A DNA stretch of 43,264 bases from a virus. Location: positions 1 through 43,264 of IMG/VR virus record IMGVR_UViG_3300046323_000059. The stretch is one strand, 5' to 3'. Below, one piece after another: positions 1-43,264 of this stretch. Both the position numbers and the translations under genes were made by a program. Within the stretch, counting starts at the first letter, position 1, and the number at the start of each line of letters is the position of its first letter. The notes below the pieces were generated by a model, which was not told the DNA's origin, did no database searches, and saw only the letters and a program-made list of their open reading frames with translations.

Positions 1-398
1 GCATTGATGTGGTAAATCAAGCATATACCCCAACGTGGACCGCAGGAACAACGAACCCGGCAATTGGCAACGGCAGCTTGTCCGGTTTCTTTATCCGCAA
101 AGGTCAGACTATCACAGCGACTATTGGCGTTGCAATGGGGTCTACAACAACGTTTGGTGCTGGTGAGTATGCATTCGCAATCCCGATTACTTCCGCAGCT
201 TCGTCGATTGCCTACGTTGGCTCAGTGTGGGCCTTGAACAGTGGAGTTTCCTATCGGGTTGGTTCTGCAATCATTGTCCCCGGTTCTACCAGCGTGAGTG
301 TGTACTTCGACAACGGAGGCACAAGTATGTCACCAACTCAACCACACACATGGAAGAACGGCGACACCTTGCGTATTCAAATTACTTACAGCATCTAA
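1..398 (+). CDS. Tail spike/fibre, C-terminal part (5' end missing)
   Basis: The frame is open from the first base and ends with TAA at 396-398. The protein is rich in Gly, Ser and Thr and looks like a beta-structured receptor-binding tip (for example YTPTWTAG and WKNGDTLRIQ). No catalytic motif is visible. The frame is compatible with the partial gene starting at 42964 if the last base of the window is joined to the first, so both are probably pieces of one spike. The joined product would be only about 230 residues, without the expected central beta-helix, so sequence is probably missing between the two ends. Base composition here differs from the phage core: there is no CTAG before about 583. 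That it is the end of a spike is fairly sure; its receptor is unknown. Confidence 0.7.
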   Translation, partial: IDVVNQAYTPTWTAGTTNPAIGNGSLSGFFIRKGQTITATIGVAMGSTTTFGAGEYAFAIPITSAASSIAYVGSVWALNSGVSYRVGSAIIVPGSTSVSVYFDNGGTSMSPTQPHTWKNGDTLRIQITYSI

Positions 399-399
399 T

Positions 400-594
400 A
401 TGACCACTTTAATTCAGCTCCTAAAATCCCGCACCATCGTCTTTGCAATCTTGTTGGCTATCTTGCCACTGTTTGCCCAGTACATTGGTGTGTTTAACCT
501 CACACCCATTCAGCAAATGATTGCCATGCAAGTGATTGCAGCTATCGTAGCCATTTTGCGGGTTATCACTACTACTTCTATCCTAGAGAAATAA
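400..594 (+). CDS. Small membrane protein, two predicted TM segments
   Basis: This 64-residue protein starts MTTLIQLLKSRT and has two hydrophobic stretches (about residues 13-31 and 38-56), separated by a short polar turn containing Thr-Pro. The ATG at 400 lies 1 base after the spike stop, so translation is probably coupled. A longer in-frame start at 298 lies inside the spike gene and is unlikely. The gene sits between spike and holin and may have a role in lysis (antiholin or second holin), but this is only positional. A truncated copy of its first 12 codons is found at 42908-42973, before the partial spike at the other end of the window. Confidence 0.6.
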   Translation: MTTLIQLLKSRTIVFAILLAILPLFAQYIGVFNLTPIQQMIAMQVIAAIVAILRVITTTSILEK

Positions 595-798
595 ATGCAA
601 CCAGAGTCCCACACCAACTTAGCTGAGGAAGTCCTACGGGCTAGTCCTCCAGTTACAGTGGGTGGGCTCACCCTATTCGGTGTGGGCCTCCCAGATATGG
701 TTATGCTAGCTACGCTAGTGTACACCCTCCTACAACTATTCTTCCTCTTGCGTGACAAGTGGTGGAGACAACGTAAAGGTCGCCGTAATGAGCGCTAG
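595..798 (+). CDS. Holin, T7 type (class II-like)
   Basis: The 67-residue protein has a polar N-terminus, a hydrophobic core around residues 22-52 (VGLPDMVMLATLVYTLLQLF) and a strongly basic tail (RDKWWRQRKGRR). This arrangement and the LLQLFFLLRDKWW stretch are typical of small holins in T7-like phages. Such holins open the inner membrane at the programmed time of lysis. The start codon follows the preceding stop directly. The end overlaps the small terminase start by 11 bases, as in the T7 order holin, small terminase, large terminase. Confidence 0.75.
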   Translation: MQPESHTNLAEEVLRASPPVTVGGLTLFGVGLPDMVMLATLVYTLLQLFFLLRDKWWRQRKGRRNER

Positions 799-1099
799 TA
801 CCATTGCCTTAGGCAACCTCCATGAGAGTGTTGCTACTGCCTTAGCTGAACAAGTTAAAGGCTACACTGTAGTAGAAGATGAACAAGAGAAGCTCATCCG
901 GCCTAGCCCAGCCTTACTGGGTGCAGCCATAGCTTTTCTTAAGAACAATAATATCACAGCAGACGCTGAGGATAATGCTGCTCTCCGTGAACTCGGTGAT
1001 GCCCTTAAAGCTCGCCGCCAGAAGAAGCTCCCACAGGCTACGCTAGACCGTGTGGCTGATGACTATACCTCTCGCTTTGATATGGGCCAACTGCAATGA
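788..1099 (+). CDS. terS: Terminase small subunit (DNA maturase A)
   Basis: The 103-residue protein would bind the concatemer and hand it to the large subunit. The assignment rests on size, position directly before the large terminase, and T7/phiKMV-like small-terminase character: a helical N-terminus, a central LLGAAIAFLKNN segment, and a charged C-terminus. I chose the ATG at 788 because an AAAGG Shine-Dalgarno lies 8 bases upstream. An in-frame GTG at 752 would add 12 residues inside the holin gene. It overlaps the next gene by 4 bases (ATGA). Confidence 0.75.
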   Translation: MSASTIALGNLHESVATALAEQVKGYTVVEDEQEKLIRPSPALLGAAIAFLKNNNITADAEDNAALRELGDALKARRQKKLPQATLDRVADDYTSRFDMGQLQ

Positions 1100-2880
1100 A
1101 GGCCCGCGAAGGCGTACACCAAGCTGCTGCTCGATGGGAGCAGCTTGAGTTAGTCCAGCAACACTATCGAGACTTCCCACCATTCCTTGAGGATGTGATG
1201 GATGAACTCGGCTTTAGCACTACTGACATTCAGCGGGACATTGGTGGATACATAGCCTATGGTCCACAGTACCTTATGGTGCAGGCCCAGCGCTCTCAGG
1301 CTAAGACTACGATTGCTGCCGCCTTCGCTGTATGGTACCTATTACACAGCCCAAAAGGTCGTGTGCTTATCGTAAGTGCTGGTGGCGATCAAGCCACCGA
1401 CATATCTACACTCATTGTTCGTATCATTATGAACATGGATGTGCTAAGCTGTATGCGCCCTGATAAGAGCGCTGGTGATCGTACCTCTGTAGAGGGCTTC
1501 GATATTCACCACAGCCTTAAGGGTATTGACAAGAGTGCGTCGATCGACTGCGTTGGCATTGATGCTAACTTGCAGGGCCGCCGCGCTGACTTACTCATCC
1601 CTGATGATATTGAATCTAGTAAGAATAGTGCTACGCCTACACAACGGGCTAAGCTCCTTCACCTTACTAAAGACTTTACGTCTATCAATAGCACAGGCCG
1701 TATTATCTGGCTAGGTACTCCACAAACTATGGAGTCCATTTACAATAGCCTACCTGCTCGGGGTGTAGTTACCCGCATCTGGCCCGGACGTTACCCAACG
1801 CCTAAGCAGATGGAGCACTATGGTAACTCCCTTGCTCCGCTAATCTCCTCTCGCCTTAACGCTAACCCCAAGTTAGCCACTGGCGGTGGTATGCTTAGCG
1901 ATCAGGGTATGCCTATTGATACCGTCTTGTTGGACGAAGAGACTTTGCAGAAGAAAGAGCGTGACCAAGGTACCGCTTACTTCCAATTGCAGCACATGCT
2001 TAACACGGCAATGATGGATAGCTTACGCTACCCCTTAAAGCCTGAGCGTATCACTGTGATTGAAGCGCCCGGTGGACAGTTCCCTTTGAGTGTTATTCGT
2101 GGTATGACCAAGGATACCCTTAAAGACTACGCTGCCCACGAGTTTGCTTATAAGCTCGCTACTCCGCACGATGTAAGTAAGGATGTTGCTAAGCTAACGT
2201 CTATAGTAGCTTACATTGACCCTGCTGGCGGTGGTGCCAATGCCGACGAGACAGCCTACGCAGTAGTGGGATTCTTGAACGGTAATGTCTTCTTGCTTCG
2301 CGTTGGGGGTTTACCCGGCGGCTACGACGAGAGTAAGTTAGAGTCCCTAGCTTTACGCCTAAAGCCCTTTGCTACTATGGCAGAAGGCCCTCTCGTAGTT
2401 AAGATTGAGAAGAACATGGGCTTTGGTGCTTTCCGTGCTGTGTTTACACCAGTATTGCGGAAGCATCTACCCACAGTTGGCATTGAGGATGACCTAGTTA
2501 CTGGTCAAAAGGAAGCCCGTATCATCAACACTATTGAGCCTGTAATGGGCCGTGGTGCTTTGATCGTTACGGAAGAGGCTATCCAGCATGACCTAGAGAC
2601 TTCTATGGTTCATTCTGCCCAGAACAGGCTGACCTACAGCTTCTTCTACCAGCTAGCTAAGATCAGTATGACGCGCAATGCGTTAATACATGACGATAGA
2701 CTAGACGCAGTAGAGGGTGCTATACGCCACTTTACTGAGGCTATTGCTATTGACCAAGCTAAACTGCTTGCGTCATTGGCTGCTAAGGCTCACGCATTAA
2801 GCGTAGCCGACCCATTAGGGTACAAACGATATACTGATAAGCCTGATCGCAGACCCAGTATGATTAAACGTCGCCGTTAA
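1096..2880 (+). CDS. terL: Terminase large subunit (packaging ATPase/nuclease)
   Basis: The 594 residues match the usual length of T7-like large terminases. A Walker A-like segment AQRSQAKTT contains Lys70, and a Walker B DLLIPDDIE contains Asp170/Asp171. The nuclease half starts around residue 370 with VAYIDPAGGGANADE, supplying acidic metal ligands, and continues with EKNMGFG and HDDRLDAVEGA near the end. The enzyme pumps DNA into the procapsid through the portal (gene at 26080) and cuts concatemers. It is the last gene of the packaging pair and is followed by a 45-base gap. Confidence 0.95.
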   Translation: MKAREGVHQAAARWEQLELVQQHYRDFPPFLEDVMDELGFSTTDIQRDIGGYIAYGPQYLMVQAQRSQAKTTIAAAFAVWYLLHSPKGRVLIVSAGGDQATDISTLIVRIIMNMDVLSCMRPDKSAGDRTSVEGFDIHHSLKGIDKSASIDCVGIDANLQGRRADLLIPDDIESSKNSATPTQRAKLLHLTKDFTSINSTGRIIWLGTPQTMESIYNSLPARGVVTRIWPGRYPTPKQMEHYGNSLAPLISSRLNANPKLATGGGMLSDQGMPIDTVLLDEETLQKKERDQGTAYFQLQHMLNTAMMDSLRYPLKPERITVIEAPGGQFPLSVIRGMTKDTLKDYAAHEFAYKLATPHDVSKDVAKLTSIVAYIDPAGGGANADETAYAVVGFLNGNVFLLRVGGLPGGYDESKLESLALRLKPFATMAEGPLVVKIEKNMGFGAFRAVFTPVLRKHLPTVGIEDDLVTGQKEARIINTIEPVMGRGALIVTEEAIQHDLETSMVHSAQNRLTYSFFYQLAKISMTRNALIHDDRLDAVEGAIRHFTEAIAIDQAKLLASLAAKAHALSVADPLGYKRYTDKPDRRPSMIKRRR

Positions 2881-2925
2881 AGGCATAGGTGCCGCAGGAA
2901 ACTGCCGCCAAACAAAGGAAATATT

Positions 2926-3426
2926 ATGCGAGTTGATACTCTCCCCTCCCCCGGTCAATTGTCTAACGGAATCCGTATCCGTATTGAGGCTGCTAAGGCC
3001 ATCAGTTCTGTCGAAATCAATGCAGGTATTCCTGTTAACGGCGGCAAAAGCTCTAATGCCAAACCTCTTTCTGATTTTTTCACTGCCTGTGCTACGGCGT
3101 TGTCGTCCTTTCTTGATGTTACTGCTCCTACTATTGCCGCACGTAGTATCGCTACTAGTGCTCCTAATCGTATTACTCTCACTTATAGTGAAGGTCTTAG
3201 CAATAAGTTTGTCCCAGCAGTAGCCGACTTCGCCATTACTGGTCAGGTTAAGGCTGTGACTAAGGTTACTATCGACGGGCCATTCGTACATCTTGATGTT
3301 GCTACGCCCTTTGTGGCTGGTGCAGTGCTGGTTGCCTATACACCCGGTACTATCAAGCTGCAAGACGCATCCAACAACTTGGCTATTGCCTTTGTTGCTA
3401 CTGCTGTAACCAACGCTATCGTATAA
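2926..3426 (+). CDS. SwmB-like domain protein, putative virion decoration
   Basis: This 166-residue protein has a distinctive C-terminal half (about residues 77-155): ITLTYSEGLSN, then FAITG, then VHLDVATPFVAGAVLVAYTP, ending LQDASNNLA. This is the pattern of the SwmB-type immunoglobulin-like repeat, known from cyanobacterial surface protein SwmB and many phage and bacterial surface proteins. Residues 1-70 are not recognised. It probably decorates the virion or contributes to adsorption; its place between terminase and lysis genes does not decide this. A ribosome site AAAGGA precedes the ATG. Confidence 0.5.
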   Translation: MRVDTLPSPGQLSNGIRIRIEAAKAISSVEINAGIPVNGGKSSNAKPLSDFFTACATALSSFLDVTAPTIAARSIATSAPNRITLTYSEGLSNKFVPAVADFAITGQVKAVTKVTIDGPFVHLDVATPFVAGAVLVAYTPGTIKLQDASNNLAIAFVATAVTNAIV

Positions 3427-3428
3427 CG

Positions 3429-4034
3429 ATGGAACTACCTAAGATTCTTAAATCTCGGGTAGCTGCTGGTGCTCTTGCCCTCAGTTCTATCGGTGCCTTA
3501 GGCATCGTAGGGCATGAGGGTATGAAGCGCGTAGCCTATGTTGACCCAGTTGGTATCGTAACTGTATGCGCTGGGCACACATCTAGTGCTAAACTCGGGC
3601 AGGTTAAGACCGAAGCCGAGTGCGCTGAGCTACTAAAACAAGACACTAAGCACGCTGAGAGTGCTGTTAAGCGTCTAGTTAAGACACCACTAACCCAGAA
3701 ACAGTACGATAGTCTCGTATCTTTTGTCTTTAACGTAGGCGAAACTAGCTTTGCTAGAAGCACTATGCTAAAGAAAATCAACCTTAACGATTGTTGGGGC
3801 GCTGGTTCTGAGTTCTCTAAGTGGACTTACGCTGGCGGTAGAGAACTACCCGGCCTAGTTAAGCGTAGGGCAGACGAACGCAAGCACTGGGAGACAGGTT
3901 GCTCTACAGGAAACTATAAAGTTAAAGGCACTAATGCTAAACCGACTTACCTTAACATTGGTAGCCCTACTTGGGCTGTCCATCTGGGGCCTGTTCTACC
4001 AACACGGCAACAATACCGCCCTGAGCGCCTCTAA
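3429..4034 (+). CDS. SAR endolysin (glycoside hydrolase family 24 lysozyme)
   Basis: This T4/P21-type lysozyme cleaves the glycan strand of peptidoglycan. The catalytic triad Glu30-(8)-Asp39-(5)-Thr45 is present in HEGMKRVAYVDPVGIVT. The first 28 residues, with the weakly hydrophobic Ala/Gly/Ser-rich stretch VAAGALALSSIGALGIVG, look like a signal-arrest-release segment, so the enzyme would be exported by the host Sec system and activated when the membrane is depolarised. The body has the family motifs LTQKQYDSLVSFVFNVG and GLVKRRADERKHW. The last 101 bases overlap the Rz gene, a known arrangement of lysis cassettes. At 201 residues it is slightly longer than usual. Confidence 0.92.
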   Translation: MELPKILKSRVAAGALALSSIGALGIVGHEGMKRVAYVDPVGIVTVCAGHTSSAKLGQVKTEAECAELLKQDTKHAESAVKRLVKTPLTQKQYDSLVSFVFNVGETSFARSTMLKKINLNDCWGAGSEFSKWTYAGGRELPGLVKRRADERKHWETGCSTGNYKVKGTNAKPTYLNIGSPTWAVHLGPVLPTRQQYRPERL

Positions 4035-4275
4035 TAAAAGCCTCACAGAGGCCCTAGAACAGGCCGCAGAGCAATCAAAGATCGACCGGAAGGTGCTGGT
4101 AGCCAGACAGGCACAAATCGCTCTACAGGCCCACAAATTAGCTGAGGCTCAGCAAGGGGTCGTAGAGGCCCTACAGCGCAATAAATCATGGAGTGACACC
4201 GATGTACCAGAAGATGTGCAGAGGGCTCTTATACGCCCTTCTGATGGCTCTCCCGGCCTGTTCCAGCACGACTAA
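3934..4275 (+). CDS. Rz-like inner membrane spanin
   Basis: This 113-residue protein has one N-terminal TM segment (about residues 5-23), followed by a long Gln/Ala/Glu-rich coiled coil to about residue 85. It ends with a motif typical of Rz proteins, [15 protein letters not shown]. With the lipoprotein encoded at 4193 it would span the periplasm and fuse inner and outer membranes in the last step of lysis. It starts within the endolysin gene, and the Rz1 gene starts within its own 3' end in another frame, which is the classic nested spanin layout. Confidence 0.85.
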   Translation: MLNRLTLTLVALLGLSIWGLFYQHGNNTALSASNKSLTEALEQAAEQSKIDRKVLVARQAQIALQAHKLAEAQQGVVEALQRNKSWSDTDVPEDVQRALIRPSDGSPGLFQHD

Positions 4276-4441
4276 ATTCATAAAAGTTCTGCCGCCTCAG
4301 GAACTCCTAGGAGATTGCCCTAAGGTGGTAGAGCTATACAAGACTAACGGAGATTTAGTATGGACTATACTAGAGTACCGTAAAGCCTTGGCTATGTGTA
4401 ACATAGATAAGGAGAGCCTGCGAGAGTGGGTTAAACAATGA
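4193..4441 (+). CDS. Rz1-like outer membrane spanin (lipoprotein)
   Basis: This 82-residue protein has a signal peptide ending in the lipobox-like LPAC (Cys23), so it would be lipid-anchored in the outer membrane. The mature part is polar and includes [12 protein letters not shown], a proline-containing stretch of the kind seen in Rz1 proteins. It overlaps the Rz reading frame by 83 bases. A second in-frame ATG at 4202 (MYQK) is an equally good start. The stop overlaps the next ATG by 4 bases. Confidence 0.8.
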
Positions 4442-5751
4442 CGACTATCTTTGAAGCTGTAGCAGGGCCTACAGGCAAAGGTGCCTTACGTCCTTCTACT
4501 ACATACGCTATCACTAGCGCCGAGTTACAGGCTGCTAATAGCGGCAACCGTAATGATCTCTTAGTACACAAGTACAAAGTATACCATTTAGACACTGACC
4601 CTGCCCAGTTATACCAGAGTAATGGTAAGGCATTGGTGCCTATACAAGAGCAAGCTACGTTACAGTTATCGCAAGATAATGTTAGCCCCGTGTTCTTGGT
4701 TAACTCTACACGCGAGCTAGTAGACGCTGCTGGAAACCCTGTTGGGTCGCTTACTGGTACGAGTTATGTAGAGGTTGCTACCTACGCAGACCTCCCAGTT
4801 AGCCCAACAGAGGGCGACAACTACGTTGTCCTTACGGCTACTGGTGTACCATTTGTCAATAAGAAGCCAGCGGGTTTGTACCACTACGCCTCAGGCGTTT
4901 ACAACTACGTTGGTAGCTTGCCCGAGGGTTACTTTACTGACAACGTACTAACCTTCTTCGATAACCTAGATGCCACCAAGCAAGCTAAGTTTGAGCTAGG
5001 TTCTATTACTAGCGGGACCACCCGTACCCTCACGCTGCCCGATAAGAATGGGACTATTGCTACGCTGGCTGACGTAAGCCCCGGCCCTCAAGGTATTCAG
5101 GGTGAGCAAGGTCCACAGGGTATTCAGGGGCCTACTGGTAGCACTGGGCCTCAGGGTATACAAGGCATACAAGGTGTTACAGGCGATACAGGAACCCAAG
5201 GGCCTCAAGGCATACAGGGCGTTACAGGTGACACTGGCCCAGCAGGGCCTACTGGTAGCACTGGGCCACAAGGTCCTATTGGTAATACTGGCCCTCAGGG
5301 TATCCAAGGCCCTACCGGGCCAGCAGGCGACCAAGGTATACAGGGTATTCAAGGCCCAGTAGGGCCAGCAGGGTCTAACGGAGTGGGGGTTCCTACTGGT
5401 GGTAGTGCTGGTCAGGTTCTTGCTAAGATCGACGCTACAGACTACAACACAGCGTGGGTAACACCTAGCGTTGGGGGCGGTGGTGGCAATCACCTTACTA
5501 CAGTAGTAGTCACTGTTCCTAGCCCGTGCTGGGAGTACCAAGGTGTTGTAACCGTAAGTGGTGCCACTGCTAGCAAGAAGGTACAGGCTACACTAGCCCA
5601 AGGTTTAGACGAGGAGAACGACTACTCCACAGTAGTAGATGATTCCATTGTCCTTACAGCCATAGCAGAAGAGGGTGCTATCCGCTTTATCCTATCAGCT
5701 AAGTCCCGTATTACGGGCCCGTTTACTATCCACTACCACATGTCATCATGA
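4438..5751 (+). CDS. Collagen-like fibre protein
   Basis: This is a 437-residue protein in three parts. Residues 1-210 resemble phage fibre N-termini, with segments such as [16 protein letters not shown] and [13 protein letters not shown]. Residues about 214-317 are an uninterrupted run of Gly-X-Y triplets (GPQGIQG, GPTGSTG and similar) predicted to form a collagen-type triple helix. The C-terminal 110 residues start with a glycine linker and should form a small beta-rich cap. It is probably a trimeric side or head fibre; the attachment site is unknown. The next gene overlaps by 4 bases, so the two products are probably made together. The repeats are partly identical at DNA level, and the copy number may vary between relatives. 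Confidence 0.75.
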
Positions 5752-6536
5752 GCATCTTAAAGAATTTACTAAACAACTTTGTCCCTATTCGGGAGCGCCG
5801 AGAAGCTTCTGGCACCCTTAACACTAACGGTGCTGAAATTGTCTTTAGCGTTAACGGGGACGAGAACGTAACTTGGGCGGGTATTTCATCAGCCTTTATC
5901 GGTACTATTGAGTTTGCAGGTAGCGTAGACGGGACTAACTTCTACCCACTACCCGCATACCCTTTAGCTGTAGCCTCCGTTGGGGGCACTATACCCTTAT
6001 CAGGTCAGCCCCTCCTGTCTATCGGCCTTGTAGCAGCCAATACTAACGTAGTATATGTACAGCCATGCGGCCAGTTTCGTAGTGTTAGGTGTCGTGTAAC
6101 TGCTTATACATCAGGTACTCTAGCTGTTGTTGCTAACGCTGATACCCAAACTAGCGCTAACAGCGCTGTTGTGGCTAAGCCCAGCACCTTATTGGTAACA
6201 GCAACTGCTGCCGTAAGTGTAGCAGCAACAGCTACATTGCCAGCAGTTGCTGGCTTACGGCACGTACTGGACTTTATTAGCGTTACGCGGTCTGCTACAG
6301 CAGCACTAACGGCTAGCGCAACGCCGGTGTTGGTAACCACAACTAACCTACCCGGCAACCCGGCACTAACCTTCGGGGCTGACGCTGCTGGCATTGGTAT
6401 AGACAAGGAAGTAAAGCTAGACTTTGGCGCAACGGGATTAGCAGCTTCTGCACTTGGTACAGCGACAACCGTAGTAGCACCGGTATACACTGGCGTAATC
6501 TGGCGTATTACTGTAGGCTACAGGCTAGGCGTATAA
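5748..6536 (+). CDS. Probable virion protein with beta-sandwich N-domain
   Basis: A 262-residue protein, translationally coupled to the collagen-like gene. Residues about 20-115 have a pattern common in phage virion proteins of unknown function: [22 protein letters not shown] then TNFYPLP, resembling carbohydrate-binding-like beta sandwiches. The middle (about 130-165) is Ala/Thr/Val-rich. The last 90 residues are a second beta-type domain ending [14 protein letters not shown]. No enzyme motif is visible. It is the last gene before the large non-coding control region, so it would be the rightmost gene of the genome in the T7 convention. Confidence 0.6.
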
Positions 6537-6540
6537 GAGC

Positions 6541-6592
6541 GTGCCCTAAGCTAAGCAATTTCTAATTTTAGTATAGCTTAGCGAGGGGGCAC
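6541..6592 (+). terminator. Two-part hairpin after the last late gene
   Basis: GTGCCC (6541-6546) can pair with GGGCAC (6587-6592), and inside it GCTAAGC (6550-6556) with GCTTAGC (6576-6582), around a loop of 19 bases. It lies 4 bases after the stop of the last late gene. No T-run follows, so it is not a standard intrinsic terminator; it may be a phage-polymerase terminator or a 3' end-protecting hairpin. Confidence 0.45.
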
Positions 6593-6814
6593 CTCCCAAA
6601 GTCCCCATCCCAGTTTTCCCCCATGCGTGTTCGTAGGGCTTGCGACTAGGCCTAGGCTGTGCTATCATAACGCGCGTGCGGGTGGGCGCATATTAGGCTT
6701 AGGGCTAGCTAGCTGCATGGCCTACTGGCTAGGCTTGGCAATGTGAGTGGGGGCGGGCGGGTATCTGTATCTGTTTGCCTTACGCTTTGCTTTGCCATGC
6801 GAGTAGGCTACTGC
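6593..6814. other. Gene-free segment, GC-rich, no clear element
   Basis: I find no ORF with a ribosome site in this 222-base stretch. It starts with a pyrimidine-rich part (CCCATCCCAGTTTTCCCCC) and contains several overlapping CTAG palindromes (CTAGGCCTAG at about 6656, GCTAGCTAGC at about 6703) and GTATCTGTATCTG at about 6771, which resembles the hairpin tails found further downstream. By analogy with T7 this could include the terminal repeat, but nothing in the sequence fixes the ends. Confidence 0.4.
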
Positions 6815-6907
6815 CTTAGGCTTAATGTATAGCGAGACAAATACTTTATGAATGGTACCTATTACACACTCGCAGTATTGACCTGCTATAGATACATTAG
6901 GCCTAAG
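6815..6907. repeat. 16-bp inverted repeat with promoter-like loop
   Basis: Bases 6815-6830 pair with 6892-6907 over 16 positions, with one G-U type mismatch (6822/6900). Inside, GCGAG (6832-6836) can pair with CTCGC (6869-6873). The inner loop carries GGTACCTATTACA (6854-6866), close to the proposed phage promoter GGTACCTATACTA. Such an element near the junction of late and early regions recalls the right-end promoter and hairpin of T7, which act in concatemer replication and processing; that role is inference. Confidence 0.6.
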
Positions 6908-6916
6908 CTTTGCGCT

Positions 6917-6955
6917 TGTAAGCTAGGTCGTATCTATAAATAGAGTCCACGACTC
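6917..6955 (+). promoter_or_regulatory. Putative phage promoter plus 5-bp hairpin
   Basis: The 22 bases 6917-6938 match 21152-21173 at 21 positions, including GGTCGTATCTATA. Both copies are followed within a few bases by a perfect 5-bp hairpin with a 3-base loop; here it is GAGTC-CAC-GACTC (6943-6955). The core aligns without gaps to the late motif GGTACCTATACTA (8 of 13 positions here, 10 of 13 in the other copy). I read it as a promoter for the phage RNA polymerase whose transcript begins with a short hairpin. Experimental start sites are needed to fix +1. Confidence 0.45.
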
Positions 6956-6959
6956 GAAG

Positions 6960-7240
6960 CCAGTAGTAGCAGGATAGTAGATACAGACACACACTGTAGA
7001 CATAAGACACTACACACTACGACATATAAGACTACTGACACACGATAGACAATACAGCTATACATAAGACTATAGACAATGAAGCTATATATAGTAGTCA
7101 CAGACTACACATAGACATAGACTAATAGACTAGCCATATAGACATAGCGAGACAATGACACTGTAGACATAGACTACTAGCAAGAATCTCTACAGTAGCT
7201 ATAGATAGAAGACATAGACTAGAAGCTAGTAGACACTAGC
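6960..7240. repeat. Degenerate ACATAG/TAGACA short-repeat array
   Basis: This 280-base stretch is built from imperfect copies of a 6-7 base unit (TAGACAT, ACATAGACTA, ATAGACAAT), repeated many times in the same direction. Examples are near 6985, 7045, 7074, 7111, 7138, 7164, 7211 and 7230. It has no ORF. T7 has a comparable array of imperfect heptamers beside its terminal repeat (SRL/SRR), so this may mark the inner edge of the genome terminus. Confidence 0.6.
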
Positions 7241-7251
7241 GAATAAAAGTA

Positions 7252-7260
7252 TGCTACAAT
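7252..7260 (+). promoter_or_regulatory. Host sigma70 extended -10 promoter 1
   Basis: TATGCTACAAT carries an extended -10 (TG, one base, TACAAT at 7255-7260). TAGACA (7230-7235) matches five of six -35 positions, but the spacing is 19 bases. It is the first of five similar elements in front of the early genes. Confidence 0.5.
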
Positions 7261-7295
7261 ACAGCCATGCTAAATAAGCTAAGCATAGAAGCCTA

Positions 7296-7308
7296 GAGTC
7301 TACGACTC
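7296..7308 (+). other. 5-bp hairpin GAGTC-TAC-GACTC
   Basis: This is a perfect 5-bp stem with a 3-base loop. With its flanks it is nearly identical to the hairpin at 6943-6955 (shared TAGAGTCYACGACTCGRAGC), 353 bases upstream. It lies between host promoters 1 and 2 and would be near the 5' end of the transcript from promoter 1. Confidence 0.5.
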
Positions 7309-7335
7309 GGAGCTACTAGCAAGGCTTAGAAAGTA

Positions 7336-7344
7336 TGCTAGAAT
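7336..7344 (+). promoter_or_regulatory. Host sigma70 extended -10 promoter 2
   Basis: TATGCTAGAAT has TG plus TAGAAT at 7339-7344. The preceding AAG is shared with promoters 1, 4 and 5. No good -35 is visible, as is common with extended -10 promoters. Confidence 0.5.
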
Positions 7345-7368
7345 AGCGACAAGTAATTAACTGCACTA

Positions 7369-7389
7369 GGTTAGAACGATACTCTAACC
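7369..7389 (+). other. 7-bp hairpin GGTTAGA/TCTAACC
   Basis: A perfect 7-bp stem with a 7-base loop (ACGATAC) lies between promoters 2 and 3. I checked it as a tRNA anticodon arm and found neither an acceptor stem nor a T-arm around it. It is one of many helices in the early leader. Confidence 0.4.
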
Positions 7390-7443
7390 CTAATGGCTTG
7401 AAGACGTAGGGCTAACGTGGGTTTATAAAGTTACTTGAAACTG

Positions 7444-7452
7444 TGATAGAAT
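7444..7452 (+). promoter_or_regulatory. Host sigma70 extended -10 promoter 3
   Basis: TGTGATAGAAT holds TG plus TAGAAT at 7447-7452. No convincing -35 is visible at 16-18 bases. It belongs to the same set as the other four. Confidence 0.45.
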
Positions 7453-7500
7453 GAAGGCTCTTATTAGGCGCAGTGATTAACAGCCCTACAGTAAAGATTT

Positions 7501-7571
7501 TAGGTGTACACACTTACCATCCTTGACGAAAGTCACATAAGGTTTAATGGGGTAAGTCTTCACGTCACCTA
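7501..7571 (+). ncRNA. Nested three-helix RNA structure with GAAA loop
   Basis: Three nested helices can form. TAGGTG (7501-7506) pairs with CACCTA (7566-7571), ACTTACC (7512-7518) with GGTAAGT (7551-7557), and CCT (7521-7523) plus TGAC (7524-7527) with GTCA (7532-7535) plus AGG (7540-7542). The end loop is the stable GNRA tetraloop GAAA. It lies downstream of promoter 3, so it should be transcribed. It may be a small RNA or a processing or regulatory element of the early mRNA; no known family is recognised. Confidence 0.45.
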
Positions 7572-7610
7572 CGCTTTATAGTGTTGCATGGTGGATGGCA
7601 ATATAAGAGA

Positions 7611-7639
7611 TTGTAGGATGCTGTAAAGTGTGTTACAAT
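7611..7639 (+). promoter_or_regulatory. Host sigma70 extended -10 promoter 4
   Basis: AAAGTGTGTTACAAT contains TG plus TACAAT at 7634-7639. TTGTAG (7611-7616) stands 17 bases upstream as a weak -35, sharing TTG. This is the best-formed promoter of the five. Confidence 0.55.
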
Positions 7640-7658
7640 AGAATCACTCGAAAGGGTT

Positions 7659-7676
7659 TGGACCTAAGCAGTCCTA
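7659..7676 (+). other. Hairpin GGAC/GTCC with 7-base loop
   Basis: TTTGGAC and GTCCTAA pair at six of seven positions around the loop CTAAGCA, just downstream of promoter 4. CACT (about 7645) and AGTG (about 7684) could close an outer helix. It looks like one tRNA arm, but no complete cloverleaf can be drawn. Confidence 0.35.
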
Positions 7677-7712
7677 AGGTAAAAGTGCTAGCTAGTAGAC
7701 TACTGAAAAGTG

Positions 7713-7721
7713 TGTTATACT
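7713..7721 (+). promoter_or_regulatory. Host sigma70 extended -10 promoter 5
   Basis: AAAAGTGTGTTATACT contains TG plus TATACT at 7716-7721. It shares AAAGTGTGTTA with promoter 4, so the two probably arose by duplication. It is the last strong promoter-like element before the first early gene, about 490 bases downstream. Confidence 0.5.
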
Positions 7722-7783
7722 AGCGATAAGCCTCACCGGGATGGTGTAGCAGGGGTTAGTAGTTTGTTGATGTAAGGGCTAAT

Positions 7784-7818
7784 GATAGTTATTCAAGTAA
7801 CTATCTGTAAACGCTTAA
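7784..7818 (+). other. Leader hairpin R1 with TATCTGTAA tail
   Basis: GATAGTTA (7784-7791) pairs perfectly with TAACTATC (7798-7805) around TTCAAG. It is followed by TGTAAACGCTTAA. R2 (8099) and R3 (7858) have different stems, yet their 3' arms end in TATC or GTATCT and run into the same TGTAA tail. This suggests three members of one RNA element family. Confidence 0.5.
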
Positions 7819-7857
7819 ACATCGTTTCATGCTACTGATTAAGACGGCTTTGATAGC

Positions 7858-7903
7858 CTATAGGGTTATAGATACGACCGTGGTATCTGTAACGTTGCTA
7901 TAG
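7858..7903 (+). other. Leader hairpin R3, extended stem
   Basis: CTATAG (7858-7863) and CTATAG (7898-7903) can pair as an outer helix. Inside them TTATAGATAC (7866-7875) pairs with GTATCTGTAA (7883-7892) over 10 bp, one of them G-U, around the loop GACCGTG. The left arm with loop (7866-7879) is the exact reverse complement of 14 bases of the promoter-like element at 6926-6939. A leftward promoter is therefore an alternative reading. Confidence 0.5.
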
Positions 7904-8053
7904 ACTTATGCCCGATGGATGCTAGCGAGTAGATTGAGCGTGTGTCACACTCATGATCTATTGGACTAGCTAAGCTTTATGTATTAGTTTACTTAGGGTG
8001 CGGCTAGAGTCAATCCGGTAGATTAGTTTAGTGTGAATTACTTACTCAGAATA

Positions 8054-8065
8054 CCACGGAAGTGG
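8054..8065 (+). other. GNRA hairpin CCAC-GGAA-GTGG
   Basis: A 4-bp stem carries a GGAA tetraloop of the GNRA class. ACTCA (8044-8048) and TGAGT (8081-8085) can close it as an outer helix. This is part of the structured early leader. Confidence 0.4.
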
Positions 8066-8098
8066 CTATATACTTACTATTGAGTTTAACGCTAGCAC

Positions 8099-8179
8099 GA
8101 TAGAATAGTTCTATCTGTAAATGTCTTAATCCGAATAATGGTGTTCACTTATGATGGCGAGCCCTTAAGGCATTTACAG
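8099..8179 (+). other. Leader hairpin R2 and 15-bp helix before first early gene
   Basis: GATAGAA (8099-8105) pairs with TTCTATC (8109-8115) around TAG, followed by TGTAAATGTCTTAA. CTGTAAATGTCTTAA (8115-8129) can instead pair over 15 positions, one of them G-U, with TTAAGGCATTTACAG (8165-8179). The two helices share only C8115 and could stack. A small hairpin CTAGG-ACTAA-CCTAG (8181-8195) and the ribosome site AAGGA follow. It could be an RNase III cleavage site or a translational control element for the gene at 8213. Confidence 0.5.
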
Positions 8180-8212
8180 CTAGGACTAACCTAGTTAACC
8201 TAAGGAATTATC

Positions 8213-8731
8213 ATGGATATTAAGACCCTGAACAAACAAATCGACGCATTGGGTAAAGCTAACTTGAAGGTGGAAGAGACAATCCAAACCTTGGGCCTTG
8301 CCTGCTTGGAGCATTGCGAAAAGCATGGTGATACGATGCCAATGAACCGCTTGATTAACGTATTGCGCCGTACACAATTTCAAGCGTTTGGTGAATGGGT
8401 GTTGGCCTTCGGTAAGTTTGCTAAGAACACCGATAAAGCCACTAAAGAGTCTCAGCCAGTGGTGTACGATAAAGCACGCTCTACTGACATTGATGGGGCT
8501 AAAGCTAAGCCTTGGTTTATGTTTGCCGATGATAAGGGTGAAGCTGTAAAGAAGGCTTTTGACTTTCAAGCTGCTGTGATGCAGTTGCTTAAGAAGGCAG
8601 CGGCTAATGGTACAGAACATACCAAACTTGTGGCAATGGCAGCATTGGCAGACATTAAGCCTGAGAAGGTACCTGCTACAGTGGCTACTGGTGAAGCTGC
8701 GGTGGCTGCTGTAGGTGAAGCACTTGTTTAA
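8213..8731 (+). CDS. Early protein of unknown function
   Basis: The first gene after the control region, 172 residues, has a good ribosome site (TAAGGAATT) before the ATG. The sequence is mostly helical: an N-terminal region with LACLEHCEKHGDTMPMNRLINVL, a middle with QFQAFGEWVLAFGKF, a PWFMF motif near residue 100, and an Ala/Val-rich C-terminus that may be disordered. It has no signal peptide or TM segment. Being first in the early operon, it probably acts on host functions or DNA, but I recognise no family. Confidence 0.75.
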   Translation: MDIKTLNKQIDALGKANLKVEETIQTLGLACLEHCEKHGDTMPMNRLINVLRRTQFQAFGEWVLAFGKFAKNTDKATKESQPVVYDKARSTDIDGAKAKPWFMFADDKGEAVKKAFDFQAAVMQLLKKAAANGTEHTKLVAMAALADIKPEKVPATVATGEAAVAAVGEALV

Positions 8732-8753
8732 GCTAATCAAGGGGACGAGGAAT

Positions 8754-8876
8754 ATGTATTTGATGTACCGCAATGGGCCTACTGGCCTATTCGCTAGTAG
8801 CCAATGCCGGTGTGAAAGTAGTTTCACATGCGGTTATTGTCTCGCCAATGCTAAACCGTGGCATTGGACTAAGTAA
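8754..8876 (+). CDS. Small Cys-rich protein (putative zinc finger)
   Basis: The 40-residue ORF has four cysteines in the compact order CRCESSFTCGYC, which could bind one zinc ion. It has a purine-rich ribosome site (GGGGACGAGG) about 5 bases before the ATG. It lies 22 bases after the preceding gene on the same strand. Function is unknown; small zinc proteins in early regions often modulate host transcription, but that is only an analogy. Confidence 0.45.
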   Translation: MYLMYRNGPTGLFASSQCRCESSFTCGYCLANAKPWHWTK

Positions 8877-9188
8877 AGCATAGCTAGTTGGTCATACGCT
8901 AAGTGTGGCCTTCTAAGTGTGTTTCGCAATAGCTTAAAATCACCATCCGTGTAACGGCGATGACGCACGGCTTATAGTAGCAGGTGAACCCGTCGATAAT
9001 GTAGATGCCCTAACCTGTAATCCGCTGAGCATAATGAAACCCACTGCCTACACTGGCTTAAGTGTCGCTAGCTCTTATCAATTCTTAGATAGCGTTAAAG
9101 TGTGAGAATTGGCTTAGCACAAAGTACAGCCCATAGGCAATGAGGATAAAGCGTTGCCCTTGGAGTGTTCTTTAACCTAAAGGAATTT
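8877..9188. other. Gene-free segment with hairpins
   Basis: This 312-base segment has no plausible ORF. It contains a stem CCGTG/CACGG (about 8948-8971) and CAATTCT/AGAATTG (about 9079-9111), plus AAAGTGTG at about 9095 resembling part of the host promoter motif. It is probably an untranslated early leader; no promoter is clear. Confidence 0.35.
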
Positions 9189-9278
9189 ATGAACAATTAC
9201 GAATTTATAACGGCTATTGCTATAGTAGTTGTGGCTGTGGGTATCTATGGGGCAGTCATCCGACTGCTGGCATCATGA
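9189..9278 (+). CDS. Small single-TM protein
   Basis: This 29-residue ORF (MNNYEFIT, then a hydrophobic stretch AIAIVVVAVGIYGAVI, then RLLAS) is preceded by AAAGGA. Its stop overlaps the next start (ATGA), which supports real coupled translation. The predicted product is one membrane helix. Function is unknown; such micro-proteins are common in early phage regions. Confidence 0.5.
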   Translation: MNNYEFITAIAIVVVAVGIYGAVIRLLAS

Positions 9279-9442
9279 TTGCCGACGAATTAAAAGCCCT
9301 CTCAGCGCCACGCAAAGTGGTCGAGGCGGGGGTACTATTGGACGAGGCCAATTCGGCCCGTATACGCCCTTCTGGTGAACTTGTGGCCTATGTCCGAGAA
9401 TGGGTGACTCGTAACCGGGGGAATAATCGCTATGGGATTTGA
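9275..9442 (+). CDS. Small soluble protein of unknown function
   Basis: This 55-residue ORF is coupled to the membrane micro-protein upstream (4-base overlap) and overlaps the next small gene by 11 bases. The sequence is mixed charged and helical (DELKALSAPRKVVEAG, YVREWVTRNRGNN). No domain is recognised. The tight packing with its neighbours is the main support. Confidence 0.45.
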   Translation: MIADELKALSAPRKVVEAGVLLDEANSARIRPSGELVAYVREWVTRNRGNNRYGI

Positions 9443-9530
9443 AATCATTGTAACCGTTATCGGGAAGCTTGCCATAATCTACTATGTGCTATTGGTAGTT
9501 GGCGAGATTGCTGGTCGTAACCGTAAATAA
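9432..9530 (+). CDS. Small single-TM protein
   Basis: This 32-residue ORF has a hydrophobic core (VIGKLAIIYYVLLVVG) flanked by Glu and a basic tail (GRNRK). It starts inside the preceding small gene and ends 9 bases before the next gene. It is probably an inner membrane peptide; function unknown. Confidence 0.45.
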   Translation: MGFEIIVTVIGKLAIIYYVLLVVGEIAGRNRK

Positions 9531-9539
9531 GGTTCAAAG

Positions 9540-9953
9540 ATGGCACCTGAAATCTATTTGCGGCCTCTTGCTGGGGCTGACGTTACGCTTAACTTTGGCT
9601 TGTCCAAGGATGTAGGCTTTACCCGGAACAGTATTCCGCATAGGCTTAGGACACTTACTAAGCTATTGCCTGTAATACTTGAGCCGGGTTATATGACTGA
9701 GCTTGTCTTGGTTCCTACTAGGGTGTGGCATGGCGAGCCGTTGCTTATTGTGCAGGGTACGTTTAAGCAAGATATTGCTGAACATACCCTGCTCTATGAT
9801 GGTGTGGTAGAGGCTGAGCAAGACTGTATTGCTATATACTGCCACGATGACTTTCCCGGCCTAAGCTTTAGCATCCTTTATGGGCCTAAGGCCGAGGAAT
9901 GGGGTGGGTTTAATATCAATTTGTTTAACTTTATAGGGGATAAGCATGAGTGA
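9540..9953 (+). CDS. Hypothetical early protein
   Basis: A 137-residue soluble protein, predicted beta-rich, with no recognised family. Noticeable segments are YLRPLAGADVTLNFG at the start and CIAIYCHDDFPGLSFSILYGP near the end. GGTTCAAAG before the ATG is a weak ribosome site. It overlaps the next gene by 8 bases, so both are probably expressed together. Confidence 0.65.
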   Translation: MAPEIYLRPLAGADVTLNFGLSKDVGFTRNSIPHRLRTLTKLLPVILEPGYMTELVLVPTRVWHGEPLLIVQGTFKQDIAEHTLLYDGVVEAEQDCIAIYCHDDFPGLSFSILYGPKAEEWGGFNINLFNFIGDKHE

Positions 9954-10506
9954 GTTTAAGGTTGGTGATCGTGTTGTTTGTAAAGACTATAGCAGGTTTT
10001 ACGGTGTTGGTGCAGAAGGTACAGTAGTCAAACTAGCTAAAGATGGAACCACGGCAGTAAAGTTTACTTCTGGGGTGTTTAATACCAATTTGCAAAGGAG
10101 TAATGGGCACATTTGGGTTATAAACACACATCTAGCCTTAGCCCGACCTCGTTACTCTGCCAGTTTCACCCAACAAACAAGTGGTGTGGGCTTTGGGGAT
10201 TTCTTAGCATCAGGCCACGAAGACAATGGCGGCGGCTTACAAAAGCATAGCATCGGTGACTTCTACCCTTGGTTGGTTGTAGGTTATGGTTACGGTAACA
10301 TCGTGTTGTTCTGCATCCAAAACATGCAAACAGGTGAGACATTGGGCGATAAAGCCGAGCGTGTGTCGGTTGCTCGGCAGTGGGTGTCTTGTAGTGACGC
10401 TTACGCTTACTTAACCCGCTACCACAGCGGCCTTAACTGCCTCACGGTAGACCGAATCGTCGGTAAAGTAGAGATTTATGGTGGTCAACTGCACATCATA
10501 AGCTAA
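9946..10506 (+). CDS. Hypothetical protein with KOW/SH3-like N-terminus
   Basis: This 186-residue protein begins FKVGDRVVCKDY with GAEGTVVKLAKDG and AVKF, the layout of small SH3/KOW-type barrels that read nucleic acids or proteins. The remaining 130 residues (for example FYPWLVVGYGYGNIVLFCIQNMQTGE) are not recognised. An ATG at 9946 is preceded by AGGGGATAAGC, a good ribosome site in the upstream gene. Confidence 0.65.
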   Translation: MSEFKVGDRVVCKDYSRFYGVGAEGTVVKLAKDGTTAVKFTSGVFNTNLQRSNGHIWVINTHLALARPRYSASFTQQTSGVGFGDFLASGHEDNGGGLQKHSIGDFYPWLVVGYGYGNIVLFCIQNMQTGETLGDKAERVSVARQWVSCSDAYAYLTRYHSGLNCLTVDRIVGKVEIYGGQLHIIS

Positions 10507-10606
10507 GTTGTAGCTACTTGGGGATTCTATGAGTCCTCTTGTAAGTGCATCTTGCACTCGGTATGGGCGCATTGCCTTACTGCTTAACCTAAATGAAAGA
10601 AAATCC

Positions 10607-11026
10607 ATGACTGATGTTACTACCGCCGTGTCTACTCCTGTTGTTCTGACTAAAGAAGAGCGTATCGCTAAGCTGGTTGCCCAGATCGCTTTGCTTAATA
10701 CCAAGATTTACAACATCGAGAACGACATTGTTGTAACTAAGACCGTCAAGAAAGAAGCACCATTGCCAGAAGTAGGCTCTGATGTGCTCTTTAACTACGG
10801 TCGCCGCACTGCTACGACTGAGCCTGTGCAGAAGACTGGTACAGTGGTTGCTATCAAGCCCGCTTGTGTTGTTACTAACGAAGCTGGCGTGACTAAGAAG
10901 CAAGCCGCTATGATTAAGTTGTCGGTTGGTACAGGCTTCGATCAAGAGTTTGTGGTTATCTACCCAGCGTCTATTGTCGGCGCTGCTCCAGAAGAGCAAG
11001 AAGAAGCTGAGCAAGAAGTTGTCTAA
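10607..11026 (+). CDS. Hypothetical early protein with coiled-coil N-terminus
   Basis: The start MTDVTTAV at 10607 is preferred over the longer frame from 10529, whose first 26 residues look untranslated. The 139-residue protein has a helical segment (EERIAKLVAQIALLNTKIYN), then a beta-rich part with GSDVLFNYGRRTA and KTGTVVAIKP (a small barrel-like pattern), and an acidic Glu/Gln-rich tail. No family is recognised with confidence. It may form multimers through the coiled coil. Confidence 0.6.
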   Translation: MTDVTTAVSTPVVLTKEERIAKLVAQIALLNTKIYNIENDIVVTKTVKKEAPLPEVGSDVLFNYGRRTATTEPVQKTGTVVAIKPACVVTNEAGVTKKQAAMIKLSVGTGFDQEFVVIYPASIVGAAPEEQEEAEQEVV

Positions 11027-11039
11027 AGTTTAGACTCTT

Positions 11040-11080
11040 GGCCCTGCCACAAGCGGGGCCTTGAGCCTACACTTTGTAGG
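11040..11080 (+). terminator. Two adjacent hairpins between early genes
   Basis: The first stem (11040-11047 with 11053-11060, loop CACAA) has 8 bp including one G-U and is GC-rich. A second 5-bp stem follows, CCTAC-ACTTT-GTAGG (11066-11080). There is no long T-run, so an attenuator or RNase III-type processing site is as likely as a terminator. Confidence 0.4.
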
Positions 11081-11095
11081 TCTTAAAGGATTAAC

Positions 11096-11290
11096 ATGAT
11101 CTCATCTATTCTCGTAGTGTTGAGTTACGCCGCTATGGTAGGTTTGGACCTGCCTGAGCCGATTAAACCATTCAAATCTAACGAAGCCTGCCTTGTAGAG
11201 GCAGCTAAGTTAAGCAACGTACATGCTGAGGATTTGCGTAAGGCTAAGTCAGTGTTTGCTTGTCTCGTCATTGTGGTACCTGCTGTATGA
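11096..11290 (+). CDS. Small protein with N-terminal hydrophobic segment
   Basis: This 64-residue protein starts MISSILVVLSYAAMVGL, which may be a signal peptide or membrane anchor, followed by a charged helical part with two cysteines and a hydrophobic end FACLVIVVPAV. A ribosome site AAAGGA precedes the ATG. It overlaps the next gene by 4 bases. Function is unknown; a periplasmic or membrane role is possible. Confidence 0.6.
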   Translation: MISSILVVLSYAAMVGLDLPEPIKPFKSNEACLVEAAKLSNVHAEDLRKAKSVFACLVIVVPAV

Positions 11291-11832
11291 AAACTACCCT
11301 AAACAAAATCCGTTCTAAATCACCTTGCACTTCTGGCTGGACTAAGTTGTTGAAGCACTTAGGTAAGGTTCAAGCTGATGACGTTGAACTTGACTTGCTG
11401 ACTGTACTAGAGTCCAACGGTCTTGATGATGCTTTGTGGTGCTTGCGAGCCGTAGATGGCTTTGAGAAAGAAAAACGACTTTTAGCGGTGGCTTTTGCTA
11501 AAGAAGTGCAGCATCTTATGCAAGACCCTAGGAGCCTAGCAGCACTTGACGTAGCAGAGAGGTTTGCTAGTGGAGAAGCTACACAAGAGGAGTTGGAGCT
11601 TGCTTCTGCTGATGCTTATGCTGCTGCTGATGCTGCTGCTGCTTGGGCCGCTTATGCTGCTGCTGATGCTGCTGCTGCTTGGGCTGCTGCTGATGCTGCT
11701 GCTGCTTGGGCTGCTGCTTGGGCCGCTGATGATGCTGATGCTGCTGCTGCTTGGGCTGCTGCTTGGACCGCTGATGATGCTGCTATGAGAAATAAACAAA
11801 TAGAAATCCTAAAGAAATTCTTAACCGCTTAA
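11287..11832 (+). CDS. Phage early protein with Ala/Trp repeat tail
   Basis: A 181-residue protein with two parts. Residues 1-100 (SGWTKLLKHLGK, NGLDDALWCLRAV, VQHLMQDPRSLAALDVAERF) match a domain I know from many phage and some bacterial proteins of unknown function. Residues about 107-168 are an array of ADAAAAWAA-type repeats encoded by GCT-rich triplets, predicted to form a long Ala-rich helix with regularly spaced Trp. Relatives also end in such repeats with variable length. The start at 11287 overlaps the upstream stop; an upstream in-frame start at 11260 is unlikely. Confidence 0.75.
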   Translation: MKTTLNKIRSKSPCTSGWTKLLKHLGKVQADDVELDLLTVLESNGLDDALWCLRAVDGFEKEKRLLAVAFAKEVQHLMQDPRSLAALDVAERFASGEATQEELELASADAYAAADAAAAWAAYAAADAAAAWAAADAAAAWAAAWAADDADAAAAWAAAWTADDAAMRNKQIEILKKFLTA

Positions 11833-11840
11833 ACGATACT

Positions 11841-12122
11841 ATGAAAACCAAACCAAACAAACAAAAAGCATGGCGCACTAATGCCTTCGACATTAACTCT
11901 CGCCGTATATTAGGCAGCGATGAACCTGTTGCACGAGTACAAAAGCTTAGCCCACGTATTGATTTGGGTAAGACTAACACTTGGTTGTTAGACTGGTTGC
12001 TTATCCGGGGTGGCTTCATGCAAGATTTGCCGGGTTACAAGTTCCCAAGCATCAAGGATGAAGGCAAGCCTTGGTACCGCCGTATGCTTAACAGCATGGC
12101 TAACTTCTTTGCTAAGTCTTAA
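11841..12122 (+). CDS. Hypothetical protein
   Basis: A 93-residue basic protein (starts MKTKPNKQKAWRT, ends NSMANFFAKS) with no recognised domain. A central segment, NTWLLDWLLIRGGF, is moderately hydrophobic but short for a TM helix. It is located just before the primase, 8 bases after the preceding gene. The net positive charge could suit nucleic-acid contact, but nothing specific supports this. Confidence 0.6.
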   Translation: MKTKPNKQKAWRTNAFDINSRRILGSDEPVARVQKLSPRIDLGKTNTWLLDWLLIRGGFMQDLPGYKFPSIKDEGKPWYRRMLNSMANFFAKS

Positions 12123-12125
12123 CTC

Positions 12126-12909
12126 ATGGCTACCATTAGCACAATCCCTAAGCCTAGGGCAGAGCGCAAGGGTTAACCATGACTGCGGTGGTGGGCGTAC
12201 ATTAACTATCAAGCACAATGACGAGGGCTTAAGCGCCTTCTGCTTTAGGTGTAATGACAAGGGATGGCAACCACCACCACCCGTTAGCCTAGCTGAGCGC
12301 TTAGTCAAGCTTGCTAAGCAGTCGGAGGTAGACAACAAGGTTAGCTCTAGCTGTACCTTACCGGAACCTAGAGTAACCCAGTGGGCTGAGTGGCCTGAGC
12401 AGTCCCGTTTGTGGCTCGTAAAAGCGGGCCTCACAAGCGCCGATCTGCCTCGGTTGGGGGCATACTACCACCCGCCCAGCGAGCGTGTCGTATTGCCTGT
12501 TTCCGGGGCTGGTGGGGGCATTGCCTTCTGGCAGGCACGGGCCACCGACAAGCGGCTCCCAAAATACCTCGCGCCACCACTGGATAAATCCGCAGTAGTA
12601 CCTATGTACGGTAGTGCTAGTGAGGTTACGTTAACAGAAGACATACTATCAGCCTATAAGGTAGGCTTAGTAGGTGAGGGTTGGTCTATGCTAGGCACTA
12701 GCCTAAGTAGGTACACCCTATCTCTTCTTATTGCGCGTCAGTGTAAGGTCAATGTTTGGCTTGACCCCGACCCTGCTGGCAATAAGGGAGCAACCAAGAC
12801 ACTCGCCATGCTCCGTGCTAGCGGTGTCGAGGCGCGGAAGATTGTTAGTAGGGCTGACCCTAAGCTACTAAGCAGGTCAGAAATTAAGGAGTTGTTATGT
12901 TCAAGTTGA
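12126..12909 (+). CDS. DNA primase (apparent +1 frameshift near start)
   Basis: The main frame carries a zinc-binding primase start (VNHDCGGG, then FCFRCNDKGW), a TOPRIM-type part with LTEDILSAYKVG at about 12633-12668 and the metal-binding DPDPAG at about 12764. It synthesises RNA primers for the polymerase encoded at 14895. Primase is separate from helicase, as in phiKMV-like phages. The open frame reaches back to 12010, but there it only shadows the preceding gene. A natural start at 12126 (MATISTIPKPRAERK) is one frame off: dropping one G of GGG at 12170-12172 joins it as ERKVNHDC. So the gene is either frameshifted, mis-sequenced by one base, or uses +1 frameshifting. Confidence 0.75.
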
Positions 12910-13130
12910 ATGACCCCGCTACCAGTAAAGGTAAACGTAAGGTTAACAAATACGAGGAAGCCGTGCTCGCTGTATTGTCTGGCGCACACCACACGGGGCG
13001 AGAGATTGCTGATGTGGCATGCTACCCACTCAACTGCATCACACCACGCTTTGCCCCGCTGCGCCGTAAGGGTTTGATTAAAGACAGCGGCACTAAACGT
13101 GACAAGCAGATTGTGTGGATGCTGGCATGA
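12897..13130 (+). CDS. Small winged-helix-like protein
   Basis: This 77-residue basic protein has KYEEAVLAVLSGAHHTGREIADV followed by ITPRFAPLRRKGLIKDSG and IVWML, the pattern of a compact winged helix-turn-helix (helix 2, turn, recognition helix, wing). Such proteins occur in phages next to replication genes. It may bind DNA or help primase or helicase loading; no direct evidence. It overlaps the primase end by 13 bases and the next start by 4. Confidence 0.6.
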   Translation: MFKLNDPATSKGKRKVNKYEEAVLAVLSGAHHTGREIADVACYPLNCITPRFAPLRRKGLIKDSGTKRDKQIVWMLA

Positions 13131-13303
13131 TGCAATGCTGTATGAACTGTGGTCAGACTGACGCTACTGTAATGGGCCATGCTACCCAAGCAGCATGTGC
13201 TATATGCTGTGGGCCTACTGCGCCTAACACTAAATGGATTCCAATTGTAAAGGATACAAGTGAGCTTAGATATAACGACACTACGTCTATTAAAGTATCG
13301 TGA
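13127..13303 (+). CDS. Small zinc-ribbon protein
   Basis: A 58-residue protein with the paired knuckles CCMNCG and CAICCG about 20 residues apart, which would hold one zinc ion. I chose the ATG at 13127, which overlaps the preceding TGA, over a GTG at 13115. The last 44 bases overlap the helicase start. Function is unknown; its place between primase and helicase suggests a replication role. Confidence 0.55.
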   Translation: MMQCCMNCGQTDATVMGHATQAACAICCGPTAPNTKWIPIVKDTSELRYNDTTSIKVS

Positions 13304-14567
13304 CCGATACGATAGGCTTCGCCGCAGCGTACCTAAGGGTGCGCTTGCGCCACTAACAACTGACTTACTCAACGACTTCGGTGTATTCTTTCGGGAGTTC
13401 AGCGATGCTAAGCGCATAGACCACGGCCCCTTCATTACATGGTACCGTGGCTTCCGTCATCCTAATATGAAGGATGATAACTTCGCCTTGTATTCCACCA
13501 TCATAGCCAAGAGCATGGAAGACATAGCCCCTGAGCTAGAGGCGGGGCTAATGGAACGCTTAGTTGCTGCTGATACAGCTAGTGTAGTCACTGGCTTGAT
13601 CGAGAAGTGGAACAACGGTGACGAGATTGACTTGTATAAAGAACTCCGCAATAGTGTGGAGCGCTTTGAGCAGCAAGTAGATCGTAAGGTTAAGAACCCA
13701 CAGGTACTCGACCCAATCGAAGACTTACTTAAGGCAGAAGAGAATGACACTGGCTTACACTGGCGCTTGCCCTGCCTCAATAGGCATATCAAACCACTAC
13801 GTGCCGGGGATTTCGTCATCATTGCAGCACGACCAGACAAAGGTAAGACTACCTTCTGCGCATCAGAGCTTACCTACATGGCTTCACAAGTCGATGCCCT
13901 GTACCCCGGTGAAAACCGTAGCATCCTGTGGTTCAACAACGAGGGACCGGGCAAGAAGATTGTCATGCGCAACTTCCAAGCTGCGCTTGCTGCCACTACG
14001 GAAGACCTTGTTAAGCTGAGTAACACACCAAGCCTTGACCCTAAGTGGAAGACTAAGGTACGTGAAGACTATGCTACTGCCTTAGGTGGTAGGCCCGGTG
14101 TCCTCCGCATCTTCGACATTCACGATATGTGGAACCACGAGGTAGAGGACATTATGAAGATGCACAAGCCCGCCCTTGTGCTATTCGATATGGTAGACAA
14201 CATCAAGTTTGGTGGTGACACGAACAACAACGGTCAGCGTACTGACCAATTGCTTGAGGCAATGTATCAATGGGCTAGGTTGATGGGTGTTAAGCATGAC
14301 TGTAGCGTACTTGCTACTAGCCAGATCAGTGCTGATGGTGATGGTGTTTCTTATCCCACCCTCCCACAGCTTAAGGACAGTAAGACGGGTAAGCAAGGCG
14401 CTGCTGATCTTATCATCACGCTTGGCGCATTGAACGACCCAGTGCTAGAGAACAGTAGGTACATAGGTACCACTAAGAATAAGCTAGTGCGAACAGGTAA
14501 GAAGGGCAGCCCTCAGCAAGAGGTGTTCTTTGATTCTCAACGTGGCAGATATAAGGAAGCAACATGA
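13260..14567 (+). CDS. Replicative DNA helicase (DnaB/gp4 type)
   Basis: The 435-residue protein has a RecA-type core. Walker A is in ARPDKGKTT (Lys196), Walker B in ALVLFDMVDNI (around residues 303-313), and LATSQISADG follows as sensor segment. The N-terminal 160 residues are helical and would mediate ring assembly or primase contact. It would unwind DNA as a hexamer ahead of the polymerase. The start codon is GTG at 13260, inside the upstream zinc-ribbon gene; no better start gives the full N-terminus. It ends in a 4-base overlap with the next gene. Confidence 0.9.
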   Translation: MSLDITTLRLLKYRDRYDRLRRSVPKGALAPLTTDLLNDFGVFFREFSDAKRIDHGPFITWYRGFRHPNMKDDNFALYSTIIAKSMEDIAPELEAGLMERLVAADTASVVTGLIEKWNNGDEIDLYKELRNSVERFEQQVDRKVKNPQVLDPIEDLLKAEENDTGLHWRLPCLNRHIKPLRAGDFVIIAARPDKGKTTFCASELTYMASQVDALYPGENRSILWFNNEGPGKKIVMRNFQAALAATTEDLVKLSNTPSLDPKWKTKVREDYATALGGRPGVLRIFDIHDMWNHEVEDIMKMHKPALVLFDMVDNIKFGGDTNNNGQRTDQLLEAMYQWARLMGVKHDCSVLATSQISADGDGVSYPTLPQLKDSKTGKQGAADLIITLGALNDPVLENSRYIGTTKNKLVRTGKKGSPQQEVFFDSQRGRYKEAT

Positions 14568-14770
14568 GTGAGTTTACTTTTAATGGCAAGACCTATAAGG
14601 TCGTTAAAGATACCGAGATTACGGACGGTGATACACCTTGTAAGCATTGTGTATTCGAGAGTGACATGAACCATCATTGCGGTGTCGAAGATAGTATGCG
14701 ATACACCCGAGCCTATGGTGTTGTCGGTAGTTGCTCTGATAACGAACACCATTACCGGGACATAGAATGA
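14564..14770 (+). CDS. Small Cys/His-rich hypothetical protein
   Basis: This 68-residue protein has Cys-x2-Cys (PCKHC) near residue 26 and then HHCGVED and GSC. The cysteines and histidines could bind metal. Short overlaps link it to the helicase and the following small gene, so it belongs to the replication operon. No family is recognised. Confidence 0.6.
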   Translation: MSEFTFNGKTYKVVKDTEITDGDTPCKHCVFESDMNHHCGVEDSMRYTRAYGVVGSCSDNEHHYRDIE

Positions 14771-14898
14771 CAGCCGAGGAATACCTTAACCATCTGATTG
14801 AGGTAGCTAACACTACAGTTAGTGGTGTGCAGGCAGGGCACCTAGTCCTGCTGCGTAAACTTATTACCGAGGGTAAGACTGGAGTGTATGTACCATGA
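14767..14898 (+). CDS. Small hypothetical protein before DNA polymerase
   Basis: This 43-residue ORF (MTAEEYLNHLIEVANTT, then GHLVLLRKLITEGKTG) is linked to both neighbours by 4-base ATGA overlaps. It is predicted to form two helices. The tight overlap on both sides is the main evidence that it is translated. Function is unknown. Confidence 0.5.
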   Translation: MTAEEYLNHLIEVANTTVSGVQAGHLVLLRKLITEGKTGVYVP

Positions 14899-17294
14899 CT
14901 TACTGCACTTGGGACACAGAAACAACGACTAAGACCAGCTTCAAGCGTAAGGCTAACCCTTTCGATAGCGCCAACCACGTAGTAACACATGGCTTCAAGC
15001 ACAAAGATTCTAAAGTTACTGAGGTACGCTTTGGGCGTAGTAAGCCCAGTGCTGGTTGGCTTAAGCCTGTCCTTACTGGTACTAAATTACTTGGTGGCTT
15101 CAATGTTAAATTCGATTTACTCCACGCTCTGCAAGATAGCGAGAACCTTGAAGCATGGATGGAGTATGTTAGTCAAGGGGGATTAGTATGGGATTGCCAG
15201 CTAGCTGAGTATCTATTGCAAGGCATGGGCCAGAAGGACCAGATGCTAAGCCTCGACGAGGTAGCCCCGCGCTACGGAGGTAACGTCAAAGTTGACGAAG
15301 TTAAGCTGCTATGGAAAGCAGGCATTGACACTACCGACATTGACGCTGACCTCCTTACTCGCTACCTATGTGGTGGCTACGATGAGAACGGGGACTGGCA
15401 GTTAGGTGACGTAGAAAATACTGAGAAAATTATGCTGGCTCAGGTGCAACGAGCACGGCAATGCGGTCAGCTTAACAGTATCCTGCTTAACATGGGTGCC
15501 TTGATCTTCACAGTAGAAGCAGAGCGCAACGGGATGTACGTTGACAAGGCCAAGGGCATGACCCTTGCTGCTGAGCTAGAGGCCAAGGTTAAAGAGTTAG
15601 GCGAGGGACTTGCTGCCTACCTACCGCCCGACCTACCCTTTGACTTTAACTGGGGTAGTCCTAAGCAGAAGAGCGCATTGTTCTTTGGTGGTACAGTAAA
15701 CTATAAGTGCCGGGAGTACGACCTCAAGGATGGTACTACAACATGGACACCGCCAACAGGCCAAGCCTTCTATGCCTATGCCCAGCGTGAGGTAAGCGGG
15801 TGGTTACTTGATGACGGTACTGTCACATTCATGGACCCGTTCGAGGTTAGCAACCTGAACTATGCTACCTTTAAGGGTGGCAAGAACGCTGGTGAGTTCA
15901 AGACTAAGAAGGTTAAGCTTGATGACACGAGCAAGCCAAAGTCCCGTGAGGTTGATCGGCCATATACCTTTAAGGGTTACACTAAACCCAAGGCTAAGTG
16001 GGCAGGCGCTGACCCCGGTGTGTGGAGTACGAGCAGTGATGTGATCGACGAGCTAAAGGACAGCGGCGTACCCTTCCTTAAAGCATACGCTGAGTTGATG
16101 GCTATGACTAAGGACTTGGGTACCTACTACTACCGCAAGGATGAGGAAGGTAAAGAGTCCGGGATGCTGACGCTGGTTAATGACGAAGGCCTCATCCACC
16201 ACATGCTTAATATGTGCAGCACAGTAACAGCACGGCTGAGTAGTAGCAACCCTAACTTGCAGAACATACCCAAGGGTAACAAGTCAGACGTTAAGACATT
16301 GTTCGTTAGTCGCTTCAAGGATGGCAAGATCATTCAGTCAGACTTCAGTTCGCTAGAGGTGTACGTTCAAGCTGTGCTTACTAACTGTAAGCAGTTGATC
16401 GAAGACCTTAAGAGTGGTATGGACTTGCACGTTGTACGCCTTGCTGCTAAAGAGCACATGGATTACCAAGAGGTCTTCAACCTAGCCAAGGGATACAAGG
16501 CGGCTGATGGTACCTACGTTGCACCCGTTAAGGAGTGGGATTACAAGCGTACCGTAGCAAAAATCTTTAGCTTCCAACGTGCCTATGGTGCCGGGGTTAA
16601 GAAGATTGCAGAGTCAACAGGTATGCCAGTCGATGAAGTACAAGCACTAAGCGATGCAGAGGATGCGCGTTACCCAGAGATACCACAATACTACGGTGAC
16701 ATTACTCAGGAGATTAAGCTCAACGGTAAGCAAGGCAGGCGCGTACAGCACCCAGACTTTCCGGGTGTGGTATGCCACCTAAGAGAAAGCTTCTACCGTA
16801 CACCTGACGGTAAGCTATACTCCTATACCGAGGCACCTAGTCCTGAGTACCTCGTTAAGAAAGGCATCACATCAAGCTTCTCGCCCACCGAGATACGGAA
16901 CTATGTCTGTCAAGGTGCAGGTGGGGAGTGGATGAAAGCTGCTATGTGGTTGATCGTTAGATCATTCTACTCTAATAGCAACTTCGATGGTAAAGCTCTG
17001 ATAGTAAACACAGTACATGACGCAGCTTACATTGACGCTGACCCTAGCGTAGGGTTGGAAGCAGCAGCTATGTTACACGCTGCAATGACGGAGGCTAGCA
17101 CACTCATGGAGTGGTGGTTCAAATGGCCCATCGCCGTACCTGTACCCAGCGATACTAGCTGGGGTAGTAGCATGATGGACGAAGACCCGATTGCTGGATT
17201 AAAAGAAGCAACCATACCCTATAGAAAGTATATACGTGACAACTACCTTGACGGGTACATCCCGTCGTTCGATTCCCAACTACCCAAACTATAG
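14895..17294 (+). CDS. DNA polymerase, T7 type (family A)
   Basis: The 799-residue enzyme copies the genome. The proofreading 3'-5' exonuclease domain starts with WDTET (Asp7, Glu9). Polymerase motif A is QSDFSSLE (Asp483), motif B lies in KRTVAKIFSFQRAYGAG, and motif C is VHDA (Asp709). No N-terminal 5' nuclease is present; a separate exonuclease gene at 18552 supplies that role. It overlaps upstream by 4 bases. At its 3' end, 59 bases overlap the HNH endonuclease frame, so the last residues (YIPSFDSQLPKL) may be an altered end. Confidence 0.95.
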   Translation: MTYCTWDTETTTKTSFKRKANPFDSANHVVTHGFKHKDSKVTEVRFGRSKPSAGWLKPVLTGTKLLGGFNVKFDLLHALQDSENLEAWMEYVSQGGLVWDCQLAEYLLQGMGQKDQMLSLDEVAPRYGGNVKVDEVKLLWKAGIDTTDIDADLLTRYLCGGYDENGDWQLGDVENTEKIMLAQVQRARQCGQLNSILLNMGALIFTVEAERNGMYVDKAKGMTLAAELEAKVKELGEGLAAYLPPDLPFDFNWGSPKQKSALFFGGTVNYKCREYDLKDGTTTWTPPTGQAFYAYAQREVSGWLLDDGTVTFMDPFEVSNLNYATFKGGKNAGEFKTKKVKLDDTSKPKSREVDRPYTFKGYTKPKAKWAGADPGVWSTSSDVIDELKDSGVPFLKAYAELMAMTKDLGTYYYRKDEEGKESGMLTLVNDEGLIHHMLNMCSTVTARLSSSNPNLQNIPKGNKSDVKTLFVSRFKDGKIIQSDFSSLEVYVQAVLTNCKQLIEDLKSGMDLHVVRLAAKEHMDYQEVFNLAKGYKAADGTYVAPVKEWDYKRTVAKIFSFQRAYGAGVKKIAESTGMPVDEVQALSDAEDARYPEIPQYYGDITQEIKLNGKQGRRVQHPDFPGVVCHLRESFYRTPDGKLYSYTEAPSPEYLVKKGITSSFSPTEIRNYVCQGAGGEWMKAAMWLIVRSFYSNSNFDGKALIVNTVHDAAYIDADPSVGLEAAAMLHAAMTEASTLMEWWFKWPIAVPVPSDTSWGSSMMDEDPIAGLKEATIPYRKYIRDNYLDGYIPSFDSQLPKL

Positions 17295-17673
17295 TGTAGA
17301 CACTGCGGGTGTGGTGTATGGACCGAAGGGTCCTCTAAAACCAAACCCAAATAGTAGAGGCTATAGCAATGTGTCCCTCGTGTCATGGACACTAGGCAAG
17401 CGCAGTGTTAAAAGCCATAGCGTACACCGCATAGTGGCCGAGGTATTCTTGGGTGTACCTAAAGAGTACATGGAAGTAAACCACAGGAACGCAGACAAGA
17501 CAGACAACCGACTGGGTAACTTAGAGTGGGTCACTAGCTCAGCTAACAAGCTACACGCTACTGCTCATGGGCTGTACCCAGTTGGACAACAGCATCACAA
17601 CTATACGGATGGCCGTAGTGATAGAGGGCGGGTTGCACGTAGAGCGAGTACCCGCAAACAGTACAGTAACTAA
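17236..17673 (+). CDS. HNH homing endonuclease (NUMOD4-HNH type)
   Basis: The 145-residue protein has an N-terminal NUMOD4-like part (PNYPNYSVDTAGVVYGPKG), then an HNH core with VHRIVAEVFLG, EVNHRNADKTDNRLGNLEWVT and a terminal basic region. These enzymes cut DNA lacking the insertion and so spread themselves. It lies directly behind the DNA polymerase gene and starts (GTG) within it, a frequent target of such elements. The start codon is uncertain; a later start would lose part of NUMOD4. Confidence 0.85.
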   Translation: MTTTLTGTSRRSIPNYPNYSVDTAGVVYGPKGPLKPNPNSRGYSNVSLVSWTLGKRSVKSHSVHRIVAEVFLGVPKEYMEVNHRNADKTDNRLGNLEWVTSSANKLHATAHGLYPVGQQHHNYTDGRSDRGRVARRASTRKQYSN

Positions 17674-17682
17674 GGAAACTAA

Positions 17683-18552
17683 ATGGTAGACTTCAAAGCA
17701 CTAGGCGCTAAGGCAGTAGCCAATGGCGCAGATCAAACTAAAGCAACAACAGGCGGTGGGGACTACTCACCCCCAGCAGCAGGCCCCGGCATGGCTCGCT
17801 TCATTGGGTACGTGGAGTGTGGCAAGCAGCGCGGCATGATGAAGGGCAAGGAAGAGATTAAAGAGAAGGTCATGCTGATCTTTGAATTGGTAGGCAAGCG
17901 CCATGCTACTGATGCTGAGGCCCAGCCACACCGCATCACAGTCACCGAGACATACAGCCTCAACGAGAAGGCTAACTTCTTCAAGCTCTTCCAACGTATG
18001 AACTACCGCCAAGATGCACAGCATATTGTTCAGCTACTTGGCGAGGGCTACAAGGTAGAAGTGGTACACGATACGTGGAAAGATCGTATGGGTAAGGACC
18101 GCATTGATGCTACCCTGCGTAATGCTGGTGGCTACACCATTGCACCGCCCCGCAAGGAAGACGAGGACAGCGAGACAGGGTGGGTAGACATTGCTGTGCC
18201 TCAGGCTCGCTCTGACTTGCGTTGCTTCTTATGGAACGAGGCAGACATGGAGCAATGGGGTAGCCTGTACATTGAGGGCGAGTACCCTGAGCGCCGCGAC
18301 GAGAAGACTGGTGTGGTCACACCCGCTAAGAGTAAGAACACTTTGCAGAACAAGATCAAGGGTGCGGTCAACTTCATTGGCTCACCTATCCACACCCTGT
18401 TAGTAGCGGGCGGCGTAGCACTTGACTTGCCTGATGTAGGCGAAGACATGGATGCAGCCGTGGGAAACGTGGGGTCTTCTACTCCAGCGGTATTACCACC
18501 GTCGAGTGGGAAGACGTCCCCTTCTAATGATGCACTAGGCGGTATCATTTAA
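17683..18552 (+). CDS. Probable ssDNA-binding protein
   Basis: The 289-residue protein has an N-terminal beta-rich domain: MARFIGYVECGKQ, EKVMLIFELVGKRH, RITVTETYSLNEKANFFKLFQRM. Related proteins sit next to DNA polymerase in phiKMV-like phages. This fits an OB-fold single-stranded DNA binder, and the C-terminus is long, flexible and Ser/Pro/Gly-rich. Unlike many SSBs, the tail ends NDALGGII and is not strongly acidic at the tip, so the function stays probable, not certain. A ribosome site AAGGA precedes the ATG. Confidence 0.55.
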   Translation: MVDFKALGAKAVANGADQTKATTGGGDYSPPAAGPGMARFIGYVECGKQRGMMKGKEEIKEKVMLIFELVGKRHATDAEAQPHRITVTETYSLNEKANFFKLFQRMNYRQDAQHIVQLLGEGYKVEVVHDTWKDRMGKDRIDATLRNAGGYTIAPPRKEDEDSETGWVDIAVPQARSDLRCFLWNEADMEQWGSLYIEGEYPERRDEKTGVVTPAKSKNTLQNKIKGAVNFIGSPIHTLLVAGGVALDLPDVGEDMDAAVGNVGSSTPAVLPPSSGKTSPSNDALGGII

Positions 18553-19496
18553 TGGGCAACCCATTCGCTAACGCTATTGCCAAGACAGCAGCAGCAGAGC
18601 CAATGGGTTCGGTACCTATTACACCAGATCGAATCCTACTTGTTGACGGTGATGGGCTTGCCTATTACTGTGCAGGTAATGACGATACGGATATAGGTAC
18701 AGCCCGCTTTAATCTAGCAGCTAAGATACAGGCAGCAGCAAACCTCGTGGGTGCTGAGCGTACTATTGTATTGCTCACCCTCAGTGGTAGCAACAAGGGT
18801 CATCGCTATGCAATAGCCCGAGTCAAACCATACCAAGGGCAGCGAGCAAATAGCAAGCGGCCTAAGAACTGGCAAGGCTTACGGGACTACATGGAAGGCA
18901 AAGAGTTTCCTTTCGAGGTAGACTCAACGATCATTGCAGAAGCCGACGACTTGTTCGGTTGGTACAGTAGCACATACAGCGATGTGGTTATCCTCACTCA
19001 GGATAAAGACATGAGGATGGTTCCCGGCCTACACTTAGACTGGGTTACTAACCGACAGCACCAAGTAGTTGCAGGCGAGGATAGCTTATTCAACGACAAG
19101 CAGTACGGCATCAAGTGGTTCTGGTTACAGATGCTACATGGTGACACTGCGGATAACATACCGGGCTTGCCTAAGTATGTAGTTGATGGTAAGGTTAAAC
19201 CAGTAGGCGAAGTCACAGCAGGTAAGATACTTACTGGCAAGGACAACCTAGGTGAAGCTGTAGCCACAGTCTACCAGTCATACTACGGTGAGCGCTGGCT
19301 AGTAGAAATGCTAGAGCAGGCTTGCTTGCTGTGGATGCGCCGTAAGCCAGAAGCATGGGATGATTGCCTAGCAGTGGGAGGCCCAATGCACTGCTTCATT
19401 CAAGACGCAGAATTTGAATCGGCCTATGCCGAGATAGAGCAACGAGTAAAGGTAGCTGATGCAATCAACAACGCGGCTCAAGCAGAAAGAGATTAG
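18552..19496 (+). CDS. 5'-3' exonuclease (FLAP/T5 exonuclease family)
   Basis: The 314-residue protein carries the family's acidic clusters: LLVDGDGLAYY at the start, TIIAEADDLFGW in the middle, VILTQDKDMRMVPG, and HGDTADNIPGLP followed by a helix-hairpin-helix region. It removes RNA primers and degrades host DNA to nucleotides, the role of T7 gp6. The ATG overlaps the preceding stop by 1 base. It ends within the first codons of the endonuclease VII gene. Confidence 0.9.
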   Translation: MGNPFANAIAKTAAAEPMGSVPITPDRILLVDGDGLAYYCAGNDDTDIGTARFNLAAKIQAAANLVGAERTIVLLTLSGSNKGHRYAIARVKPYQGQRANSKRPKNWQGLRDYMEGKEFPFEVDSTIIAEADDLFGWYSSTYSDVVILTQDKDMRMVPGLHLDWVTNRQHQVVAGEDSLFNDKQYGIKWFWLQMLHGDTADNIPGLPKYVVDGKVKPVGEVTAGKILTGKDNLGEAVATVYQSYYGERWLVEMLEQACLLWMRRKPEAWDDCLAVGGPMHCFIQDAEFESAYAEIEQRVKVADAINNAAQAERD

Positions 19497-19839
19497 CGTA
19501 GTGCGGGAACGACTAGCAGTAGCACAGAGTAACCGATGTGCCGTCTGCCAGTTGCCACTGACTAAGCCAGTCCTTGACCACGACCACAGCACTGGCGCTG
19601 TGCGTGGCACCCTGCATAACGGATGCAATGCCTTACTGGGTAAGGTAGAAAATAACTATAAACGCTATGGTGTTGTCAACTTAGCAGCCTTCCTTAGCGG
19701 GACAGCGGCTTACCTCCAGAAGCATACGACTAACCAAACCGGGTACCTACACAATACCCACAAGACAGAGGATGAGAAGCGTGAACAACGAAACACCAAA
19801 GCAAGAGCAACCCGTGCTGCAAGGAAGTCACCCCAGTGA
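19459..19839 (+). CDS. Endonuclease VII-like Holliday junction nuclease
   Basis: The 126-residue protein has the T4 endonuclease VII pattern: RCAVCQLPL, then the catalytic VLDHDHSTGAVRGTLHNGCNALLG, giving two zinc-binding Cys pairs and the His/Asp-rich active site. It resolves branched DNA before packaging and takes the place of T7 gp3. The basic C-terminus (RNTKARATRAARKS) should bind DNA. It overlaps the exonuclease by 38 bases and the next small ORF by 59. Confidence 0.88.
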   Translation: MQSTTRLKQKEISVVRERLAVAQSNRCAVCQLPLTKPVLDHDHSTGAVRGTLHNGCNALLGKVENNYKRYGVVNLAAFLSGTAAYLQKHTTNQTGYLHNTHKTEDEKREQRNTKARATRAARKSPQ

Positions 19840-19927
19840 AGCCTTAGCTAGTCACCTAGCAACTGACGACTTTGACCTAGGCCCCGCATACTGTGGTACC
19901 GATGGGACATGCGAGTCGTGCACTTAA
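19781..19927 (+). CDS. Small protein ending in CGTDGTCESC
   Basis: A 48-residue ORF with GTG start, preceded by GAGGATGAGAAG as ribosome site. Most of it overlaps neighbouring genes, but the end YCGTDGTCESCT looks like conserved tails I have seen on short phage proteins, with Cys-x6-Cys-x2-Cys. It bridges the endonuclease VII gene and the second HNH gene. Function is unknown; confidence is moderate because there is little unshared sequence. Confidence 0.45.
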   Translation: MNNETPKQEQPVLQGSHPSEALASHLATDDFDLGPAYCGTDGTCESCT

Positions 19928-20346
19928 CCGAGTGCCAAGATCACGGGTTAAAGGGGAACAAACCACAAGGGTACCATCAGGTAAGGATAGATGGTAAGCT
20001 ACAGTATGTCCACCGTATTGCGTTAGCAAACAAACTAGGTGTAAGTCTTGACGAGTTGCTACTTGTTAGACACCTCTGTAACAACCCGAGGTGTATAAAC
20101 ACTAACCACTTAGCAGAAGGTACACATCAGGACAACGCTAATGATCGAGTAGCAGCAGGCCGTTCTGCAAAGCGCCAGCCCAATCGTGCATCTTTAACGC
20201 AGCAAGAGGCTAACGAAGTGCGCAGGCTGTATGCTACAAAGACTACATATCACGGTTACCCCGGTATCAAAGACCTAGCGGATATGTTCTCCGTAGCAGT
20301 AACAGTAATCAGCGCAGTCATCAAAAAGAGAGGGGCCTATGCCTAA
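19909..20346 (+). CDS. HNH homing endonuclease 2
   Basis: The 145-residue protein has an HNH_3-type centre: GYHQVRIDGKLQYVHRIALAN, then VRHLCNNPRCINTNHLAEGTHQDN with the usual Cys pair. The C-terminal part (LTQQEANEVRRLYATK, then IKDLADMFSVAVTVISAVI) looks like a helix-turn-helix for target recognition. It is inserted between the endonuclease VII group and the DEDD exonuclease, overlapping both neighbours slightly. Its family differs from the HNH gene at 17236, so the two arrived independently. Confidence 0.85.
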   Translation: MRVVHLTECQDHGLKGNKPQGYHQVRIDGKLQYVHRIALANKLGVSLDELLLVRHLCNNPRCINTNHLAEGTHQDNANDRVAAGRSAKRQPNRASLTQQEANEVRRLYATKTTYHGYPGIKDLADMFSVAVTVISAVIKKRGAYA

Positions 20347-21136
20347 CAAAAAAAGAGCAGGCCCCCATGTTGTGACGTTGGATATAGAAACGTCGCCGAT
20401 CGTAGCCTACGTCTGGAGTCTGTTCAAAGTAAACATTGGACTGAACCAGATTGTTAAAGAGTGGTCTATCTTATCGTACTGTGCTAAGACTCTTGGCAAA
20501 AAGAAAGTACGCTATGAAGACACTAGCAAGATGGCTGACCCACGGGACGACAGTGAGTTACTGGTTAAGCTACATGCTGAGCTTAGTGACTGCGACATTG
20601 TTATTGCCCAGAATGGCAAAGCCTTTGACTTGAAGAAGATCAATGCCCGCTTCATTGAAGCAGGTATGCTACCAGTAGCACCGATCAAAGTCATCGACAC
20701 TATGCTAGTGGCTAAGGATGTGGCTAAGTTTACAAGCAACCGTTTGGCATGGCTTAGTGAACACCTGACTGAGACAGTCAAGGATGAACACAACGAGTTC
20801 CCCGGTATGGCTTTGTGGACAGAGTGCTTAAAGGGAAACCCTAAAGCATGGAAGGTTATGCGTAAGTATAACTGCATTGATGTACCAGCCACAGAGGAAC
20901 TCTACCTAAAGCTTCGGCCCTACATGGTAGGCCACCCTAACGTAGCTGCTTACTATGACGATGACACCATGCGTTGTCCTCGTTGTGCTAGTACCCACAT
21001 GGTAGAGCAGGCTAAGCCAGCACTCACACAGACAGGCGAGTATCGTAGATACCAGTGTGGTGGATGCGGCGGGTTCTCTCGCAGTAGGTACACACTTAAC
21101 AGCAAAGCCAAACGGCAAAGCTTACTATCAAACTAA
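20339..21136 (+). CDS. DEDD-type exonuclease with C-terminal zinc ribbon
   Basis: The 265-residue protein starts with an RNase H-fold exonuclease pattern: VVTLDIETSP (DxE), then CDIVIAQNGKAFDLKKINARF, and a third motif YNCIDV, as in predicted exonucleases related to DnaQ/PolB proofreading domains. Residues about 210-250 form a zinc ribbon (CPRCAS and CGGCGG). The polymerase has its own exonuclease, so this one may process RNA or host DNA. It is the last gene before an intergenic promoter-like element at 21152. Confidence 0.75.
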   Translation: MPNKKRAGPHVVTLDIETSPIVAYVWSLFKVNIGLNQIVKEWSILSYCAKTLGKKKVRYEDTSKMADPRDDSELLVKLHAELSDCDIVIAQNGKAFDLKKINARFIEAGMLPVAPIKVIDTMLVAKDVAKFTSNRLAWLSEHLTETVKDEHNEFPGMALWTECLKGNPKAWKVMRKYNCIDVPATEELYLKLRPYMVGHPNVAAYYDDDTMRCPRCASTHMVEQAKPALTQTGEYRRYQCGGCGGFSRSRYTLNSKAKRQSLLSN

Positions 21137-21151
21137 TAGGTATCGACTCAG

Positions 21152-21191
21152 TGTAAGCTGGGTCGTATCTATACAATAGATTCGGAGAATC
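21152..21191 (+). promoter_or_regulatory. Putative phage promoter plus SD-presenting hairpin
   Basis: Bases 21152-21173 match 6917-6938 at 21 of 22 positions. CGTATCTATACAA (21164-21176) agrees with the late motif GGTACCTATACTA at 10 of 13 positions. A 5-bp hairpin GATTC-GGA-GAATC (21179-21191) follows, and GGAG in and beside its loop is 9 bases before the ATG at 21197, a good Shine-Dalgarno. So the hairpin may present or hide the ribosome site. It would drive the pyrophosphohydrolase, ligase and RNA polymerase genes. Confidence 0.5.
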
Positions 21192-21196
21192 GAGGC

Positions 21197-21541
21197 ATGG
21201 AGAAAGACCCGACAGGTAGAGATGCACACGAGCTTGGAGCAAAACTAGATGCAGGAAAGCTACGACCATCACTGGTACTCGGAGGATTCGCAAGAGCACT
21301 ACTCGCAGTAACAGCAGTAGGAACATTTGGTGCAGCTAAGTACACAGACAATGGATGGATGCAAGTACCACAAGGCATAGACAGATATGATGATGCAAAG
21401 CTACGCCACTGGTTGAAAGAGAAAGCAGGAGAAACAATAGACTCCGACTCGCAACTACAACATGCAGCACACGAAGCATGGAACGCACTAGCTCGACTAG
21501 ACCTAATGATACGGGAACAAGAACATGTCAAACAAGGGTAA
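21197..21541 (+). CDS. DUF5664/MazZ-like nucleotide pyrophosphohydrolase
   Basis: The 114-residue protein has AKLDAGKLRPSLVLGGFARAL, then TFGAAKYTDNGWMQVP, RYDDAKLRHWL and LQHAAHEAWNALARLDLM. This is the pattern of the DUF5664 family (dATP/dGTP diphosphohydrolase, MazZ-like), in which Glu, Asp and His residues bind metal and the dNTP. In some phages such enzymes supply precursors for 2-aminoadenine DNA, but no PurZ partner is visible, so here it probably adjusts nucleotide pools. The next gene starts 17 bases before its end. Confidence 0.7.
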   Translation: MEKDPTGRDAHELGAKLDAGKLRPSLVLGGFARALLAVTAVGTFGAAKYTDNGWMQVPQGIDRYDDAKLRHWLKEKAGETIDSDSQLQHAAHEAWNALARLDLMIREQEHVKQG

Positions 21542-21770
21542 TGCCTACGCCTTAGCTACAGTGTTGTATGCTAGGGATACAAAGTTAACGATTGAAGAAC
21601 TGTCAGATAACATCTACCATGTAGTAGACGTACTTGAGTTTGGTGAGGATGAACGTAAGGCTGATCTCTATGCTCAGCTAGAAGAGAACCTAACAGCAAG
21701 CCTACCATTCAGCCAAGCAGTAGAGATCATTGAAGCAGCTATGGATAACACAGACCGGAGGTTTAAGTGA
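21525..21770 (+). CDS. Hypothetical protein
   Basis: This 81-residue acidic, helical protein (ELSDNIYHVVDVLEFGEDERKADLYAQLEENL) has no recognised domain. It overlaps the genes on both sides (17 and 4 bases) and belongs to the transcription unit with ligase and RNA polymerase. Its helix pattern and acidity could suit a small regulator or a binding partner, but this is not supported further. Confidence 0.6.
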   Translation: MSNKGNAYALATVLYARDTKLTIEELSDNIYHVVDVLEFGEDERKADLYAQLEENLTASLPFSQAVEIIEAAMDNTDRRFK

Positions 21771-22702
21771 GTGACTACATTGTTCACAAAGCAATCGAGC
21801 TTAGCAACATTAGTGCTAAGGTGCGTAAAGAAGTTGAAGAGATTACGGAGTGGGTTATCAGCCCTAAGTATGATGGGTGTCATGCCATCTTCACGTTCGA
21901 TAGCGGTAAGCATGTTGCAACGTACTCACGTACAGGTGAGACAGTCCTTAGTATGCCGCACATCGCAAGGTCATTGCTCGACCTCTACCCAATACATGAA
22001 GGCCGTATCGCTATACAAGGCGAGGCTTGGATTGTTGGCAAAGAGTTCAGCTACATTAGCGGGGTCTTCCGTAGGCAGTCACCACAACCAGAGCTAATGT
22101 TTGTACCGTTTGACATTGTGCCATTCGACTACAACACGGACTCGGCTGGGCCACCTGTATTACTAGGCCAGCTAGACAACAGGCTATACCCCGCACCATA
22201 CAAGACGCGTATCGCTATGCTGCGTGATAAGCGAGCACAGGTACTTAGTAATGTAATCTGCCCAATGGCAGAAGAGTACAGCTTTGTTAACCTAACTGAG
22301 GCTAAGGATGCAGCAGACGCTATTGCTAGTCACTACAAGAATCAAACACATAGTCACTACGATGGTGCTGTATTAGCACAGGCTAACGGTAAGTATCATG
22401 TAGGCTCAGGCAAGGGCGGTGAGTTCATTAAGTGCAAGCCGCTGCTTAGCGAGACAGTCAAAGTATCTGCCGTGGTATCAGACATTGGCGGTAAGACAGG
22501 TAAGAATACCTGTGTGCTGTGCTTCAACCTTAACGGTGCTATCCAGAAGGTAAGCACTGGCCTAAGCCAAGCACAGGCCGACGAGTACACCATGTACCCT
22601 GAGCGTATCATAGACCAATACATTGAAGTGGAGGCTATGGGATTAACAACCAACGGGCTTCTACGTGAACCCCGTCTCAAAGGAATACGGACAGACGCAT
22701 GA
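21767..22702 (+). CDS. ATP-dependent DNA ligase
   Basis: The 311-residue enzyme seals nicks during replication and repair. The nucleotidyltransferase motif I is SPKYDGCHA, with Lys34 as adenylation site. EGRIAIQGEAW matches motif III/IIIa, HYDGAVLAQ motif IV and GEFIKCKPL motif V. The C-terminal part (VVSDIGGKTGKNTCVLCF onwards) should be the OB fold. The start codon is GTG, overlapping the previous stop; the end overlaps the RNA polymerase start by 4 bases. phiKMV-like phages also carry ligase genes. Confidence 0.9.
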   Translation: MSDYIVHKAIELSNISAKVRKEVEEITEWVISPKYDGCHAIFTFDSGKHVATYSRTGETVLSMPHIARSLLDLYPIHEGRIAIQGEAWIVGKEFSYISGVFRRQSPQPELMFVPFDIVPFDYNTDSAGPPVLLGQLDNRLYPAPYKTRIAMLRDKRAQVLSNVICPMAEEYSFVNLTEAKDAADAIASHYKNQTHSHYDGAVLAQANGKYHVGSGKGGEFIKCKPLLSETVKVSAVVSDIGGKTGKNTCVLCFNLNGAIQKVSTGLSQAQADEYTMYPERIIDQYIEVEAMGLTTNGLLREPRLKGIRTDA

Positions 22703-25134
22703 CACTAAAGACCCAGCAAGAGATTGAACACGAGATGTACTCAGGCGGAATTATCCGTGCTGAGAACTCTATGAACAAGGCCGAAGAACAAGGCCGTGCC
22801 CATCAGAACCCCTACGCTAAGGAGATTTTCCGTGAGTATGTCTTACCTCTTGCAAAGGTCATTGATGCAGAAGTCAATTCCCCCAAGCCCGGTCGCAACA
22901 AGGCGCACGTTATGCTACTTGCTGGACTCGACCCAGAAGCAATTGCCTTCCTCACAATCCGCAGGGTACTGTCCAACGTCCTCTCATCTAAGCCAGACAC
23001 ACACCGCCGCCTTGCCCATGACATTGGCCTAAGCGTCTATCGTGAGTTGATACTCACACAGATTCAAGAGCAGGCACCTGACCTATACGACACACTGTCT
23101 AAAGACTTTGCTCGTCGCTTGTCTAAGGATGAGCGCCACCGCTTAGTGGTATTCATGCAGCAGGCTAAGAAGGCTGAGCTATCCATCGTAGAGTGGAACG
23201 TAGGCAGCAAGGAGCAAGTGGGTATGTATCTGCTTGGGCTGGTAGAGAACGCTGGTCTAGTAGTGCTGGGTGCAGAGACACGGACAGGATACAAGCGCGA
23301 TGCTTGCGAGGTTCTGCTGTCACCAGAAGTCATGGAGTTTGTAGACAAGATCAAGGCCCATGTCGCTGTCACTATGCCTATGTTCGGGCCTTGTGTAGCA
23401 GAGCCTAGGGACTGGGGCTTCGAGCAACCCGGCGGGTTTCATACTACCCGTATGCGGCGTATGTGTAGTGACCTGATTCATGGTCGCCGTGCTGCACGTA
23501 ACCTAGGCAAGGCTACTGATATGCCAGTAGTCTACAGTGCTGTTAACGCTTTGCAGAAGACAGCGTGGCAAGTCAATGCCCGTATGCTTAACACAGTCTA
23601 CGCTATCTCCAAGAGCTTTAGCACCAAGGAGATTGTATCCTTAACAGATACACCTAAGCCACCGCGCCCAGAGTGGCTGAACCAAGATGCTTCTAAGGAA
23701 CCCAAGGATACTTGGCCTGTCGAGCGCCTTAAGGAGTTCAAGGACTGGAAGCACGAGATGACTGAGTGGCACACACAGCGTAAGATTCTAGGCACACGTT
23801 ATGCTAGGTTCTATAACGCTACCCGTACTGCTGAATCCTTCCGCGACTACCCCGCAATTTACTTCGTGTACTTTGCTGATAGCCGTGGCCGCCTGTACCC
23901 GCTAACCCAAGGTATCAACCCACAAGGTAGTGACCTGAGTAAAGCACTCATCCACTTTGCAGAAGGTAAGCCCATCCCTGATGCTACTGCTAAGCGCTGG
24001 TTTTATGTGCAAGGCGCTAACAAGTGGGGCTTTGATAAGGCTACACTAGATGACCGCATGGCATGGGTAGAAGAACGCAGTGATATGATTCGTTCCTTTG
24101 CTGCTGACCCGGTTAACAACCAAGGGTGGTTGGAAGCTGGCGACCCATTGCAGTTCCTAGCGTGGTGCTTTGAGTATGACGAATACTGCAATAGCCCTAC
24201 TACTTTCCTAAGCCATCTACCAATCAGCATGGATGGTAGCTGCAACGGGTTACAGAACCTTAGCGCAATGTTCCGGGACTCTATTGGTGGTGCTGCTACT
24301 AACCTCACTAACAACAGTGTGATGCGGGACATTTACTCTGACGTTGCCAAGGCCGCAGAGAAACGCCTAGCTGCTATGGTACTTGAGGGCGAGGAGGCCG
24401 AGATGCGGGACAAGTGGCTAGCCCACGGCATTAGCCGCAAGGCTGTGAAGCGTAGCGTTATGACTACCCCTTACGGTGTGACAGAGCGCAGCGCTACAGA
24501 GTACGTCATTGATGACTACCTCCGCGAGAACCTCGGCCCTACCTTTGACTCTAAGGAGTACCGCAGGGCAGCAGCATTGCTTATGAAGGCAGTGTGGCCC
24601 GCTATTGGTGACGTTGTAGTTAAGGGCCGCGAGGCAATGGACTGGCTTAAGAAAGCAGCGCGTATCATAATGAAGACTGGGCAGTACGAGACTATCTCTT
24701 GGGTTACACCCAGTGGGTTCCCTGCTTGCCAAGATTACTTTGAGGCTGAGGTACACCGCATCCGTACATGGTTGCATGGCCCACTCAAGATTCGTGTTAT
24801 GTCAGAGACTGACAAGCCCGATGCAGCTAAACATGCTAGCGGTATGGCACCTAACTTTGTGCATAGCCTAGATGCAGCGCACTTGCACCTTACCTCGGCT
24901 GACTGTGCTAAGCAGGGTATCACCTCGCTGGCTATGATTCACGATGATTATGGAACACACGCCGCTGACGCACAGAAGTTATACGACTCTATCCGTAAGC
25001 AGTTTGTGGCTATGTATATAGCTTGTGACCCACCCGCCGACCTCGTTGCTAAGTACCCATGCTTGCCACCGCCGCCCACAAAAGGCAGCCTTGACATTAT
25101 GGAAGTCTTAGAATCCGACTTCTTCTTTAGTTAA
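22699..25134 (+). CDS. Single-subunit DNA-directed RNA polymerase, T7 type
   Basis: The 811-residue polymerase would transcribe the late genes. Motif A is FADSRGRLYP (Asp394), motif B is RKAVKRSVMTTPYG (Lys584), and motif C is IHDDYGTH (Asp749). The protein ends ESDFFFS, similar to the FAFA-type end of T7 polymerase, which closes the active site. The gene stands after the replication genes rather than first, so early genes must be read by the host polymerase. Candidate promoters are the GGTACCTATACTA motifs at 25140, 28309 and 40160. Confidence 0.96.
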   Translation: MTLKTQQEIEHEMYSGGIIRAENSMNKAEEQGRAHQNPYAKEIFREYVLPLAKVIDAEVNSPKPGRNKAHVMLLAGLDPEAIAFLTIRRVLSNVLSSKPDTHRRLAHDIGLSVYRELILTQIQEQAPDLYDTLSKDFARRLSKDERHRLVVFMQQAKKAELSIVEWNVGSKEQVGMYLLGLVENAGLVVLGAETRTGYKRDACEVLLSPEVMEFVDKIKAHVAVTMPMFGPCVAEPRDWGFEQPGGFHTTRMRRMCSDLIHGRRAARNLGKATDMPVVYSAVNALQKTAWQVNARMLNTVYAISKSFSTKEIVSLTDTPKPPRPEWLNQDASKEPKDTWPVERLKEFKDWKHEMTEWHTQRKILGTRYARFYNATRTAESFRDYPAIYFVYFADSRGRLYPLTQGINPQGSDLSKALIHFAEGKPIPDATAKRWFYVQGANKWGFDKATLDDRMAWVEERSDMIRSFAADPVNNQGWLEAGDPLQFLAWCFEYDEYCNSPTTFLSHLPISMDGSCNGLQNLSAMFRDSIGGAATNLTNNSVMRDIYSDVAKAAEKRLAAMVLEGEEAEMRDKWLAHGISRKAVKRSVMTTPYGVTERSATEYVIDDYLRENLGPTFDSKEYRRAAALLMKAVWPAIGDVVVKGREAMDWLKKAARIIMKTGQYETISWVTPSGFPACQDYFEAEVHRIRTWLHGPLKIRVMSETDKPDAAKHASGMAPNFVHSLDAAHLHLTSADCAKQGITSLAMIHDDYGTHAADAQKLYDSIRKQFVAMYIACDPPADLVAKYPCLPPPPTKGSLDIMEVLESDFFFS

Positions 25135-25139
25135 CTATT

Positions 25140-25152
25140 GGTACCTATACTA
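25140..25152 (+). promoter_or_regulatory. Putative late phage promoter, copy 1
   Basis: GGTACCTATACTA is identical to the motifs at 28309-28321 and 40160-40172. It stands directly after the RNA polymerase gene. Its last A is the first base of the ATG of the next small gene, so a transcript starting here would be leaderless for that gene, or the promoter mainly serves the genes after it. Confidence 0.6.
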
Positions 25153-25331
25153 TGCCCACCCAACCAAACCAGATTATCACTAGGCTGGCTTCTGACGTAT
25201 ATCGTCAGCTTGAACGTAAGTTCTCTAAGCCCTTAGTAACAACAGCCACTACCCAAATTGAGGTTGCTTATCAGCTAGGCGTACAAGCCGTACTACAGGA
25301 ACTCCGCAATGGATTTACTATCGAGAGTTAA
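25152..25331 (+). CDS. Small hypothetical protein after RNA polymerase
   Basis: A 59-residue ORF (MPTQPNQIITRLASDVYRQL and so on), probably helical, ending GFTIES. The ATG overlaps the promoter motif and no Shine-Dalgarno is visible, so translation could be leaderless or weak. It overlaps the following gene by 23 bases. Small genes at this position occur in phiKMV-like phages before the virion genes. No family is recognised. Confidence 0.55.
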   Translation: MPTQPNQIITRLASDVYRQLERKFSKPLVTTATTQIEVAYQLGVQAVLQELRNGFTIES

Positions 25332-25746
25332 CTGGCGTTGGGCTAGTCAAGCTGACGATGGCCTTATCTTTAATGCCCTACTAAACCTTGATCGCTACTC
25401 AGACAACTATGACTGGGCTGTAGGCAAAAACTTCGGCAAGGCTTGGTGTAGTATTGCAGCGGCAGTATCAGCAGGTAACGTAGCTATTGTAGATGGGTAC
25501 CTTGTGTGTGTAGAAACTATCACCCCTTGGTATAGCAATGCTACGGTACTGCAAGAGTGGCTAGTCCTTAAGCTGGAAGACGGTGGCAACATAGCATCAA
25601 TCCCTATTGCCTTGCAAGAGATTGCTATTGGGCGTGGTGCTAGCTTAATCATGTCAGCGGATAGTTCACCTGTTAACATCGTAGCAGGCGCTTATAAAGC
25701 GGCAGCGTTTAAGCCACTTACAACTTCATTCTACAAGGTAGTCTAA
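25309..25746 (+). CDS. Hypothetical virion-region protein (acyltransferase-like?)
   Basis: The 145-residue soluble protein has GLIFNALLNLDRYSDNYDW, VAIVDGYLVCVETITPWYSN and a C-terminal LTTSFYKVV. This resembles GNAT-fold proteins found at this position in some podophages, but the acetyl-CoA loop (Q/RxxGxG/A) is not clear, so the fold is only a suggestion. Its neighbours are virion assembly genes. It is followed after 1 base by the gp7.3-like gene. Confidence 0.55.
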   Translation: MDLLSRVNWRWASQADDGLIFNALLNLDRYSDNYDWAVGKNFGKAWCSIAAAVSAGNVAIVDGYLVCVETITPWYSNATVLQEWLVLKLEDGGNIASIPIALQEIAIGRGASLIMSADSSPVNIVAGAYKAAAFKPLTTSFYKVV

Positions 25747-25747
25747 T

Positions 25748-26080
25748 ATGGGATTCATTCGACAATCGGTAGCTAAGCTGACTGGCGCTGACGTACAAGC
25801 AGATATTGCTACACGACAAGCAGACGAGCAAGCTGCTGCTGTTCAAAGGGCCGCTGAGCAATCAGCTAAGGCTACTCAGGAAATGGCAGCACAAGCTGCT
25901 AAGACCCAAGAGGCAGCGGCAGCACGAGCAGCGGCTCAGGCAGCAGTAGCAGACAGTGCAGCTAAGCCTATTGAAGCACCAGACGTTACGCTTAATGCTT
26001 CGGCTAGCACCCCCGGTGCAGCACGTAAGAAACGCCAGTCTTTCGGTATCGGTGTTACTAACACTGGGGTAAACATCTAG
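25748..26080 (+). CDS. gp7.3-like tail assembly protein
   Basis: The 110-residue protein has a long Ala/Gln-rich coiled-coil centre and a basic, Gly-containing end (ARKKRQSFGIGVTNTGVNI). T7 gp7.3 is of similar size, lies directly before the portal gene, and also ends in a basic stretch followed by GGGINI, so I assign it by size, position and tail. In T7 this protein is needed for tail assembly and adsorption. The stop codon overlaps the GTG start of the portal gene by 1 base. Confidence 0.6.
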   Translation: MGFIRQSVAKLTGADVQADIATRQADEQAAAVQRAAEQSAKATQEMAAQAAKTQEAAAARAAAQAAVADSAAKPIEAPDVTLNASASTPGAARKKRQSFGIGVTNTGVNI

Positions 26081-27579
26081 TGTACTCAAAAGCCGCTGAT
26101 GTATGGTCACACCTGCACGGTCAGCGCTCCGGCATCCTTCGCAAGATTGAACGCTACGCTGCACTGACTATCCCTAAAGTTTGCTACCCAGAGGGATACA
26201 ACGACAATAGTTATGATGACTCCCATGACTATCAAAGCATTGGTGCCCAAGGTACTAACCACCTGAGCAACAAGCTGATGCTTGCTATGTTTGCCCCGAG
26301 TCGCCCATTTGCTAAGCTCCTACCCGGAGCCAAGGCTAAGGCACAGGCCCAGCAAATGAAGCTTACTCCTATCCAGTTGCAAGACATTCTGGCTAATGGT
26401 GAGCGAGAGGCTATCAAAGAACTCGATCGCCGTGGGCAACGCCCTAAACTATTCCAGCTTATGCGACACTTGATCGTAGCTGGTAATGCTTTGCTAGTGC
26501 TGAGCAAAGACGGTATGCGTGTGATGGGCATTAAGAAGTACGTTGTAAGGCGTAACCTCGAAGGCCAAGTCCTACACATCTGCGTCAAGGAAGACGTGCG
26601 CTTCGATGAGATTGATGTAAAGATCAAGAAGCTCTTGAGTACCCGCTTCCACGACGACACCACTGTTAGCTTCTACAAGTGGATTAAGAAGGAAGACAAC
26701 GGCTCTTACAGCATGACCCAATGGGTCAACGAGATTCTCTTACCCCAAGAGTATAACGGACGCTGGCCTGCTGAGCGTTGCCCATACCAAGCAATCACTT
26801 GGGACTTAGCCGACGAACACGACTATGGCACAGGCTTAGTTGAAGAGTATGCTGGAGACTTTGAAGCCCTTAGCGCACTGAGCGAGTCTGTAGTGGACGG
26901 TGCTGTGCAAGGTACGGAGTACCGCTGGATGGTTAACCCAACAGGCATGACCAGTATCGAAGAGCTAAACGCTAGCCAGAACGGTGACGCTCTTGCCGGG
27001 GTACCGGAAGATGTGCGTCCTACCCAAGGCGGTAATCCTCAAGCTATCGAGACAGCTAACGCTGTGTTAGACAAGTACGAGAAGCGTATTAGCAGGGGCT
27101 TCTTAATGGGTTCATCCATCATTCGTGATGCTGAGCGAGTTACCCAAGAGGAAGTACGCCTTACTGCACAGGAGCTAGAGACAAGCTATGGTGGTGTTTA
27201 CTCTACCCTAGCAGCTAGCGTACAGAAGCCCGTAGCACGTTGGCTATTTGATGCGGTCGATCTCAACCTAGCTGGCGCTGACCTAGACGTTACTATCGTA
27301 ACCGGACTAGATGCCCTTAGTCGTAACGGCGATCTAGAGAACTTCCGAGCAGCAATGGGCGACATGGCAGCAATGGCCCAAGTACCACCCGGCTTAGTGC
27401 CCCGCATTAAGTATGAAGACGTTGGACGTTTCATTGGACAAGGCCGTAACATCGACCTTAGTCAGTTCTTCCTGACTGATGCAGAAGCACAAGCACAGCA
27501 AGAGCAAGCAATGCAGGCTCAAGTAGCACAAGAAGTAGCAACCACGGCAGGCAATGCCGCTGTAACACCACAAGGATAA
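26080..27579 (+). CDS. Portal (head-tail connector), gp8 type
   Basis: This is a 499-residue protein with the T7-like portal pattern: SGILRKIERYAALTIPKV, QSIGAQGTNHLSNKLMLAMFAP, then RHLIVAGNALL and a C-terminal helical region with RDAERVTQEEVRLTAQELE. Twelve copies form the ring through which terminase packages DNA and to which the tail attaches. The start is GTG at 26080, immediately at the preceding stop; no ATG is found near. The Gln/Ala-rich tail (after about residue 470) is probably flexible. Confidence 0.93.
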   Translation: MYSKAADVWSHLHGQRSGILRKIERYAALTIPKVCYPEGYNDNSYDDSHDYQSIGAQGTNHLSNKLMLAMFAPSRPFAKLLPGAKAKAQAQQMKLTPIQLQDILANGEREAIKELDRRGQRPKLFQLMRHLIVAGNALLVLSKDGMRVMGIKKYVVRRNLEGQVLHICVKEDVRFDEIDVKIKKLLSTRFHDDTTVSFYKWIKKEDNGSYSMTQWVNEILLPQEYNGRWPAERCPYQAITWDLADEHDYGTGLVEEYAGDFEALSALSESVVDGAVQGTEYRWMVNPTGMTSIEELNASQNGDALAGVPEDVRPTQGGNPQAIETANAVLDKYEKRISRGFLMGSSIIRDAERVTQEEVRLTAQELETSYGGVYSTLAASVQKPVARWLFDAVDLNLAGADLDVTIVTGLDALSRNGDLENFRAAMGDMAAMAQVPPGLVPRIKYEDVGRFIGQGRNIDLSQFFLTDAEAQAQQEQAMQAQVAQEVATTAGNAAVTPQG

Positions 27580-27580
27580 C

Positions 27581-28303
27581 ATGGCAGAAGAACAAGTAAT
27601 CGAACCAAACATTACCCTTAACATCGGTGATGCCCCAGCAGCCCCAGCAAGTAACATCGCTGGCACACCACCTGAGGTACCACAAGTACCCGTAGTGGAA
27701 GAAACCGTAGCTTACGAACCCACAGGTGACGTAGGCTTGGACATGGCCCTTGACTTTATTGGCAAGGCTGGAATCTCCGTAGAACACCCTGCTATGAAGG
27801 CAGCCCAAGCAGGGGACTTCGCCTTGCTTAAAGCTACCTTAGCACAGAAGGGCGTACAGGGCTGGGAACAGTTCGTTGCTCTAGGTGAGGCAGCCTACAC
27901 TAAGGTAACTGCCGAGCAAGCTGCTAAAGAGAAAGCTAGCCGTGAGGCTATCATCAAAGAAGCAGGTGGCGAGGCAGAGTGGCAGGCTATTCAGAAATGG
28001 GCTGGGGCTAACGCCACTCCCGAAGAGAAAGCCCAGATCAATAAGATGCTTGGCGAGGGTGGCGTTGCTGCTAAGAGCGCCATCAAGTATCTCGTAGACG
28101 TTTACAATAAGGCAAACAACGTGGTCAAAGAACCCCTGAATCCTCTGGCTAACGCTGGAGCTAATGCACCTTCATCTAATGGACCACTATCCTCTAGTGA
28201 GTATGTTAAGGAAGTAGCAGCGCTTAACCGTAAACTCGGTGGGCGTATGGAAGACAGTAAGGAATACGCTACCTTACAACAACGTCGCTTAGCATCCCGC
28301 TAA
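27581..28303 (+). CDS. Capsid assembly (scaffolding) protein
   Basis: The 240-residue acidic protein sits between portal and major capsid, as gp9 in T7. It starts with a disordered Pro/Val/Glu-rich region (to about residue 45), followed by helices (GLDMALDFIGKAGISVEHPA, LLKATLAQKG, EAEWQAIQKWA), and ends with a basic region (KLGGRMEDSKEYATLQQRRLASR). Scaffolding proteins bind the capsid with such a C-terminus and leave on maturation. It is assigned from position and composition. Confidence 0.85.
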   Translation: MAEEQVIEPNITLNIGDAPAAPASNIAGTPPEVPQVPVVEETVAYEPTGDVGLDMALDFIGKAGISVEHPAMKAAQAGDFALLKATLAQKGVQGWEQFVALGEAAYTKVTAEQAAKEKASREAIIKEAGGEAEWQAIQKWAGANATPEEKAQINKMLGEGGVAAKSAIKYLVDVYNKANNVVKEPLNPLANAGANAPSSNGPLSSSEYVKEVAALNRKLGGRMEDSKEYATLQQRRLASR

Positions 28304-28308
28304 GATTC

Positions 28309-28338
28309 GGTACCTATACTACTCTAGCATATCGCTAG
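28309..28338 (+). promoter_or_regulatory. Putative late phage promoter, copy 2, with hairpin
   Basis: GGTACCTATACTA (28309-28321) stands in front of the capsid gene, where T7 has its strongest promoter. A hairpin CTAGC-ATATC-GCTAG (28324-28338) follows two bases later. The 5' hairpin would start the capsid mRNA and could protect it from decay. Confidence 0.6.
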
Positions 28339-28364
28339 CTTAACACTAAACAAAGGAGTCAATT

Positions 28365-29354
28365 ATGGCTTTAGATGACGCATTTAATATTGTTCGCCCC
28401 GGTCAATCAAACCAAGCTGGTGCGATTAACGCTCTTGCCCTTGAAGAGTTCACAGGTATCGTAGAAGGTACCATTGATCGACGCTCGGTTCTCAAGGGTT
28501 GGATTCCAGTTCGTACCGTTAAGGGTACCAACGCAGTAACTAACTTCGCCGTTGGTGAATCCACCTTGCAGAAGGCTACCGCTGGTCAACCTATTGACGG
28601 TACTGGTACTGACTTCGCTAAGCGTACCCTGACCATCGACACTGTGATCTTGGCTCGTGCTGTATTGCCCTTGCTGGAACAGTTCCAAACTTCCTACAAC
28701 GCTCGTCAAGAGATTGGCTCAGAGCATGGCAAGAAGCTCGCAAAGTTTATCGACCAGTCCTTCTTCATTCAGGCTATCAAAGCAGCCTTGTTCACTGAGT
28801 CCACCTACAAAGGTTCCGGTGCTTCCGGCAAACCTCAAGGTCACTACGGTGGCTCACAGCAGACTTTGGCTTCTGCTGGCGATGCTCTCGACCCTGCTAA
28901 GCTGTACGCAGCTATTGCTGGCATCTTCACCAAGATGGAAGAGAAAGACGTAGACCCTCGTGCTGACGATGTGATGATTGCTTTGCGTCCCGCAGAGTTC
29001 TACACCTTGCTCCAGAACGAGCAGTTGATTGATACCACCTACCTGACTGCAGAAGGCAACAGCGTTAAGGGTATGGTCTTGAAGACCTACGGTGTCCCAG
29101 TCGTTAACTCTGTTAACTTCCCCGGCGGCTCCACAATCTCTGGTCACTTGCTTGGCTCAGCCTACGATGGTGACTACTCTAAAGTAGTTGCAGCAGCTTT
29201 CTCTCCCCGAGCATTGCTGGCTGGCGAAACCATCCCATTGACTACTGATGCGTTCTACGACAAGATCAGCAAGAACTGGTTTGTTGACGCACACATGGCT
29301 TACAACGTAACGCCTAACCGTGCAGAGTTCGCCTCTGTAATCTTGAAACCTTAA
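28365..29354 (+). CDS. Major capsid protein
   Basis: This is a 329-residue protein with the T7/phiKMV-like capsid pattern: ALEEFTGIVEGTIDRRSVLKGWI, ARAVLPLLEQFQTSYNAR, then ALRPAEFYTLLQNEQLIDTTY and the terminal YNVTPNRAEFASVI. It forms the icosahedral head with the HK97 fold. A strong ribosome site (AAAGGAG) lies before the ATG, a dedicated promoter before it and two terminators behind it, all consistent with the highest expression in the genome. Confidence 0.95.
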   Translation: MALDDAFNIVRPGQSNQAGAINALALEEFTGIVEGTIDRRSVLKGWIPVRTVKGTNAVTNFAVGESTLQKATAGQPIDGTGTDFAKRTLTIDTVILARAVLPLLEQFQTSYNARQEIGSEHGKKLAKFIDQSFFIQAIKAALFTESTYKGSGASGKPQGHYGGSQQTLASAGDALDPAKLYAAIAGIFTKMEEKDVDPRADDVMIALRPAEFYTLLQNEQLIDTTYLTAEGNSVKGMVLKTYGVPVVNSVNFPGGSTISGHLLGSAYDGDYSKVVAAAFSPRALLAGETIPLTTDAFYDKISKNWFVDAHMAYNVTPNRAEFASVILKP

Positions 29355-29369
29355 GGTTCTAGACAATCG

Positions 29370-29392
29370 GGTATTCTTCGGAGTACCTTTTT
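29370..29392 (+). terminator. Terminator 1 after capsid (UUCG loop)
   Basis: GGTATTC-TTCG-GAGTACC forms a 7-bp stem (one G-U) capped by the very stable C(UUCG)G loop and is followed by TTTTT. It lies 16 bases behind the capsid stop. Confidence 0.85.
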
Positions 29393-29414
29393 GCCTAACA
29401 CTTTACAACCCATA

Positions 29415-29439
29415 CCCTCCCTAACCGGAGGGTTTTTTT
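29415..29439 (+). terminator. Terminator 2 after capsid
   Basis: CCCTCC-CTAACC-GGAGGG forms a 6-bp GC-rich stem followed by seven T. Together with terminator 1 it resembles the terminator T-phi behind T7 gene 10. GGAGGG of the stem is also about 10 bases before an in-frame TTG (29443) of the next gene. Confidence 0.88.
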
Positions 29440-29451
29440 CGATTGGTCCCT

Positions 29452-30057
29452 ATGGCATCTACTCTTGACGTAATCAATTCCTGCCTAGCCTCTATGGGCG
29501 AAGCCCCTCTTAACTCTGAGTCTGAGCCACATGAGTACAAGGCTAGTGCAAAGCGCTTGCTCATTAAGAGTAACCGTACCGTACAAACACCGGGTTGGTG
29601 GTTTAACACTGAGGTTGTAAACCTTGTGCCTAGCCCGGCTAACCAACAGATTCAGCTATCCAACGACACAATACAGTTCCGATCTGGTACGCGCCTACGC
29701 GATACTGGTGTACTCAACTCCCCTAAGCCTTGGATTGTCCAGCGTGGGCAGCGACTCTATGATACCCGTACTAACAGCTACACCATCACAGAGAACGTAA
29801 GCGGTGAGCTGGTCCGTGAGGTACCCTTCGAGGAACTCCCACCCAGCATTAACGATTTGATTGCTGCACTCACTGTGCTTAAGTTCCAGTCAGACTTTGA
29901 TGCCGACTCTAACAAGAGGGCTGAGCTTGGGCAGGACTACAAAGAAGCAAGGATGCGGGCTAACTCTGAGAACATCAGACAGCTATCCGTAAACCTGCTT
30001 AACAGTAACGAACGCCTTCAACGTATTAAGCGTGTATCACGCAGACAGGTGTACTAA
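29452..30057 (+). CDS. Tail tubular protein A (gp11 type)
   Basis: The 201-residue protein begins MASTLDVINSCLASMGEAPLNS, the typical start of T7-like gp11, and contains ASAKRLLIKSNRTVQTPGWWFN and TVLKFQSDFDADSNK. It forms the upper ring of the tail, docking to the portal. The ATG at 29452 has no good ribosome site. A TTG at 29443 lies at the right distance from GGAGGG in the terminator stem and would add three residues, so the start is uncertain. The stop overlaps the next ATG by 1 base. Confidence 0.9.
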   Translation: MASTLDVINSCLASMGEAPLNSESEPHEYKASAKRLLIKSNRTVQTPGWWFNTEVVNLVPSPANQQIQLSNDTIQFRSGTRLRDTGVLNSPKPWIVQRGQRLYDTRTNSYTITENVSGELVREVPFEELPPSINDLIAALTVLKFQSDFDADSNKRAELGQDYKEARMRANSENIRQLSVNLLNSNERLQRIKRVSRRQVY

Positions 30058-32567
30058 TGAAAGTAGCCAAGAGTTATCAGTCCTTGCTGAATGGGGTGTC
30101 ACAGCAAGTAGCACACAGTCGATCACCCGGTCAACACGCAGAGCAGGTCAACATGCTGTCAGACCCGGTTAACGGGCTTATCCGTAGGCAGGGTAGTGAG
30201 TTTGTCAACGAGGTACTATTCAAGACTACAGCAGGGTTAGACCCTGACTATGCTAGCCTTGTGTCTGACACTGCTACGTGGTCCTCTATTGACTGGGCCA
30301 CTGGTGGTAAAGAGTACGTGGTACTGTACCGTAAGGGTAGCGCTAGCTCGACTAGCCCAGCCCTTGTCGTGTATAACAAGACAGACAATGCCTTCCTGAC
30401 ACTAACAGAGAATGGCGCAGATACGCCAATGAATCACCTCCGGTCTAACGGGGTGGCTTGTGTTGCCCCGGTAGGCAAGTATCTATACCTATGCGCCAAC
30501 AACCTCGTAGCGGGTGGTTCAGAATCCGAGATATGGAATACGCCTAGCAACCTAGGCAAAGCCGCTATCTGGTTCCGGTCTGGTGTTGCTAACCGCAAGT
30601 ACCGCATCAAGATTTACTGGCAAGCGGGTGGTAGCTTTGAGGCTGAGTACACCACACCAACGGCATCGTATGCTGGTACCCTGAGTACCTCGGACATTCC
30701 AGCAGCGGCTACTGATTACCAGAAGCAAGTTAACGATAGGGTTAATGCCTACAACTCTGCTGTGACTGCGTGGATTCAGGATGCGTCTACCAAGACCCAG
30801 CCATCGTACATTGCTAGTATGATCTCAGCAGCGCTGACTACAGCAGGCCATGCCCATACAGTCAGTGGTTCTACCATCGGCTTTAATAGTAGCCTAGTCA
30901 AGTCTATTGAAGTAGACGATAACGGTGACGGTTCCCTTATCCGAGCAGTGGCCGACGAGATAGACTCTGCCGACAAGGTGTCAACATGGCACTACCCCGG
31001 CAAGGTGGTCAAGGTCCGTAGTAAGAACTCAACAGAGGCTTACTACCTTAAGGCTGTATCTAAGTCAGGTGAGACTAGCGCCTTCTCTGAGGTAACTTGG
31101 ACAGAGGGTGCCGCTGATACGAAGCAAGCATTTACTTCTGGGCTATACAACCTAACCATTATTGGTAGTCAGGTGTACTGCGCTAGCTCCCCGGCAGTGC
31201 TTAACGCCCTAGTTCCCGGAGGCGGTGTACCCCAGTTGGTTGCATCTACCGTAGGTGACGATGAGTCTAACCCACAGCCGGCCTTTGTTGGCAAGCAAGT
31301 GACATACTTAGGTGTGTTCCAGTCTCGCTTGCTCGTAGGTAGCGGTGGAACCATTAGCCTGAGTAAGACTGACGACTTCCTAAACTTCTACCGTAGCACT
31401 GTACTAACCGTGCCGGGTGATGACCCCTTTGAGATGACACCACAGGGTAGCGAGAGTGACTACATCAAGTACAGTGTACTGTATGACCAGAACTTAGTTA
31501 TCTTCGGGACTAAGCGACAGTACCTAATCTCTGGGGCACAGGCTCTAACACCTACAGCAGCTAACATGCCAGTCATGTCAAGCTACCGTGATGTGGTAGA
31601 CGCACCGCCAACAGCAGCAGGTGGGTTGATCTTCTATACCAAGCGTACGGGTGGGGCTAGTGGCTTCCACCAGATTCAGCCCGGTCAGAACTACAACAGC
31701 CCGGATTCATTCCCGGTGTCTAGCCAGTTAGCTGACTACATCGTAGGCGGTGTGGTTGGTATGTCTTACCTACCCGGTACACCTAGCTTCCTGTTTGCCC
31801 GTACTGACTCATACCGTAATGGTCTGTACGTATTCTCTTACCTTGACGTACAAGGTGGGCGTAAGATGGACTCATGGAGCCGTTGGGAATTCCACCAAGA
31901 CTTAGGCTCTATCGTGGGCACAAGCACACTTCTAGACAAGTTGTTGGTATTCTCTATCCGTCAACGGGGTAGCCTGACCTATGTGGTAGTAGACAGTTGT
32001 GGCTTATCCACAGCAGCCACAGGCAAGCCTTACCTAGACAGCCAACGCCCTTGGGCGGGCCTATCTGGTTCGTTGCAGTCATCTACAGCAGGCGGCTTCA
32101 AGGCGGTCTACGATAACTCAACCACCAAGTACCTCCGTGGTACGGCTCTGGCTACTGCCGCAGCTAGCGACACGTTATGGCCTCGGGCAGGGTTAGTAGT
32201 AGGGTCTGAGTTCCCAGCTAGTGTGACTCTTACCAACCCCTACATGCTGGATGGTAAAGAGAAGGTTATCTTGTCTGGTCGCTTAACAGTGAGCAAATTG
32301 ATCGTAGCCTACAAGTCTACTAACGGCATGACATGGGACTTAGCCCATCAAGGTATCGTTAGCACTAGCACATTCAATGGGCGTACATTAGGCGACCCCG
32401 TTAACCTGCTAGGTATAGAGCCAGTGTCCACAGGACAACACAGTATTCCGGTAGGTCGAGAGACGCGGGACTATTCACTAACAATCTCCGCTAGAAAGTG
32501 GGGACCACTGAACATTACCGCTATTGAGTGGGGTGGTCAATTCTTTAATAGAGTGCAACGTTTTTAA
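30057..32567 (+). CDS. Tail tubular protein B (gp12 type)
   Basis: The 836-residue protein starts KSYQSLLNGVSQQVAHSRSPGQHAEQ and continues LSDPVNGLIRRQGSEF, the hallmark N-terminus of gp12 nozzle proteins. A later QSRLLVGSGGTISLSKTDDFLNFY is also conserved. Six copies build the conical nozzle of the tail and hold fibres together with gp11. The length fits the family (about 800). The gene follows gp11 with overlap of 1 base. Confidence 0.94.
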   Translation: MKVAKSYQSLLNGVSQQVAHSRSPGQHAEQVNMLSDPVNGLIRRQGSEFVNEVLFKTTAGLDPDYASLVSDTATWSSIDWATGGKEYVVLYRKGSASSTSPALVVYNKTDNAFLTLTENGADTPMNHLRSNGVACVAPVGKYLYLCANNLVAGGSESEIWNTPSNLGKAAIWFRSGVANRKYRIKIYWQAGGSFEAEYTTPTASYAGTLSTSDIPAAATDYQKQVNDRVNAYNSAVTAWIQDASTKTQPSYIASMISAALTTAGHAHTVSGSTIGFNSSLVKSIEVDDNGDGSLIRAVADEIDSADKVSTWHYPGKVVKVRSKNSTEAYYLKAVSKSGETSAFSEVTWTEGAADTKQAFTSGLYNLTIIGSQVYCASSPAVLNALVPGGGVPQLVASTVGDDESNPQPAFVGKQVTYLGVFQSRLLVGSGGTISLSKTDDFLNFYRSTVLTVPGDDPFEMTPQGSESDYIKYSVLYDQNLVIFGTKRQYLISGAQALTPTAANMPVMSSYRDVVDAPPTAAGGLIFYTKRTGGASGFHQIQPGQNYNSPDSFPVSSQLADYIVGGVVGMSYLPGTPSFLFARTDSYRNGLYVFSYLDVQGGRKMDSWSRWEFHQDLGSIVGTSTLLDKLLVFSIRQRGSLTYVVVDSCGLSTAATGKPYLDSQRPWAGLSGSLQSSTAGGFKAVYDNSTTKYLRGTALATAAASDTLWPRAGLVVGSEFPASVTLTNPYMLDGKEKVILSGRLTVSKLIVAYKSTNGMTWDLAHQGIVSTSTFNGRTLGDPVNLLGIEPVSTGQHSIPVGRETRDYSLTISARKWGPLNITAIEWGGQFFNRVQRF

Positions 32568-32576
32568 GGTTTAACT

Positions 32577-33284
32577 ATGATAACAGCAGAAGCCGCCGAC
32601 TTCGGCATTAAGGCTATCATGTCCATTGGTAGCGGGGTGATAGAGGAAGCTAACATCAATGCTGCTAACACGGTAGCACGGGCCAACGCAGCGGCTTCTA
32701 ACTTGGTACGCGGTGCAAGCAACGCGCTACGCTCTAAGCAGGCATCACTATCTCGCTATACACAGAGCGTGACCAACCAGCGGGTGCTGAGCAATACAGC
32801 CAGCAGTGCTGAGGTTGCCCTGACCAACTATCGCAGAAGCCGCGACAGCGCCATGCAAGACAGCTTTGAGCAGCAAATCAGCTTTGCTGAACAGGCAGGT
32901 GCCCAAGCCGCTGCGAGCGCATTTAGCGGCCTTTCCGGGGGCGTGGCTGACATTGTGAGGGGTACCACTGCACTTCGCCGCCAGCGTATCCAGCAGCGCG
33001 TGGAGGCAGCCCAGAAGCAAGGGGCCTACGATGCTGCCACGAATCAGCGTAACATCATTATGGCTGGGTTAGACAACCTTGACCAGTCCTCGGTGATGGA
33101 TGGCTTAGACTACGGTAACGACATTGCTACGACTAAGCACTACTCGGGTAGTCTGCTAGGTGATGTTATCCGAGCCAAGACGGGCACGAACCTTGCCAAC
33201 GTAACCGACTCAGTTAAGGGTTTCTTTAAGCAACCCAACAACCCCATTGGCCCTAGCGGTATCCCTTACGGAACGGAATCCTAA
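32577..33284 (+). CDS. Internal virion protein A (gp14 type)
   Basis: The 235-residue Ala-rich protein has a hydrophobic N-terminal part (GIKAIMSIGSGVIEEANINAAN) and a long helical centre with FAEQAGAQAAASAFSGLSGGVADIV. The order gp12, gp14, gp15, gp16 is that of T7, where gp14 is ejected first and makes a pore in the outer membrane. AAGG precedes the ATG, and the end overlaps the next gene by 1 base. Confidence 0.85.
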   Translation: MITAEAADFGIKAIMSIGSGVIEEANINAANTVARANAAASNLVRGASNALRSKQASLSRYTQSVTNQRVLSNTASSAEVALTNYRRSRDSAMQDSFEQQISFAEQAGAQAAASAFSGLSGGVADIVRGTTALRRQRIQQRVEAAQKQGAYDAATNQRNIIMAGLDNLDQSSVMDGLDYGNDIATTKHYSGSLLGDVIRAKTGTNLANVTDSVKGFFKQPNNPIGPSGIPYGTES

Positions 33285-35521
33285 TGCAAAAAGATAATAC
33301 ACTAGGCGCACCCACAGAGGGCCTAGGCCAGACAGTAACCTTTGCTGCTGGTGGGGTAGGTGTACCACAAGCTCAAGCTGAGCAGCGTGGTGCATTACGT
33401 GCTGGTATTACTGGGCAAGCAAACCAGATGACCTCTAGGGCTATGATGGTCCCTGAGGTACAGCCTGATGCTACCTTCACAGCACTTGCCAAGCTAGGCG
33501 GGGACTTGCTAGCACCACACATTAAGGCAGAGCGCGATGCCAGCTTTATGCGTGGGGCACAGCAAGCTGCTAGCCAACAGGCCATTACAGAGATTGTAGA
33601 CGAACAGCCTTGGTACTCTAAGCTATTCGGTACAACGAGTTTAGTAGACGGTGCCCGTGCATATAGCTCGGTTAAAGCTGCTAACGACATTAGCAACTCG
33701 ATTGAGCAGGACATGCCTAATATTAGGCGTATGACTGACGAGCAGTTTACGGAACATACCAACAAGCTCCTGAACAGTAGGCTTACTGGCGACCAAGCCA
33801 CTGACATGATGATACAGCAGCAGACGTTTAGTATGTTGCCTCACATTATGAAAGCCCGTACTAAAGCTAACATTGCTTACAAGGGAGAGGTACTTACACA
33901 AAGCATCAGCGAAGCAGCGGGTGGTGCAGCAGAGGCCCTCGGACTAGCTGACCAACTGATTCGCCAAGGCGACGGTACTAAGGAAGAAGCTGACACTATC
34001 CCGCTAGTAGCGAAACTAGCTGAGGTAATGCAGCGCCCAGAGACTATTGACAAAGCCCACTTCGATAAGACCTTAACAGATCAGTTTGTTAAGCAGATTC
34101 GTAGTGGGAACTTTGCGCTATCTGATCTACTAGACGGTAGCAGCTTTACTAATGAGCTTACCGCAGAGCAGCAGCACAAGCTAGCGCTAGCACGGCATCA
34201 AGCTACACTGGACGCTAGGGCCAAGCTGCCTGAGGGTTATGCTGCACGAGTAGCGTACTTCCGGGGTATGAGCAATCTACCCGGTGTTACAGAGGCAGAC
34301 ATTAGTGCATACCGTAAAGGCTTGCAAGCAGACTACGAGAAGGCTACTGGTGACAAGCGGGCTTTTATCTCTAATGAGGAACTATCCCGAGAGTTTGAGC
34401 AGCGTAACGCTAAGGCACTAGCTTACCAGCAGCATCTTGCAAGCGAGGCAGATCGCTTAGGCCGTGATGATCTCAAGGTAGCGCAGCGAGAGCTTGAGGT
34501 TGCTAACCATGCTCTGCGGATTACAGCACCCTCTGCAAGTAGCGAGTACCTAAACAACCTAGAACCTAAGTTGCAGCAAGAAGTATTTGCCAAGGTAGCC
34601 ACGCTACCGCCAGATCAGCGTATGCAGGTTTTGGCTAAGCAGGCTGACGTAGACTTACTAGACGAGTCATTCCGTGACGAGATGCGCCAGCGACTACACC
34701 AAGGCCGCCGAGAAAATAATCCAGAGTTAGTAGCACAAGGCATGGAGATGTATAACTCTATTGTCAAGTATGCTGGTGACAACGGTGACGTACTAGCACA
34801 GAAGTATGCAGGTAAAGAACTAAGCACACTGGCTAGCCGCTGGCGTGAGGTGTCTAAGGGACAGCCAGCCACACCACAGACTATCCAGATGTTCTACTCT
34901 TACGCTGCCCTACCGGGTGGTGAGCCAGTCAACGCTAAGCAAGACGCTGAGCTAATTGACGAGGTAAAGACAGGCCGGGTAATGAGCGCACTAAGCGCAG
35001 TAGGCCGCGTCATTGGAATGGACACCTTCCCGATTAGCAACTACGAAGAAGTAGCCGGGTTACTTAAACGTCGTCAAAACTCTAGCATCAAAGACCCAGT
35101 AATGCGTAGTCGCTCTGCCTTAGAGCTTAGCGAAGACATTACGGTTATTGGTGGTTACGGCTATGAGAAGAGTACGCAAGCTACTGATATGACTAAGTAC
35201 CTCCGAGGCTTGCCTAAGGAAGTAGGCGGTGTTGATGCATCTAACATTAACAGAGCAGCGCGTAGCTACTTTGATAAGACAGTAAGCGACCTACGCATTG
35301 ACGGTGACTTTAAGATCACTCAGCTACCAGATACAGCAGACAAGGTACCTCGCCTCGCTATCTGGGGATTCGATTCTGCTAAGCAGCTTGTCATGCACAC
35401 CTTTACAGGTAGCGACATAGCAGCCAACTGGAAGAACAAACCCGCAGTAAACAGCGCTAAAGTAGCAACGCAATACAAGCAAGTACATAATGAACCCTCG
35501 TTGATTATGCCAGATAAATAA
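33284..35521 (+). CDS. Internal virion protein B (gp15 type)
   Basis: This is a 745-residue, mostly helical protein. The segment VPEVQPDATFTALAKLGGDLL and following DEQPWYSKLFGTTSLVDGARAY are typical of gp15-like ejection proteins. In T7 gp15 forms the periplasmic tunnel with gp16. No enzymatic motif is visible. The C-terminal 100 residues (FDKTVSDLRIDGDFKITQLP) form a separate, more beta-rich part. Confidence 0.85.
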   Translation: MQKDNTLGAPTEGLGQTVTFAAGGVGVPQAQAEQRGALRAGITGQANQMTSRAMMVPEVQPDATFTALAKLGGDLLAPHIKAERDASFMRGAQQAASQQAITEIVDEQPWYSKLFGTTSLVDGARAYSSVKAANDISNSIEQDMPNIRRMTDEQFTEHTNKLLNSRLTGDQATDMMIQQQTFSMLPHIMKARTKANIAYKGEVLTQSISEAAGGAAEALGLADQLIRQGDGTKEEADTIPLVAKLAEVMQRPETIDKAHFDKTLTDQFVKQIRSGNFALSDLLDGSSFTNELTAEQQHKLALARHQATLDARAKLPEGYAARVAYFRGMSNLPGVTEADISAYRKGLQADYEKATGDKRAFISNEELSREFEQRNAKALAYQQHLASEADRLGRDDLKVAQRELEVANHALRITAPSASSEYLNNLEPKLQQEVFAKVATLPPDQRMQVLAKQADVDLLDESFRDEMRQRLHQGRRENNPELVAQGMEMYNSIVKYAGDNGDVLAQKYAGKELSTLASRWREVSKGQPATPQTIQMFYSYAALPGGEPVNAKQDAELIDEVKTGRVMSALSAVGRVIGMDTFPISNYEEVAGLLKRRQNSSIKDPVMRSRSALELSEDITVIGGYGYEKSTQATDMTKYLRGLPKEVGGVDASNINRAARSYFDKTVSDLRIDGDFKITQLPDTADKVPRLAIWGFDSAKQLVMHTFTGSDIAANWKNKPAVNSAKVATQYKQVHNEPSLIMPDK

Positions 35522-35528
35522 GGAACAC

Positions 35529-38500
35529 ATGGACTACACTAAACTATTTGAAACGGTTAAGCAAGTTGAATCTAATGGCAACCCATTAGCCGTAAGCCCA
35601 AAGGGGGCTGTTGGCACTATGCAGACTATGCCCACTACCCTGACTAAGCCGGGGTTTGGTGTGGTCCCTGCTAAAGACAACAGCCCTCTAGAGCTAGAGC
35701 GCGTTGGGCAGGATTACTTGAAGGCAATGATAGGTCGCTACGGTGACTTGCCCACTGCCTTGACAGCCTATAACTGGGGACCGGGTAATGCTGACCAGTG
35801 GCTTAAGGATGGGGCAGACGTAACTAAGCTGCCTAAAGAAACACAAGACTACCGTACTAAGATTATGTCTCGTATGGCCGGGTCAGCTAAGGACATTCGC
35901 AAGGATGCCCTACAGCAGCAGGCTACATCCCGCATGGGCGTTAGCACTAATCCGGCTACCCGCGATGCAGCTTTAAGCGCAGCGAACGTAGCCACTAAGG
36001 ATTATGTCGAAGGTCGCCCAAGCCTGACAGAAATGTTTGGTGCTGCCTTAGGCGGTACCTTTGAGGGCGTGATTAGCAAAGCAGTGTTTGCCCCTCAGTT
36101 CGAGGAAGAAGCAGGCTTTAAGCCTGACATGGCCCTCTTGCCACAAGATGCTGATACACACCTAGTCAACGACTTCGCAGGGGCTAAGAGTACCCTCGAA
36201 GCACAGCAGCACCTCAACGACTGGAGCGAAGAGAAGTCCCGTCAGAAGACAATGGCTGATCGCGGTGTAGGCCCCGCCATTGCTTTGCAGTTCGGGGCAG
36301 AGTTTGCTAGCCCGGTAAACTGGGTGGTACCCTTTGCCGCTACAAGGGCACTAGGAGCCATTGGACGGGGTTCTGAGGCCCTCATGAAAGCTGGCAATAC
36401 CAGTGCAGGGTACGCGAGTTCTATTGGTGAGAACCTTGTTAGCGGCACCGCACTAGAGGCCATTAAACAGCGCGTAGACGGGGAGTTCAAGCCAGCAGAC
36501 TTGGCTATCAGTCTGGTAGCTGACGGCCTTATGGGGGCTGGTGCGGCCTTTATGAGCGCCCGTGGTGCGGCGAGTGCTATTGCCAATTCAGCAAGCGAGA
36601 AGGCCATTGCGCGTGAGTTTGATTTAGCCCAACGTGCTGAGCAGCAAGTGGGCAAGAGTGCTGACTCTGCCTTGCTCCGGACTACTATGGACAAGCTCCA
36701 TGAGCAAGACGTTAACACCACGATCACCGATGCCTTAGGTGATATACCAAACGAGCAGAAGATTATCCAAGAGTTAATCTCACCAGAGGACGCAACCAAG
36801 TTTGCCTCTAAGGGTAATGAGGCTAGGGTAGGCCGACAGATGACAGGTGATAACCAGTTCACTGAGATGGCTACCTACGGTGTATTCAAACCCACAGAAG
36901 ACTTTGCTGAGCGCAAGGCACAGCTAGACAACCTAGTAGCTACTCCCGGCGTACACCTTGTTGAGGGTATTGCTAAGAGTAAAGAGTTCACCCGCTACGC
37001 AATGGTCATTGAGACTATGCGTAAGCAGCTAATCCCAGATGTGGCTATCCACCTAACTGACGGTGGTACTGGTATCGGAAACGCTAGCGGGGCACAGGGT
37101 ATTATTAAGCCCGGCGTAAGCATGGTAGCCGTTAAGCCCGGTGCTGGCTTGCGGGTAGTAGCACATGAGTTTGCTCATGCTGTATTTGCACACCAGTTTA
37201 GCAAGCAGTCCCCAGAGAAACAACAAGCAATGGTCAATGCTTGGGAGACTTGGAAGAAGACTTTTGACGTAGCTGGTGGTGCCCAAGAGTCTATGCTTAA
37301 GCGTAGCCCTGTGGCCTCAGCCTACGATGCAAGCGGTAGCGGTGGCCTTACCGCCTACGTTCCAGCAGTACACGGACGAGCCGTTGATTCATTACGTGCT
37401 GAGATTGGCAAAGCCTTCTCGACTAAAGCAGAGGCAGATAAGTTTAACGATTACTTCTCTAACTTCAACGAGTATTCAGCAGAGCAGATGGTCAAACACT
37501 TTGAGGCTGTTGCTGCTAAGGAAACTACGTCAGCACTAGACCTGCCTAGGGCGCTACTGTCGGCACTAATGAGCCTAGTAGAATCAGCCCTTAAGGTATT
37601 CAAGCTGGCTAAAGAGAAAGGCTATCTTGGTGCAGAAGCACCCTTTAAGGACTTCGTAGAAGACTTAATCGCTGGTAATGCGGCTAAAGGTTTAGACAGT
37701 GCGGGCCCGTCAGAGATTGCTAAGATGGCAGTACCCACTAAGCCAGCAGAAGTTGTTAACGAGCTAAGCCAAGACCCTGACTTCATCCGTTTCGGTCTTG
37801 CTAACGTACCTATGAGTACACCTAACGAACGCAAAGAAGCTCAGGTTATGCTGGCCCTCCATAAGCAAGCAGAGCAGTGGGCTATTACTAACCCAAAGGA
37901 TGCAGCATGGGATGCTAGGGCACAGAACCTCTCCGACAACAACATCTTTAACGTATCCTCTATTGGCCTGACTATGCTTAAGTCAGATAGCCCCTTGCTT
38001 CGGATGGTTGCTAGCCAGCTAGTAGAAGATGCTAGCGGTGTAACAGGTAAGCGCAACGCTACAGCCGCGATCGCTAAGGGCATTACAGAGCGTATGATTA
38101 TGGGTAACGTAGTCAATGACCTAGACGGTGCCTACAACGCATGGTCTAAGGGTCGCCCCGGCGTACACCTAGACAACTGGAACGGTGGTACATTCCGTGC
38201 AGAGTTTAACAAGCTAGTAGCCCACGAGCGAGAGGCCCGGTGGCAGACTAAAGGCTACCGTGGTATGGACGAGAATGTTAATGCTGCTGCTGACAGCCTA
38301 GATGCTGGCTACCAACGCAGTGCTAATGAGCAACGCCGGGTTAATACGCTTGGCTCAGATGGGTTGCCACTCGACAGTAAAGGCTATATGCCTCACCGCA
38401 TGTCACCAGAGAAGGTGATGGCCCTGACTAACGAGCAACGCTCTGTGTTACACCAAGCCCTGACTGAGCAGTTCATTACCATCGAAGGATGGGACATGAC

Positions 38501-40160
38501 GTTTAGTGATAAGCTAGCAAGTGCCTACATCAAGCGTATGCGGGATAAGGCAGCAGGAGACTACGGTACAGCAATGGGCGGTAGTGCCAGTGCTAACGAT
38601 GTGGAAGAGGCCCTGCGTAGCATGGACCTACCAGTAGACACCATCAATGACTACATGGATAAGTTCACCAAGGGTGCGGCAGGCTTCACTAAGAAGCGCT
38701 TGAACCTAGACTTGAACAAAGACTACAATGGCTTTAAGCTAATGGACCTCTTTGACACAGATCAAGTAGCATTGTTCAAAGCACAAGCAGGTAAAGCCAG
38801 CGGTGAGATTGCCTTAGCTAAGTTCGGTATCCGTGGTAAGCCCGGTTTGCAAGTTATCCGTGAGGCTGTGCGCTATGGCGAGAATGGTAAGCAAGCTAAC
38901 GTAAAGGACATAGAAGCCTTTGACCAGATGGCGGCTGAGTTCTTTAGCGAACCCTTCGGTACAGCAGCAGGTAAGTGGGCTAGCCGCGCTATGCAAGCTA
39001 ACAGTGTGGTACGCTTGGGTGGTATCGTGTTCAATCAGTTATCTGAGGCGATTAACGGTATCTTCCACGTAGGCGCTAGCAGGGCGCTGAGTAGCGTAGG
39101 GTCTATGGGTCGCTTGCGATCAGAGATCATTGCCTTGTCTAAAGGCCAGAAGGTTGATAACCCTTGGCTGAGCAACATAGAGGAATACTCTGGGGCAGAG
39201 TTTGGTACTGACGCTTACAAGCTGGTCATGCCATTTGATAACCCTAACCTAGCCTACCCAACCTACGGTAAGGATACACTTACTCTGACTGACCGCTTGC
39301 TCCGTGGGGCAGGTCATTTACAGTCCAAACTGTCTGGCTGGAGAGCAGTGCATAGCGCCCAGCAGCGGGGCATGGCTGAGCAGATCGTTAAGAAGATGCT
39401 AACTTACGTGAAAGATGGTAAGTCTGATAAAGCACTAGACGACTTCGGTATCACAGAAAACGTGCGCCAGCACCTACGCCAGAACCTCGGGGCTATCGCT
39501 AGCTTCGACAGTGCTGGTAGGCCACTAGGCTTTGATGCAACTAAGATACCTGACCCAGACATTCGTGAGGCCGTCATCCAGTCCGTGTGGCGTGGTACTC
39601 ACCAGATCATTCAAGGTACCTTCATTGGTGAACGAGGTGCATGGGCGCATGATGGTGTTGTACAGATGTTTACCCAGTTCCGCACCTTTAGCTTGACTTC
39701 TATGGAGAAGCAGTGGGGCCGCCAGCGTAACCTACATGGTACGCCAGCCGCCTTGGGTATGTTGCTTGGGGCTATGTCCGTTGCAGCACCAATCTACATG
39801 CTCCGTACCTACGTTAGTAGTGTTGGTAGGCCAGACCAAGAAGCGTTCTTAGAAGAGCGCCTACAGCCTAACACCATTGCTAGGGCCACACTTAACTATG
39901 TGGCTAAAGCAGGTATGGCAGGAGACTTCCTTGACCTAGTTACAGCAGCCTTACCAGAAGACCTTGGTGTGCCTAGCACAGGCGGTAGGGCTGGGGTAGA
40001 GTCAGGATTCGTGGGTACCTACATCCTCCCAGCAAGTAGCTTAGTCGATGACATTTGGAAGTACATCCAAAGTCCTAATGAGATCAATGATGCCCTTAAG
40101 ATCATACCCGGTTCCCGTATCCCTTTCTTAGTACCAGCCCTTAATAACCTTAAGGAATAG
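35529..40160 (+). CDS. Internal virion protein (gp16 type), transglycosylase plus HEFAH motif
   Basis: This is a 1543-residue ejection protein. Residues 1-110 are a lytic transglycosylase: catalytic Glu14 in VESNGNPLAVSPKGAVGTMQTMP-type spacing, then LTAYNWGPGNADQWL. It opens peptidoglycan for DNA entry, as T7 gp16 does. At residues 546-550 HEFAH, within VVAHEFAHAVFAHQF, gives a zinc-protease motif, and NEYSAEQM (Glu648/Glu652) supplies a possible third ligand; I do not know this in T7 gp16. The C-terminal 400 residues (GAWAHDGVVQMFTQFRTFSLTSMEKQW) match gp16-like ends. It exceeds T7 gp16 (1318) by about 225 residues, fitting an inserted domain. Confidence 0.9.
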   Translation: MDYTKLFETVKQVESNGNPLAVSPKGAVGTMQTMPTTLTKPGFGVVPAKDNSPLELERVGQDYLKAMIGRYGDLPTALTAYNWGPGNADQWLKDGADVTKLPKETQDYRTKIMSRMAGSAKDIRKDALQQQATSRMGVSTNPATRDAALSAANVATKDYVEGRPSLTEMFGAALGGTFEGVISKAVFAPQFEEEAGFKPDMALLPQDADTHLVNDFAGAKSTLEAQQHLNDWSEEKSRQKTMADRGVGPAIALQFGAEFASPVNWVVPFAATRALGAIGRGSEALMKAGNTSAGYASSIGENLVSGTALEAIKQRVDGEFKPADLAISLVADGLMGAGAAFMSARGAASAIANSASEKAIAREFDLAQRAEQQVGKSADSALLRTTMDKLHEQDVNTTITDALGDIPNEQKIIQELISPEDATKFASKGNEARVGRQMTGDNQFTEMATYGVFKPTEDFAERKAQLDNLVATPGVHLVEGIAKSKEFTRYAMVIETMRKQLIPDVAIHLTDGGTGIGNASGAQGIIKPGVSMVAVKPGAGLRVVAHEFAHAVFAHQFSKQSPEKQQAMVNAWETWKKTFDVAGGAQESMLKRSPVASAYDASGSGGLTAYVPAVHGRAVDSLRAEIGKAFSTKAEADKFNDYFSNFNEYSAEQMVKHFEAVAAKETTSALDLPRALLSALMSLVESALKVFKLAKEKGYLGAEAPFKDFVEDLIAGNAAKGLDSAGPSEIAKMAVPTKPAEVVNELSQDPDFIRFGLANVPMSTPNERKEAQVMLALHKQAEQWAITNPKDAAWDARAQNLSDNNIFNVSSIGLTMLKSDSPLLRMVASQLVEDASGVTGKRNATAAIAKGITERMIMGNVVNDLDGAYNAWSKGRPGVHLDNWNGGTFRAEFNKLVAHEREARWQTKGYRGMDENVNAAADSLDAGYQRSANEQRRVNTLGSDGLPLDSKGYMPHRMSPEKVMALTNEQRSVLHQALTEQFITIEGWDMTFSDKLASAYIKRMRDKAAGDYGTAMGGSASANDVEEALRSMDLPVDTINDYMDKFTKGAAGFTKKRLNLDLNKDYNGFKLMDLFDTDQVALFKAQAGKASGEIALAKFGIRGKPGLQVIREAVRYGENGKQANVKDIEAFDQMAAEFFSEPFGTAAGKWASRAMQANSVVRLGGIVFNQLSEAINGIFHVGASRALSSVGSMGRLRSEIIALSKGQKVDNPWLSNIEEYSGAEFGTDAYKLVMPFDNPNLAYPTYGKDTLTLTDRLLRGAGHLQSKLSGWRAVHSAQQRGMAEQIVKKMLTYVKDGKSDKALDDFGITENVRQHLRQNLGAIASFDSAGRPLGFDATKIPDPDIREAVIQSVWRGTHQIIQGTFIGERGAWAHDGVVQMFTQFRTFSLTSMEKQWGRQRNLHGTPAALGMLLGAMSVAAPIYMLRTYVSSVGRPDQEAFLEERLQPNTIARATLNYVAKAGMAGDFLDLVTAALPEDLGVPSTGGRAGVESGFVGTYILPASSLVDDIWKYIQSPNEINDALKIIPGSRIPFLVPALNNLKE

Positions 40161-40172
40161 GTACCTATACTA
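40160..40172 (+). promoter_or_regulatory. Putative late phage promoter, copy 3
   Basis: GGTACCTATACTA starts on the last base of the gp16-like gene stop codon and precedes the tail adaptor gene, as the phi17 promoter does in T7. It is immediately followed by a terminator-like hairpin (40174-40200). Confidence 0.58.
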
Positions 40173-40173
40173 C

Positions 40174-40200
40174 GCCCCTCCTTAGTGAGGGGCTTTCTTT
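40174..40200 (+). terminator. Terminator-like hairpin behind gp16-like gene
   Basis: GCCCCTC-CTTAGT-GAGGGGC forms a perfect 7-bp stem, followed by TTTCTTT. As the promoter motif lies just before it, the hairpin would be within the first bases of that transcript; it may mainly stop host or read-through transcription. Confidence 0.7.
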
Positions 40201-40212
40201 CTAAGGAGGCTT

Positions 40213-40890
40213 ATGCCTACGCCAACACAGCAGTTGCTAAGTCAAACAATTTATACTACTGATGGTTTAACATCAGACTGGAATTTCTCTTTTGCTGGTG
40301 GCTACATTGACGCTAGCCATGTTAAAGCATACTACCTCGATAGCTCAGATGTGCGTACAGATGTACTAGCCTTTACGCTATCTGGTCCTTATCAGCTTCA
40401 TACAACCTATGTATTGCCAGCGGGCTTGTTGCTTGTTATCTATCGCGACACACCCAAGACTGCGCCTATCGTAGACTTTACTGACGGTAGCGGGTTGACA
40501 GAGCTTGCTCTAGACACTAATGCTCGGCAGGCTATCATGCTTGCAGCAGAAGCCGCTGATGCCAACGTAAACACATCTACTATTGGTGCATCAGCTAGCG
40601 CAGGTGCAGCCGCAGCTAGCGCTTTAGCCGCCAGCAACAGTGCCATTAGCGCACAGGGCAGTGCTACTAGCGCTACAGCTAGTGCTGTTGCAGCAGCAGC
40701 CAGTGCAGCAGAGGCCGCTGGTGCAGCCAGTGGTGCAGGCGGTGATAAAGCCTTCTTCCAGAACGGTAACACCATCAACAATAGCTACACTATTCAAACA
40801 GGTTTTAATGCTGGTACCTTTGGGCCAGTGACCATAGCCCCCGGTGTAGTAGTAACTACCCCTAGTGGTTCCACATGGACCATAGTTTAA
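40213..40890 (+). CDS. Tail fibre adaptor, gp17 N-terminal type
   Basis: This is a 225-residue protein. Residues 1-110 resemble the virion-binding N-terminal domain of T7 gp17 (SQTIYTTDGLTSDWNFSFAGGYIDASHVKAY, YVLPAGLLLVIYRDTPKTAPIVDF). Residues about 115-175 form an Ala/Ser coiled coil, and the end (GDKAFFQNGNTINN, GVVVTTPSGSTWTIV) is a short beta cap. It has no receptor domain, so it probably serves as adaptor for the spikes encoded downstream. An excellent ribosome site (AAGGAGG) stands before the ATG. Confidence 0.85.
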   Translation: MPTPTQQLLSQTIYTTDGLTSDWNFSFAGGYIDASHVKAYYLDSSDVRTDVLAFTLSGPYQLHTTYVLPAGLLLVIYRDTPKTAPIVDFTDGSGLTELALDTNARQAIMLAAEAADANVNTSTIGASASAGAAAASALAASNSAISAQGSATSATASAVAAAASAAEAAGAASGAGGDKAFFQNGNTINNSYTIQTGFNAGTFGPVTIAPGVVVTTPSGSTWTIV

Positions 40891-40897
40891 GGATAAC

Positions 40898-42832
40898 ATG
40901 AGCACAATCAATTCGGCCAACGTTCAGGTTGGTCAGTCAAATACCCCGGCCAATAACATTACACTTAGCACCTCTAATAGCGGTGACTTAGTAGTAAGCA
41001 AGGGGGCTTCGGGTGCGCTAGTAGAGATTACTAGAATTAAGAATAATGGCGAGGTAGATGCTAGTAAGGCAGGCTACACCCCTGCTGGTACTGGTGCTGT
41101 TGCTACTACGGTGCAAGCGCATCAAAGAAAGATAACCTACGCCAGCGAGTACGGTACGTTTCAGCAGGCCATTACAGCCTCCGCTGGCGGTGCTTTGTAC
41201 CTTGACTCGGACATTAGTGTTTCATCCTCCACAATTTTAGATTTGTCCGCCTGCTCTAACACCTTGGTGTATGGGCCGGGGAAAATCATTGGTCCCGCTG
41301 TATCCGTTCAAGGCCAGCCCACTGCATACATGAAGCTGTGGGGGACCTTGGGTTCTGGTGTTGGCTACGGGTCTACGATTGCTGAGTTTGCAAGCAGCTT
41401 CACTCTGGCAAATTCCTTTGCTGCAAATGATTTGCTTCTGCTCTCAAACTTCCCAACAGATGCGACAGACGCATACACCGAGGGCGGGGCTGATGCGTTT
41501 GGAGATAAGGCTCGGACCTACGCAAATTTTAGTACGTCAAACCTACGGCAGACGCGCAGGAAAGAACTTGCGTTAGTTCGAACTGCAACGGCCTCAGCTT
41601 TCACTTTGATGGCTGGTACGGTCAACGCTTACCCAAGCACGACAGCACTGCAATTTCAAAAGATAACACCCGTAAGCGGAATCAAATTCGTTGGCGTTAC
41701 TTTTGAAAACATGCACATAAACCTGCGATATGCGCGTGATATTTCTTTCACAGCATGTCGCGGTTTGGCTTGTGTTTTGGTAGGTCAAAACTCCTACAAC
41801 ATAACGGCAGATTTCACAGAGTTTGATGCCAAAAACACTGATTCACGTATAGATTTCTACGATGCCTGTAAATCGTTGCGAGTAACAGGGGTTTACAAAA
41901 ATATAAATACGCCTGCTGACAATGCCATTGTTAAATTCTTGGGTTGTGTTGACTTTTCTGCTGACGTAATAGTGGAGGGGTGTAAAGGCACAGCGGGTAA
42001 CGGTGTAATGGTAGATACAGCATTTACGGAGTCTCCAAACGGATATTCAGATTTGCCAGCCATAAACTTTAGCATTCGTGCGGTAGCGCGAGGATGTGAC
42101 GGACAAGCGGTGGTTGTTACTTGCGACCCATTCGCAGCCAAAGCACAAAGCGGTCAGATTTTTTTAAGTAGCGATGACACAGGTGTGCTACTCAAGGGCT
42201 GTGAAAACGTTGACGTATACGGAAATATAAATTACGCAGATGGGTCTAACAACTCACTGTATTTAGTGGGTGCGGTTGGGACCAACATATTCGGAAAACT
42301 AAAAGGCAACGTGTACAACAGCACTGTGACCAATCCACGAAATGGAGCGATACAGAGCAACAGCGGTACGAGTCGAATAGGTTCGGTATCTACCGCAGCT
42401 AATCAGCCAGCTTTTCTTTCATCGTTGTCCACTGCAACCACAAATGTGACAGGTGACGGTACGGAAGTATTTATTGCTTTCGACTCTGAGCAATTCGATA
42501 AGTCGAATAACCACACTGCTGGAACTTTCACCGCACCGCTGGACGGAATCTATCGATTCGATATTACTCTAAAGCTAAATAACGTGGGTGCAGGTCATAC
42601 AACTGGGTGGGTTAGGCTTTTGGCTGGGGGTGCAAATTACTATATTCAGCCTTCTCCTGCGGCAATAGCAAGCGCAAGCGGGGACTGTGCTTTATCGCTC
42701 TCTACCATTTGCCAAATGACCGCTGGACAAACTGCAACAGCTTACCTATTGGTGGGTGGTAGCACCAAGACTGTAGGTGTTCAGGGTTCTGGTTTGCTTG
42801 AAACATTCTGGTCTGGGACTTTAGTTAATTGA
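40898..42832 (+). CDS. Tail spike 1, beta-helix with C1q-like tip
   Basis: The 644-residue protein has a conserved N-terminal neck (residues 1-85, ending GTGAVATTVQAHQRK), a beta-helix-like body (GTFQQAITASAGGALYLDSDISV, followed by repeated short hydrophobic strands), and a C-terminal part from about residue 505 (GTEVFIAFDSEQFDKSNNHTAGTFTAPLDGIYRFDITLKL) resembling C1q/TNF-type jelly rolls. It would bind and possibly cleave surface polysaccharide; no catalytic residues can be assigned. The DNA changes composition at about 41,065: CTAG disappears and AT-rich codons increase, so the body was probably acquired. Confidence 0.8.
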   Translation: MSTINSANVQVGQSNTPANNITLSTSNSGDLVVSKGASGALVEITRIKNNGEVDASKAGYTPAGTGAVATTVQAHQRKITYASEYGTFQQAITASAGGALYLDSDISVSSSTILDLSACSNTLVYGPGKIIGPAVSVQGQPTAYMKLWGTLGSGVGYGSTIAEFASSFTLANSFAANDLLLLSNFPTDATDAYTEGGADAFGDKARTYANFSTSNLRQTRRKELALVRTATASAFTLMAGTVNAYPSTTALQFQKITPVSGIKFVGVTFENMHINLRYARDISFTACRGLACVLVGQNSYNITADFTEFDAKNTDSRIDFYDACKSLRVTGVYKNINTPADNAIVKFLGCVDFSADVIVEGCKGTAGNGVMVDTAFTESPNGYSDLPAINFSIRAVARGCDGQAVVVTCDPFAAKAQSGQIFLSSDDTGVLLKGCENVDVYGNINYADGSNNSLYLVGAVGTNIFGKLKGNVYNSTVTNPRNGAIQSNSGTSRIGSVSTAANQPAFLSSLSTATTNVTGDGTEVFIAFDSEQFDKSNNHTAGTFTAPLDGIYRFDITLKLNNVGAGHTTGWVRLLAGGANYYIQPSPAAIASASGDCALSLSTICQMTAGQTATAYLLVGGSTKTVGVQGSGLLETFWSGTLVN

Positions 42833-42833
42833 T

Positions 42834-42920
42834 ATGACCAACAAAACCATATTCAATTTAATAGCCTTCGGCCTAATCATCTTCTGGTCAACCATTGGAG
42901 TAATCATATGCAAACTGTAA
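42834..42920 (+). CDS. Small single-TM protein in spike cassette
   Basis: This 28-residue ORF (MTNKTIFN, then LIAFGLIIFWSTIGVII, then CKL) starts 1 base after the spike stop. It is almost entirely one hydrophobic helix. Its position relative to the spike is that of the membrane gene at 400, but its sequence is not the same. It overlaps the remnant ORF at 42908. Function is unknown. Confidence 0.4.
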   Translation: MTNKTIFNLIAFGLIIFWSTIGVIICKL

Positions 42921-42973
42921 TCCAACTCCTAAAATCTCGCACCTTCACAGCTAAAGGAATACCATGCCATTAA
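42908..42973 (+). pseudogene. Truncated copy of the 400-594 membrane gene
   Basis: The ORF reads MQTVIQLLKSRTF and then a short unrelated tail; the complete gene starts MTTLIQLLKSRTI. About 40 bases are similar at DNA level (both contain CTCCTAAAATC-CGCACC), and then similarity stops. It overlaps the following spike start by 10 bases. It is probably the remains of a membrane gene cut when a spike cassette was exchanged. It might still serve as a translated leader. Confidence 0.55.
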
Positions 42974-43264
42974 ACTTAAAATCCACCGGGGGTGGTGGAA
43001 TAATCCTAAACCCCAACGCCACACCCACTGACGTTACACTAAACCTACCTGCTACTGCGGGGACGCTGGCTACGGCTGAGACTTTAGCTACTGCTAGTGG
43101 TGCTTCTGGCGTAGGGTATTTGCCGGGCGGCACTGGCGCTGTAGCTACTACGGTGCAGGAACAAAACCGCAAAAGCATCTTCCTGTTTGACTTTATGTCC
43201 GCTGCACAAATTGCTGACGTTCAATCTGCAACACCAGCGCTAGACCACACCGCATCTATACAGG
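42964..43264 (+). CDS. Tail spike 2, N-terminal part (runs off the window)
   Basis: The first 100 residues are visible. LNLKSTGGGGIILNPNATP and DVTLNLPATAGTLA form a fibre-base type start, then GTGAVATTVQEQNRK repeats the neck of spike 1 (GTGAVATTVQAHQRK). FDFMSAAQIADVQSA and DHTASIQ are typical for the beginning of a pectate-lyase-like beta helix. The frame continues past the window end and is in phase with the C-terminal piece at 1-398 if the ends are joined. The middle of the spike is probably absent from this sequence. Confidence 0.75.
   Translation, partial: MPLNLKSTGGGGIILNPNATPTDVTLNLPATAGTLATAETLATASGASGVGYLPGGTGAVATTVQEQNRKSIFLFDFMSAAQIADVQSATPALDHTASIQ

Follow-up and report, generated by a model that had tools for sequence, protein, structure and literature searches.

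The gp16-type ejection protein encoded in the window, that is the whole stretch of 43,264 nucleotides analysed here, carries an insert of about 250 residues between its N-terminal peptidoglycan hydrolase part and its C-terminal hub; judging from its modelled fold, this insert appears to be a genuine zincin-type zinc metallopeptidase domain of the MPTase class found in polyvalent proteins. The features computed for it are the predicted fold, a conserved catalytic set, its insertion in the protein, purifying selection and exchange as a cassette, and we consider it quite likely that a catalytically competent zincin is delivered by the ejectosome, a confidence that refers to the enzyme and not to its substrate. 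Proteins of the gp16 type have been studied as components that form the tunnel and open the peptidoglycan; if a conserved, exchangeable metalloprotease also resides in them, the DNA-injection machine would acquire a third function, exerted when infection has only just begun. Since dozens of related viruses conserve the catalytic residues and the domain is exchanged as a block, the ejectosome probably also cuts proteins.

The ejection protein and its insert

The window is a 43 kb record of a T7-type phage; among cultured phages, Curvibacter phage P26059B is closest to it. The genes of the window follow the order expected for this type: terminase, primase, helicase, DNA polymerase parts, single-subunit RNA polymerase, head-tail adaptor, scaffold, capsid, tail proteins, internal virion proteins and a T7-type tail fibre. 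The N-terminal part of this fibre is a separate short ORF of 225 residues, followed by a 644-residue ORF without PHROG match that is possibly the receptor-binding part (40213-42832). Close to the terminase gene, at the left end and away from the main tail-fibre gene, there is a tail-fibre/collagen-like ORF (4438-5751).

The gp16-like ORF (35529-40160, plus strand; 1543 residues, internal virion protein D type) lies between two genes for internal virion proteins, upstream, and the tail fibre, downstream, and its residues 5-1543 match PHROG 342, named "internal virion protein with endolysin domain", with an E-value of 1e-171. At its N-terminus there is a lytic transglycosylase (SLT) domain, residues 6-94 (35544-35810, plus strand; Pfam PF01464, E 6.5e-15), while residues 753-1543 (37785-40157, plus strand) form the conserved C-terminal hub/channel module, recognised by identity and profile matches: it is 48-61% identical to a five-sequence set, 31-64% to IMG/VR relatives and 98% to a near twin, and its profile matches the solved T7 gp16 (7eyb/6yt5, 1e-8) and the tetrameric ejection protein (TEP) of PhiM1 (8vb2, 3e-10). 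The N-terminal part of gp16 is mosaic too, as seen by comparing 35529-35918 of the window with the relatives L003, L008 and L006; an SLT domain is present in the window, and unrelated-looking sequences in L003 and P26059B.

The zincin domain spans approximately residues 470-718 (36936-37682, plus strand) and is missing from short-form gp16 proteins. A previous sequence-only reading had delimited it at 37140-37490, which is too small; its estimate that the protein is about 225 residues longer than T7 gp16 was exact (1543 versus 1318 residues), the extra length being the zincin insert. The fold prediction which that reading had proposed as a check returned a zincin core with high confidence: with the 32-sequence alignment described below, the AF2 model of residues 470-718 has a pLDDT of 91.8 and a pTM of 0.91, and that of residues 421-765 a pLDDT of 83. 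The predicted elements follow the order strand, helix, three strands, HExxH helix, helical stretch and Glu helix, with H16-32, E37-41, E52-58 and E61-66 (model numbering) before the HExxH motif, and HEFAH itself sits in a predicted helix at residues 541-559. Foldseek searches of viral structures (BFVD) placed a protein labelled "large polyvalent protein associated domain" among the best matches, with a significant score (E 2e-5, prob 1.00), and also retrieved a SprT-like protein, whose alignment covers 93 columns at 3.0 A with prob 1.00 but a weak E-value of 0.13; against the PDB nothing significant was found with the model of the window, although the top match is a zincin, the lethal factor of anthrax (prob 0.51, E 0.19).

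Catalytic residues and distribution

The motif HEFAH at residues 546-550 (37164-37178, plus strand) would provide two zinc ligands, H546 and H550, and the general base E547, whereas E648 (37470-37472, plus strand), within a predicted helix at residues 646-662, is the predicted third ligand. E648 belongs to the NEYSAEQ sequence at residues 647-653 of the gp16-like protein, downstream of HEFAH; the HExxH motif and NEYSAEQM, on which the earlier reading had been built, were both confirmed in the 1543-residue ORF. From its composition, about 0.02 HExxH motifs are expected in the whole 1543-residue protein. In an alignment of 32 gp16-like domains, 11-54% identical to that of the window, no column is invariant except H546, E547, H550 and E648 (each 32/32), and the same holds on the trimmed domain; the four residues are the sole invariant positions across divergent relatives, as the proposed conservation check had sought. 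The sequences had been cut around HExxH, so that the invariance of H546, E547 and H550 is partly due to selection; E648 played no part in choosing them. The earlier reading had left the third ligand between E648 and E652, and the former stands. E652 (37482-37484, plus strand) was rejected, since it is invariant in A5, the subgroup of the window, but replaced in the sister, HEFVAG-type subgroup, and it is considered an accessory residue kept only in the former (xEYxAEQ). The signatures of the two subgroups are HExGHxxF...DEFxAEQ for that of the window and HExxHAxT...NxxEFVAG for its sister, and the two are homologous (hhalign E 2.2e-5).

Some zincin-like domains are not peptidases. A structural or degenerate zincin, acting without proteolysis as a zinc-stabilised spacer that orders the ejectosome core or the DNA, is nevertheless improbable: it would agree with the groove that the homologous domain of PhiM1 forms beside the coiled DNA (PMC11440229), but E547 and E648 never vary, even though identity over the remainder of the domain drops to 11-30% in most aligned members, and zinc bound for structure alone has no use for a general base, so that the retention of E547 supports a catalytic zincin.

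The gp16-like ORFs were gathered from IMG/VR by means of the zincin region and, independently, of the C-terminal module. Among the 42 with intact 5' ends, several of which are near-copies so that counts are not independent, HExxH is found just upstream of the C-module in all 30 ORFs of at least 1383 residues and in none of the 12 of 1308 residues or fewer; no long-form gp16 without HExxH was found among the ORFs collected. Short forms have about 6-32 residues opposite residues 480-720 of the window protein. The zincin is missing from T7 gp16 and from the whole 12-member sister clade, and the tree of the C-module, a quick one with some long branches, implies at least four gains or losses. Two of the proteins differ upstream of the zincin: the gp16-like ORF of L013 (1781 residues) has about 200 extra residues there with respect to its close relatives L010 and L012, and positions 1-1000 of L004 contain two near-identical copies of a segment (KPRWKTFDIEFASDVDKALFIVSQ...).

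HExxH and a downstream Glu are also present in the cultured phages P26059B, ErraM, PSTNGR1, MKPT02, CB5, Paku, Axy21, Peggy and BB8, and tblastn detected the zincin signature in about 25 P. putida phages similar to ErraM, itself a phage of Pseudomonas putida KT2440; VPv81 has HELVH, and its third Glu was not located by the signature pattern. The insert was not found in the cultured phages P14, KSC, LNA10, Cd1, Bf7, Ptah, T7 and BL199. With the domain of the window as the only query, tblastn gave no match among cultured phages and a single-sequence scan retrieved only the near twin, alignment queries being needed for further relatives. Protein length was discarded as a general marker of the zincin, since the proteins of CB5, MKPT02, Axy21 and Peggy carry it with 1246-1281 residues.

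That HExxH arose by chance in an unrelated helical insert has a negligible probability. Chance motifs do occur among gp16 proteins, namely HERLH at 559 in T7 gp16 (L098) and HEAAH at 463 in BL199 (L089), neither of which has the insert or the other signature residues, and they are a warning against calls based on the motif only; yet this explanation is refuted by conservation, considering the 30/30 versus 0/12 distribution, the invariant E648 and the confident zincin-like fold.

Exchange of the domain and its possible target

The zincin behaves as a cassette that phages exchange. Between P26059B and L012, identity is about 80% (81%) in the C-module and only 27% in the zincin; along the protein (L012 numbering), it is about 50-76% over residues 1-360, 16-40% over 361-780, which comprise the zincin block, and 66-98% in the C-module. 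The window protein shows the reverse pattern with L012, with 16-43% in the N-terminal part and 46-68% across the zincin; overall values are 61% for the hub and 54% for the zincin, while with P26059B they are 61% and 23%, respectively. When groups were picked from the C-module tree rather than from the zincin tree, the latter rejected both the one formed by the window, L022 and L034 (p-AU 2e-43) and a single clade of P26059B, L010, L012 and L013 (p-AU 2e-14). The domain is under purifying selection: dN/dS is 0.03 with respect to the near twin, the rest of the protein being equally low (0.02-0.09), and 0.09-0.13 among L010, L012 and L013.

By analogy with T7 gp16 and PhiM1, the zincin would be packaged in the virion core and would leave with the ejectosome during DNA entry; it could then cut a protein in the envelope or in the cytoplasm. 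The chances that its substrate belongs to the host or to a competitor are about even, and this target is favoured over pure ejectosome self-processing because the zincin is accessory and is exchanged between otherwise similar phages. More tentatively, and with slightly less than even probability, T7-type ejectosomes of many phages could be regarded as protein-delivery machines with exchangeable protease effectors, by which a host defence or envelope protein would be cut in the first minutes of infection, the cassette being swapped to match the target of the host.

An active zincin whose main job is to cut gp16 itself, or gp14 or gp15, thereby setting the peptidoglycan hydrolase free or taking the tunnel apart once the DNA has entered, is rather unlikely. 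Autoprocessing is the usual proposal for this class, having been advanced for many polyvalent MPTases, and the DdrB protein of phage P1 is cleaved before packaging (Iyer et al. 2017); moreover, the zincin is flanked on either side by a functional part of its own chain. Conversely, the N4 virion RNA polymerase is packaged uncut (Iyer et al. 2017) and in the virion model of PhiM1 the homologous domain belongs to the TEP chain (PMC11440229), so that cleavage before packaging is unlikely; T7 and the 12-member clade manage without a zincin, and a swap between zincins with 27% identity on an 80%-identical hub would be surprising if this hub were what the enzyme cuts.

Relation to known systems

A solved structure is that of the tetrameric ejection protein gp48 of PhiM1 (8VB2), where D268-D528, described as an insertion in the hub by comparison with T7, was named endolysin/exotransglycosidase-like on the basis of BLASTP and DALI (PMC11440229). 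A peptidoglycan-cleaving endolysin or glycosidase domain, as this name and the "endolysin domain" label of the PHROG would indicate for the window as well, is very unlikely: the SLT match lies at residues 6-94, outside the zincin, no glycosidase family matches, and the PhiM1 region, which has an HEAAH motif, can be aligned to the zincin profile at E 4e-11. A zincin may also work on peptidoglycan, as a metallo-endopeptidase on the cross-links. Since HEAAH and a downstream Glu of PhiM1 gp48 align with the catalytic set of the window, D268-D528 is, as far as the alignment indicates, probably the same zincin with a misassigned name, which suggests that the solved structure 8VB2 already contains this domain. 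CB5 gp51 (L097, 3625-7416), noted alongside PDB 8VB2, is an ejection protein of the PhiM1 type.

The family itself is already known, as the zincin-like MPTase of polyvalent phage proteins such as the N4 virion RNA polymerase, whose fold consists of a helix, a three-stranded sheet, the HExxH helix and a Glu helix (Iyer et al. 2017). According to a term search, that work mentions neither gp16 nor ejection nor internal virion proteins, and no description of a zincin in T7-type gp16 was found in the literature searched, subscription journals lying mostly outside it. The earlier suggestion that the domain is undescribed in T7-type gp16 agrees with this literature, but polyvalent proteins have already made its class known, and a zincin probably lies, under another name, in a T7-type ejectosome whose structure has been solved.

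Members of the sister subgroup match PHROG 2206 (N4-type virion RNA polymerase) over the MPTase region (4.5e-8), and one of them a DarB-like protein (5e-5); the profile of this subgroup matches the ejectosome proteins 9sfn (1.7e-13), 8vb2 (4.4e-11) and 23sg (3.9e-6) and, weakly, IrrE structures (E 0.043). Single-sequence comparisons with the N4 polymerase are weak (0.0035 and 0.015). The domain of the window alone matches no Pfam family, its searches against Pfam, NCBIfam and PADLOC giving no match or noise, and one alignment member has a weak match to PF18818 (0.017); matches to pentatricopeptide proteins in PDB profile searches were rejected as helical-repeat artefacts, with no passing stretch. 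As for the Peptidase_M78/IrrE/ImmA family, weak sequence matches are present in 7 of the 32 members (best 7.6e-5), whereas the window's domain has no match above the Pfam cut-off and a search for PF06114 in its own record found nothing; furthermore, IrrE-type proteins are regulators, while the carrier of the zincin in the window is a virion protein.

The polyvalent MPTases share with the window the HExxH helix, the three-stranded sheet and the downstream Glu helix, all predicted for the latter, and they too lie within large multidomain phage proteins injected with the DNA, a delivery that for the window would follow from T7 gp16; the difference is the carrier, here a T7 gp16-type tunnel/transglycosylase protein without RNA polymerase. 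T7 gp16 has in common with the window the N-terminal lytic transglycosylase, the C-terminal hub module and the gene order gp15-gp16-gp17, but it has no insert, with about 17 residues opposite residues 480-790. P26059B gp06 has the same architecture and C-module and its own motif, HEVGH with DEFAAEQ, while its N-terminal part is different and its zincin only 23% identical. PhiM1 gp48, finally, is likewise a gp16-type ejection protein with an inserted HExxH domain; unlike that of the window, it starts without the T7-like N-terminal transglycosylase region, and its zincin belongs to the HEFVAG-type sister subgroup.
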